Below are positions 1-64,000 of a stretch of DNA of 64,000 bases, piece by piece. The number at the start of each line of letters is the position of its first letter. The first letter of the stretch is position 1. The notes below the pieces were generated by a model that was not told where the DNA came from, searched no databases, and saw nothing but the letters and a program-made list of their open reading frames with translations. The DNA comes from Xiphias gladius (lineage: Eukaryota > Chordata > Actinopteri > Istiophoriformes > Xiphiidae). The stretch covers positions 22,469,045 through 22,533,044 of the forward strand of contig NC_053420.1 of NCBI RefSeq assembly GCF_016859285.1. The letters run 5' to 3'. Position numbers and translations under genes: made by a program.

Positions 1-1610
1 TCCAATGTTGTGCTTAAAATAATAAAACACAAGAAAAAACTATGTCGAAAGTGTCAATAAAGAAATAACCAACTCATTCCATAAATACATGCAAAAATGT
101 GAACAGTGGACCAAAAGAACTTGATTGGTATGTTGAACCAAATGGTTGCCAACGGTATAACCTGAGCACCAGATCATATAATGCAAAGTCAGAAGGTTTT
201 GTTCAAGGTTGTTTAGTCCAAAAATGGCAAATAAGCCTTTTTATGTCCCCTGTGAGTCATCACAGACAACTGAAACATATTCCTGCATTTAAGCTTCCTC
301 ACTAATTATGCTTTTCGGTGGCCAAACTATATTTGAATAAAACATACAAATAAACGTCTTTACATTGTGTAAACAAACATCATGTTTGTCAAAATATGTC
401 CCTAACAATGTGTAGAACTTACATGTAGCAATCCATCAATTGGGTTTATTTATTATGTATTTATAAGCAGGAACAACATATAAAAGAACAACATACTGAT
501 AATTTCACTATTCTTTACCACTAACGAGGCTTAAGGTGGTCTTAAGCTGGCCTTAAGGTGGTCTGCAATTTCCACTGTAATTTGGCCATTGGACATTTAT
601 TTTTTTCTTGTGTACCAGTGGAGATTTTGGTCTCATTCGTGGCAATAGAGGAAAAGTTACGGGGTCAATATAAACATAAGAAATCATCCTCCAAAGACCA
701 AAAATATCCACAGCAGATTTCTTGAAAATCGGGCCATTAGTTGCTGAGATACCACGTCAAGGGGGAACGCTGACCAGATGATGGCACTAGATAAAAGTCA
801 GTTGGTCATCTAAATCATTAGGAATCATCCTCTGGGGACTATGAATACCCATACCATAGCCATGTGGCAGTATCCATTTGTGGCAATCTGGTCAACAGTT
901 GTCAAGATATTCCATTCTTTACGAATCTGTTAAATGACTGACTAGATAGACTGACCAACTGACGACGTTGTCCTTATGCACAATCACTAGTGGGCAAAAA
1001 GTAAGGACTAACTAAAGAAATACTCACTATCTGTTAAAAAAAAAAAAAAAAAAAAAGTACACATTTTCCAAAACACCTCAGAAATCTACAACACAACATA
1101 AATGTCGATTTTCGTGTAAGTTTATGAGCCTACATTCAAGCACTTTGCAAAGATGATTTTCTGACACTAAACAAAAGTTGGCTTCTTATAAATTTGTGGC
1201 AAGCTGTTAAGGGGATTTTGTTGTTGAGTTTTACTAATGAGAAGTCAGACAGACAAATTCACACTGAATGAAAAAAAAAAAAAAACAATAGCAGAAACCT
1301 CCAAAACACACGATTAGCATTTCATTATGCCTGGCTCTGGGTTCATTTCTCTTTCTATTTTGGCATTGTAATGAAAAATGTGTATACGCATACGCGTGCA
1401 CCCACACACAAATTTGACACATTCTATGAGCTCTCAGCTCCTCTTAATCAAATGCAGGAAAGAAAATGACTGAAAATGACTGGCTTCAGATAAAACCATG
1501 AACAGATGACTGATGGTGTAACAGCAAGGGACAGAGACATTAGAAGAGGGAGAAAATAAGAGGAAGAGATGAGTCGGGTAAAGATGGGGGTGGGGACTCG
1601 GGGGGGTGGT

Positions 1611-1658
<48 letters not shown>

Positions 1659-2500
1659 GGGGGGGGCAGGAAGAAAGAAAAAAGAAAAAAAAAAAATCAC
1701 AGTAGTAACCATAGAAATAGATTCTCTTCCCCAATCTGTGCTCTCATCCCTTTCCCTGTCTAATCTGCTCACGCTTTTTCTTCCCTTTACTGTCGTTGCT
1801 GTTGTCATGAGCCGCAGTCTCCAGCACCATTAACCTGCTAGAGCACTGCCATGGGGCTACAGAAATGAAACCAATCCTCTTGCATTATAATAAGAGGTTA
1901 AGAAGCCAAACATCATTAGGGATAATTACAGTCCCAAAACCCATGCTATAAAAGTCAGAAGCCCATTATGCTGCACAGTAAAAGAGAAATTACAATAACA
2001 GCAGCGAGGGTTGGAGGGTGTCTATATGTGGGGTTCCACCTCTCAAGCAAACCTCATTGACACACTCAGCCGCATACCAATTAGCACCGATGGCAAGATT
2101 ACGCCCGCTCGCATCCTCTCGTCCATTCATTTGATCTATCTATGCATTGGATCCACTATGTGTGATACCAAAACACGAAAACAAGAATCAGTAGAGGAGA
2201 ACACCAGAGAAGAAGGGGGATCCCTCCCCTCCCTCATTCCTTGTCTGACACAGCATATGGCCAAACCCATTTCAGTCCAAAAACAGGCACAACACTAATG
2301 ACAGGGACACAACACCAACTGTCCAGGGCACCACACTAGGTCACCTGAAACAAGGCTACCTGGAATTTGTAGCGTGGTAATGAGGAGTCTAATAGCACAA
2401 CAGCAGCCGAGGGTGTCACAGGGTCTTTAACCAACAAAGGTGTGTAAGAGAGGTGCATGTAGGAGGTCTCTGCGTTGACTACAGGAAAAAAGAGGGGGTC
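1..2500. other. no exon recognised; probably cit intron
   Basis: This stretch lies downstream of the visible cit exons on the minus strand, so it is probably intronic. I see an A-run at 1036-1056, a GT microsatellite at 1612-1655 and an acceptor-like sequence just left of the gap (near 2480-2485, minus). The open frame after that acceptor does not resemble citron kinase, so no exon is called. Confidence 0.5.
1612..1667. repeat. (GT)n microsatellite with G-run
   Basis: About 22 GT units followed by a run of about 12 G. Short open frames through it on both strands are artefacts of the repeat. Confidence 0.95.
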
Positions 2501-3000
2501 NNNNNNNNNNNNNNNNNNNNNNNNNNNNNNNNNNNNNNNNNNNNNNNNNNNNNNNNNNNNNNNNNNNNNNNNNNNNNNNNNNNNNNNNNNNNNNNNNNNN
2601 NNNNNNNNNNNNNNNNNNNNNNNNNNNNNNNNNNNNNNNNNNNNNNNNNNNNNNNNNNNNNNNNNNNNNNNNNNNNNNNNNNNNNNNNNNNNNNNNNNNN
2701 NNNNNNNNNNNNNNNNNNNNNNNNNNNNNNNNNNNNNNNNNNNNNNNNNNNNNNNNNNNNNNNNNNNNNNNNNNNNNNNNNNNNNNNNNNNNNNNNNNNN
2801 NNNNNNNNNNNNNNNNNNNNNNNNNNNNNNNNNNNNNNNNNNNNNNNNNNNNNNNNNNNNNNNNNNNNNNNNNNNNNNNNNNNNNNNNNNNNNNNNNNNN
2901 NNNNNNNNNNNNNNNNNNNNNNNNNNNNNNNNNNNNNNNNNNNNNNNNNNNNNNNNNNNNNNNNNNNNNNNNNNNNNNNNNNNNNNNNNNNNNNNNNNNN
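2501..3000. other. assembly gap (500 N)
   Basis: Exactly 500 N bases, which suggests a placeholder of unknown true size. The gap cuts the second coding exon of cit after the LGREEFL segment. Confidence 0.98.
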
Positions 3001-3534
3001 CCAGAAACTCTTCTCGACCCAAAGTACATCCTCCCTGCTGCCCACACAGGCTGGCTCGGCCCTGGGGACAGCACATAAACACAGAAAAAGGAAGTCAGCT
3101 AACAGTTACTGCGGCTGGTATTAAACTGTATAAAGCGGTTGAGACCCTACATATGCACAGCTAATGGCATCAGGACACAAAGCCATACTGTACCTGAAAC
3201 ACCTGGTTGAGTCGCGAGCTTCGGCTGGCGATGGGGTCCACAGAGGAAGGCAGCGTTTTCAGGCTTCCATGACTGACGTATTTGAACTTCAACATGGCTT
3301 CTTAATAACAAATAAACTGAAGAAATTACACGATTTCGGTCAACATGTACGGTCGTCTGTACGGGCGAAAGTAAAGACTGGATTGGAGCACCAAATATTA
3401 GCAATGCTTTCCTTTAGCGTGCTAAACTGACGTTGGCTAACGTCTGTTTGCTAACGTCGCTAACATAGCCAAATACATCACGATTACATGACAAACATAT
3501 ATGTCCTTAACAGAACGGTATGAGACTACTCACC
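3001..3534 (-). CDS. cit: citron Rho-interacting kinase, 5' end (partial; continues into the gap)
   Basis: Citron kinase is a RhoA-associated Ser/Thr kinase that organises the contractile ring and midbody in cytokinesis. Three 5' pieces are seen on the minus strand. The first is a noncoding exon ending at a GTGAGT donor (exon end 3534). The second is an exon of about 3377-3194 with the start codon at 3295-3293. It encodes 34 residues beginning MLKFKY and containing PIASRSSRLN, closely matching the known N-terminus of vertebrate citron kinase. It ends in phase 0 before GTACAG. The third starts at 3061 after a CCCCAG acceptor and encodes GRASLCGQQ and then LGREEFL, corresponding to the family's GKPPFMTQQQ...LSREGIL segment. 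It runs into the N gap. The kinase domain and the rest lie in the gap or off the left edge. I could not recognise further exons in 1-2500. Identification is by N-terminal similarity and the cell-cycle promoter. Confidence 0.8.
3194..3295 (-). CDS. cit: cit coding exon with the start codon
   Basis: These are 34 complete codons from the ATG to a GTACAG donor. The next exon begins in phase 0, so the frame is kept. The start is supported by the MLKFKY N-terminus shared with citron kinases and by a stop codon in frame a short way upstream in the same exon. The acceptor of this exon is probably after 3378 (AATCCAG), giving about 82 nt of 5' UTR within it. Confidence 0.8.
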
Positions 3535-3639
3535 AGAGTGCCATGCAAGTAGATATAATATCCTTTTTAATTTAAATAAACCACTGACGGGCTAAGAGAG
3601 GCACACTGTTTTCCTCTCGGTCATCATTGTTTCCGGTCA

Positions 3640-3760
3640 ACTTTCAAATTTTGCGCGTTCCCCGCCCACCCCTCGAACCTGCTGAATGAAGGTGGTGTCT
3701 GATTGGATGCTTAGGTTTTTTATGGGCGGGTACAACTGTTGCTTTTAACCAATGACACCC
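3640..3760 (-). promoter_or_regulatory. cit: cit promoter with CDE/CHR element and CCAAT boxes
   Basis: Reading the minus strand there is GCGC (3656-3653), exactly four A residues, then TTTGAA (3648-3643). That is the spacing of the CDE/CHR element of late cell-cycle promoters, which binds DREAM/MuvB complexes. The same GCGCAAAA also resembles an E2F site. Upstream lie a CCAAT box in minus orientation (3706-3702), a GC box (3724-3730) and an inverted CCAAT (3749-3753), suiting NF-Y and Sp1. No TATA box is seen. This architecture is expected for a G2/M cytokinesis gene. The motifs are seen directly; their activity is inferred. Confidence 0.65.
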
Positions 3761-3779
3761 CTCTTCTTTTGCATATCAA

Positions 3780-5735
3780 GCAGGGGTTCTCATAACAAGC
3801 TTCTCAAAATAAGAAATAGAAATATTTGTTATTTGCAAAAAACACATGCGGAAAACTGAACATGTGAAAAAAATGAATGAAGTGAAGCAGGTCTATTTGT
3901 TGGATACCCCAGTCATATAGGGTTGCACTTCTATAAAGTCTGAGTACTAAAAAGAGATTAAAAATAAAATCTAAAAAATGGCCAAAATCAAAGCAGCAAA
4001 GGATTAGATATTCGGACTTTTATTTTTTAGTATGAGTCAACCTCCAAAAACACTGAATCCTACATTTCCCATAATTCAACCAGAGGCATCATTTTGTTTC
4101 CCCCCAACCCCTGGCATTATATAGCCAATATAAAAATATTCATTAGGTCATCTTAGGTGCAGCTACACAGCTGCAGTTAGTATCTAGCACTCGTTGCCGA
4201 TGCTAGAAAAGAAAACCGGCCTGAGAAGGGGCGCCAAAAAAACAAAAACAAAAAGATGATGATGCTGGGGCCTGCTTCTTGACAATCTAAAGTAGTTTTT
4301 CCTCAGTACCCCTTAGCATTAGAAAGTCAGGTCTGACAAGTATGAAAACATTGTTTGTGTGTGGGTGTGTTTGTTTGTGACCGAAACCAGGGGAGCAAGA
4401 TTCTATGATTCATGATGAGAAACCAACCAGCTACATGAGCCACATGCCAGGGAGATCTGTGTGCACTTTCAGGTATCTTCCCTGGCCTGCTATGTTCTCA
4501 CCAGTCATGGTAGGGTCTCAGACGTATGAAACCCCAACACTTTACGCTTTACTCTTCAGAAAGGAAATCGCAAACAAAAAAATTGTGAACATAGTGTGCT
4601 TCGTGTGGTATGGTGTGAATATAATGATCTTTATGTGAATTTAGTGTGCTTTGTGTGAAAAAGAAGTGTGCATATAATGTGCTCCTGTGGAAAGAGTATG
4701 CTGGTTCTAATCTAATTCTATGTTTAAACACTGTTTTGCAGACAAGAGGGGGCCAGCCGGGCTGGGGCTAGCTGGTTAGCATGCTAGTCGATAAGCTGGT
4801 TAGCATGCTAACCAGCATGTTTTTGTTCTACTTTCAGTAGATGAAAAAAAGTGAAAGAAATAGGGGCAAAACAAGACTTAACATTAGCATTGCTTTCCCT
4901 TTGCTGGAGACAGCTCTTGGTGAGTAAAGGAGAGAAGTTTGATGCTGAACTTGCAGTGTTTCTTCTAGAATGCTAAGTAAACAGCTGTTAATGCTAACGC
5001 TGGGTATGTAGCAATAGAAAAAACGTAACTAGCTCCCTGAAGTCAAATTAGTTTTCAAGTGATCATTACATTAATTCAACTTTGGATTTTTGCTTTCTGT
5101 ACACGCAAACTTGGGAAGGAAAACCTTGGAAAATTAGTTTTGTTGTTTTACATTTTAGTGTAACACAAACAATACAAATTAACAGACTGTGGTTTTTTAA
5201 TTTGTTTGTTTGTTTGTTTTTTAATGAACGAACATGTTGTGTCAGTTTGAATTGGGTGTATCAAATTGGGGCTGCTTGACAGCAAATTCCCAGGCTGCTT
5301 TTTGTTGTCAGTCCGCCCCTGCCCATATCTTTCAAAAACCAGTCCCCAGTTTGTAACAGAGCCTTTGTTATAAACTTGTAGTCTCAAGCACAAACCAAGA
5401 TCCCCCTGATGACATCATCAGGGTTATTTTTTTTTTCAGATGTGACAAAGAGCCACAGAAAACATTTGGCAACTTTTTCACAGGTTGAGTGTTTCTCCTC
5501 ATGGCAAGTAAACTGATCTTTATGGTTAAAATTGTGCCCTTTAACCATACCATTTTTACCTCAATCTTTTTGCATTTGTTTTCCAGTTTAGATTATCATT
5601 ATTGCTCCTTATTAGCTTCATATACACTCACACAGTTACTTTAATAGTCTCAATAACACACATTTTGTAGTTCCCCTTTATGCATAATAAATAAGATACA
5701 ATAATTTGCAGATTACCAAAAGCAGGGCCAAAACT
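3780..5735. other. intergenic, cit promoter to crybb3 3' end
   Basis: No exon or RNA gene could be supported. It is AT-rich with several short simple repeats, such as a TTTG run near 5200-5220, and the palindrome described separately. Confidence 0.6.
4765..4816. repeat. GCTGGTTAGCATGCT tandem pair and 22-bp palindrome
   Basis: The motif AGCTGGTTAGCATGCTA occurs twice, 24 bases apart. Positions 4795-4816 form a perfect 22-base inverted repeat centred on TAGCATGCTA. No gene is nearby. Confidence 0.8.
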
Positions 5736-5741
5736 TTTATT
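5736..5741 (-). terminator. crybb3: crybb3 polyadenylation signal
   Basis: AATAAA on the minus strand, about 160 bases after the crybb3 stop codon. It is the first canonical hexamer in a sensible position for the 3' end. Confidence 0.6.
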
Positions 5742-5899
5742 TCCAACAAAGATAAATGTTTCATTATTGTCTGTTCCAGTTTTCCAAAACTGCATGGTCA
5801 GATAATCTAAACTAACACAGGGTATGTTGGAGAGACTGGGTCCTGGCTGGCTGCCTTCATCTTGCCCCAGTTGCTGTAGGAGGTGCTGGAGGTGTGGCG

Positions 5900-7177
5900 T
5901 TAAGATTGGGGTTGAGTTTGGGATTTGGGGTTGGGAGTAGGATTAGGATTAGGGTCAGGGGTAGGGTTGGGGTTGGGGATAGGATCGGGAGTAGGATCGG
6001 GAGTAGGACTGGGAGGTGTAGGGGCAGGGGCAGGGGCTATATAGCACCCTTTCTTGTGCCACTGCATGTCCCGCACACGTCGGACGGACTGGATCTGAGG
6101 TGCAGTGGCTCCCCAATCATTCCAGTGCTTGAAGTCTCCATGCTCAAACACATACTGGCTCCCTCTGTAGCCAGGATACATGTATCCCACCCACCTTAAG
6201 AGGGAGGAAAAAGATTAGTACATCACATTTCTGGGGCAGTGAACTGGGCAACAGAACAGAATTGTTATAAAAAATACAGGCCCATTAAATTCTCTTAAAA
6301 AACAAAACAGTTGGATCAAGGATAAATAATACATATCACTGGGAAGGTTACAGCTTACGTTCCACTGATAGCCTTTGCACTGGCCACGCGGTCCTGGAAA
6401 CCATGAGCCCACAGACTGGGGACATCATCATCAACAATCTCCATCTTTCTGCCTTCAAAGCCTGCATTCTCAAACAAGTGCAGCTTGTGATCTGCACTGT
6501 CCTGGAGAGGAAAACAACAGGTTTGAGCGTGCCTGGCAGGAGGTTACATCTGCTAATATTACAACCATAATACTGACCACTTTCAGAGGCCTGAATGAGC
6601 TCAGGCTGTAGGCACTCTGCCAGTTGGTCCAAGTGCTCCAGCGAGGATACTCTCCTTTCTCTAGCACAAACTGCTCTCCTGCAAAACCTGGACGCTCAAA
6701 ACCCACCCACCTGAGGAAAAGGAGAAAATGCATCACATATAAATGAACACGTTCATCCTAAGCAAGGGAAACAACTTGAAAACAGGTTGCAGGTTTAGTA
6801 GAAATTGATGAGAAATAATGAAGGGAAACTGAATCACTCACGGTCCCGACTCAACAATGACTGAGCCGACTCGCTGTGTCTTCTCCAGCACATCTTTACA
6901 TTCACCAGACAACTCCACTTTCTTTCCACGAAAGTTCTCAAACTCAAAAACCGCCAGCTGCAAGACAGGAACAGTCGATGGTGTGATCAGCAAAGTCCCA
7001 ATTCCATGGTGATTTGGATTTTTTTCCTTTCATTCCTTAAACGTTTTTCCTGTTTATATAATGTGTGAAGTCAACAGAAAAAGTCGCTTTTATCAAAGGT
7101 ACCTTATATGTGGCTCCGGCCCCTCCTTGGCCCTTCTCTGCAGGCAGCTGGTCTGGGGTTCCTTGCTGTTCCGTCAT
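5900..7177 (-). CDS. crybb3: beta-crystallin B3 with extended Pro-rich C-terminal tail
   Basis: Structural protein of the eye lens; beta-crystallins form oligomers that give the lens its refractive index. Five coding exons: 7177-7103, 6957-6842, 6710-6578, 6501-6359 and 6194-5900, all with GT/AG sites and correct phases, giving 253 residues. Exon 1 encodes the N-terminal arm ([10 protein letters not shown]...), which matches the CRYBB3 arm (MAEQHGAPEQ...) rather than B1 or B2. The other four exons each encode one Greek-key motif, the usual beta-crystallin plan. Key segments include [13 protein letters not shown] and [20 protein letters not shown]. The domain ends near residue 205. Mammalian CRYBB3 is 211 residues and ends a few residues later, whereas here 48 more follow (206-253), mostly Ala/Thr/Asp/Asn-Pro pairs. 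The neighbour KIAA1671 is also CRYBB3's neighbour in human, supporting the name. Confidence 0.92.
5905..6041 (-). repeat. crybb3: minisatellite coding the X-Pro tail of crybb3
   Basis: A degenerate array of 6-base units, CCNNAY-like on the coding strand. On the plus strand it appears as runs of GGGGTT, GGATTA and GGGTAGG. It encodes three Ala-Pro, then mixed Thr-Pro, Asp-Pro and Asn-Pro pairs up to the stop. The plus strand looks telomere-like but is not a regular TTAGGG array. Confidence 0.8.
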
Positions 7178-7576
7178 TTTCCCTTTACAAAGCACAGCAG
7201 TAATATTATTTAGTGATTTTGAATAATTACTTTCTGAAATTAATAACAGAAACACTTGAAAAATCATAAAACTTTAGCACATGCTCATAGGTAGGACTTT
7301 AAACAGTTGCAGAGACAAAAAAGTTTCCCTGTTAATGGAGCTGCTTAGCCCCAATCTAATTACTCGCAGATCAAATTTATCAGCAATACATTTGCATATT
7401 TTGTTTTACTCAAATCCAAAGTTGTGTCAGTTGTATATGTAAGAATAAGACATCAATAGTGCACACACAAAATATGACTTAAGAAACAAGCATTTGGCTG
7501 CAGATAGAAGAGGGAATAGGGAGAGCGTAAAAGAGAGAGGCCTGTCAGGGAGAGGGATGATCTTTTTTCTTTTTAC

Positions 7577-7697
7577 CTGGATGGCTTGTGCTTCACTGCA
7601 CCACGTACAAGCCACACTCTCCGTCTTTCCTCTTTCTTTTCTCTCTCTTTTCTGTCTGTCTCAGTGTGAGGGTGTATGTGGGTGTGGAGGCCTGGCG
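7577..7697 (-). other. crybb3: crybb3 noncoding first exon (predicted)
   Basis: A CCAG|GTAAAA donor on the minus strand (exon end 7577) lies about 120 bases below a TATA-like box. Mammalian CRYBB3 also has a noncoding first exon. The matching acceptor before the ATG exon would be the TTGTAAAG just upstream of 7177. The 5' end is estimated from the TATA position. Confidence 0.45.
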
Positions 7698-7723
7698 AGC
7701 GGGTCGTTGGAGGCCAGTGGGGG

Positions 7724-7774
7724 TATTTATGGTTTATTTCTGGCCACAGCAGCAAAAAGCCTGTTGATGCAGCA
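7724..7774 (-). promoter_or_regulatory. crybb3: crybb3 promoter: TATA-like box and Maf-like site
   Basis: ATAAATA lies at 7730-7724 on the minus strand. About 35 bases upstream is TGCTGCATCA (7774-7765), which resembles a half Maf-response element of the kind that drives lens crystallin genes. The sequence match is direct; the lens function is inferred. Confidence 0.45.
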
Positions 7775-7779
7775 AGTCT

Positions 7780-8895
7780 GTCGCACCCATTGTGTCCATC
7801 ACACTGCTTCTCAATAGGCTTGCCCCTCTGTCCCTGGCACACTGGCAAACGCTGCCCAGCTCTGCCCATGCTGCCATCCTGACCATGATCCTATAGTGGG
7901 CACACGCTCTGACTGCCAGCCAAGAGAATGAACAGAGATCAGTCTCACTCAGCATTATCGGCCCCACCCAGCTATCTTGTTCTCCACTCTCCTGTCTTCT
8001 ACCTGTTTCTTTGTCTTTCTCTTCATCCAGCATCCAAAAACTGCCTTAAATTTCTTGCGTTCTTAGGGTGCCATCCACCAAAATACTCACAGTAATAGTA
8101 TTTCCATGTTTGGATTGTTCAGATCTGAGTATATTAGCGTTTCTTTGAGTAAATTTATTACTTTTGACTTGACCAAAAACTGTGATGGGAGTGGAAACGG
8201 CAGCTTGTCAAACACGGCTATAAAATTTTTCCAACTTAAAATTGACCTATAGTCCTATGATTCTTCATGCTCCACATTCAAATTATCTTTAACAATATGC
8301 AGGGCAAGTTTCCCATAAAAAACACACACTCCACTGCATTTCATAGAAAAAAGTTTTTAATAAAGTTCCCTCAATTTCCCCTATCATACAGTATGTTGAT
8401 CATAAATGATTACAGCATTGATGACAGTCAATTGTTAACATTAAACAGGCGCTTAAAAAAGAATCTCAAGCAGATAAATGCATTTTTCTGGGTTAATGAC
8501 TTCACAAAACACACCTCCTGAATCTGTTATAGAACGCCCAAGATTTCCTCCCAGCTCACTGTGATGTTCTGACCAGCTACCCGGGTGTTTTAATAAAACC
8601 AGGTACTGCATCTTTACATTTTGTAGAGCCTTAATTTAAAGAGAAGACGGGCATTCATGGTATCACAAAAAGAAAAAACTCCTTTGACCCTGTTACTATA
8701 GTTATGTACTCAATTATTCTATTGCTTAGATGTACTGCATGGACGGTAACTGTTATAATGTTTCTTAAAGTGCTAGGTAGGTTTACTTGAGACAATCTGT
8801 GATTGGTAAAATAATGTAAAAGGCATTTTATACAATTTCAACTAAATACACACAAAGTGCCATCCATTTTTTATATTCGGTACTGTTTGTATATA

Positions 8896-8952
<57 letters not shown>

Positions 8953-9975
8953 AGAGACACCCTGCTGAAAGCCTAGTGTCATCAGTCTCTGTCAGTTTAC
9001 GATGGACTATGACATTCAAACAACAAGACAGTCTATGGCTTTGCGCTAAATTATATTGGGGTAATCACCCTCCATTGAGTCTCTGTACAACAGTCGATAA
9101 AACATGTACTTGGCATTAACACATCACAGTCTTGGCACATAGCCTTGGCACCATTATTTCATTTACAATAAGAAAAGTTCTTGATGGCCTCTATAGTCAG
9201 CACATTCCCCTTCTGCATATACCAGTAAAGGTCCATAATAAGGCACTCAAAGTGCAAAATAGAGCAATCGTGGCCAGGTGTCTGTCAGCAGCAGCAGGAG
9301 CAACTGGGATTAATTCTTGCTCAACAGCAATGGCATAGTGTCTCCTAAAGGCAACAAAAGATACAGTAGGTTCAGAACAAAGTTTCAAACAAAAGAAGAC
9401 ATCTAATTTATGTGATATATTTAGCATTTAGCACGAACCATTTGTTAGATAGGTTTCCGCACTATCCTGAATTCATTCAGTTTTAGCATTGATGGCCCAA
9501 GTGATATTTAAATCCATAAATTCAGTGGCGTCTCCCTTTTTTCACTAAGCTATACATTACCAAACCAGCAAAGTTAGGAGCAAAATATGGCTGGTCAAAG
9601 AGCATTAAGGTACAATGAAGACATTTTACCCACTCTTCAGATATGATAGGAGAAAATGTTGCAGAGATGTGGACCATTTCCTGTTTTTGTCTTTGCTGTC
9701 AGTTTAGTCACAGTCTGCATTAAAGAACATGAGTGTTCCTGACAGCACTGCAGAAAAGCTTAAACCATTCACTCTCTATTATTGCAAACCTATTCAGCTG
9801 TCTTGCATCATGACTCACAAGCAAATTAGTCCTTTTAAATGATGCCCTTACTCCTACATGAATTCATTGTATAAGCCAAATGTCAAACCCGTCATGCTCA
9901 ATGCTCATCTATGGCTAATTCCCCCATTTCTTTACCAAAAAGAACCCTCTGTATAGTAAGAAGTTATGATTTTAA
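7780..9975. other. intergenic, crybb3 promoter to KIAA1671 3' end
   Basis: No coding exon or RNA gene seen. It contains a GT microsatellite at 8898-8952 and otherwise AT-rich unique-looking sequence. A long 3' UTR of KIAA1671 could occupy part of it if the proximal poly(A) signal is not the main one. Confidence 0.5.
8898..8952. repeat. (GT)n microsatellite
   Basis: About 27 GT units with one TTT interruption near 8935. Confidence 0.95.
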
Positions 9976-9978
9976 TTT

Positions 9979-9989
9979 TTTATTTTATT
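9979..9989 (-). terminator. KIAA1671: KIAA1671 candidate polyadenylation signals
   Basis: Two overlapping AATAAA hexamers on the minus strand, about 70-80 bases after the stop. This would give a very short 3' UTR, so a more distal site is possible. Confidence 0.35.
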
Positions 9990-10058
9990 ATGTAGCAAAG
10001 AGTCCTCGCCTTTGGTATTTTAATTATCCCCTCATCCATATTACTCACCTGTGTCTGG

Positions 10059-10981
10059 CTAAGCCTCGCTGTCATGCTGACTCAGACGCTTCTTAGACTT
10101 CAGTTCTTTGAGCCAAGCAGGAGAAGAGTTGGCACTGAATGACACACAGAATCACAGTGCAGAGGAGTGTCATAATTAAAAGGCGTACCAAATTTTTGAA
10201 TAATTTTCTCATCATTTCTAGGATTTGAGTACATTTTGGAAGTGTGCTGTCATGCTCTGTTCTTACCCTGTGTCCGTGCCGCCTAAGGGTGGCAGCACCC
10301 GTGCAGCCCCCGCAAGATGAGCGGCAGAGCGAGGAGAGCGGGAGAGCGGTGATGGGGCTATTTCCTCATGTTGACTTCCCTTCTCTTCTCTTCCCTTGTC
10401 ATCTTCTGTTTCTTCCCCGCCTCCACCTGTTCTCCTTTTTAGTTGAGCCTTGGGGAGCAAGTCAAGTACACGTTACTCAATGCAAATGCTACCATTTTAC
10501 ATCATGTTATATTTAATAAAAACTAGGAAACATGTTATATTCAAGCTTACAATCAGGGCCGCAGGGCTCAGACCAGGGAACATGGGGACTCTTTGAGAGG
10601 TGGGAGGAGGAGAACAAATTATCTTCGGTTTTGGCTGGTCCTCCTCAGAATCTGACTCCCTTTGCTTGGAAGATGCCTCCTTTTCATCTAAAGACATAAT
10701 TAAGAGTCAATACAGGCAGTAAATCAACATTTCCTTTTCTTGGTGTATATTGATTTTTTACTCTGAATTACTATGAACAATCGCTGAGTTCCAGCCCTCC
10801 ATGTAGATTAGATAACATTATGGATGCTGTAATAACCTGTGGAGTCACGAGCCCTCCAATCCGGGCTCTCCCTCTGAGTCAACCCTGCATGGAGGGAGCG
10901 TGACGGACGCGTTCGAATTCGCCTCTTACCCACATCTGCCTTGGATCTCTGCATGCTGGTATCGAGGAGAGGAGTGGAGCT
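10059..10981 (-). CDS. KIAA1671: KIAA1671 C-terminal tankyrase-binding-type domain (four exons)
   Basis: Exons 10981-10837, 10687-10551, 10448-10267 and 10134-10059 encode roughly the last 180 residues. Conserved blocks shared with human KIAA1671 and TNKS1BP1 are LLDTSMQRSKADVGKRRIR, MFPGLSPAAL, AQLKRR, ARVLPP and WLKELKSKKR before the stop. The junctions give continuous frames (…DST|DEKE…, …AALI|AQL…, …DTG|ANSSPAW…). The first of these exons is preceded almost directly by a long GT tract on the coding strand. Confidence 0.9.
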
Positions 10982-10998
10982 CTGTGCACACACACACA

Positions 10999-11080
<82 letters not shown>

Positions 11081-14000
11081 ATCTAGCAAGCAATGGATAG
11101 AATGCCCTTCATTCGCCACTGTGTATTAATGCTCCACCACACTATAACAATGCAGATGCAAGAGCGCGTATTTTTCCAGATGCAAATTAAAAAACAGAAC
11201 TACATTTTAATATTTGTGGCAGAACACCCAGAAATCAGCTGTCACTATTCACGAAGCAGGGATTTTAAGAAACAGAGAGTTACCAACCTCAGGGAATGGA
11301 GGGAACTCTGGCTCTCTCTGAAAATCACAGGTATCAACATCTTGAGAGGTGACTTCAGAAACCTGGTCGGGGAGGGGCTTTGGACTGAAGAGAGAGAAAG
11401 TTATTTAGAATCACAGACTGAGAAGAGAAGGCAATGTTTTCATTTTTTTTTTCAACAACACTTACTCTTCGGGGCTTGTGTCTTGTTCTCTATTAACCAC
11501 TAGGGGGCACAGGGAGGTCAGCTCTTGAAAATACTTGCTAGCATATTTCAATGAGCAACTGCAGTTGGTCATGCTTTCACAGGATACATGTTTCATAAAC
11601 AGAAACTGCATGTGTCATTGGGTTGAATACTTAAATTCCTTCATTGCAAAGTCTGAATCAAAAATGGTTAAAGGTCAAACAAAAAGCTGAAAAAAAAAAA
11701 AAATCATTTTGGTTTAAAAATCACATTTGATTAATTTTTACACCCTCCTCTGATCTTACTAAGAAACCAAAGGTACACATAGCCCTCCAACTTGCACCTT
11801 GAGGCTATTTACTTTAAGACTTCAATGTCAGATAGCTATAGGCCTTTTGTTTTTCAGGTGTGCTCAGTTAGAATCAAATCACCTTAACGTGGAGCCACAC
11901 CTTCAGCACTAGATACAGAGTATGACACTTAAACCTGTCCAGTCCTGTTTGTTTCCATCGGGGTATATGAAGGCAACGAAGCCGCTTAGAGATACAAAAC
12001 GGATGTCAGTCTGTAGTCCACGGTAAGTGGGCTTCGTATTGTGTTATAGTGCAACCTCTCTCCTACCTGTCAGTTTCAGATGTCTGTTCACAGCTCCCAT
12101 TCTGCTGGTCTGGCTCACTCTCTATCAAAGCATCAGTGTCATTGTCTTCTCCGTTTATACAATAACTGTTAACCTGTTCCTGAGAGATAGAAAGACTATT
12201 CAATTTAACTGAACATGAACAGGAAAACATACAACAGAACCGGGGAAAACATGAAGGAAGCATTTGATATTGTGGGATATATTTGCTAAACTTTGATTTC
12301 AACTCTCTTTGGATCTACTGTGTTATCATAAAAGATCATATGATGTTATATACTCCCCTTTGTTCTGTATTTCTGCATTTTAGAACTTCACATTGTGGAG
12401 CTGAGGGGAGAAAATGGACGGTGTGCTGAGCCAAGATCACTAACTACAGAGGGAGAGAGGACTAAGGACCAGCCAAGCATACATCTTTTAATGAGCTGGT
12501 CACAGAGGCTGGGCTGTCCTCAATAAACACCGTGAGCATGTGTGTGCGCTGGCACACACACCTATATGCGTATACGCCGACACACCGAACACACTCATGC
12601 TGTCACGCCCACATGCTGGAATGCATGGTTGCACACACACACACAGATACACACCCACACACAGACACACAAACAAATTTCAAACAAAAGCAACTACTGT
12701 GCACCTTCTCACAACATATTATCAAGCTCTCTTCACATTTTATCAAGGGGCACATTGCAGTGTTGTGTTGTCTAATATTGTCACTTGGAAACAAAACAAC
12801 ACTTGAGTAAACACCCCTGTCCTCCATATGATTTCATACCCACTTCATCTCCTTCCTGAGTCCATTTATTACTCAGGACTCACAGAGCAGCTTCGTTTGC
12901 ACAATGCCTGTTATCTGGCAGCATCACAGAATGAATGAATAGGCTTCTAGTGATTTTCCTATAACCACAGACTGTGTTCAGTTAAAGAGGAAAACAAAGT
13001 CTGGTCTAACAGAGACACTGTCTACAGCAGAACAATTCCACCACCGTGCATGTCCTACCTTTATCATGGAAATAGCCATTGCCGTTCACAAAGTTTTTAA
13101 TGTTGTTTAATTAGATACATTTTCAGTACACCATGTGACTCTATCACCTCCCTCACCTCACCTCTGTTGAATTCAAAGAGAAACTACATTAAAGTTCCAC
13201 ATAGTTCCTGTTTGGCAGTAGTACAAGTAATCAGTTTGCAACAATGAATGAGACATTAGGCAAGTGTATCTCAGTCTCAAGTATATGGATTCAAATGAAA
13301 CAGCCAGTCCACTTTTCTCAAGTCTGTGTCTGAGAAAAGCAAAAGATTACTCTGCCCAAGAGAATTTAAATTTAAGCTCATTATTTCTCTCCCCTTTTAG
13401 TTCTGCTTTGGCCTCTACTAACTCCTGAGGGAAATATTTGGCTCTTTAGTGGATAAATGCTCCACTATGTTCACTAGCTAGTCGCTAACTTTGTCTGTCT
13501 GTCATTTGGTGTTGGGCAGGTAGCATACAGAGGGCTTGTCAGAGCTTTTTCATAAAAAACATCTGCACTGCTGTGGATGGAAACAAAGTTGACAAAGGTG
13601 AGACCAAACCAGAAATGTGAAGTTGCAGGCTGTACAACCAAAACAATGAGCTGAAAGATGCTAAAATGCTTCGTAAAGCTGAAAGGGAAATGTGATAAGC
13701 CCTGCTGGTTCGTCACTATGACTGGCACCATTCACATGACATATTTTCATTTGAGCCATTGTTAATATAAATATCTGTAAATAATATATAATAAAATAAT
13801 AAAAATATCTGTTAGTGCAACTTTAATCTACATATGCACAGAAATTCAGAGATAATGCATATACATATGGAATACGCTATACTAATACACTATGGAAACT
13901 CTATTGAGGCATACTGTTAGATCCCATATTTTCCTACTAATAACTGAACATTTTGGACAAAAACATCCACACAAGTGCAGAAACAAAGAACAGATAAGTT

Positions 14001-17000
14001 AAAAATCTTCACCACAAAAAAAAAAAAAACTACACCTGTAAGCTGCAATAAACCTGTGTAGGGCCAGTACAGTATGTGCTCGGAAGGGCGGAGGATGAAC
14101 AAGTCAAGACAGAGTCGGCTTCATTATAGTTTACCTGCATCACATTTTTGTCCTGGTCAATGGAATGTGAAAGAGAGCCTTTTTACGATGTAGTGGAGAG
14201 GAGAACATCCAAAAGATGCCACAAGCACGACTAACCGAGACTCTAAATCCAGGATAATAGATGAAGACTGTCAACAAAACATCACCTCTAATAAAGAAAA
14301 GTGATGGATCATCTAATTAAGAGTGGAAATAGCCTGCAGGTTATTTTCTCTTTGTATGTCTTTGTGTCCCCTTTGCATGCACACCCACATATAAACAAAG
14401 AGACAAACGCACACATTCACACTCACAGTTGACACTTGAAAAATTATTTTTTAAAAAGATTCAGAGACAGATATGCCTTAAATATTAATAAGTAAACTGC
14501 CTCATGTGTTGCAGCTGGTAATGAAATATACATTTGGTTTTTTTTCCAGAGCAGATCACTGATATACAGCATTAAAATAAGATATAAAGCGTATTATCGG
14601 CTTTCATGCTGTTAGGCAGCATTTTCCCTGTAGACCTATTGGACAAAGTGCTATTTCATCAGGAAATCTATTATAATTCTTGTGCTTAATCTTGACTTAA
14701 CTATTTACAGACTTTAAAAAAATGCCAAACAATATTATGATATCCAGATAAACATGTATACTAGGGTGAATTTTTCATTCATACTTCTAAAAATTTGTGC
14801 CCAATTAATCTTATTATTTAAAAGTAATATATGACAATGTAAAATTATAATAAACTGTGTCTTGTGCAAATATTCTCACATTTTTTTAGTAAAATGTAAG
14901 ATCATAATCTACTGTATTGGGTAATTACTGTAATGGGCAGCACTGCCAGGATATATATTTGGATAAAAACATCAATTTCTGCCGTGAAAAAGAGCTAAAA
15001 GGTCAACAGCCATGACTAAGTGAAATGAAATGTGAGCGACGTGAACTAAAGGCAGATGCAGATACAAAGGGTTCAGACATAAACAGCCATACTTGGATAA
15101 ACCTTCTCTAAGTGTGTCACACTTTGTTACAGTCCTTTGCTTTATCTCCGACACACACCACAGACAAGGAGGGAAAGGGCGTGCATGTACACTGATAAAA
15201 CACTACATTTGGACAACTGTATCAGATAACTGTGTCCTTCCTGAAACAGACTGCCACTGCCTACTTCACTCCCTCTTTACATTTTTATGGGCATCTGTTG
15301 ACTCATGGACGTGGAAATATTTGACTTGGGAATGAGTTACATGGTATTGATGGAGCTTTGGAGCAAAATGTAACCAGCACTTAAACTTGGGCTTTAAAAA
15401 CTGCCACGTTCATTTATCACTGTACCTAATGTCAATAAAAATGAGCAGGCCAAGCCTTTAAAGTAAAATGGGATTTTCATTAAACGATAGACTGGAATTA
15501 GACTTGACCTGGAAATGATAAGTGCAGAACATTAAAGCGCATGCATTGCCATCTACTGAGTTAATGTAGCAGCTCTTACAGAGCAGGTTTCAGTGGTTCC
15601 CCTTTGCAGAGTTTGCCGACTTCTGATGGAGAAGCGGCGCAGGGATCTCCTGCTGCGTCTGGCGAAGCTACGAAGAGGTGACATGGCTCTCTGAAACCTT
15701 CCTCCTCCATCTCCACCGTATTCGTCTGCTTCTTTGTCCTCCTCTTCCTCCTCCTGCTTCTCTTCTGCGGTGCCCCACACCAGCTCCAGAGCCTCTTGCA
15801 AGGAGCGTCGTACGCTGCCCACCCAACCCGCCACCTGCAGCTGGGCGGCCGACAGTTTCCCACCCAAGTACTGCATGGTTGAAAAGCTCACACAGCTGGT
15901 CGTCCTGGCACTAGGGTCACCATGGGAACTGGGTCACTGGAGAAACTCAAGTTCAACTTTGTTAGAGCTTAAGGGATTTTGTGGGTGAGTCAAAAAGCTG
16001 GATGTGTGATCTGGCTTTCAGTGGTCATTTTCAGCAAGCAGAAGGTAAAGAAAACTCAATCTGTCTTTTGCAGAAAGACGGCTTCTGACATCATACAAAG
16101 CAAGATATAGTCCTTCTTTCATTTGTGCGGGCTCCATCCTCTCTCTCCATATTTTTATGGTTCAGGTCACACAAAACTTCCTGGAACAGTCTATTATTTG
16201 CTGTCAGTAAAGAAGTAAATAGTCTAACCAGCCATGTGTTTGCACTGTGACGACACTACTCCACAGCAGCATTCACAATGATGGATGTGACATCCTAAAC
16301 AGCAGCGTTCCAAAGAAAGTCTTTCCCATCATTATATCACATTATCGTCCATTTAAAAGACACCGACAGAAGTCTCAATCAAAAACTTCCTTTACGCTTC
16401 AACTTTGGAAGTAAAAAAAATATGAAAGCAACTTTAAGTCTTATATAAGTAAGTGTTACCTCTCTTATCTTTTGGATTTGACTGAGTCAAGCCTGTTTGC
16501 TTGTGTACCTGCGTCCTGGTTCACATGGCGACTTCATTTTCCATTCAGTAAGAAAAAAAAAAGGAAAAGCAGCGTGGGAAATATCTGCCTCTCCAAACAT
16601 CCAAAGCCAGGTACAGAGAGGTAGATCACCCCCTTTATCTCCTCTAGACCTGAGTGATTTCAGAGAACATCACAACAAAGAGGAGGTCTTTGCTCGGATG
16701 TGGAAAATCCCGAGGGAAGGAAGGTGCGGCAGGTTGGGCCAAGGTGTTTTCTGTACCTCCCTCCACTGCTCTCTTCCTGTAGCTAAATGCAGGTGATGAA
16801 TGAACCAGGTCTTTGTGAGCGGAGAGGGAAGAGAAGACAGCAGGTAGACGTTTGAAAAGCTTAGAGAAAGTTTGAGCAACAGGGAGCGCTAGATAGATGC
16901 CTAAAAGAATGGACAGTGGACTTGTGCACTTTCTTGTCTGCAGTTTAGCCCATCCTCTTTGTTTGTACGTGTGCCAGAAATAGTGTGTGCGCGCGCGTGT

Positions 17001-19827
17001 GTGTGTGTGTGTGTGTGTGTGCATGTGTGCAGTGGGGTGACAGGCTCTCTCTCAAAACTGGGTGGAGGGATTGAGTAGAGAGACAGAGAAAAAGAGCAGA
17101 TAGGGGCACCATGTATGGTCATTCTGACCCGTTTCCCTGTTGGACAGGTCCAAATGAGGACACGATGCCCACATAACACCTAGGCCCTACTCACTATAAG
17201 ATCCATCCGTCCGTCTGTCTGTCTTTTAGTCAGTAGCCTGAATGAGGGCGCACGGGCGGCTGCACAGCTTGTGTTTGCCCAGTAAACATTTTCATTATTC
17301 TGCTCTGTCATATTGCACTGCTTTTCTCTGCCACACAATAGGGTCTGTACATTAGAGGGTTTTCTTGCAGCATAAAAAGCATACATTTAATTTATCAAAC
17401 CATACTGTTTAGTGTGATGGTGGCCATATCATAGCAGTGTAAGGTGCTCTACATAAAATGCACTTCAGGAAGGAAGCATAAGGAAGTGCAATTTTTAAGA
17501 GCGCGAGCACCACCCAGTGGTTAAAACAAGGATGTACTCACGGTCATGACCGACAAAGCCTCAACCCTAAGTGGCCTTATGGCAGGGAAGTGGTTATGTA
17601 CAATGCCCCCTTACAGTCGCTCACTGGTTATGTGGGTTAGGGTTTGTTTGCTGAAGTATGCACATTGCAAACAGAAACACAATATCACAATGATGCACAC
17701 ATACAAACACACAGTTTAGGGCTCCAGAATTCAGTGTTTTCATTCACGCCACAAAAATGTTGCATGTTTAAACAGGTGCTTAACCAATCCGTCTTGACTG
17801 GCACAGCCTGTCAGCTGTTCATTCGCTATGATTTGCAACCGCAACTCTTCACTCCGTTCACCTGGAATTATTTGCGTTTTCTGCCTTGTCTCTTTTCATA
17901 CTGAAGTGTGATCCTATTTCCCTGTGCTTTTCAAATGAACATTTTTAATGTTCATTTTTTCAGCAAGCAGAAGGCACTTTAAATTGTATTAAGGGAATTT
18001 GTAGGTTTGTGTTTAGGCTGCAATCTCCACTCTAGCTTCTTACTCTACTACCTATAACATTGAGGCTAACATTGCTAACATGGCTAAAATTTCTAAGTAA
18101 CATTAGCTTACTATTACACTCCCAACTGATTAGGACTACTTCCTTCATGCTGTGCAGCGATGACGTTTATTAGTGGATCCACCCAAAGTTAGTTCAGACA
18201 TGGTTTGTTGACTGCAGCTGCGATACAACTTCAATGGGTCTTTGAACGTGAAATGACTGAATCAGAAAATAAACTTTGTGCCTTATGCTATTCAAATATT
18301 TTATCATATGAAATAATATGTGCAAATTAACACTGTCACCGTTTTTATTAATTTTACAGCACAAATGCAATCAGCTCTAATAAAAATTAAATTCTTGTCT
18401 AGTTTGTAGGATAAAAGATCCACTGGAGTGGTAGAAGTCTTCAGTCACCAACAGTCCAGCGTCAAGCTAAACTATTGACCTCACAACTTTATAGATTTAA
18501 AATGAACTAAAAATTATTGACAGAACATTCACATCAGACACACACACACACACACATAATCTGTCTGTTCTTGATTTTCTCTAGAACTGCTCATCTGATC
18601 GGCTTCACATATGCAGTGCTGAGGAAGTTTTTTTGGATGAATGGTTCTCGAGAAAATCGAAAATACAGAGAAAATAATTATCCTACTGACGTGAGAGTGG
18701 GGATCAGTCTTCTCATTTCACTCTTGGCAAGAACGGCCTATGAGCTAAACGTGGTGTATTCAATGAACCACTGAATAGTTTAGTAGATGGCTGACTAATC
18801 CCTATTGACATTGTTAACTACAGTAATAATGAGGGCTGTCTTACTGCAAAACAACAACAAAAAACAAATCTAAAAAATGTGTGGTGGAGGTCTCCCTAAG
18901 ATGCAAATTGCTGGGCTGGCTCCATAATCCATTACAAAACACTAGCACTTATGAGGTAACATTACTGTATGTAAAGACTCCCCCACAGCTGCTGGAGATA
19001 ACCCATCCAAGGTGCCCATGTGAAATAATCCATCCTTCCTTTACATGCTCCTACCTGATCTTTTTCTTTTCCACTGCTTTCTTTGCTTTAAAAATATTTT
19101 TTTCTCTACACACAAATAAGAACAAAGTGAAAGTAGTAGACACTTTGTGTTATATTTCTGATTACCATAACCACCCTCTGACATCAGAAAACCACATAAC
19201 ACAGATTTCATCCATTATTACGTACTGTTGCAGATGCCTGGAAGATTCAGACATTACATTAAGAACTGAGAGTGAAGGGACTTAAAATATTGGAATGAAT
19301 CCTGCCCTTGCACAATACTGTACATGTATATAAAAGAAGATCCCTAACGTCTTCAGAGGAATTAATTTGAGAGCACTGACTGAGAACCATTCATATTCAC
19401 GAAAGTGATTTTTTAAATTGTCACACCACTTAAGTCACTTATCTTACTCTGAAATTTACATCCTCCAAAGAGGTTATGTAATCACCCGTGTCTGTTTGTT
19501 TTTTTTGTCAGCAGGATTACACAAAAAGTACTGAACCGATCTGCAACGAACTTGATGTAGGGATGGGGCATGGGCCAGCGAAAAATCCAGTAATTTTGGG
19601 GACAGATCCAGGTCATTTAATATGAATTTGAACTTTTTCCTCTGAAGTCTGGTGTGTGTTGTTTGACATCAGCCTTGGCGGAGGTCAGCAGTCTACCGAG
19701 CCCATTTTCTAGTTTTTGTATCGTAGGAAATAAGCTATTGCTGTCAGCACGGGCACTTAGATTTGGATTTCAGGCCACGCTTGTTTCATTACTCAATGTC
19801 AAAGCTACACACACACACACGCACGCA

Positions 19828-19891
<64 letters not shown>

Positions 19892-22800
19892 TGTTCTTAT
19901 ATCACAACTTAATCAGGCCGAAGCAAGTATGACAAGATATTTTTTTCTCTTGCTAAAAGAATGGCAATGTGTTGGTGCAGGTGAGGTGTGTGGCTGCCTG
20001 GCTGATATGATTCAGTGGTGAAAAAAACACGTTTACATGTACACTCCTGTCTCTGTTCTGTTATCCTCACCGTTTCTCATTAATCTGGCCTTTCAAAGGC
20101 TGGTGTTCACAAATCAGTCAAGTCGCATTCCAAGCGAATGGGACAGAATTTTGTATTTACCTCCATGAGCTGCTCCTCCTCTGGTCTTTCCTTGGCTGGT
20201 GTAGGCTCTGGTCTGTCTGGTTTTGCCACCTGCTCTGGTGCTTTGTTTTCCTGAGGGAATACATTCAGGGGCACCAGCAGCTCCACATCCTCTTTATCCA
20301 CAGAACTTGTAGCCCAGCTCTGGACAACTGGACTAGTTTCTGCTTTCTCCTGTGAGCCCCACCTCTTTGGTTTGACTGAAAAATCATCAAAATCAATCTC
20401 GATCAGAGGCTTTCTGACAGAGAAGTCATCATAAACAACTTCGATTGGAGTCTCTGTGGGCCCATGGATTTTTGCTAAGGGGGATTGCAGTGTTTCTGAC
20501 TTCTGAGGCTCATCGTCAGAGTCAAAGCTGATTAAATTTGACTCTGCCTCTGCCACTGCACTCTCTCCTTCCCTGTTGGTCAACCCAAGTTCGTCTTTTT
20601 CTCTTTCTTCATCCATCCTTAGCTTTTCTTCCAGTTCCTTTGCTTGCTTTCTTACCAATGCCTCTTGCATCTTTCTCTCAAGCCCCTCCACTCTTTCTTT
20701 CTCCATCTGTCTCTTCCTTTCCTCTTCCCTTTCCTCCTCCTCTCTCTGTTTTTCTATTTGCCTCATTCTCTCCATCTCTTCCTCTTTTTCTTGCTGCATT
20801 TTCCTCTCAAGCTCCCTTTTTGTTCTCTCCTCCTCCTCCTGTCTCTGTCTTTCCTTCATCCTCTCTTCCTCTTCCATCCTCCTTTGCCTCTCCCGCTCTC
20901 TTTCCTCAGCCTCCTCTCTTAATCTTTCTTTCTCCCTCTCTTCTTGTTTGAGTCTCTCCTCTTTCTGCCTCGCTCTCTCTCTGTCCTCCTCTTTCTTTCT
21001 CTGCCACATCAACTCCAGCTCCTTTTCTCTCTCCCTCTCTTCTTCTTGGCTAATCAAACTTTCTGTCTTTTTCACCCACTCTTTTTCCCACTCCTCCTCT
21101 CTATGTTTCTCTTTTTTCATTCCCTCGTCTCTCAGTTTCCCCTCCAATCTGTGTTCCTCGTGTTCATGAATCAATCTCTCCTCCTCTTCTCTCAGCCTCT
21201 TTCTTTCTTTTTCCTCCCTCAGTCTCTCCTCTTTCCTGTTCTCCTCATTCAGTCTGTCTTTTTCTCTTTCCTTCTGATCTTGCTTTAGTCTCTCTTCTTT
21301 CTGCTTCGCCCTCTCTCTTTCCTCCTCTCTCTGTCTTTGCCACATCACCTCCATCTGTCTTTCCCTTTCAATCTCTTCTTCTCTCAGCCTCTTTCTTTCT
21401 CTTTCCTCCCTCAGTGTCTCCTCTTTCATCTTCTCCTCATTCAGTCTGTCTTTTTCTTTCTCCTTCCGATCTTGCTTTAGTCTCTCTTCTTTCTGCTTCG
21501 CCCTCTCTCTTTCCTCCTCTCTCTGTCTTTGCCAGATCACCTCCATCTGTCTTTCCCTTTCAATCTCTTTTTCTCTAAGCCTCTTTCTTTCTTTTTCCTC
21601 CCTCAGTCTCTCCTCTTTCCTGTTCTCCTCATTCAGTCTTTCTTTTTCTCTCTCCTTCCGATCTTGCTTTAGTCTCTCTTCTTTCTGCTTCGCCCTCTCT
21701 CTTTCCTCCTCTCTCTGTCTTTGCCACATCACCTCCATCTGTCTTTCCCTTTCAATTTCTTCTTCTCTCAGCCTTTTCCTTTCCCTTTCGTCTTCTTTAA
21801 ACCTTTCTCTCTCCCATTCCTCTTTTTTGTTCCTCTCCATTTCCTCCTCCTTCAACCTCTCTCTTTCCCTTTCTTCCTCTCTCTGTTTCTCCTCTTCCCT
21901 AAGCCTAATCTCTTCCCTCTCCCTAAAATTTTCTTTCTCCCTTTCTTTCTCTTCTCCTTTACGCTCCTCTTCTAACTTATGTCCTGCCGGTTTGTTCTCC
22001 TCTGCTCTCCGTCTCTGTTCAAATTCCAGATGTGTTAGTTGTTTCTCTTCTTGCTTTTGGATCTCATCCTCCTTCTTCTGAAGAATTCCTACTCGTCTGT
22101 GGACAGACAAAGAAACAGGGGTATCCTCCAAAGCTTTATCCTCAGGAGCCTCTCCTTCTTCTTCTTCTTCTGAACTGGATTCAGAAGCTGAGCCCAGGAT
22201 CTCTGGAGGCCCACCATCATCCCTCTCCACGATACCAAAGCGCACAGAGCGACGTTTAAAACTGTCTCTCTTTGGAGCGCGCTGGGCACTTTCACTTGAA
22301 GCTGAGTCTCCCTCATCGTTGGCAGTTTGGGTTGTACATGGTCTGCGATTGCGTAGTCGAACCTCACCCTCTGTTGATTTGTTCGGCTCGTCCTCTACCG
22401 TTGTCTCTGTTGAGCTCTTCGAAGACTTCTTTTCTGTAGGAACGTCTTTGGATGGTTCCACTGGGGACTCCGAGGGGATTTCAGCTGCGGAGACCTTTGA
22501 ACGGGGATCCATAGCCTGTGTAGACGACTTTCCGGTTCCAGGTGGTTCAAAATGTGGTGTTTTTGGCATTTTTTCAGCTATTGGAGCAGTCGCAGGCTCA
22601 AAGCTGTAATAGATAACACAGTCAGCAGGCTGTTGAACTACTCCTTTAAAGGGTTGGTCTGCCCTCAACCAATCTAGAACAATCTAGATATATCTAGCCA
22701 TTCAGATTGTTTTAATTTTATTTGCCAGGTCTTGTGAAATTGTCTGAGTCTAACTCATCATCAGAGATGAATTTCTTTTGCGGTGCTCAGAGCATTAAAA

Positions 22801-24647
22801 GTTAACAATTTAAAGAGCAACTTATCTTTCCAGTAACTTGTTTCGTCATTAGAAGGTAGTTCCAGTACTGAATGTATAAAGACACGTTGCTGTTGAGTTT
22901 TTTAAATGTACATTTTCAATGATGTGAGCAACACAAAAAAAATTCTATTCACATCCATTGTAGTTGGAATAGCAGCTGAAATACTCATGTAAAGAAATAG
23001 CAGCTCAAATTTGTACTTAAGTACATCTTTAACTGTCATGCGTTCTCGTAGTAGGTTGGACATATAATCTAAAAATTCACAATCTGAGGTGGCCTGGTTT
23101 TCACTTGTATTTGACTGTAGTTGTTTGAGGACATAAATCTGGCCACAATCTTGATATTGCAAGCAACGTTATTCATTTACCACACCCCTATGACTGTCCA
23201 CACACACACACTACACATTAAACAAGAAGGAAATGAAAACAGTGGTGACACTCAAACTTTCCTGCCTCAACAGTTCTAGACTTGCGCTGCCCTCTCTTCA
23301 AGGGAGCCAAACGACAAAAACAACATAAAGGAAGCTGCAGTCTGCACTGTGGTTTAAATAATAGTCTTTATTACACCTCAGCTCTGAAAATAAAAGAAAA
23401 TTATATCAAGAAAAAAAAAAGAAACGAAATTATTGCTCACATGAAGTACTAATTGTTCCCAGAAGGAAATTGGCACATTAATAGCCAGTCATAATAATAT
23501 GTGCCATTAAGCATAAAATAAACTTCTTGCTTGGTTGCACTTTGAAGAGAATGTTCTTTTCCTTTTATTCATGTCTGGTCATGTCACCAAACACAAACAG
23601 CGCAAATGAAGAGAAACTCACTCACCTCCTAGATCGAGGTCGGGGTGCAACCTGAGGCTTCTTCTCAGTCTTCGGACCCTCAGAACTTGTTTCCGCTGCC
23701 CAGTGTTTAATTCGCTCCTTTACACCTCGTGTACTATTTATAATCTCTGGCTCCTCTCGCTTCGTCATGACCTCTGGCCTCAACGAGGAATCAAACAGAA
23801 GACTGATTCTGCGTTTAATACTTCCCCCTCCGCTATAATCCTCCTTCAGTCCCTCTTCATCAGTCTCTCTGTTTGACGGTTCTATTGTTGTCTGGCTCTG
23901 CTTTGGATCTGAGGACACTGGCTTGTTTAAATCATCTTTGGTGCTGCTTGTAGATAGAGTTATGGTGGGCTTGGGAGGCAGGGACAGACCACCAGGCTCA
24001 CACTTTGAGGTGACCTCCGTGGACAGACACTTCCTGGTGCCGCCCAATCCATTTGTTGGATTGGCTGTAAAAGAATCGTCGCTCCCTGATTCTTCAGGCT
24101 TTTGGACGACAGAAGTCTGAGCTTCATCTTCTTTCCTTTTTCTGTCTTTCTCTTCTGAGTTAGTTACAAAATCCGTGGATGCTTTGTGGTTTGTTTGGAT
24201 GACATCGTCTTTTTGGAATGGCTCGGATATGGGTGTCTCTGTGGCTGGGGCAGTTTGTGAAGCAAGATCAGATTTTCCTGGAGCTACAGTAGAATCGAGA
24301 CTATCCTCTTCATTTGGAATTGCTTTACTTTCTTTGGTAGTTGTTGGTTTATCTTTGATATGCACACTTACAGAGCTGGGTTTGGACTCAGAGGTGGTGG
24401 TTTGCTGAGGAAGTTTCTGAGCATGGGCAGTCAGAGTCAGTTTGGGGACAACTGTGGCTTCAGATTTTCCAGTCTGGTTTGTTGTTGACTTAGACGTTGT
24501 GGTGACCGTCTTTGGAGCATGGATGGAGCGAAAGGTGGTGTTCTTCTGAAGAGAGAAGGGCTTGGGAGTGAGCCGAGGTTTGGGGGCTGGAGTCGGCTTG
24601 GGTTTTGTGGCACCTCTAGTCTGGGAAGTCTCAGTGGAGCTCTCCAT
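10059..24647 (-). CDS. KIAA1671: KIAA1671 orthologue (tankyrase-binding-protein C-terminal domain family)
   Basis: Nine coding exons: 24647-23626, 22603-20161, 15870-15580, 12179-12067, 11384-11288, 10981-10837, 10687-10551, 10448-10267 and 10134-10059. All junctions are in phase, giving 1501 residues (human about 1800). The N-terminus (residues 1-340) is Pro/Ser/Thr-rich, with KPRLTPKPFSLQKN near the start. The large exon is a very highly charged Glu/Arg/Lys helix. The C-terminal exons hold the domain shared with TNKS1BP1 (TAB182): LLDTSMQRSKADVGKRR, then MFPGLSPAAL, AQLKRR, RSPRSAA, ARVLPP and a terminal SSPAWLKELKSKKR. Its role is little known; the family domain and Pro-rich arms suggest a cytoskeletal or tankyrase-linked scaffold. 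Adjacent crybb3 reproduces the human KIAA1671-CRYBB3 order. At least one 5' noncoding exon must lie upstream, because the ATG exon starts at an acceptor (exon start 24657). Confidence 0.88.
10985..11078. repeat. (CA)n microsatellite at a splice acceptor
   Basis: About 47 CA units on the plus strand with one AACA interruption near 11000. On the coding (minus) strand it is a GT tract ending at the CAG acceptor of the KIAA1671 exon that starts at 10981. Confidence 0.95.
11288..11384 (-). CDS. KIAA1671: KIAA1671 internal exon
   Basis: Between CTCTCTTCAG and GTTGGT; one base completes the previous codon and the exon ends in phase 0. Encodes PKPLPDQVSEVTSQDVD and a REPEFPPFPE ending. Confidence 0.75.
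12067..12179 (-). CDS. KIAA1671: KIAA1671 internal exon
   Basis: Starts in phase 0 after CTATCTCTCAG and ends in phase 2 at GTAGGA. Acidic, Asn/Asp/Glu-rich sequence (NGEDNDTDALIESEPDQQNG). The phase fits both neighbours. Confidence 0.75.
12180..15579. other. KIAA1671: KIAA1671 intron
   Basis: No exon recognised. It contains a short CA-rich stretch near 12550-12670 and copy A of a dispersed repeat (13397-13745). Confidence 0.6.
13397..13745 (+). repeat. dispersed repeat, copy A
   Basis: Shares long stretches in the same order with 36220-36570: TTTGGCTCTTTAG/CTGGCCCTTTAG, GCTCCACTATGTTCACTAGC, TAGTCGATAACTTTGTC-like, GTTGGGCAGGTAGCATACAG, AACCAAAACAATGAGCT and GGTTCGTCACTATGA. Possible end sequences (near 13190 and 13832) suggest the full element could be about 640 bases. 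The family is not named from sequence alone. Confidence 0.8.
15580..15870 (-). CDS. KIAA1671: KIAA1671 internal exon with basic Ser/Arg patch
   Basis: Exactly 97 codons, phase 0 on both sides, between an ACCATGCAG acceptor and a GTAAGA donor. It starts YLGGKLSAAQLQVAGWVG, has an acidic run, and ends in an Arg/Ser-rich stretch (SPLRSFARRSRRSLRRF). Because it is symmetric it can be skipped without a frameshift. It is placed in KIAA1671 by strand, position and phase; I do not recall a matching human segment, so it could be optional or lineage-specific. Confidence 0.65.
16983..17020. repeat. (GT/GC)n microsatellite
   Basis: GT units with a central GCGCGC block. Confidence 0.9.
19463..19715 (+). 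mobile_element. MITE-like teleost interspersed repeat
   Basis: The left end CCTCCAAAGAGGTTATGT and the right end CCTTGGCGGAGGTC form imperfect inverted ends. Inside is GTCAGCAGGATTACAC, then ACTGAACCGATCTGCA and GGGATGGGGCATGGGCCAG. This set of motifs recurs in many fish genomes as a short noncoding repeat (from general familiarity, not searched). Internally shortened and degenerate. Confidence 0.65.
19807..19887. repeat. (CA)n/(CGCA)n compound microsatellite
   Basis: CA units, then seven CGCA-type units, then CA again. Confidence 0.95.
20161..22603 (-). CDS. KIAA1671: KIAA1671 large charged-helix exon
   Basis: A 2443-base exon (814 codons plus one base) between a TCTATTACAG acceptor and a GTAAAT donor. 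It begins FEPATAPIAEKMPK, has an acidic Ser/Glu patch, then about 450 residues almost wholly of E, R, K, Q and L. That composition and the alternating opposite charges suit a stable single alpha-helix or coiled coil. After the helix come two related motifs, VVYDDFSVRKPLIEIDFDDFSVKPKRWG, here split as YDDFSVRKP and FDDFSVKPKRWG. The plus-strand long open frames rich in Ser/Leu/Phe over this region are its antisense shadow. Confidence 0.87.
21190..21790 (-). repeat. KIAA1671: 192-bp in-frame tandem repeat (3 copies) in KIAA1671
   Basis: The block containing CACATCACCTCCATCTGTCT starts at 21341, 21533 (CAGATC variant) and 21725, exactly 192 bases apart each time. Each unit encodes 64 residues with the signature RQMEVMWQRQREEERE and KQKEERLKQD. 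A fourth, diverged copy is recognisable near 21000 (LELMWQRKKEEDRERARQ). Copies differ at only a few sites, so the duplication is young or homogenised. Confidence 0.9.
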
Positions 24648-24657
24648 AACTGAGTCG
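23626..24657 (-). CDS. KIAA1671: KIAA1671 first coding exon
   Basis: The acceptor CTCTTTCAG precedes 24657; the ATG is at 24647-24645, ten bases in. The exon encodes 340 residues and two bases of the next codon, then a GTGAGTGAG donor. It is low-complexity Pro/Thr/Ser/Lys sequence, with KPKPTPAPKPRLTPKP at the start and a more conserved-looking RRISLLFDSSLRPEV and RGVKERIKHWAAE near the end. The open frame upstream of the acceptor is intron read-through. Confidence 0.85.
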
Positions 24658-25330
24658 CTGAAAGAGGAGCGGAGAGGACACATTGATATACTGCAAACTA
24701 CATATTTACCTCGGAAAAACATTACCACTCTCAGCTGAGACACAGGCAGCCGGTTATGCTGTTGCAACGACGACTGGGATAGGTCTGGTCGGTCTAGATT
24801 TTTGAAAGCACATTACCTCTGCAGGAGCAAAGAGAAACTAGTCAGTTACACTAAACGCACACCAGTAACCATGAAAAGTCTTCCTGCTGCAGTCATTTTT
24901 ATTTTCTTACTGAGTTTCTTTCTTCAGTTTACTTTTTTAATAATAAAAATGTGTTGACAATTAATGCACTATTGTTTTACAGAATTAAACCAACAATGAC
25001 CAGTTTCTCCCTCATAGTCAAGATCTGACCCATCACTGTCGCTTTTTTTTAGCCTGGGGGATAAGTGCAATGTTGCAAGTAGCTCCTGTATTGTCTAACT
25101 GGGCTCAACTGTCAAGGACAAACTATTTCTTTAAGCCAAAGAGCAACATACATTTATTGTTTCAAAATAATATATCAACTCTAGACCCTTTCAAGAATGA
25201 ATTGAACATGTCATATCTAACTAATAACAGGTTATTAACTTTCTGTCGTGGATCTCTGATCACTTCATCATCGCTTCATAGTGGACCCGACAAGGTGGGC
25301 CCAACAGCTGTGGTCATGTCATTAATTATA

Positions 25331-25425
25331 GGGCTGCAACTAAGGATTAATTTCATTATAAATCAATCTGTCGATTATTTTGCCGACTGATTGTTTGGTC
25401 GATAAAATTTCCGAAAACTCTGAGC
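25331..25425 (+). mobile_element. hAT-type teleost repeat fragment
   Basis: Starts AGGGCTGCAACTAAGGATTA and continues AATCAATCTGTCGATTATTTTGCCGA. This resembles the end sequence of a very common fish nonautonomous repeat (GGGCTGCAACTAACGATTA...). Only one end is seen. Confidence 0.55.
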
Positions 25426-28187
25426 TACTAAAATAGGAGTCCAAGCAGGAAGGGCAGTAGACATGTTGTCAGAGACTGAAGCCGACCTGATGAGTCACCA
25501 CACACGTCTACTACATGTTCTGCAGTAAGGACACTGTCATATCAGATCTCGAATTGGACTGAAACCACTGACAGATGATCAGTTGCAGCTACCTTGAGAC
25601 TGTCACCTGAGCATTCACACAGCGTGTGAAAAAGGCAAAACGGTTATGCTCTCAAATCTGTTGAACTATACTGCGCAGTCATTGTAATCAGGATGTCATC
25701 TGGTTTGACCTGAAAGACTCTGGCACAAACTGGTAACTCCCCGCCCCACAGTTTGATACTTCACAATGCTCAAGGTGGCAGCAATATGAGACTGTGTCAC
25801 TACTACAGCATTCATCTGCAGCTGGTGTGCATAAACAGCTTTGATTCACAGTCAGCGTGTGCTCTAGGGCCACTCTTGCATGTGACGTGTAGTAATTGCC
25901 CATTTTTGCCTCATTGCTTAAGCACACAACACCTCTGGATTTTGCATGATATTGTGTAATGATCGGACCGGGCTCCTAAAGCTGTGCAACACCACCCGCT
26001 GGGGTTAAATAATGCGCACTGGCTGATTTCTGCTTTGCTCGTCTTTTCCTTACAGTTGAATTCCTAAGAAATAAACACTGTCTAGCAGATAAAGCTTCAG
26101 CTGATTGATGACTCCTGTTGCTTATTTAGGCCACGTACATGCACTGCAGCACTCAGCTTGTAGGCTTCTGAGTTTCTTTATCTGTGTTTGCTTTTTAGAG
26201 CCTGTTACCCTGCCCGGGCCATCGTCACACTCGGCGCCTTTCGTTCTGATGTCCACCGTGTTATTCATTTACACCCCTGACTGATGCTGGGAAAACTAAC
26301 CCCTTATCAGCTTCGTCCCGGGGAGCCAAACACGGCGATACAATGACTTGGCGCATACATGCAACGGTGAAATTAACTTTGGACCAATACATACGTTTCA
26401 TTGGTTGTTGTTAATGAGTAACTAGTAAACGCGTCAACAACGAACTCCCAGTCGTTGAACCAGCAGCGTGTCCTCTGAGACTGGACAGAGAAAACTGAGA
26501 TAAATGTGTGTAACTTTTAAGTTTAATTCCGGCCAGGTTGTCGGTCCTGTGAACGAAACTGCGAGTCGTCTGTAAGGACACATGTGTGTGTTTACTCGTA
26601 CCAGGATTTTAACGTCACCCACGGCATGTACGTTAGACAGCTAGAAAAAACATATATCCTACACGTTGTGCACCTGCTCTAAAAATCAGCTCCATGAACT
26701 TCCCCACCGGCTGGGATAATTTACACTACGTTAGCGACGTAAAAGTTTTCGGTATGTTTTTTATTTATTTATTTTTTTTTTTACCTTTAGTCTTCACGCA
26801 GTCATACAGGTTGAGGAAGGAAGGAAGCGGGAAGAAGTTACAAAAGAAAATTGTCTCTCAAGTTGTCCGCGATGGTCTCGCCTGCTGAGCTGTTGTAAGA
26901 GTGGTTTTTTTTTTTTTTTTTTTTTGTTGTTTGTTTTTTTTTTTTGCCTCCAGTCATTCACAGTAACCAGACGTCAGACTGCTCCTACGCCCAGCGGACA
27001 CTCCCTCTCCGCGCCGCCTTTTCAGGTCGGGCCACACTGCTCCGGGGGTCAAGCCACACGCGCGCACACAGACAGGCACGAAGAGACGGGAAGTGCGGTG
27101 TCGCTACTTCAAAATAAAACCGCAGTAACGCGTGCTCAGCAAATGCACGTGGCATCCATAAGTCCTTTTGTAGCGTAATGGTTGGAGATATGTTTTAATC
27201 ACCATAACCAAACAAGACCACCACTGAGGAGATATTGTCTCTATTGTGTGTCACAGGGTCAGATATGTGCTGCATAATTGCCAAAAGAGCGGCTTGAAGG
27301 CAAGTGTTTAACTTCGAACTGGGAGAACAGGTTTGTATTCAGGCCATAGCTGGCCCAATAAGTAAACTAAAGGGCTGATTCCCGAGAGAAATTTACAAAT
27401 GTCAAGTGTGTTTTCATTTTCTGTCATAAAACTGCAATCTGTACATTTCTGTATGTTCAGACTATATTAAAGATAACAGGGCAGCGTCTATTGTGAAGAG
27501 TTGAGTGGAACTCGCTTTGGCCCACATTATTAGGTAATATTAGCTGTGGAAAATATGATGAAAAGTGAAATTAGTTAGAGAACTTCCGATAACGTTACTT
27601 TACTTTACTGCGGTGTTTTGGCACATTTCAAAGCAAAAAGTATTCATTATGTACAGGTAATAATTTTGAGGTACTTCAGCCTACTTTTTAGTGCACCACT
27701 GTCAGGTGTCAAGCCGCCAGAGTTTCAACTTTCAGTATAAGTCAACAAATGTCAAAAATACAAAAAAAAAAGAAGTCAGCGAATGGGCTCAAAATGAAAT
27801 GAAAGTTGAACTTGCACATTTGGAAAGAGTTACAGTAGGATCTTTTCTATTGACAATCCAGACTGGAAGCGTTCTGTAAATTCCTCCTAACTTGACGGTA
27901 GTTCGCTGTTCAATTGACCGGATAAACAGGTTCAGACTGAGGCGAAGAGCCACTTTACCCGGAGTGAAAAGGAATTGGATCCATGCAGCTCTCCCTGCTT
28001 TACAGAGAGTGCTGAGTCTACCTGGCGCGTCTTCACAGCAGGAAGTGCCCATCAGCTCTCACACAGCAAGCCCTCATTTACATAACACCTGGGCCTTTAG
28101 AGCCTTCATTTGCGTTGCACTGTGCCAGCAAAACGATCTGTGACATTCAGCAAATATAAAAGAAAGGGAACGCTTAGATTAATTCAC

Positions 28188-28188
<1 letters not shown>

Positions 28189-28246
<58 letters not shown>
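28189..28246. repeat. (GT)n microsatellite
   Basis: About 29 uninterrupted GT units. Confidence 0.95.
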
Positions 28247-28247
<1 letters not shown>

Positions 28248-28583
28248 TTTGGTTGATTTGGAAGGGTTATGATGGGAATGATCTTTCATAAAGTCATACA
28301 CCATTGCAAAACTGCACACTGCACACAAATAAAAATCAAAATCAACCAAGGAGTTTCTGACAAATTATCAGTGATGGAAAATAAGGGTTAGGGCTCAAGG
28401 TTTCCAACCCTTTGGTCACAATCCAGTGTCTGCTTGGGGCCTCCTGTCATGTTGAGAGGCCCATGTGTTGATAGCAGTTCCACCTATGAGAGCTCTCCCC
28501 TCTGAACCTCTCAGGCGGTTTAATTCAGATAACTGATTTGATTTGGATCTTAAGGGATCTTAGCCCAACAACATTACTAATTT

Positions 28584-28586
28584 TAC

Positions 28587-28621
<35 letters not shown>
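28584..28621. repeat. (ATT)n microsatellite
   Basis: About 12 ATT units. Confidence 0.95.
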
Positions 28622-28623
<2 letters not shown>

Positions 28624-28909
28624 AGAAACTATTAAATGACACAATTCAGTGTTTTTCAGAGCGGTGTGAAGGGGTTGTTTCCGTCGCCCCCTGGTGGTCG
28701 TTTCGACCAACCGCTTCACACCCTGCTCTGGCTCACCGGACGAGTTGTCATGGCAACTGTTCAGCATGTGTTTACAAAAACAAGCGCTTGACCGTTCACC
28801 GACACTTCTCTCGACACTCGACATCTTAGGCGCCATCTTCTCCTTCTAGCTTTTACCTGAGGAGGAGACGGAGCCTACTCCTTCAAACAGAGAGGAGCCG
28901 TGGAGAAAG

Positions 28910-31900
28910 ATGAGCGGAGCCAAAGCCCGCAGCGAAGCTCCCGTAGCAGAAAACGTCTCCAGCGGCGGGCACAGCACGGCGGCTCCTCCGCGGGAGCGCA
29001 AGCCCGGTGGCGGGGTTCTGAAGAGGCTCAAGTCCCGGAGGAGCCAGGTGGACAGCAGGCCCGTCACGGAGGAAGACCTGCGGACACAGAGTGGACACAT
29101 CACGCCGGAGGATGTGTTAGGACTGCGGGTGTCTACGCGAGGTCTGAGTCGCTCTCTGTCGCCGCTTGTCGTCGGTTAACGTGGACCCGGTGATGCTTGA
29201 TGCGCTGCCGAGGCTGAATTAAGTATCGAGCATAATGTGACCGAGTCTCTACAAGCTACAGAATACATCAAATCACACATTACATACAACTAGAGCGGTT
29301 GTACTAGCTTACGTTGCTGTCATTTAAAAAAAAAAAATGGTGATGAGACTATTGTGATATTAAATTACATCTGTGATCATTATGCGAGAGAATATACATA
29401 TCTGACTTGACAAACACATGTAGGACGTCACTGCACGACCTTTCAGTCATGGAAAAGCCATTTGTTTCTATTTTGAAGCAGCTCGATGAACAGGAGGCGT
29501 TTGTGATATGAAAATGTTCTCTGTTGTGTCACTTTAATTGAACTGAGATATTACGTCTTCGGACTCTTCAGAAATGTCGGATACAAATGAGCTCACAAAA
29601 CCACTGCCATGACATCACAGTCAGGATTGATCAGGAAGCCCCTTTGCCTGGTCTAAATTAAAAAAAAAAAAAAAAAAAAATTATATATATATTTATATTT
29701 ATATATATAGTATAGCAGCATGGTAAATTCTCATCAGTGTGGTAGCCCACGTTTACAGCTGTTGTGGCAACACAGGAAATAAAGGAAACAAAAAGAGACT
29801 AAATTTAATGCTTCATTTTCTTCCCATGAGAGGATAGCACTGTTTATGAAATTGTTAAACTGTGAAGTCATGGTCAGCGTTCTTAATCTCTCTGTTGCTT
29901 CCATTATTTTCCATTAATGCAGTATATTCTTCTGCGCCTCATATTTGTTTATTTCACTGTAGAGCTCACAGTAGCCCCACAATGGTCATTAAAGCTTTGT
30001 CTCATCCTACTTTATGGCTGCAAAGTTGTGTGTGTCTGTGTACAAGCAAAACTATGTCATCTGAGTGCTAACAAAGTCAAGCACAATGTTTTGCGTGTAA
30101 CCTTTGTGCACGTCAGCAGCCTGTATGTGCTTTAACAGTGTACATAGTAACTGTGCTGGCTGGAAAATCATTCCAATGTTTATGACTTCTGTCATTGTTG
30201 CAGGTTACCTGTGTAAACCCGAAGACAATATTTATAACATCGACTTTGTGCGCTTTAAGATCAGAGACCTGGAGACCGCCACTGTCTTGTTTGAGATCGC
30301 CAAACCCCCACCTGCAGGTATTGCGTATTAACATACTCCTTGTATTGTTTTATTTTATTGTTTGTAATGCACGCATGTAATGCACATGCATCTGTTGACT
30401 GTGAAGTATCTGGCTATGGAGCACTTAAGATGGATGTACTGACCCTGCTGGCAGCTTGTTCTTGTTATTAGCTTGAAATGAATGACTCAAAGCAGGTTAC
30501 GTGGTTCAGTAACATTCATTGCTGGTTATTCTTATCAAAAATAGTCCTCTCTTTGAATGATTTGAATTGTCTGTGTCGTCTGTTGTGGCTCTCAGAGGAT
30601 GATGAGGAGAACAGAGAGGCAGACGCCAGCGCAGGTCGATTTGTACGCTACCAGTTCACCCCAGCCTTCCTGCGACTGAGGACCGTGGGAGCTACGTGAG
30701 TGACTCAGGCATTGCAACACACTGCTAAGAAAAACACACTCGACTGTTCCATGCACAAACAATAAAGACAATTGCAGCATTGTGTTCGATCAGCTACACA
30801 CACTCACAGAAATTTTTTACCTGTACACTGATTGTATTAACATTATAATTACACAAGAACAGGCTTGCTGTTTTAATGCTCCCTTCTCTCCCTGTTATTC
30901 AATCAGAGTGGAATTCACAGTTGGAAACCGGCCTCTAAACAACTTCCGCATGATCGAGAGGCACTACTTCCGTGATCACCTGCTGAAGAGCTTTGACTTT
31001 GACTTTGGCTTCTGTATCCCAAACAGCCGTAACACCTGTGAGCACATCTACGAGTTCCCTCAGCTGTCTGAGAGCCTGGGTGAGTCCCATTTTTCAAGAC
31101 TATTATGAGTAAAACTTAAAAATGCCTTGAATAGGGTTATGGTTGAAAATGAAACAATATTATGATTATATCAAAGTGTACTGTATGTTTTATGATACAC
31201 TGTGTCACCTTTTTAAAATGATAAATATCTAGGAGATGCCAGAAGTTGTTTTTTTTTTTTTTTTTTTTTGATTATGGAAATACCAGAACAACAGATCAGC
31301 AGCTCCTACTAATGATATTTCCTTAAAGGCTATTCTTGACTCCTTCCTTGTCATATTTCACAGTGGAGCAATTAACAAAAGTAAACATGAAATTACATTT
31401 TAGCAAGCGTTTTGGTGGTGAGCTCATCGTTCTGTGGTGAATCTTTGGATAATGGTTAGACATGCATCTCTCAATGGCAAATAATTCTTTAATAGCTCGT
31501 GCTCCCAACACGACATTCACAATTTTCTTCAACCCACTTTACTGTTTTTAAGCTGTGTGTTGGATGATTCTATCCAAAATAACTAATGAACAATACATGA
31601 CACTTTGATCACTGGTTGCCTCTATAGAGTAGATGATCTTACTGATTTTTGAGCACTTTCTGTGTAAACCTGCGTATAAATGAGAAAAAACGGTTCTATT
31701 GAAAATATTATAACTTCTTAAAGGGTAGATTCAAGAGTGTTTCAAGTGTATTTTGATACACTTGAAACATTATTTTAATACTGTATCTACATGACATGTG
31801 AATGTTGCGAGAGTTATTGATCACTGCAGTCATTTCTAATCTCCATACTGTAAAGACATTCCTTCCTAGTATGACTTCAATGTAAAAAAGAAAATGCAAC

Positions 31901-33672
31901 AAAATCCACAGTCCCCTTTCTGTGCAAAAATACACTCTTAATTTCAGCCAGAAATAAATGTGAATCTTCAGGGCCCTAGGCTGGTGGTTAACATGGTGTC
32001 ATCAGGCTAAAATAATCCTGTTAATTCTCATCCAGCTAATTTTCTTCTTTGAAGGCACTTTAGGGATTCATTTGTTAATCCTGGGTGAAGCTATCTCCCG
32101 CTCCCGTTTTAAGTGGAGGCAAAATGAGTAAACAGTTGAAACCCTGATCAGCATTGGCCTGATTGGCTGAGTGCTGATCATGTGATTGCAGTTCTTTGAG
32201 GTAGGTGTGTTGGGAATCCTTCCAGCCTGCACTGGGGCAATAGATTAATGGACATAAATCTCATTTTATTTCAGGTTCATTTTATTTTATGGGAGTTCCT
32301 GCAGTGTTACTGGTGTCATTTCTTCAACATTGTGCTCTACAGTGCTTCCACTGTTTCCACACTTCAATCGCTGTTAAACTTTAGATATAATCAGTGAATC
32401 TGGTTGGACTATGAGTGATGTTGGGTGCATGAATGGTGAGGTTCACCCTAATGGACATGCAAGATCCTTTTAAGTGACAATCATCAGCCTGCCACGAAAA
32501 TGAAACCTCCCTAAGATCTCTCAAGAGGCAGATTTAATTGCATAATCAATTTTTAGCAAATTGACCTCTGCAATTCATCATTAAATAAGTGTTCAACTGA
32601 CAAATTTACATTTTAATGTCAAATTAAATTCTGTATGTTCTGGCTCCATTTGTATTTTAATACTCAGAATTTGAGTCTTGTTGCTCACAGTATCTCAAAA
32701 TCTGGATTGGTTCTTATTTAGAGTAGAATCCTTTATTTATTTTTTTTACTATCCTATTATGTATAAGTAAAGGTAATTGAAATGTGGTAATTACATCAGC
32801 AGATCATAATGTTTTTCAATAACCTCCATGTTCTCATCTAAAATCATCATTATATAAACATTCTGTGATTATATTGCTACGAAAGGAAGCCGTTTGTATC
32901 TGAAATTTAGTTCATGTAAAACATAAAACATCTTGTTCATGATCCAGCTAACTGTCAATAAGCCTGCACTTTTGCAGTTGTTACGCTGACAACAGCTCAA
33001 GATGAAATTTAAACAAGCTTCAAAGGACCAAAAAAATCCAGACTCATGCCAAATTCTCAACATTATAATCTGGATATCTCATTATTCCACAGACAAAGAA
33101 CAGGGCCTGAGTTATCCAAATCATGAAGGTATTGCCGTCCTAGCAGTTGGAGTAGTTTTATTGTCAGTGTTTTGTCCCAGTAACAAACGAACATGTGACA
33201 ACGATAAATTACTCCTCTGCTGCGGCACACAAAACACAAAGGGGGAAATTTGTAATGAAAAAGACTGAAACTTTGGAGGATACAAGCTTAATCTGGCTAA
33301 CTCAAACTAACTCAAACTGCAGTGTAGTTGCGCAGTGTGTAGTTAGGAAGGGATCGTTTCATAGCCAGTATGGAGTAGATGACCACGGTGACCATTAACG
33401 CTTTCAGTGTTCAATGTGCATATTTCAAGTGCTTAATCAATTATACTGACCCAATAATTTCAGTTGTTTTGTACATATACGTTCATCCATTTTAATTGCA
33501 TGGACACTAAAAAAGCCTTTGTAGCAATTACGGACTTGCATTTGCCGTCTGTTTTGCAGTCCGTCAGATGGTGGAGCGTCCTTATGAGACCCAGTCAGAC
33601 AGCTTCTACTTCGTCGAGAACCGACTGGTCATGCACAACAAGGCAGACTATGCTTACAACGGAGGACAGTGA
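28910..33672 (+). CDS. unc119b: UNC119B, lipid-binding chaperone for myristoylated cargo
   Basis: UNC119 proteins bind the acyl chain of N-myristoylated proteins (transducin alpha, ciliary proteins such as NPHP3) and release them on ARL3-GTP binding, so delivering them to cilia and membranes. Five coding exons: 28910-29141, 30204-30317, 30596-30695, 30907-31079 and 33560-33672, giving 243 residues. The N-terminal 77 residues are Gly/Lys/Arg-rich and variable; the immunoglobulin-like beta-sandwich fold starts near residue 78 ([15 protein letters not shown]). Hallmarks are [71 protein letters not shown] and the ending [12 protein letters not shown]. [15 protein letters not shown] and the AYNGGQ end fit UNC119B rather than UNC119A. 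The exon 1 donor reads GTCTGA, weaker than consensus. Oriented head-to-head with KIAA1671. Confidence 0.95.
31080..33559. other. unc119b: unc119b intron 4
   Basis: A 2.5-kb AT-rich intron with no recognised feature apart from a T-run near 31250-31269. Confidence 0.8.
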
Positions 33673-35005
33673 TATTTGCCTGCTAGCATGCAAACACACG
33701 CACAGACCTGTGCATGCACCGACATCGTACTCACATTTATAGATATACATATACACAAATGCATGCACACGGCTGAACATTCATACACTTCATTCATTCA
33801 GACATGCACAAGCAGCTACAGGCAAGGTTGAGTTACTTCTTATGTTTGTAAAGATAAATCGCCACTTGTCATTTTCAGGGGATGCATTTGATATTGCACG
33901 AGGTCAATATCAGTCTGCACTCTGACACACAAACAGGAAGCCGCTGTTAGAAAGAGGTACAAAACGGGTTAACGTGTCTGTTTTTAATTATGGAATGATC
34001 GCTTTAAAACCGAAGAGGGCTCATCATTCTAGTGGCCATGTGACGTTTGTCTCTAACAGACCCAGTGGTTACTAGATGGATGGTTAGTCTCCTCTTAGCA
34101 ATTGTAAAAGTGTCCTACCACCCACTCAAAACACACACACACACACGCACACACACACAGATTTGCGCGCACACACTCAAAACCCCAAGTGACACACATA
34201 GTGTTTACGCAGTGTTTGTCAGAAGCAGCTGTTCTCAGAGCTACCGCCTCCACAATCCACTCCAGACAATATCGGGGGAGAAGGAGAGAAGCCATCCACA
34301 GAAACACTCCTGTCAAACACACATGGTCACTCCTGTGATCCTCTTCCCACCTCCCTCGCCTCTTTCACTTTCATATGCACACATAAAGACATCAACAATA
34401 GTACTGTATAAGACTTCGACTTAAGGTCTCTGAGATATTACTCTTTTATTTTTGTTTTACAGTTTTGACTGGTTGATAGCAACATGGAAATAGATCAGGT
34501 AACAGTTAACTACAATGTCATTGTAACCTTTGGCTGCGACAAAATAAACTAATTAATGAACAACAGCAACAAAAAAAAAAAAGAAAGTTTCAAGTAGAAA
34601 TTGCTCATCAGTTCAGAGGGGGATGGGTAATATTTGATATCATGATGCATGTGATGATATAAACAAAAAAGGGAGAGATTTCTATAAATTATTTGATATT
34701 CAGTGTAGAAAAATTTAAAAACAGGTGTACTTTGCCGAAGGAAGAGGTTGGGCTTCCTTATTTTCAAAGTCACATCAAATATTCTTATGCCCCATCTTAG
34801 TTTAATTACCTAGAATGTTAAATCATTCCCTTATCATGCACATCTTAACACATCAAAATCAACTTAGAATATGTTGGGAAAATGAGTGGTATTTCTTCTA
34901 ATTAGATAGTATACCTCCTCTTTGTACTTTGTAAACTTTGGTGTTCAGGGTTAAAGGTGGTGTTTGTAAAAATATATATATAGTTTGTAAAAAGTGATAA
35001 AAGAA

Positions 35006-35011
35006 AATAAA
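35006..35011 (+). terminator. unc119b: unc119b candidate polyadenylation signal
   Basis: AATAAA followed within 30 bases by a GTGTGACACTTGTTT GU-rich stretch. Another AATAAA lies at 34543-34548. The UTR length (about 0.9-1.3 kb) is plausible for either. Confidence 0.4.
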
Positions 35012-35860
35012 TGTACATTTTCAGATACAAGATGTGTGACACTTGTTTCATTTTTAGAGGATGAGAAAAGATGAAGAGTTAATTTTGGTACAAGTCCCAA
35101 AAGTGTCCACTAGGAGGAGTTACATTATAACTAAGTTACAAAAGATTGCCACTGGTTTCGGTTATTGGAGGAGATCACAGCAGTGGTTTTTATTATTATG
35201 CTGGGACATGTTGACATTCATATCTGGTGTTTACTTAAAACAAGTTGAATTACTTCAGATGAGGCCATGATCTGATCCCTTTATTCGTCTGTGGCAGAGG
35301 GGACACAACACTGATAATATCTTTTTAATTCCACATCATTACTTTATCTACAGGCCACATGTGATGAGCTAACATAGCAGGCAATACATTTTGAATTTTT
35401 TTCAGGATTTTTACACTTTGATCATCCATTTTTGGAGTCTTGTGGGATTTAAACCAAAATCTGAGCCTCTCTCTGTTTATTCTTTCTCAGGCTGTTTCCT
35501 CCAATCTCTGTGTTCATCTCTTGATCTCTCTCAGCCTCTCTGAGTCTCCATTTCTCTTTCTCATGTCCACACTCTCATGGTCTTTTCTCTCCTTTTCTGT
35601 TTCTCTCTCCACACCTATGCAGCTCTCCCTCGCTCGCTCTCCCACTCTGTTTTTCCCCTTTTCTTTCCTCCCCTCTCACCTGGTAACCAGACCTCTGGAG
35701 AGGAGTGTTGAGTTTCCACTTTCCCAGAGAAGAGGACAATCTGAGGCACACAAAGGCCCACAATGGAACCCTCTGCTCTCTCCTCCCTTTACTCAGTCGC
35801 TGCACAGCTGCACGCACATACACAGAAACATACAGTTCACTGAAATATATAAGAATACAT

Positions 35861-35925
35861 ACAGTGATCGGCCAAAACATTAAAACCAGTTACCGGTTTT
35901 AATGTTGTGGCTGATCGGTTTACAG
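35861..35925. mobile_element. fold-back pair of Tc1-type inverted ends
   Basis: The left arm GTGATCGGCCAAAACATTAA and the right arm (reverse-complemented) CGATCAGCCACAACATTAA match at about 20 of 23 positions and sit head-to-head with a loop of only a few bases. The arm sequence resembles the terminal repeat of a common fish Tc1-like element. Nothing of the element's interior is left. Confidence 0.7.
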
Positions 35926-36219
35926 CCTCTGCTTGTTATGGGCCCTGTCCTGATTACCTCCTCACTCAGTTTGCTATACAATTTTTATTTTTTTGATGCT
36001 TCCCTTCTTCTTTTTTTCCCACCTAAATCGTTTCTATTCAATTCCTGCATTAGTTCTGTCACCTTATACATTTGGTGCTCTAATAGATACATTCAGTTGT
36101 ATGTAGTATTTGTAAAATAGTATCAGTTTCAACCTTTCTCTTCATTTACCCCCAATATTACAATATTAGCATTCATTTGGAGTCAGGTTTGTATCCACTA
36201 GGATATATTCACCCTCCTT

Positions 36220-36570
36220 TTACCTCCGTTTTGCTCTCCACCACCTCATGAGAACAATATCTGGCCCTTTAGCTGCTAACTGCTCCACTGTGTTCACCAG
36301 CTAGTCGATAACTTTGTCCGTTTGGTGCTGGGCAGGCAGCATACAGTTATTTTACAATAGCTTTTTTACTGAAAACAGGTGCCTGCTGTGGTTGTAAATA
36401 ATGTTTATGAGAGTAGTGAGACCGAACCAAAACAGTCAAGCTGTGGGTCGTAAAACCAAAACAATGAGCTTAAAGATGCTAACACGCTCCATAGAGCTGA
36501 AGAGAACTGCAGAATTGGATGAAAATTAAGTGCAAGTTCGTCACTATGAACAATGCTTATCATATTGATT
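36220..36570 (+). repeat. dispersed repeat, copy B
   Basis: Homologous to 13397-13745 in the same orientation (shared blocks given there). It lies in intergenic DNA. Differences are scattered, with small indels, so the two copies are old and independent insertions. Confidence 0.8.
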
Positions 36571-38375
36571 TGCCCAGCTTTAATGGTGACATGAGCAACT
36601 TTCTCAAACACATAAGCTAAAAAACGCAGTTTAATTGTACTACCTCTGGAAAAGTTTAAAGGTGTTTTTCAGTACTTTCCTACTGGGTAGCACAGACATT
36701 TAGCAACAAATGTGGGCTAAGCTAACCTCACAAATTTATCACTGAAAGTTTCAAGCAGCCTGTAGAGAAAAGCATCCACGAATTTACTCAACTCACACCT
36801 TTCCCCAAAGAATGAACTATCCCTTTAAAGTGCATAAAAAAATGATGGTGTGAAGAACCAATGTGTCAGTTGCTGATTAGACCACAAAGCAGAGAGCAAT
36901 TCAACTGTGTGCTCATAAATCAATAGCCACTGCCTTCCATCAGGCTGTAGGGCCTGCACACTGCAGCACGCAAGTAAACCAGCTGTATTGTGCTCAACCT
37001 CGTGTTGGTGTAATAGGAATCTCAATAGATCCCGTTTTAGCGTCTACAATTAGCATGCACATGCACAGACACATTCACAGCAGTAAATACACACACTTTC
37101 CAACTTTCCAGGGATGATTTGTGTGTTCCCAGGCTTTCGTGGAACACATTTCAGCAGTCAGTTGTGGATCGACATGCACGCACCGGAAACAACTGGACAG
37201 GTGGGATAAATCAACTTCATTCACCCCTCCCCCAAACACACACACAGACACACACCTATCTTCGTAACTGGATTTCCCATATATCCTGTTCAGTGAATCA
37301 CACCACATTGAGATTAGGAGTGAGAAGCCACTGGTTTGTTGAGGTTCCCCCTGAAACACACACACACATACACTCACACAGATCTGCGCAGGGGGACAGG
37401 GGGGACAGTGGTCTCCTATAAATAGCAGCTCGGAATGGCGTTGATAGGTCCTGTGAAAAGAAATGGAGGGGGGAGTGGAAAAAGGATTAAAAGAGAGACA
37501 GGGACGCACTGCAACTCCACTTGTTCGTGTGTGTCTGTGTGTGTGTTTGTAAGGTACTTTGAAGAGAGGTGACATGGATTTCTTTGCTGCCAACAACTCT
37601 CTCTCTTGGACCCCCCCCCCTCATGAAAAAACCTCCATCCACACTCTCTCTTACATACATACACTTCCTCATCCTCTCCTCTTTCTTTCTCATTCTCACC
37701 CCCCCCCCCTTCCTGTCGTCCTGCTCCAAGGCCCTGGTGTGAAATCCATCATGTGTTAACACCTAACATTACTCGCAGCGCGTCTTCCGACAAAGAGATG
37801 ATGAGTCACTGCACAGTCTGCTCTTTTAGGTCACCACGACGATGGTCTCAAAGATGGTCGTGACTCCATCTGTATGTGTTATGATGTCATTTCCAGCAAT
37901 TGCTTCGCGACATCATCTCTCACCCTGAGAGAAGACAGGGAAGACTTTATGTTGCAAACATAGATGATGGTGTATGTTAATATGAATAAACATTTCATGT
38001 AAAAAAATCTCATTAATCATCACTTCTACCTTTTAACCAAGAAAGCACATTCAAAAAAAAAGAGGACATAAAAGCTTTTTTGAGGTACAACGTGTGTGCC
38101 ACTTTTGAATGAACATCTCATTTGGGACTGAAGGCATGCTGTAATTTAATGTCATGCCAAGCAAATCTTTGTAGATGTGACAAGAGATAACACATAATTA
38201 GTTATAGGGGAGCTAATAATGCACTCAGTACAGCAGTGATGGATAGACAGTCCTTTAACAAACTGTGATTCCCATACCAATTTCCATCGTGGCAAGTGCA
38301 GTATTGACAATCTGTCTTTAAGTGTTAGGTCTCTGCTGATATGTAACAAGACACCTTTGTGCGGCTTCTGTTTTT

Positions 38376-38386
38376 TGTGTGTGTGT

Positions 38387-38434
<48 letters not shown>
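38376..38434. repeat. (GT)n microsatellite
   Basis: About 29 GT units with one AT interruption. Confidence 0.95.
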
Positions 38435-38436
<2 letters not shown>

Positions 38437-39466
38437 CCCTGTGTTTGTCCGCCCAACCATCTGTGTGGTATTACAGCGTCGATCTCCTTTGCCTCTTACA
38501 CTCATACAGGCGACAGACAGACAGAAATAGTCCTGTGTCATCTGGGTAAATAGGTTTTGGTCTGTTTGTGCTCGCAGGAAGCCCACAGCCGCCTTTGGAA
38601 GCCTCTCAGAGCCCTCCACCACCGTCAGTCCAGTTTGTTTTGTGTGCATACGATTAATAAAAGGTTAACTCAACCCTCAGTCAACTGCTGAAGAGGCCTG
38701 TAAATCTCCCCACAATCTCTTCCTTCCTCTCCCTTTCTCTCCTCCCTTTGTCTCTCTTCTCTTTGCCACACCTTCGCCTGGGGGATGGAGGGATTGTGAT
38801 CGGAGAACAGAGGTGGGGCTCCTGGTGCAACCACAGGTGTGCCTGTTTCCTCCCTTCTCCTCTCTCATGTAATGATTTCTTTGGCTTGCCACCTGCCAGG
38901 TGGAAAAAACACCCATAGCAAATGGAGTGCTTTAAAATGGTCTCCTGGCTTCCGCTTTAAAAGACTTTTTTGCTTGTTCTGTTTGTCTTTTATCCATCAA
39001 CATACAATTCATGTTATCCTTTCTCATTATCCACAAACTGAATTTAATTCAGTCTCGCTTGAACTACTTGTTGCTTGTTTACATTTTGGAACACATTCAA
39101 ATGATGGCTTATGGCTCTAAAAGATTGTTGCTGCTACTGAAGCATACAGCTGGGAGAGCCAGAAAGGTTTTGCCTTTTTAAACTGTTTTCTCTCTCGAGC
39201 CCCCTTCTCAGCTCTCTCTCTCACACTGCCTCGAGGGCGGTGGAGAGCAGGTCCCAGGCCCTGGCAGGTCAAAGGTTGCTCACAGACAATGGGTTGCCAC
39301 TCTGGGTCAGCTGTGGTCAAGGAAACAAAAGCAGCGAAGACCTGGATTGGACAAACTATCAGTGTTTTAAGGTGGCAGAGTGACAACAAGACAGAGGGAG
39401 AGAGATGGCAGAGAGCTAGAGCAGACATAAAAAGGGCAATGTGATCGACTGAAAACCTCTCTCACA

Positions 39467-39472
39467 CACCCA

Positions 39473-39562
<90 letters not shown>
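39467..39562. repeat. (CA)n microsatellite
   Basis: About 45 CA units with CCCACAC variants at the left end. Confidence 0.95.
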
Positions 39563-39563
<1 letters not shown>

Positions 39564-40929
39564 CTGTGTTGATTTTGCCTTCACGTTTACTTTACCAGAT
39601 TTTGAAATCTGCCAAAACTGTTGCCTAAGCCCATAAAACAAGTTTGCAAAAGGTTCCTCAAACACCAAAAATATCTTTCTCTTAATGGTCCCTCTTGAAT
39701 CTCTTATATTTAAATTGATACAAAACTTACAAAACTACTTTAATATTACAATCAAAAGTAAAGCCAAGTGTTTTTGCTCTATTCTACCCGTATCCTTTCA
39801 CATCGTTCTAACTTGTTCCTCCCCCTCCCCCATGCCGCTGTCTTTCTCCTCTCTTTTTTATTCAGTGCCATTGATCATGCATGCAGAAATTCAGCACGCC
39901 CAACCATGGCTCCAGCCAGGATAGGTTAGCCGGTGCAAGGCCCTGTCCTACATACTGTTCTCTCGCTATGGTCCACTAGGCCACAGTCACACCCTCCCCC
40001 TGATCTCCCTCCCCTCACTGACTTCTCCCACTGTCATACACACACAAACACACAAACACCCTGCGGCCCGTCTCAAACTCAGCACATGCACAGATCATCA
40101 TGTGGTGTTGGGAATGTTAACTCCTCACTACCGAAAAACTTTGCGTCAGGTGCAGAGCGAACGAAAGGGCTCATCTCTGTCTCTGGTTTAGTTTCACTTG
40201 CAACTTGTTACACACACATACACACAAGCAGTAATTTAATTTGAAGGGATATTCTGTCCTACTGTAATCAGAACAATTATATAAATGTCACAGTTACATT
40301 TCATCTGGGCCCATATGATCTATATGATCTCGCTAGTCTACGAAACAGTTTTTGACTGCATTAAACTGTACGTATGCTGCGAGCTTTTGGTTTTCCTGTG
40401 TATCAAGGTCTCAGTCTGATGAGTTGAACGAGGGCATTTCACTTGCTTTTGCTAGTGCATCGCTTGTTTCACTTTTGTCAGAGGAGCTGAGGTAAATGAT
40501 GAAACCACTCAGCTAACCAACTAATCTACCTTCTAGCTGTTAGGACGGCCTGTCATGTGGGTGGGGGCGGAGAGGGGAAGTGGCTAAAATCAGGTTTAGA
40601 TGAGGGCTGAACTGTAATTGGGTAAGAACAGGATGAAAGGTATTGAGAGGTGATCACTGCCGTTTTGAATGTGATGGATTAGGATGAGAGCCGGGGCAGC
40701 AGGAACAGGTGGGCTGAGGGTTGTGGGAGGGTTGGACCAGGCAAGGATGATTGATGGATGGAGATGATCTCAAGTAGTGTGTTTGCACGAGGTTTTGAAA
40801 GACTTTGGGGATATGTGAGTAATGCTGCTGCTGCTGATGAAAACCAGTCCAGGAGGTGCCTAAAAGAAACCATAAATGGTTTTAATACGCATGGATTACA
40901 GTTAGGGTTGGATTGAGTGAAGGTAATGA

Positions 40930-41047
40930 GTACACATACTATCACATACTATGACATCATATCATATAGTATCACATCACAATGCTTCACTTTGCATCAT
41001 GTAAGATACATACCATATTGAATTGCATGGCATCGTATACAGTCCTT
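40930..41047. repeat. ATCACAT/ATCATAT degenerate repeat, left of Tc1
   Basis: Imperfect repeats of TATCACAT- and CATCATAT-like units. Matching sequence continues at 42346-42440 on the other side of the transposon. Confidence 0.7.
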
Positions 41048-42345
41048 ATACGGCCAGAATTATTGGAACCGCTGGATTTTAACTACAGAATTTAGAATAT
41101 TTTCAGAGAGAACTGCAAATGAGTCAATGAGTATAAACAGAATGTTTAATGAAATGTCCAAAGTTATTGAACAACACACAGAAAAAGCTTTCATATAGTG
41201 AAATAAAAAATACAGACATAAAATGTACATTGGACACAATTATTGGCATCCTGTTGATGAATTTAAATTAGTTCCTCAAACAAGACTCGCCTGTGGTAGA
41301 TTTTCAGTGTTCACATGAGCTGAATTAACAAATGAACGATGGTTTTACTGCATAAAAAGGGGCTGACTGTTTCCACTTTCGTTTTTACACTGGCGAAGAT
41401 AAAAGAGCTGTCTGAGAGCATCAGAAATGCCATTTTCAAAAAACATAACAATTTTAAAGGCAACTGCAAAGATCTTGAAATCCATGTTTCAGCAGTGTGT
41501 AATTGTTTCACAGTCGTAAAACTGTTAAGACGCTTCCAAGACATGGTGCTAAGTAGAGACGTCTGTGAAGATTGGTGCAGATTGTGGAAAAGACATCCAA
41601 GACATCTAAAGAGCTTCCGGCTGACCTGGAGCAATCTGGAGCGCTGGTTTCAGCCTGTATCAGACACCGCACACTAAACAAAGTAGGGCTCCATGGATGA
41701 AGGCCAAGGAGGAAACACTATTGAAAGAAAGGCACAAAATGGTAAGACGAATGTTTGCAAAAACTTTAATAGATAAGCCACAGTCTTTCTGGGGTAATGT
41801 TCTATGTACAGATGAAACCAAAGTAGAGCTCTTTGGGAATGCAGAGCATCAGTTTGTTTACAGGTGATGAAATGAAGGCCATAAGAAAATGGAGACGCTA
41901 CCTAGAGTAAAACATGGTGGTGGCTCTATCATGCTCTGGTGGCTGCTTTGCTGCTTGTGGTACTGGAAGCATTGAATGTATCAAAGGAATGATGAAATCA
42001 GAAGATTACAGAGGCATTTACGGGTTAAATGTGTTACCCAGTGTCAGAAAACTAGTTTTGAGGTGAAGGTCTCGGGGCTTTCAGCAGGGCAACCACTCAA
42101 AGCACAAATCCAGCAGCACAAAAGAATGGTTGAAAAAGAAAAGATGGACTGTTTTAAACATTTTCTGTTTGAATTATTTCTCCATTATGCAAGTTTTGTA
42201 TTTTTTTTTCTTTTGCTCAGTGACCTTGGAAATGTTATCAAACTATTTTGATTATACAAGATTGGTTAATTTGCTTTTATTTCTGAAGATGTTCTAAATT
42301 CTGTACTTAAAATTCAGGGGTGCCAATAATCCTGACCAGAATCGC
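41048..42345 (+). mobile_element. decayed Tc1/mariner-like DNA transposon
   Basis: The inverted ends match over about 55 bases: left CCAGAATTATTGG...TACAGAATTTAGAA, right (reversed) TCAGGATTATTGG...TACAGAATTTAGAA. The interior reads as a broken transposase on the plus strand. At 41398-41560 is a helix-turn-helix-like LSESIRNAIFKKHNN segment; after a stop come GLHG-type sequence and, near 41795-41840, CTDETKVELFGNAEHQFVY, which fits the DDE catalytic region. Several stops and frame changes make it non-functional. Confidence 0.85.
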
Positions 42346-42954
42346 ATCACATTACATCATGTGAGATCACATCTAACATATTACATCTTGTTAGATCCCA
42401 TTTCATTATATAACATCATATAAGATCACATCCTGTCAGAAAGCAGGGCCTGACGAACCTCTATGCAATCTGAAGAGAGAACTACAGCACTGGCTCCACT
42501 GCCAACTGGCTGAATATGTAATCGAATGTGTGGCTAAATGGGTTGGGAGCAAGTGTCCTGGTTACAGATGCCTCATTTCACCTGAGGCCCAACCTGGCAC
42601 TGCCGGAATACATCATTATCCATTAGTAATACCTCAAAGCCTGCTCATAAATCTAGTTGATATGGAGCGATTAATAATAAGGCACAAGACATTAGTCATC
42701 AATTAAAAACCTGTTCTGCAAAGATACATACAGTGCATGTTGGTGCTTCATGGTTTTACGTTATTCTTCTAAGTGGGTTCCCTGCTCTCGTTGCGTGATC
42801 TGTTATTTCATTACAATGCTACAGATTCCAAACCATTCAAAAGGCTTTCGACGGGCCGTGCTGTTGTGATCAACCAATGACACGAACGGCGGGGAAACAC
42901 TACAGAGTGAGCGCCACTGGCAGCATGAATAAAGGCAGGCAGGCATCGCGCAGG

Positions 42955-43080
42955 AGGGAGGGAGGGAGGGAGGGAGGTCCGAGGCTGGGTTTGGCTACGG
43001 GAAAACGAGGTAGAGGCGGAGTCTCTCTCGGAGCATGTGTGCGTGCGTGCGTGCGTGTGTGTGTGTGTGTGTGTGCGCGT
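42955..43080. repeat. (GGGA)n and (GCGT/GT)n tracts before msi1
   Basis: GGGAGGGAGG-type units at 42955-42977 and GCGT/GT units at 43036-43080, in the CpG-rich 5' region of msi1, probably promoter or 5' UTR. No TATA box was found. Confidence 0.8.
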
Positions 43081-43273
43081 TTCCTCGCTCACCCCTCCTC
43101 CTTTCCACCACCCCACCCCCATCTCTGCCCCCCCTCCCTCCCTCCCTCCTCTCTCCCCCTCTCCGTCCCTCCCTCCCCCGGCTGCCCGCCCCTGAGTCTG
43201 GAGCAGCAGCAGCAGTGGAGCCTCACTGCCTCTCCTCGCCTCACAGTGCGGGAATATACCAGCGGAGAGCAGA

Positions 43274-43338
43274 ATGGACACGGAAGGGAGCCAGAGCAGC
43301 CTGTCCTCCGGCACGGACAACTCCCCCCACGACCCCTG
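43274..43338 (+). CDS. msi1: msi1 exon 1 (coding part)
   Basis: Start codon in a CpG-rich region, with the N-terminus [20 protein letters not shown] joining …DPC|KMFIGG. A GTAACA donor follows. The DNSPHDPCKM segment matches the Musashi family start. Confidence 0.93.
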
Positions 43339-45163
43339 GTAACAGCCTCAGCCCGCCCGCCTGCCGTTCGCTCGCCCCTCGGCCCCGTTTGAGTTCACCT
43401 TGGACTTTAGTTGAGTTCGGTGCGGGAGCGGAGCCGCGCCGAGACAAAAGACAAGCACGCTGTGTGTGTGTGTGTGTCTGTGTGGGATGGATCCACTCAG
43501 CGGAGGAGACACAGACGCACCGCTGCTTTCCGCCTGTTTTTCTCCCTCTCGCTTGTTTATTTATGTCGGTTTTCCGCCAGAAGGCCACATTGCAACTTCT
43601 CCTCCATCATCTGGAAAATCCTCGCCTTTTTTTTTCTCCCTCTCCTCCTCTAGGGGATTATAACGGCCCGACTGGCCGATTGGCGACTTCGCAACATGGC
43701 CGATGCTTTCTTCTTACTTTAATGATGCTATATTACACACAATTCCTCCACTTTGCCCCACGTTGAATGTGCCTGTGTTGTGCTTGAAAGACGCGTGTTA
43801 TTCTGTGTGACTTACGGCTTCTATTTCTCCCATTCAGCAAAATGTTCATCGGGGGTCTGAGTTGGCAGACAACACAAGGTGAGCTGTCCCGCACGCTACT
43901 TTAACAAGTCTCAATGAACGCCTCCTGTTTTTGCTCCTGTTTTCCCTCTACGTGCATTTGGCTGAATTACTGCTCCCACGTAACCCGCGAGGCTTCCTGG
44001 AGTTAGGGAGAGACGCAGCAAATAGTTAAATCAGAGCCTTCAATTCAGAAAGGATCAGCTCTCGGGATTTAGACTCGCCGAGACGCAGGGAGATTAAGAC
44101 TGGAAATGCGTGCACGTACAGCGGCTTGTCTGCCTTTTCCCCCCGTGCACTCATTCCACCGTTAATAGCAGAGAAGGGCATTTCTAGTAGACGCGATCGA
44201 TTATTAGAGAAGTTGGGCGCCTGTCGGTGCCCACGCTGGCGTGTTGTTTTCCTCATTGTTGCACTCCGCTGCGTCCATTCATTTATTTTAAGACCCATGA
44301 GCGCAGGCTGATGCTTGAATACAGTTTATTCTTGTAGCGACGGCCCGTGTTATTATCCCCGCTGCCGCTGCTGCTGCTGCCGCTGCCGCCGCTGTGGCAA
44401 AGCAGCAATCGTCACCAAGTGTAGCTTTGTTTGCGGACCGCAGGGCCTAATGGGCTAGTGTGCCGAAGGGCCAGATAGCCAGTGTGCGAGCTCGGAGGGG
44501 GGGGGGGGACACAAACACAACGTGGTCCGCCCGACCCCATTGTCTCTCTCCAGCCACTGCCAGCGCACCACCTCGCCAGGGCCTGTAGGACACGTCTCTC
44601 ATCCCCTGCTCTTGTCTAACCATACCCCCCCCCCCCCCCCCCCCCTTGCTGTCTTCGCAGAGGGCTTGAAGGAGTACTTCTGTAAATTCGGCGAGGTGAA
44701 GGAGTGTATGGTGATGCGGGATCCCGTTACCAAGCGGTCGAGGTAAGGAGGAGGCGTGTGCGCTCCGCCGTCCTATCACTGGATGCCTCATGCTCTTCCA
44801 TACTTTTCCACGAGACCGTTTAAGCTGCCGTGAGTTTGCATTCTGATTTTGAGGGGCTTGAATTGCTTTTTCCCCCTCTTCTTCTTCTTCTTCTTTCTCC
44901 CAACACAGGGGCTTCGGGTTCGTCACATACGCAGAACAAGCCGGTGTGGAAAAGGTTTTGGCGCAAAACAGACACGAGTTGGACTCCAAAACGGTGAGTT
45001 CTGCCCTTGAGGAGCTGGATGGTGCCACTAAGTTGTCATGGGTAACTTTCTTTTCCAGTAAGGACTCTGTGTAGGCCTAGCATGTTTTTTCCCCCCTCGG
45101 TGCATTTTGCCTCCCCACCTTATGGCTTGTAAAGTTGAGGAGTGCGTTTTGGAGGAGCCCCCC

Positions 45164-45215
<52 letters not shown>

Positions 45216-48200
45216 CCTCCCTCTTCTCTCTGCTCATTTCCCCCCTCCAAATCCCGGTTCAGGGCGCCAACATGAAAGCGTTCTTTCTTGGTCTTCATTG
45301 CCATGGTTACCTGGGGACCTGAATGGGGTAGGAACCCCTGCAAAACCCTCACAGGGTTTATACAGAAAGCTTACAAGTTTTTTCTTCTCCCCCCCCTTTT
45401 TTTTTTTTTTTCATAGAAAATAACAGCACCCGTTTTGGTAGTGGCAACTCTCAGAGAGAAAAAAAAAAAAAAGTTTGAGGGGAGGAAACAGTTGTGGCGG
45501 TGGTTCCGAAACTGATGACAGGGGAAGCCTGTGAGTTCCAAATGAGTTTTACTAGAATTTAAGGTTGAGGGTTGTAGAGAATGTGTTTGGACAACTACTG
45601 CAATCAGGGGCTCCTCTGTGGCTTCCCCTCCTACACTATTGACACATGAAAATTCAAATGTGTTTGAAATGGGACAAATCAGTCACCAAACAGAGGCCAG
45701 AGCACACAGTGTGCTCATGCTTGTGGTTGGCTACATGATGTACCTATATCGTGGTGTGAATCCCTGCTGTTTGCTGTTTGGTGAGAGTCAAAGCCGCTTG
45801 TTCGAATTTAAATATCTATGAAAGTGTGAACGTCGTTGTCTTGTGGTCATGTTGACTGGTCGCAGGCATGGGGGACTGGGTGTGTCTTCGTCCGCTTGTG
45901 GCCTTTCCTAACCACACGTACGCGCACGCATTCGCACACAATGGGATTATTTGAGAGTGAAAATCGGTGGCACAGAGAGGCAGCAGAGCCCAGGGGTGGA
46001 GAGAGGTAGAGCTGGTTAGTTGTTGGAGCAAGCCTGTTGCCGGGGGTGATGCCAGCCACAGGAGACAGTGCTGTAGCTGCACAGCCTGATGGGATTTATG
46101 TCTCCATAACAACTTCTCTGCTATTTTGCATTAACTTAAGACACTGGGCTCGGTTGGGTAGCAGAAGAGCGCTGACACACACACACACACACAGATAATG
46201 TTATGTCATGATAGACCTTTATACTTATTTGTGTGAGCAAGATTGAATTAATATCTGTGTGTTTGTGAGTGTGATGATTAATATTCAGAAAGTTTAAAAG
46301 CTCTAATTTTCAAGTATTTGAATTGAGTGGATCTTTCTACACAGCTGCTGTAATATTTATTACAAAATGAGTGTTGGTGCTGGTATTGGGTCAGTGTTTT
46401 CAGCTATCTTGGAACTGTAAAGTGTTACTTAGTGAGTCACATTACCTCTTAAAACCAGGTACTGCTGGAGTCGTTGAGGGCCAGACCGCCCGCCCGCGTT
46501 TGTGTGTGTGTGTGTGCTTATGATGGTTTGAAGGCAGAGGCTTTTGGCGGCTCAGCTTGGCAGGCCACTGGTGGGGTTAGGCGTTGCCCTATTATAAACC
46601 AAAATACAGCATAAGGCTAAACAATAATAATGTTAACGACTCGAATGTATCTTTGTGTTGCTCAGGTTGTTGTGTTAGCACCGTGTGGGGGAAGCGTGCC
46701 ATGGTACCATTTATGCAACCAGGCGTTTTAAACAAGGGTATGGTTGCCATTTTGTCGTTCCATTTCGGGAACGAGAGCCTGGATTTTTTTTTTTTCTTGT
46801 TTCGCGTGTTTTTGCAAATCTGAGATTTGCAAGAGCTATATAGTTACAGGAAACAATGACTGCAGGTTGTGTTTTTATTGCTTAAAGCTCGATTCTATGA
46901 CACCACATATAATATAACCGATGCAAAATGATCGAACATTGTGCAGCAGCAAAACAGCTCATTCTAGCTCCAGCCACTGCCCTAGGTAACGCGGTTTCCA
47001 CTTTTGTTTAAAAATGATTATGAATAAAGCATTTCAGGAGTTAATTTCCTGGTAAAACCTACTGCAGCTGGGAGACAACTGTGGGTCAGATTCTGTTGAG
47101 TTGGAATGAATATTTTTAATAACTTGCATAGCTTTATGGGACTAGTGTCAACCTCTCTGTAAGATTTCCAACACCTGTGTCTTTTTTAATTATTTTTTTT
47201 AATTTATTTATTTATTGCCATATTTCCAGTGCACTTTGTGTCTGCCTCACACCTGGACCCTCCCTCCCACCACAGTATTGTTTGATCAGCATGAGATTTG
47301 AGAAAAAGAATTCCTCCATGGAATGAGGAAGAATACATTCGATGCTCTGATTTTTTTTTCTTTTTCTTTTTATGCTGAGCCTTTGGTTTGTGAGAAAAGA
47401 CGCTACAAATCCTGAAGCAGGAAGGAGAGAGACGCGGAAGGTGCATTTAAGGGATGTAACAGAGCAACAGGGTGCTGTGTGAGGAAACACGGGGTGAGAA
47501 GTAAACTACATTAAAGGGTGCAAGGTCCATTTTACTGGTTATAAGCGGTATTAAACATTTACAGTCCTGTTACACCCAGTATTGTTTTATCCACCATTAG
47601 AAAACCAGAACTACAGGCTAAATCCTGATATAGCATTATAATTACTATCAATACCTGTTTGCCTAAAAATATAAATACAACACAGGAGAGGTTGTCTTTT
47701 GTTTTTGGACTGAACTCTGTCGAGGTTGTTGTTTTGGTTGGAGGTTAGATTTCCTGTTAGGGCCGAGCATGGCCTTAGGGCAGTGGTGTGCTGTCGTATT
47801 TCTCTGGACAGAGAAGAAGGGCACAACTGGTATTTGTTTTCTCTGAGAAATACTTTACTGGACCCAGTTACGGGAAGAGGAAAAGACGAGACCAGATATT
47901 CTCTGAAATGTTTCCACTTCTCAGTCACTTGGATTAGCACAGGCTGATTTTAGGTTTTGGCGTATTATTATCTGTGGTGTATTTATAAGTGATGGATTAT
48001 TTCGTACTTTTTCATTCTTTTGATTAATAAACTTATTTCTTTAGCCATTTTCATAGTACAGCAGACAGTACTTATGATTTATTTATTCAGTGATGATGTG
48101 TAAGTAACTGTTATTTTTTAAAGGGTAGTGTCTCCAAATAATAATAAGTGTTATGCTGAACTGACATTACTTGATAGGAAAACATATATTTATAGAAGGG

Positions 48201-51200
48201 AATGGAAACAATAAGGAATATACAGACTATTCTTTTTTTTTCAGTAAACAGTAATGCTCCTTAGGAAGTACGGTACGGTAGCAGTCATCAGTACGGTGCT
48301 AATATAGCTGTTTTCGTCCATAGCCATGCATTGTAACAACATGTGTTAGCAGCAGCCACCGTGGACCGTTGGCACAGCAGTCTGCTAGTGTCTCCACTGT
48401 CAAAGTCTCTCCTGGTCCAACACCTGGTTGGTGGAGAATTTAGATGCTAGCAGTAGCTCCTCGTTCCTGACTGGAGATTAACTGTTAATGCTGATGTGGA
48501 CAAAACTGGAGAGGGGGATGGAGAAGGTGGAGGAGAAGTGAGAGAGAGAGAGAGAGCGAGGGAGGCCCAGCTCCTGTGCTGTAATTAGTATGGATCTGAA
48601 AAGCAACTAATCGGATTGAAGGAAACAAACTGGATTGGGCTTCCGAGGTCCATGTGCAGCCCCAGATCCGGGGATAAAGCCTGGACCTGCTCTGGGAGGT
48701 GGACCCAGGGCGCTCTCAAGCCATGCTACATGGGCACAAATTGAAACCAGCACCAGTACCACAAGCACCACCACCACCCTACACATCCAAACTGGCGAGG
48801 CGCTCTAGCAAGGGTTACAGGGGTAGGCGTGGGGTCGGGTCGGGGGTCCTCATTAGTGAGCTTCGTTAACTAATTACTGTGCCATTGTTCAGCTGTGCAG
48901 ATTGACCCTGCTGGCCTGAGCCCAAACCAAGTCTCTCTCTCTCACTGTGTGTGTGCATGCATTGAAATGCCAACTCCTTTTGTCTCCTTTTCTGTTTATA
49001 GCTTTTTGTTTAGCTTATATTGATTATATTGCCATAATGGGGCAGCCTTTGGTGCCTTTTTATCAGTGTGGGTGCCATTTTGTCACAAGAATGTCTTGGC
49101 AGGTTGGCCGATGTGTCAGAGCTCGAATGTCTGTACGTGATTTGACACATTAGGGACACACATTTGTTTTCAGTGGTTTGGAAGTGGTAGATATGTGTGT
49201 ATTTCGGTATTACTACCCATATAATTAACTATATGTGTCACTTTGTCTTCGTGTGTTGGTGTTTATGTTTATGCTACACTATGTGGGTGCTTGTGAGTGT
49301 GTGTGTGTATGTGTGCCTGTGGGGGTAGCACAGGAGCCCCAGTTCCTCTACGGGCCCATCTGTTTTGTACTCTTTGTCCTGTTAATTAATGGAATCAGAG
49401 GGGCTGCCTGCTGGGACGGCCCCACTGCACCGCTACACTGGACAGGCCCACTTTCTCATGGGCTGACTCTGTTTTCCAAATGAATGCCTTTTCTTTTTCC
49501 CCTTTGATTTTTCTCCCCCACCTCCTCTATCTATCTATCTATCTATTGATTTGACGTTTTTATTTATTTCTTTATTTTTTTGTTTTCCAGTTTTTAACAC
49601 TGGTGGACGCGCTGGGCCACGTGAGGTGACTATTGGTCGTAGATTAGTCTAGCCTTCAAAGCTAAACCACTAAAATCATATTGTAGGCTCTGCGTTTCTG
49701 TGCTGCTTAGATTGAGCGGAGGTTGGATGTCATGAAGTAGGATGTTAGTCAGACCATTTTATGAACACTCAGTCATGACTCTTCTTTGTCAGCCTGGGAA
49801 GAGCAACTTTTGTCTTCCTACAAAGGCTTTACCATAATCCATGAGTACTTAAATTTTCACCAGTCTGATTGTGACAGACTGTGACAGTAGCAGAGCCACT
49901 TCTCAAATATCAAGCCCCTGAAAGGCTATTTCTGAGTGTTGCAAACAGTGACCTGGCTAAGTCATTTTACTTTTTGCTTTGTGGCCTATCTGTCTTCCTC
50001 GAGGCTAATATGGCAGTCTGATAGATGCTTTAGTTTTTATTATTGCCTTCCTCTGAGTACAGGCAGATGTAGAATTTAAGTTTCTGTTACTTTGCTGAAG
50101 TGGTATAATTTTTTTTAACCGCATGGCATGACTGTAGCTGTAGTAGCATTACTACAGATATTGCATTACGCCTAACCTAGTCTAGTTGGTAACTTTCTAT
50201 ATTTTAGACTGTTTTTCAAGAATTTTCGATAATTTAAAAGCTATGAAATACCTGTGCTTTGTCAACATGTGTAGTATGGGTGGGCATGCACCTTGACACG
50301 AGTCAAATTTATCAACCTTTAGAGATTTTTTTTAAAATACGGTTTTGTACCATGGTATCTGTGTCTTTAATATCTCAGATTTTATTATGTGTATTAACAA
50401 GATTGTTGGATTAATGCGTTTGCGTATCTACCTGTTTGTCAGGTGTTTAAGTCACGAGATAAGCCAAATAATTAGCGTCCAGTTATTTTATCCTTGAAAA
50501 GCTTTTCTAATGAGTTTCATGAAAATATATCACAATATATATCAATTCTGTTACAATATACATGTACTGACGAACCACTCCTAATGTAAAAAAGACGTTG
50601 TTCTCAAGCAGAATTGAAAAGGAAATGGATCTTACAAAGGTGCATTGACAGGCGACTGATTTGCAACCTCACCACATGTTGTTAAATTAGTAGAAAGGCT
50701 GTTGGATGTTTTTGTTTTTAGAAAGATATATATTTTTTTGCGAATATATGATGGTATTTACTCTGAAGACTGTTACCTGACTGTAGCCTTGTGTCCAATG
50801 TGAGACTTGGTTTCTCAGCGCTGTCACTGTCAGCTCATGGTCTGTGTCTTTGCCACATAATCGCCTCAGGGCAGCTCCTGTACTCTAGTCTTGTTAAAAC
50901 ACTTAAAGGCAGGTGGGCTGACCTGAACACGAGAGGCTGCTACCTCTCAGAGCTTTCAGGTCGGAAGAAACACCAGTCATGTTGGGCGCAATTTCCTGAG
51001 GACTGTTTTGTTAAGTTAGGATGTGTTGTGGTAGTGTTATTACAAGCGAAATTTACATGAGAGAAAGTAACACAATATGACATTTAATGACGACGTGGTG
51101 TTGCAGTGTTCCAGTGTGATTCTGTCATTGTGTTATGCTTCAGAGGTAACTGCAGCCTCTCCTGTCTCTAAAGCTTCTTCCTGGTTATTTTTATACCATT

Positions 51201-54200
51201 AAATAAATTTACAATCTAGAAGCAATTTTTCTCATCAGGAGTACAGGTGAACTGCTACTTGCTCTGCAAAAACCTGTAGTACATAATCAAGGCTGCATCT
51301 GCACGTGCCATTTACGGTATATGTGGCTTTTGCTCCGTTAATTAAAAAAAAAAAAAAATTCTGTCAAAGGGTGAGAACCAAGGGGTAGAGAAGTCACCGT
51401 GCTGATAACTGTACAGCATGAGCCACACGTCTTACAGATCTTTCTTACAGATCCAATGAAATGCTCTGTTGCCACTGTTTGTGAGTGCACTCTGTTGTTG
51501 CACTGCTGTTGCCGATAGTCAGTGGGGGCTTTGCGTGTCCTTGTCACCTTTGTCTTTGTGCCCGGACCAGCTGGAGGTGACATGATTCTTCACGTCTTTG
51601 TGTCCCACTTCAAGGTGCAAAGTCCTTCTGCAATCCATTCCAAGGACGCTGCAGCTGCATCATAGTTACACAGCGTTGTGCTCTCGAAGCATTGGTAAAT
51701 CTGTGGCACTTAAAGGTCCTCGTAGAATGTCTGTAGATTTGTCATCAGAAGCAGGGAATTATCATAGAAAAGAGATGAAAGAATTGTTTGAATATTGAAT
51801 CAATGCACTCCCTCGCATTGTGTGTGTTGTTCACATCATCAAGTACTTATTTCTGGCCATTTGATAGGCTCCTTTTAGTTGCCAATATCAATTCAATACC
51901 TCTGACAGCGGCTGTATGAGGCACAAGGGGTTTTGCTTCACACATCCAATTATTAGAACAAAGATGGAACTCTAAGACCATAATACACTACAAGGTCCTG
52001 TGACCTAAAATCATCTCTCTCGTAGGCTTGAAAGAGAATAACATGAGATTCCACACAAATTTAAAATGCCAGGCCAGGCTTTGCATATTTAGCATTATTA
52101 AAGGCCAACTCATTCAAAACTCATTTGCTTCTAATTTTATCTGTAACCTTGACCACTGCTGAGACATTCCACTGAGGAGAAATATGGATACAGTAAAATC
52201 TGGCTAATCCAAAATGGGGGTTGTCTGGATTTGTGAGATTTAAAAAAAAAAATATCCATCTGAAATATATTCAGAATATTAAATGCTCATTCTGGATTCC
52301 AGACTGCCCCGAACGGTCTAGTTTGTGGCTAAAATACATTTAGTTGTATCTCAACACACAATTCAGAGAATGTACGTATTCACAACTCAGTGTGTATCTT
52401 GTTCCCTACGCCTGTTTGTTTGGCTGGTGTGTTTGGATTTTTTGGGGCTTGCATAAACAAGGATCTACTATACATACTCTCAGATTTGCATAAGTTCTAT
52501 TTCTGGACTTGCCGGCCTTCAGATGGGCCAGACTTAGAGGCTCAGTGTAATTACTAATTCTGGTTTTGTTAACAGTGTGATAATTCATTGACGCCCAGAG
52601 GGTAAATTCACTCTGCACAAACACAGGATCAACCCCCAAAAATATCCAGAGCAGGTAGAGATTTGGTGTCCTTGTTCAAGAAAACCTAAGCAGGGTGTAC
52701 CTCTAAGTCTCAGAAGGGACATGGAAAAAAAGCACTTGATTTCTGTTTAACCCTTTTAACCTTTATATTTGTTTTGGGGTCCTGGAGATCCCGGGTCCTC
52801 TTTAACAGCTGAAAAAACATGTTTTACATTGTTTTATCAGCTTGATAACTCACGACTTTTAAGAATTTCTTATATTTTGAACTGATGACATGTTTCAAGT
52901 GTCTGCATTTCTAGTGTGTGGGATCTTGGGCATCCTAACTTTAAAACATGATTAAGTACAATGGATTTTGCTCTCTGTCTGTGACTGGTGTTGACAATTC
53001 TTTTTATTCAGCACTACTACTACACTAATAAGTCTAATTGGATTTCTGTCGTTCAATTTTTAAAACAGAGGGAATTAGACTGCTATGGGGTCTATCTGTG
53101 TCTCATTGAGCCCCAAACCTATGTAACATGTAGATACTATGCAGATAACATATTGTACATTTCTTTGTCTATTAATGACTTTTCTAGCAAACGAAATAAT
53201 TATATATATCTATTAATGCCTAGCCCGTATAATTTATGTAACTGTTGTAATAACAATGCTTTCTAGTCATTCTTGTATTTTGTCACCTTTGTAAAACGTG
53301 CAAGCCAAGCCCAGTTTGTGTCAAAGGGAAGGGTTACCACTTAAATACTTTTCTACAGAAAATCAAGATGGGAGGAAAAAAAAATATTAATTTGTTAAGT
53401 TGGGAATAAAATTGGTTAATTTTGCATTTACTATTTTTGTTCGTACATGGCGGGGTTCTGTGAGTCCTCAAACAATGAGGAAGTAAAGCAAATGTCAATA
53501 CAACACAAGGTTTCAAATCTAACTATCTGTAATACAGTAGCGCCGGCTTACTACAATCATCATCATTCATGAAAACTGTAATTTAATCTTAGAACCTCTT
53601 GAAATATGTATGTCTTTACAATAAAATGTGTTTCACTACTTTTACGAAATTTGAACACTATCTTACCTCCTCTCTCCCTTACAGATCGACCCAAAAGTGG
53701 CGTTTCCCCGCCGGGCCCAGCCTAAGGTGAGTGCACCCTGAAGGGGTTAATGGCAAGGAGTAGTAGTGATGATGTCATGTGTCACCCCTAATCACTCAGC
53801 CCTGGTTGGCTGGGATTAGAGAAGGGCACGTGACCAAAGAGGAGCGGCAATCCACTTGTCCAGTGTGACACCGTGGCCCTGTACCCTGACCCTAGCCCCC
53901 ACCCGCACCCTGACCATCAGCAGCCAACATCTCATACACACACACACACACGCGCACACAAACACATACACATATGCTTGTTTGTGTCCTGGCACGCACA
54001 CGACTGAAAACTCATCGGCAGTACTCACCTGTACACACACATGCACGCCTTCAAGCTCTACATGTAACAGACCGAGAGGCTGACTGACTGAACTGAATTA
54101 GCCTGAATGCTCAAAAGAGCTTTCAGAAACCTCTGAGATGAGATAAAACCAAAAAACACAAAGTTTCTTTATCACAGGCATCTGCCCCCTGCCTAATGTG

Positions 54201-57200
54201 ATTAGTGGCAAACGATGCCTTCTTCTTCTTCTCTGTTGCTAGCTGGTGACCAGGACAAAGAAGATCTTTGTCGGAGGGCTGTCAGTCAATACCACCATCG
54301 AAGATGTGAAGCAATACTTCGACCAATTTGGAAAGGTAAACTATACACAAATCTGGTCTCTATTTGTGGCCGTCACACTCTTTGACAAGCTCCTGTCTCT
54401 CAGAGTCTCTAATGCAGTGGTTCCCAACCTTTTTTTGAGTGAACCTGGTGTCCCCTTCAGAGACACCGCCTGTCGTGTTACAAATGTGGTCATTTGAATT
54501 GATTTTTAACCTGGATATTAAAAGTGGATAAAATAATTATTGAATTGTCAATCTTTGATCAGTTTGGTTTGATACTACTTCCACTTGGAGCGGCAGAAGC
54601 GGGATGTTTCAACCATTTATCCGTTACTTTTAGCTATTTCAGTCATTTATACGTTAGCTAACTGTTTGAACTGCTTATCCCTTAATTTTAAGTAACTATG
54701 TTAACTGCTAATCCATTAGCATTAATTATTTCAATCATTTATCCATTAGCTATTTTAACTGTGTTCCAATACTTTTAGCTTACTATTTCATATATTACTT
54801 TTAGAATAACTATTTCAACCATTCTCCTTTTTATTAAATTGAAATTTCTATTTTATCAGATAAGTTGTGTTACTCTACAATCTTTCCACATACCCACTGG
54901 CAAGTGCAGAGGCTACCACTGCAGAACAAGTAGCTCTGGTTGGGAATCACTTCTCTAATGCACCTTTGATGAATTATACTCATCTTTTGGCTGTATCTCT
55001 TTGACATATTTCAACTTTTCTCTGCACATTTACAAATTTACAGAGAAATTATTGTTTTACACCTGTTGTTTTCCTCATTTTTTCCCCTTTCATTTGAGTT
55101 GAGGCATGACAAAAAGTGCAAGATGGGCTTAATTTCAGAGAAAAGGTGGAGAGAAAAGGGCCAGACGAAAGTGAAAGACATGACTGAAAGAGAGAAAGAA
55201 CCAAAAGAAAACAAAGAAAGAAGCTGTGTGGTCACTGATGTCTGCTCTGCCAGCTAGAGCATCAGTTAGTTTGTTAGTTTATCTCTTTTGTGAGCTGTTT
55301 TGCTCTTTTCTGATCGCATCTTAGTGTTGTTAGCTTCCACATTTGTCGTGCTCAGCTCCTTTGAATGAAATTTGGTGAAAGGCAAACACATGCTGTGGAG
55401 ACAGATGAGTGGCCGGGGAGAGGGAGGAAGAGAAAAAGCAGGCAGAGGAGGGGAAGAGAAGAGGGAGATGGCGGGGGACTGAAAGGGAAGAAGCAACCCC
55501 CCATGGAGAGCGAGGGAGGAGAACTCTGAAAGGGTTGAAGGGCAGAGAAAAGAAGGAATGTTGAGATAGTGAGGAAGAAAAGTGGCTATGAAAGGCAAAA
55601 ACACCAATCTGATGGACCATAAATGTATGAAAGTGCCCATGAAATGTTGGGTTATTTTTTAGCTAACTACACGTATGGGGGTTGGGGGGTGCTTATGAGT
55701 GGAGTTCAGGCTCTTCAGTATTAACTAATCAAATGCAACAGCTGCTCCTGTAACACCCCCCCCACCTTGCCCAAAATCGGTACCTCAGACACCGACTCCC
55801 CTCCCGTCCCACACATACACACACCCTGCTCCAGTCCCTCTCAGCTTGTTGCCGTGGTGACCTGCTTTCGCCCATTGTCCTGCTGTAATCCAATGTTTTT
55901 TTGTTTCCCTTAAAAAAATGCGTGAGAAGTGTGTATTTGCATGAATGGAAAGAGGAGTGTGTGTGCACGCATGAGAGTGTGACAGTGGCATTGCTGAGGC
56001 TGCGAAGGGAGGCGAGCTTGCATACATTTGTCCAGATATAGACAGACAGCAAGACTCACAGCCAGTGATCCCACTTGTCACAAACATTAAGTGTGTGGTT
56101 CTGCTGCTGTTGGTGAGCAGGACTGTCTGAAAATGAGCATGGCTCCAGGATGTAGGCCTAATGGGTTGGAAGAAATTAACAGCACGGAGCTCCTTATTCC
56201 TCGTGTCTGGCTGTGTTTTTCTCTTAGTTGGCCTCTGACTCATGTTTGGGGTTATTACCATATTTCAGGTGCTAGCTCAAATTGAAATATTGTCTTCTAA
56301 TTCTGGGCCGTGGGCCCTGGTCGACCTGCATTTTGACTCATTGTAAGGTGGGTGCTGTGACATGTGTCATGTTTTCCTGAGTGCGTTTCGTTAAAATGGC
56401 TGCAGCTCTGTGCCGAATCAGTTCTCCCTGGTGATTACAGACACTCATATCTAAGACAACATTCCCTCCGCAGGATGAGGGGATATTTGGGCTGTTTGGA
56501 CACGTGAGACCAAAGCTGTATCATGGATAGCGCCAATCCCACAGTGCATTCCTGCTGAGCAGGAGGTATTTCTTGTTTATTATCTGAGCCTGGTTACAAG
56601 GTGCAGGTTAGGATGGAGTAGGACTCAGTGCCCTGTTTATTTTCATAGTGTGGCACCGCCTTGCAAAGGAAAACACAGAATGCACTATGCATTTTCTGCA
56701 CCTCTTTGATGCGTGCTGCAGTTTATTTTTTTGATGTATACTTCTGAAAGCGCACCTACACAAACTTCATTAGACCAGACAGAAATGGCGGCTCAGTTGA
56801 CACATCAGGTGTTTTGGACCAAACCAAGGAGTCAAAGGCGTGTGTTTATGTGTGGTTTCCCCAACTGAACAAATCTGAGCTCCTGTTGCTAAATGTCCTT
56901 GGGCCAATAAGACCACAGCAGCCATGTTTGTATGAGAAGGAAGTCTGAATACTGAGGTGAAGGACTTGTGATCCCCCTCAACCTGGTGGAGAGTTGAGAA
57001 CGCCTCCCTTCTTTCTGGCAACGCTGAATGTAGAGCCTGTGTGGATCTGAGAAATGTGTTTTAAACTGGAAATCAGGCATGCAGTTAGGTAATTTGATAA
57101 TTAGCATTTCAGGCATTTCGGTCACTCAGTCAGTGCGTTTAATCCAAAGGAAATTCCTGTTTTTGTGTCTTTTATCCTGCCTCTCTGTGCTGCATTCCTG

Positions 57201-57433
57201 GGAGTACCTTACACGAAAAACAACCATTAAAATCCCCCTTTTAAAACTCAATTTAAAATAAAATGAGAGAATATGTTTTAGCAATAAGCGAAGGAAGAAG
57301 TGGATAAGATGAAAAGTGCAGCATGTGGACAGGGCAGACATGAATAGTTGGGACTCCACTCACCCATGTGAGCTGGCGATTAGGAGGCTTGACTGAACAC
57401 TTTGTCTTCTGGCCTGTTTAGAGAGAGATGGCC

Positions 57434-57470
<37 letters not shown>

Positions 57471-58252
57471 ACGAAAGAGGGAGATGTGAGGAGACAGCAG
57501 GGAAAAAATGTGAATGCCACCTTTCATAATCTTGGAAAAAAAGTGTAACGGACTTGCCAGCAAACACTTGTTCTTCAGACAATAGCTGTATGCTTCACTA
57601 AAACCTGGATATTTTTAATGCTGCGCTCTGAAAGCTGCACAGTTAACCCTCGTTTCGGTACATCTGAAAATGCCAGAACTTCCTGAGAATATGACCTTAA
57701 CTTTTCTTCACTCTCCGCATGCATGCTGAGCACTTAGCGACTGAGCCACTGCTAAGCCAATCTCAGACCCCCACAGCTATCCAATCAGATTGTCTTACAG
57801 CACCCTGGGCAGTGGACACTGGAGATCGTCTTCTTATTGGTTTTGGCAAGGGCAAGGGGCTGGTGTGCGACCACAGCATAAGCTCACACACGTGACAGAA
57901 TGTATTGTCATGGAAGACAATTAGGCTAAACGTATTAGCTTGACCGTACCGCACATTATCTTTTCTCTGTCTTCAAAAATTTGGCTTCAGAGCGGCACAG
58001 CTTGAAAGCTCCTCGGATCGGCCGTGCTAACAATTCTTCCAGAATAGATGCTGCTAATGCTAACAGGAGGGCTAGCTGTGCATGTAACTCTACTCTTATG
58101 ATAACATGTTGGCTTGCAGCTGTCTACTTACTGTCCTGTTCCCTGGATCTCTGCTGTGTCATTGAGTTTGGATGACCGGAAGGGTGGAAGGCATGAGGGG
58201 AGGGGGGGGGATAAAAACTCAATGAAGGACAGAAAGAGGAGGGGGTGGCTTT

Positions 58253-58309
<57 letters not shown>

Positions 58310-61300
58310 CGTGTGTCCAAGCTATACATTGACAAGGAAGGGAGTTAAAAGGTTCAAGAAGGTTATAGAAGCAACCTTGATCCTCTCCATATCCATCATT
58401 TGGCAAGGAAATATCAACTTTCTCACTTGAATAGGTGCACAGACGTAATCTCAATCAGACTGGAAGATGTGTGTTTATGTGTGTTTTTCATCTGAGGTAA
58501 AGGTTAGAAATCGGATGGCCTGGTCATCCAGAGGCCTCTGCCACTCATGTTACACTGGTTTGAGTTTCAGTGCTTGCTGCCTAATGAAAATAGCAATGTA
58601 GTCATACTCTCCATGTGATGCAGGGAGACTGTATTGCAGATATTTCTGAATGTTGTCGTAAAAGTTTTTTGTTTTTGTTTTTGTTTTTTCTTGTGGGGTA
58701 CAGAAAAAACAAAAGTTATTTCTAAAGTGCTGCCAGGCCTTGGCTTCCCCGTCTCTCTCCTCATGCCGTCAGAGCTTGAGCAGAGGCTGCTAACTTTCCT
58801 GCCAGTGAAGGACAAGTGACGGAGGGAGGAAAAAGGGTGAAAAGAGGGAGGAGGAGGTGGAGGAATACGAATAGGGCAGGGGAGTGAGTGCAAAAAGGAA
58901 AGTGGAGGGAGAAGGAGAATAAAGGGAGAGCGTGTTGACAAAGACCCCAATTCACTTTGTTCTCTACTCTCTGATCCAAAATGTTCATTGACAGATTTTC
59001 TATCCTCTATCAAAACTTTACCTTCTATATTTTTTTTATCACCCCAATATCTCTTCTTTGGTCACATGCCTTCTCTCCCTCTCCTTTTCCCCTTTTCACT
59101 CCATTCTATTCATTGAAATGAGTTTGTTGGGGGGTGGGTGGGCTGAGTATGGGGGGGGGGGCAAGTTCTTCTGATTGAAATTCTTTACAGGGTCTCCATG
59201 GGAATAGTAAACTTTGTGGAGAGGGACAGACAGCAAGGGTGAACAAATGAAATGGAAAAAAAGAGGGAGAAAGACAGAGACAGAGCAAAGACTGGGAAAG
59301 AATTTCCTCCAGTGCTTCGTGAAAAGGGAACATTGACTTCTTTTTCACGTTGATAGATTGTATTTCATTTTATTTTTATACAGCTTCCCCTCATTTCCCT
59401 CATCGCTCTCTTCCTCTCTCTGCCGCTCATTCTTTCTTTTTCTTTTCTCCTTTGTCACCTGTCACCCCCTCCCTCTCTCCCCTCCACCCTCTCCATCTGC
59501 TTTCCCCTCTTACTCCAGTGCTAAAGAGGGACAATGGCACCCCATGCTGTGTAATGATGTGTGTGTGCGTGTGGGTGTTTGCGTGTGCGTTAATATGTCG
59601 TAGCTCATCTATTCTCTGCTTTGTTCTCACAGGTCGATGATGCCATGCTTATGTTTGACAAAACAACCAACAGACACAGAGGTATGTGCGGAGAGTTATA
59701 GTCGTACACTATGTTAATATGTGTCAGCATACTAAGTGAGATTCCCAGAAACATGTCCTCATAAATGAAAATAGAAACAGCATGATGGAGTCAGTAGGTG
59801 AACCCTCCACAGAAAAAAAAAAGCTGAATATTTCTCAAATCACGTTCTATTGTCTTTCCTCTTCTTTGGCCTCCCCTTGCTTCATTTATCTCTGTCCTCT
59901 CTCAGTGAGTCAGAAGCGCAGCGCCCGCTGAGGGTGACGATACAGGGTCAGGTTGCTTACAGGCGAGGATGTAACTTAATGAGACGAGAGAGGAAAGAGG
60001 GAGTAGGAAAAGAGGAGGGTGGAGTTGGAGAAACTGGGTGTGACCATGGGTAGAAGACAGTATATCTGGGCTGCGCTTTTGGTGAACCACACCCCATCCC
60101 TGCGCCTCCATGATGCCAACATCTGATCGAAAGGCGAGCCATGCCGGGCTCGGACTGATGGTGTCAGCTGCTTGTGTTTGGAATGGCTGCTAACGAAGGC
60201 AGAGGAGGAGGTTGAGGAGTGGGCCGCGGTCACTTGTCAATTACGTATCCACCTAATCGAACTTTTCAGTCTCTTGCTCTCCTGCAAGATTTGCTCTAAT
60301 TTCTCGAAACAGTCTTATTATCTACTCGTATCCAGAACTGTAAAGGAAGATTCAGTGCTTTTTGCAACACTTTTTTAAAATTAGTGTAATTGCTGAGATC
60401 TGGGGTTGTGGGGTCTCTGCTACATATGTCTTTGAAACAAAACACAGGATATCCCAAACATGAACAAACGGAGAGGTCAGGTAGAGTCTTCACAGGAATA
60501 AGAGTCTGCTTCTGTGTCTTCCAGGCTTTGGCTTTGTTACCTTTGAGAATGAAGACGTGGTGGAGAAAGTGTGTGAGATCCACTTCCACGAGATCAACAA
60601 CAAAATGGTACACATTTTTCATCAAGCTAGAGGTTTCAATTAAGAAACGAGAGTCATTTCAAGGTTAAATCTCCAACACATGTTCACTTTATGTCGTACA
60701 TTGTAATTTAAATGATCCAAAACATCTAGAGCATTATTTACTCAACGCCGTAAGGATTTGCTTGAGCTGCATTTAGCTTTCTGCCAAGGAGTGTTGTGAA
60801 ACGTGGAGTTTGGTGAAGTTTCGCTTTTCATCTCAGTATTACTTCACATCAAATGAAAATTTATTTCCAATGTTTTAGGTGGAATGTAAGAAAGCCCAGC
60901 CCAAGGAGGTAATGACGCCGACAGGCTCAGCCAGAGGCCGCTCCAGAGTGATGCCTTATGGGATGGACGCCTTCATGCTGGGCATCGGCATGCTGGGTAA
61001 GATCCCAAATCAAATATACCCGAAGCAAATACACTGTCCCAAAAGAATATGTAAATACAGTGTATATACATATATATCAAAAGCTAAAATGCCAGTCCTT
61101 GAGAAGTCTCCTTAAAGGTTTTATTCATAAGCAGTAAGTGTTATGGTTTAGAGAAGATGCTTAACACAAAATAAAGACTTAAATTTTCGGTTTTATCAAA
61201 TATATCTTTACATAATATCACAATTACTAATGCATTTAACCATAGAAATGAACAGGTATTTTCACATGTACAGTATAATTGAACAGTTTAGAGTTACTGC

Positions 61301-63240
61301 TTTAAAAAAGTTGAAAATTCAAATTTTTCTTATCCAAAAATACAGGCCTATTTTAAAGCTGTTTACCAGACATTTTGCATATTTTATTGGATCAGAAAAG
61401 TTGGATGACCATTTGAAATAGGCTCAGTAATAATACTTTTTTTTTTTGGACGTTAACTTGCTGAACATACCTGAAGAACTCCACCATAAATTTGTGATAA
61501 ATTTAGTGTTAGACCACTTTACTCTCTGCTTTGTCTTTGTGCTGCAGTATAAACCTAAAGTCTCACATCATGTTGACAATATCTTGGCCATATAAATGGC
61601 TTTTTTCATGTAGTATTTCTGGATTTCACCCATGTTATGTTGAAGAAAAAAATCCAGATGACTTAAGACCTAAGATTCTTGTTTTGGTTGCTATTATTCT
61701 CTGAGCTGATTCTCATACGAACATCTCCAGTGAAAAAAAAACTACCATGTATCTAAAATGTAGAGGTCACAGACTGAAGGGCGATACAGTCCTACACGGT
61801 GGAGTGAAATATCACTCGAAAAGAGAAATTGAAAAAAACAAACTGAGTGCGACTCTCGTGCCATTTGTAGCTGTTTGGCTCCCTCTAATGGACATTTGAG
61901 AGAGGAAGAAGGGAAAGTGTCAATATCGGCTATACAGGTCGATCACATCAGGTTTGGTTTGTCGGCAACTGGTCTAAATCTTCTAAATCACCATGTTTCC
62001 CATTTAGATGAGCTGCACCAGAACTTCATTTTAAACCCAAAATATTCTGATTAAAATGAACCCAGAAGGAGACAAAGAGAACATTAAACATAATGCAGCG
62101 TTTGTGACATGACATGCCTCGGATACCTTTCCTACTTGCTGCCTCAGAGCGGACGCAAATAGTTGATAGGAGACTGGTTAGTTAAAACTCTCTGCCGCAG
62201 CTGAGGCACCAGCTGTATTGACTCGCTCATATTCCATTTTCAAAATGAATGGCTATATTGGCTCTATGATGACAATCCTAATCCTAGTAACCAAGTTTTC
62301 TTTAGATAAACGTGGTTGCCTGCTCTCACTGACCTGTGTCAGCTAAAGAGATACCAGCTAGTATTGAGCACCAAAGTTTAGCATCTGTAATCATCATTTT
62401 TGTGTTTCCCAGCAGATCAATCTCCTCAAAACTTGGCAAATTATTTAAAGGTTGTCTTCAAGTGTGTTTTTCAAGCCAAGTTAACAGAACTGATGAGTTT
62501 TTCTCTCTTTCTAACAGGCTACCCAGGTTTTCAGACTACTACCTACACCAGTCGCAGTTACTCTGGAATCGCGCCTGGTTACACTTATCAGTTCCCAGGT
62601 AAGTCCGTAATTCACCTTACAGCTGATTCAGGCTTTATACGTGGAGAGAAGGCAGGCTAAAGGATACGGGCTGTGGCATGTAGTAGTTGATTCAGCTGTG
62701 AGCACCGGGGTCATGAAATGTATTCCAACTAGGAGACCCATGTGGAGGGATACATACACTGACACACGGTTAATACCATATTAACATCACTAGAGTCTCT
62801 GGCTGCTTGTGGATATTAACAGTTTGATTTTTAAATTGTTCCTGTTGCTTTTCAAACTTTCCTCCCTCGCTACACATGTTTCAAATCTCAAATGTTGGTC
62901 ATTGTCCTTTGATTTGGGATATTTGCCTGTTTTCCTCTTATATTCTTCTGTGTTTATTTTATCTACTTATGTAACCCCCTTTCATTTGGCTGTGGCGCCC
63001 CTCCTTTTCCTTTGCTCCCCCCTTCCTGCTCTTCATTACTGTAGATTTTAACTTGCTGTGCCTGTGTCTCCATGTTAACTTTCTACTGTGGCTACATGTC
63101 TGAGTTTGTGTGGCTTTATAGTCTGGCCGGTGGATGGTGACTGTATTTACAAGGCGCTCTCTCTCGACCTTCTCTGTTTCTAGAATTCCATTTAGAGAGG
63201 ACCCCACTCCTGACATCATCCCACCCCCCTGAGCTGGCAG
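43274..63240 (+). CDS. msi1: Musashi-1 RNA-binding protein (partial; 3' part beyond the window)
   Basis: Musashi-1 binds UAG-containing motifs in 3' UTRs and controls translation in neural stem and progenitor cells. Eleven coding exons: 43274-43338, 43838-43878, 44661-44742, 44909-44993, 53685-53726, 54243-54335, 59633-59681, 60525-60607, 60879-60996, 62518-62598 and 63184-63240. All phases match and give 265 residues plus one base. RRM1 has RNP2 MFIGGL (24-29) and RNP1 RGFGFVTY (63-70). RRM2 has IFVGGL (113-118) and RGFGFVTF (152-159). Then come [34 protein letters not shown] as in MSI1 (split here at the Met-Pro), and [16 protein letters not shown]. The segments [14 protein letters not shown] and FPEF(R/H)xERTPL separate MSI1 from MSI2. 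The next exon (family: AIPLTAYGPMA...) is past the edge. Intron 4 is 8.7 kb. Confidence 0.96.
44625..44645. repeat. poly-C tract in the msi1 exon 3 acceptor
   Basis: Twenty-one C residues ending 15 bases before the exon 3 start at 44661, so the run serves as most of the polypyrimidine tract. Confidence 0.95.
44994..53684. other. msi1: msi1 intron 4
   Basis: An 8.7-kb intron with no exon recognised. Besides the CA repeat it has short CA/GT runs (46178-46193, 46501-46515) and an ATCT run near 49528-49547. The rest looks mostly unique. This is the usual kind of place for neural enhancers, but none can be called by eye. Confidence 0.6.
45168..45212. repeat. (CA)n microsatellite in msi1 intron 4
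   Basis: About 22 CA units, 175 bases after exon 4. Confidence 0.95.
54415..54952. mobile_element. nonautonomous hAT transposon with 8-bp target duplication
   Basis: It begins CAGTGGTTCCCAACC and ends GGTTGGGAATCACTT, which are inverted ends of the hAT type. It is flanked on both sides by the identical octamer CTCTAATG (54407-54414 and 54953-54960), the 8-bp target duplication expected of hAT. The 538-base interior has no transposase; it holds irregular repeats of a CATTTATCCATTAGCTATTT-like unit. Confidence 0.88.
57437..57466. repeat. (GA)n microsatellite
   Basis: About 14 GA units in msi1 intron 6. Confidence 0.9.
58254..58317. repeat. (GT)n microsatellite
   Basis: About 28 GT units with TTT and GC interruptions, in msi1 intron 6. 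Confidence 0.95.
60997..62517. other. msi1: msi1 intron 9
   Basis: A 1.5-kb AT-rich intron with no recognised feature. Confidence 0.7.
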
Positions 63241-64000
63241 GTCAGTGGCTCCTCACTCCTCCAAGGGCCCAGAAAGGGAAAAAAAACAAAACAAAACAAA
63301 GATATTTAGGAGCAGAAAGTCAAATGAAACTGCTGTGCGTTTTTGCAGTACTGCTGCTAAATGCACCCGGATGTCTGAGAATCTTCAAAGATGCAATGTA
63401 GAGCAAAAGCTTAACTGACCAAGGATCAGTTTGGATTCAGAGGTCTAAGGCTGCGTTTTCATTATCCTGTTTGATCCTGTTTGACATTGGATATGAGGTT
63501 TAGGTTTATTTGAAAGTTTTTTTCGAGAGTCACTACAGACTTTCAGAGTGGTTTCAATCTGAACATCACATACACAAGTATATGTCGAACTATTCCTGTA
63601 AGTGGTATGTAAAGCGACTGTTCTAGTGATGAGAACAGTTTATTGTTACTCTAACAGTAAACCATTGTCCTCAGGGGACAAAGTGGGCAAAAGCGTTTGT
63701 AGTTTTGTACAATCATTACACTCAAGTGATTTTTCAGCTGTTGTAGAAACGCATCTTTAGAGAAATCTGTGATGCTGTGGCTCCACTAATGACCCCTTAA
63801 ACTTACAATGAGCTATCTCTCCCTGTGAATTCTGGGGTCCTATTTACAAAGTGTCTTATCTTACCATTAATGGTGCTAAAAGCTCCTAGAAAAGAGCTGT
63901 TCACGAAGCTGCTGAGAGTGACTTCCTGACAAACTGAGAGAACTCCCAAGCTAAGATAAGGTGCGGGGTCAAAGGGTAAAAATGAAATGAGATTAAATGT
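63241..64000. other. msi1: msi1 intron 11 (open at the window edge)
   Basis: Begins with the GTCAGT donor after exon 11. No further msi1 exon is seen before the window ends. Confidence 0.75.

Follow-up and report, generated by a model that had tools for sequence, protein, structure and literature searches.

The X-Pro tail of a crybb3 gene of Xiphias gladius is a known kind of fish βB3 extension, with an apparently frameshifted end

Introduction

The closest described system is the zebrafish βB3-crystallin, from a lens study that appeared in Molecular Vision in 2008, reportedly with Posner as first author. Zebrafish βB3 carries COOH-terminal PNPN and PAPA repeats, which make it the largest crystallin of the zebrafish lens, and these repeats were likened to the PAPA sequence of βB1 (PMC2358921). 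A later study also noted proline-rich extensions in fish βB3, but set them against βB2 of mammals and birds (PMC3580975, Molecular Vision 2013). The two papers thus disagree as to which mammalian subunit has a proline-rich extension: it is βB1 according to PMC2358921 and βB2 according to PMC3580975.

The level of zebrafish βB3 is reported to be low until 10 weeks and to rise afterwards (PMC3580975), and at six months it is the second most abundant protein of the lens (PMC2779061, Molecular Vision 2009). According to a 2025 review (PMC11979377), the developing zebrafish lens does not express crybb3, which fits late expression. Proteomics of the adult lens does find the protein.

Results

A crybb3 gene with five coding exons

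By "the window" we mean the whole stretch of 64,000 nucleotides that we analyzed (C21:22469045-22533044 of a 690.8-Mb genome). It contains crybb3 on the minus strand, which the original prediction had left unstated, with five coding exons (Table 1). All four introns have GT-AG ends, and joining the exons gives a protein of 253 residues, with a computed mass of about 28.2 kDa in the assembled frame. Four of the exons carry one Greek key each, which is the β-type gene plan (PMC3554465). The protein matches the Crystall family of Pfam in two stretches (PF00030, E = 2.7e-53), as befits paired Greek keys, and its best match in PDB is human βB3 (3qk3, E = 7.2e-83). Of the βB subunits whose structures have been solved, βB3 is the closest, with 281 bits as compared to 266 bits for βB1 and 256 bits for βB2. 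These results bear out the gene's identity in the original prediction, which had also placed a poly(A) signal about 160 bases beyond the stop codon; we find AATAAA 159 bases past the stop.

Table 1. Features of crybb3 in the window. Positions are those of the window.
Feature	Position	Strand	Basis or remark
First coding exon, N-terminal arm (25 residues)	7103..7177	minus	donor GT next
Exon, Greek key 1	6842..6957	minus	acceptor GCAG, donor GTGAGT, split codon at 3' end
Exon, Greek key 2	6578..6710	minus	GT-AG
Exon, Greek key 3	6359..6501	minus	GT-AG
Last coding exon, part with Greek key 4, ends in MQWHKKGCY	6041..6194	minus	Pfam Crystall on the joined protein
C-terminal tail, 46 residues, 20 Pro, mostly X-Pro pairs, then SQTQPQS	5903..6040	minus	translation
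Array of 14 consecutive six-base units in one register (CCNNNN)	5924..6007	minus	CC invariant, 14/14
Apparent +1 frameshift zone, with runs CCCC and AAA	5920..5933	minus	register change (about 5943-5925) and C-terminal homology; narrower limits read from the letters
Stop codon TAA of the assembled frame	5900..5902	minus	translation
Part of the 3' UTR with homology to the coding end and TGA of the C19 copy, +1 frame (TPPAPPTATGAR, then stop)	5857..5897	minus	33/41 bases identical
AATAAA poly(A) signal	5736..5741	minus	AATAAAAGTT aligned to it in the paralog

Greek key 1 is one residue shorter than in the second crybb3 copy on C19, which is described below (seen in a 12-residue stretch of the window copy, as compared to DVTEKGLEKVGSV on C19). 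We also searched a set of viral contigs (viral_contigs) for relatives of the last exon and confirmed none there, as expected of a fish gene.

The rest of the window has a few other features. A long open frame runs for 858 codons from stop to stop on the minus strand (20110-22683), and within it lies a 192-base tandem repeat with 3.1 copies (21181-21783). Positions 2501-3000 are exactly 500 N, which is a scaffold gap of round size.

A tail of X-Pro pairs and its degenerate repeat

The tail follows WHKKGCY directly and continues the reading frame of the fourth Greek key. It opens with APAPAP and has PNPNP further on, which are the Pro-Ala and Pro-Asn repeats that define the C-terminal extension of zebrafish βB3 (PMC2358921); the final residues, SQTQPQS, depart from the X-Pro pattern and come after the change of register at about 5943-5925 (see below). 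The original prediction was right that a tail of X-Pro pairs extends past Greek key 4, but it gave the length as 48 residues, and by residue count there are 46.

That a six-base repeat encodes the tail also held up, as we found a six-base register with 14 units. Columns 1 and 2 of the hexamer are CC in every unit, while columns 3 to 6 depart from their commonest base 6, 3, 5, and 7 times, respectively. The hexamer is degenerate, as Tandem Repeats Finder gives the array unit lengths of 42, 19, and 12 bases only. Because the units of an array are not independent, the invariance of CC is suggestive of selection rather than proof of it, and homogenisation of the repeat could account for it in part.

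In a DNA search of the genome with the locus, the array alone had matches on C16, C482, C154, and C1. The two that we read, on C16 (L034, C16:24746377-24746578) and C482 (L035), are telomere-like arrays of CCCTAA/CCCAAC repeats. This is a resemblance between simple sequences and need not imply descent. In the frame CCT-AAC, telomere-like DNA reads Pro-Asn, which may explain the PNPN pairs of the tail. More generally, because DNA like that of the array is telomere-like elsewhere in the genome, much of the sequence of the array may be mutational instead of selected.

A second crybb3 copy also has a tail

To find relatives within the same genome, we used the body of the last exon (52 residues) as the query, which gave 31 matches. 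We read eight of these as loci; the other 23 were weaker. The best match after the window itself was C19:22989147-22989299 (L002), with 84% identity in the last exon. The C19 copy has the same exon plan, and an X-Pro tail begins straight after its WHKRGCF: the frame continues through TVPDPDPAPAPAPAPAPAPGPDPDPAPAPPAPPATAGAS to a stop, for a tail of 39 residues, 17 of them proline. The two tails differ in their X residues, which are rich in Thr, Asn, and Asp in the window (46 residues) and rich in Ala and Asp on C19 (39 residues). The C19 tail also ends differently, with APPAPPATAGAS before its stop, and a crybb2 gene lies near it. The proline fraction is nearly equal (20/46 in the window and 17/39 on C19).

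The body of the C19 copy is also most similar to human βB3 in PDB (E = 3.7e-92), with 311 bits for βB3, 281 bits for βB2, and 264 bits for βB1. If the last exon of the C19 copy is searched alone, then βB2 and βB1 score above βB3, whose solved chain breaks off at RRIRD; with the complete body, the assignment is to βB3.

Tails are present in just two of the seven βB-type last exons that we read to the stop codon, and these two are the crybb3 copies. The other five (on C7, C15, C23, and C20, and crybb2 on C19) stop 4–7 residues after the same GC[FY]/GAF point, with EMTA, TLSSD, TMASK, TLTAASK, and HPVN as their endings. For crybb2 on C19, the PDB match to human βB2 extends through the final residue. 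We kept L008, which ends in SIRRIQH and a stop and has no tail, out of the count of seven, as it is an exon without a βB ending.

On C19, crybb3 and crybb2 point the same way, and the last exon of crybb3 is located 5.6 kb 5' of that of crybb2 (L002, L007, and L010; C19:22987923-22994900). The crybb3-crybb2 arrangement is reported for human and chicken, but not for zebrafish (PMC3554465); if different copies were lost following genome duplication, this could account for the zebrafish case.

We also looked at candidate crybb1-like N-terminal arms, whose label is putative. The one on C20 (L015:3200-3500) has a short GAPAPAA stretch, and those on C15 (L011) and C23 (L012) have no proline. The long X-Pro arm of this fish is on βB3 and not on the candidate crybb1-like arms.

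With the tail of the C19 copy in hand, we consider it scarcely credible that the array is untranslated, with the gene ending or splicing near 6041, and we reject this reading. Nothing in the DNA speaks for it: there is no stop codon before 5902, the C19 paralog is arranged alike, and the large size of zebrafish βB3 was ascribed to its repeats (PMC2358921).

The tail appears to predate an old duplication

The bodies of the two crybb3 copies have diverged at dN = 0.14 and dS = 1.10 (NG86 method, 208 codons, after removing one codon of the C19 copy). The window also contains an RRM exon (54255-54338, plus strand) whose best match in PDB is Musashi-1. It has matches on C19, C17, and C462, and the protein match on C19 is 100%. 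The musashi-type exon is 48 kb from crybb3 on C21 and 73 kb from crybb3 on C19, with the same outward orientation in both. This pairing fits the duplication of a block, which was probably, and most simply, part of the teleost genome duplication. Given that both copies are tailed and lie near a musashi-type gene in the same orientation, and that dS is about 1.1, the tail would predate an old duplication: it is most simply explained as older than the split of the two crybb3 copies.

Conversely, the degenerate hexamer array, and the similar telomere-like arrays elsewhere in the genome, might be taken to mean that the tail is a young expansion of a six-base minisatellite into crybb3 of this species only. 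We reject this as very improbable: the C19 paralog has its own X-Pro tail even though the bodies are at dS = 1.10, and zebrafish βB3 has PNPN/PAPA repeats (PMC2358921). A recent change in the length of the array within the species is possible.

We therefore consider it highly probable that the tail is old and is the known C-terminal X-Pro extension of fish βB3, in one of two crybb3 copies. Its age, and its retention in both copies, follow from the diverged second crybb3 on another chromosome having a tail too. As an extension of the PNPN/PAPA kind, it is already known from zebrafish, and the novelty that the original prediction implied is not supported: the tail was published for zebrafish (PMC2358921), and each of the two crybb3 copies here has one. 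The original prediction had named the same tail in all teleost crybb3 as a ground for refutation, and as far as zebrafish and these two copies go, this is what we see.

The stop codon of the window copy looks secondary

The reading frame was originally described as intact to a clean stop. This is true of the letters, but it is probably not true of the ancestral gene. In the +1 frame past the stop codon, the window encodes TPPAPPTATGAR and a stop, while the C19 paralog ends in APPAPPATAGAS and a stop. The alignment of this part of the 3' UTR to the coding end of the C19 copy scores 37. The maximum scores for shuffled sequences were 27 and 30 (1000 base shuffles and 1000 triplet shuffles, respectively), so none of either set reached the score of the real alignment. 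Over the 12 codons of this C-terminal stretch, the window and C19 have 9 differences, of which 4 are at codon position 1, 5 are at position 3, and none are at position 2; the corresponding dN of 0.24 and dS of 0.47 are only suggestive over so few codons. Also, the register of the hexamer changes between about 5943 and 5925.

The alignment of the UTR beyond the stop, in the +1 frame, with the coding end and stop of the paralog makes the "clean stop" look secondary. A one-base frameshift near 5920-5933, either in this copy or in its assembly, has apparently removed the old C-terminus, and the stretch past the stop probably ceased to be coding only recently in the C21 lineage. The frameshifted end of the C21 crybb3 thus looks like a new correction to the picture of a tail that ends at its natural stop.

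We give a little under even odds to an error in the assembly, that is, to the stop codon at 5900-5902 being due to an erroneous indel, with the real gene reading on in the +1 frame to the TGA at 5859-5857. Two things speak for such an error: the UTR matches the coding end of the paralog up to the same stop position, and the register changes among runs of four C and three A within a C-rich repeat. On the other hand, the same picture would arise from a polymorphism or from a real frameshift of recent date. Also, the genome has a single full-length match to the locus: when we sought a contig from a second haplotype by searching with the DNA of 5740-6193, we obtained 24 matches, and the sole full-length match was the window itself.

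Slightly less probable, in our view, is a natural loss, in which a one-base slip in the telomere-like hexamer array cost one of the two crybb3 copies its conserved C-terminal cap (TPPAPPTATGAR). If so, one copy of this fish would have a bare X-Pro arm that ends in SQTQPQS while its sister is intact, and this natural pair could be used to ask how the cap and the X-Pro register matter in a lens. The caveat about the frameshift matters to users of this gene model.

Discussion

What might the tail do?

The fish lens has a very high concentration of crystallins, and few parts of these proteins other than the terminal arms are free to change. The original prediction had suggested that the tail could alter oligomerisation or crowding in the lens. 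We lean slightly toward a role for the tail as a spacer. The arm would be flexible or disordered, polyproline-II-like, and weakly acidic, and it would lie outside of the Greek-key fold. There it could act as a steric and hydration spacer that limits close contacts between βB3 subunits and keeps their assemblies soluble in the very concentrated lens. At the DNA level, slippage of the hexamers would let the X residues and the length of the arm drift, with proline kept at most alternate positions.

The sole experimental hint that we saw of a role in solubility is from zebrafish, where spots of βB3 with lower mass are found preferentially in the insoluble fraction (PMC2358921). These spots are only putatively truncated: the authors allow for a different modification as the cause, and even for truncation as an adaptive response (PMC2358921).

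It is possible, although we are doubtful, that the tail is just a tolerated sequence that is driven by slippage and has no function in the lens. Its DNA is simple and telomere-like, and the tails of the two copies are markedly unlike in both length and X residues. Yet the proline fractions of the two tails are near-equal, CC is invariant across the units of the array while the other four columns vary, and the tail was retained in two old copies as well as in zebrafish. The absence of differences at codon position 2 in the C-terminal stretch, and its dN below dS, also argue against a lack of function, but weakly, as there are just 12 codons. The role of the tail should be testable, because one genome contains two old crybb3 copies that have different X residues and near-equal proline content.

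Comparison with known systems

The human CRYBB3 protein ends a few residues past RRIRD, and the PAPA sequence of CRYBB1 sits at the N-terminus. The Greek-key body of the window protein aligns with human CRYBB3 (PDB 3qk3) over residues 20-198, but this structure is uninformative about the tail, as the solved chain stops at RRIRD.

Like the window tail, the PAPA sequence of mammalian and chicken CRYBB1 (cited in PMC2358921) is a Pro/Ala-rich extension of a basic β-crystallin. However, it belongs to another subunit, and the window tail is C-terminal on βB3, so the window tail resembles the βB1 arm without being one. The original prediction had drawn an analogy with the Pro/Ala-rich arm of βB1, and PMC2358921 supports it by drawing the same one for zebrafish βB3. 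A proline-rich arm on fish βB3 and on βB1 of mammals and birds suggests that the same physical device is used on different subunits.

The closest counterpart is zebrafish βB3 itself (AAY18970, Table 1 of PMC2358921). The comparison is between its published description and the DNA of the window copy. The portion of PMC2358921 available to us mentions no frameshifted end for zebrafish βB3. What the two proteins share is the COOH-terminal PNPN and PAPA repeats, on a protein that in zebrafish was identified in the adult lens.
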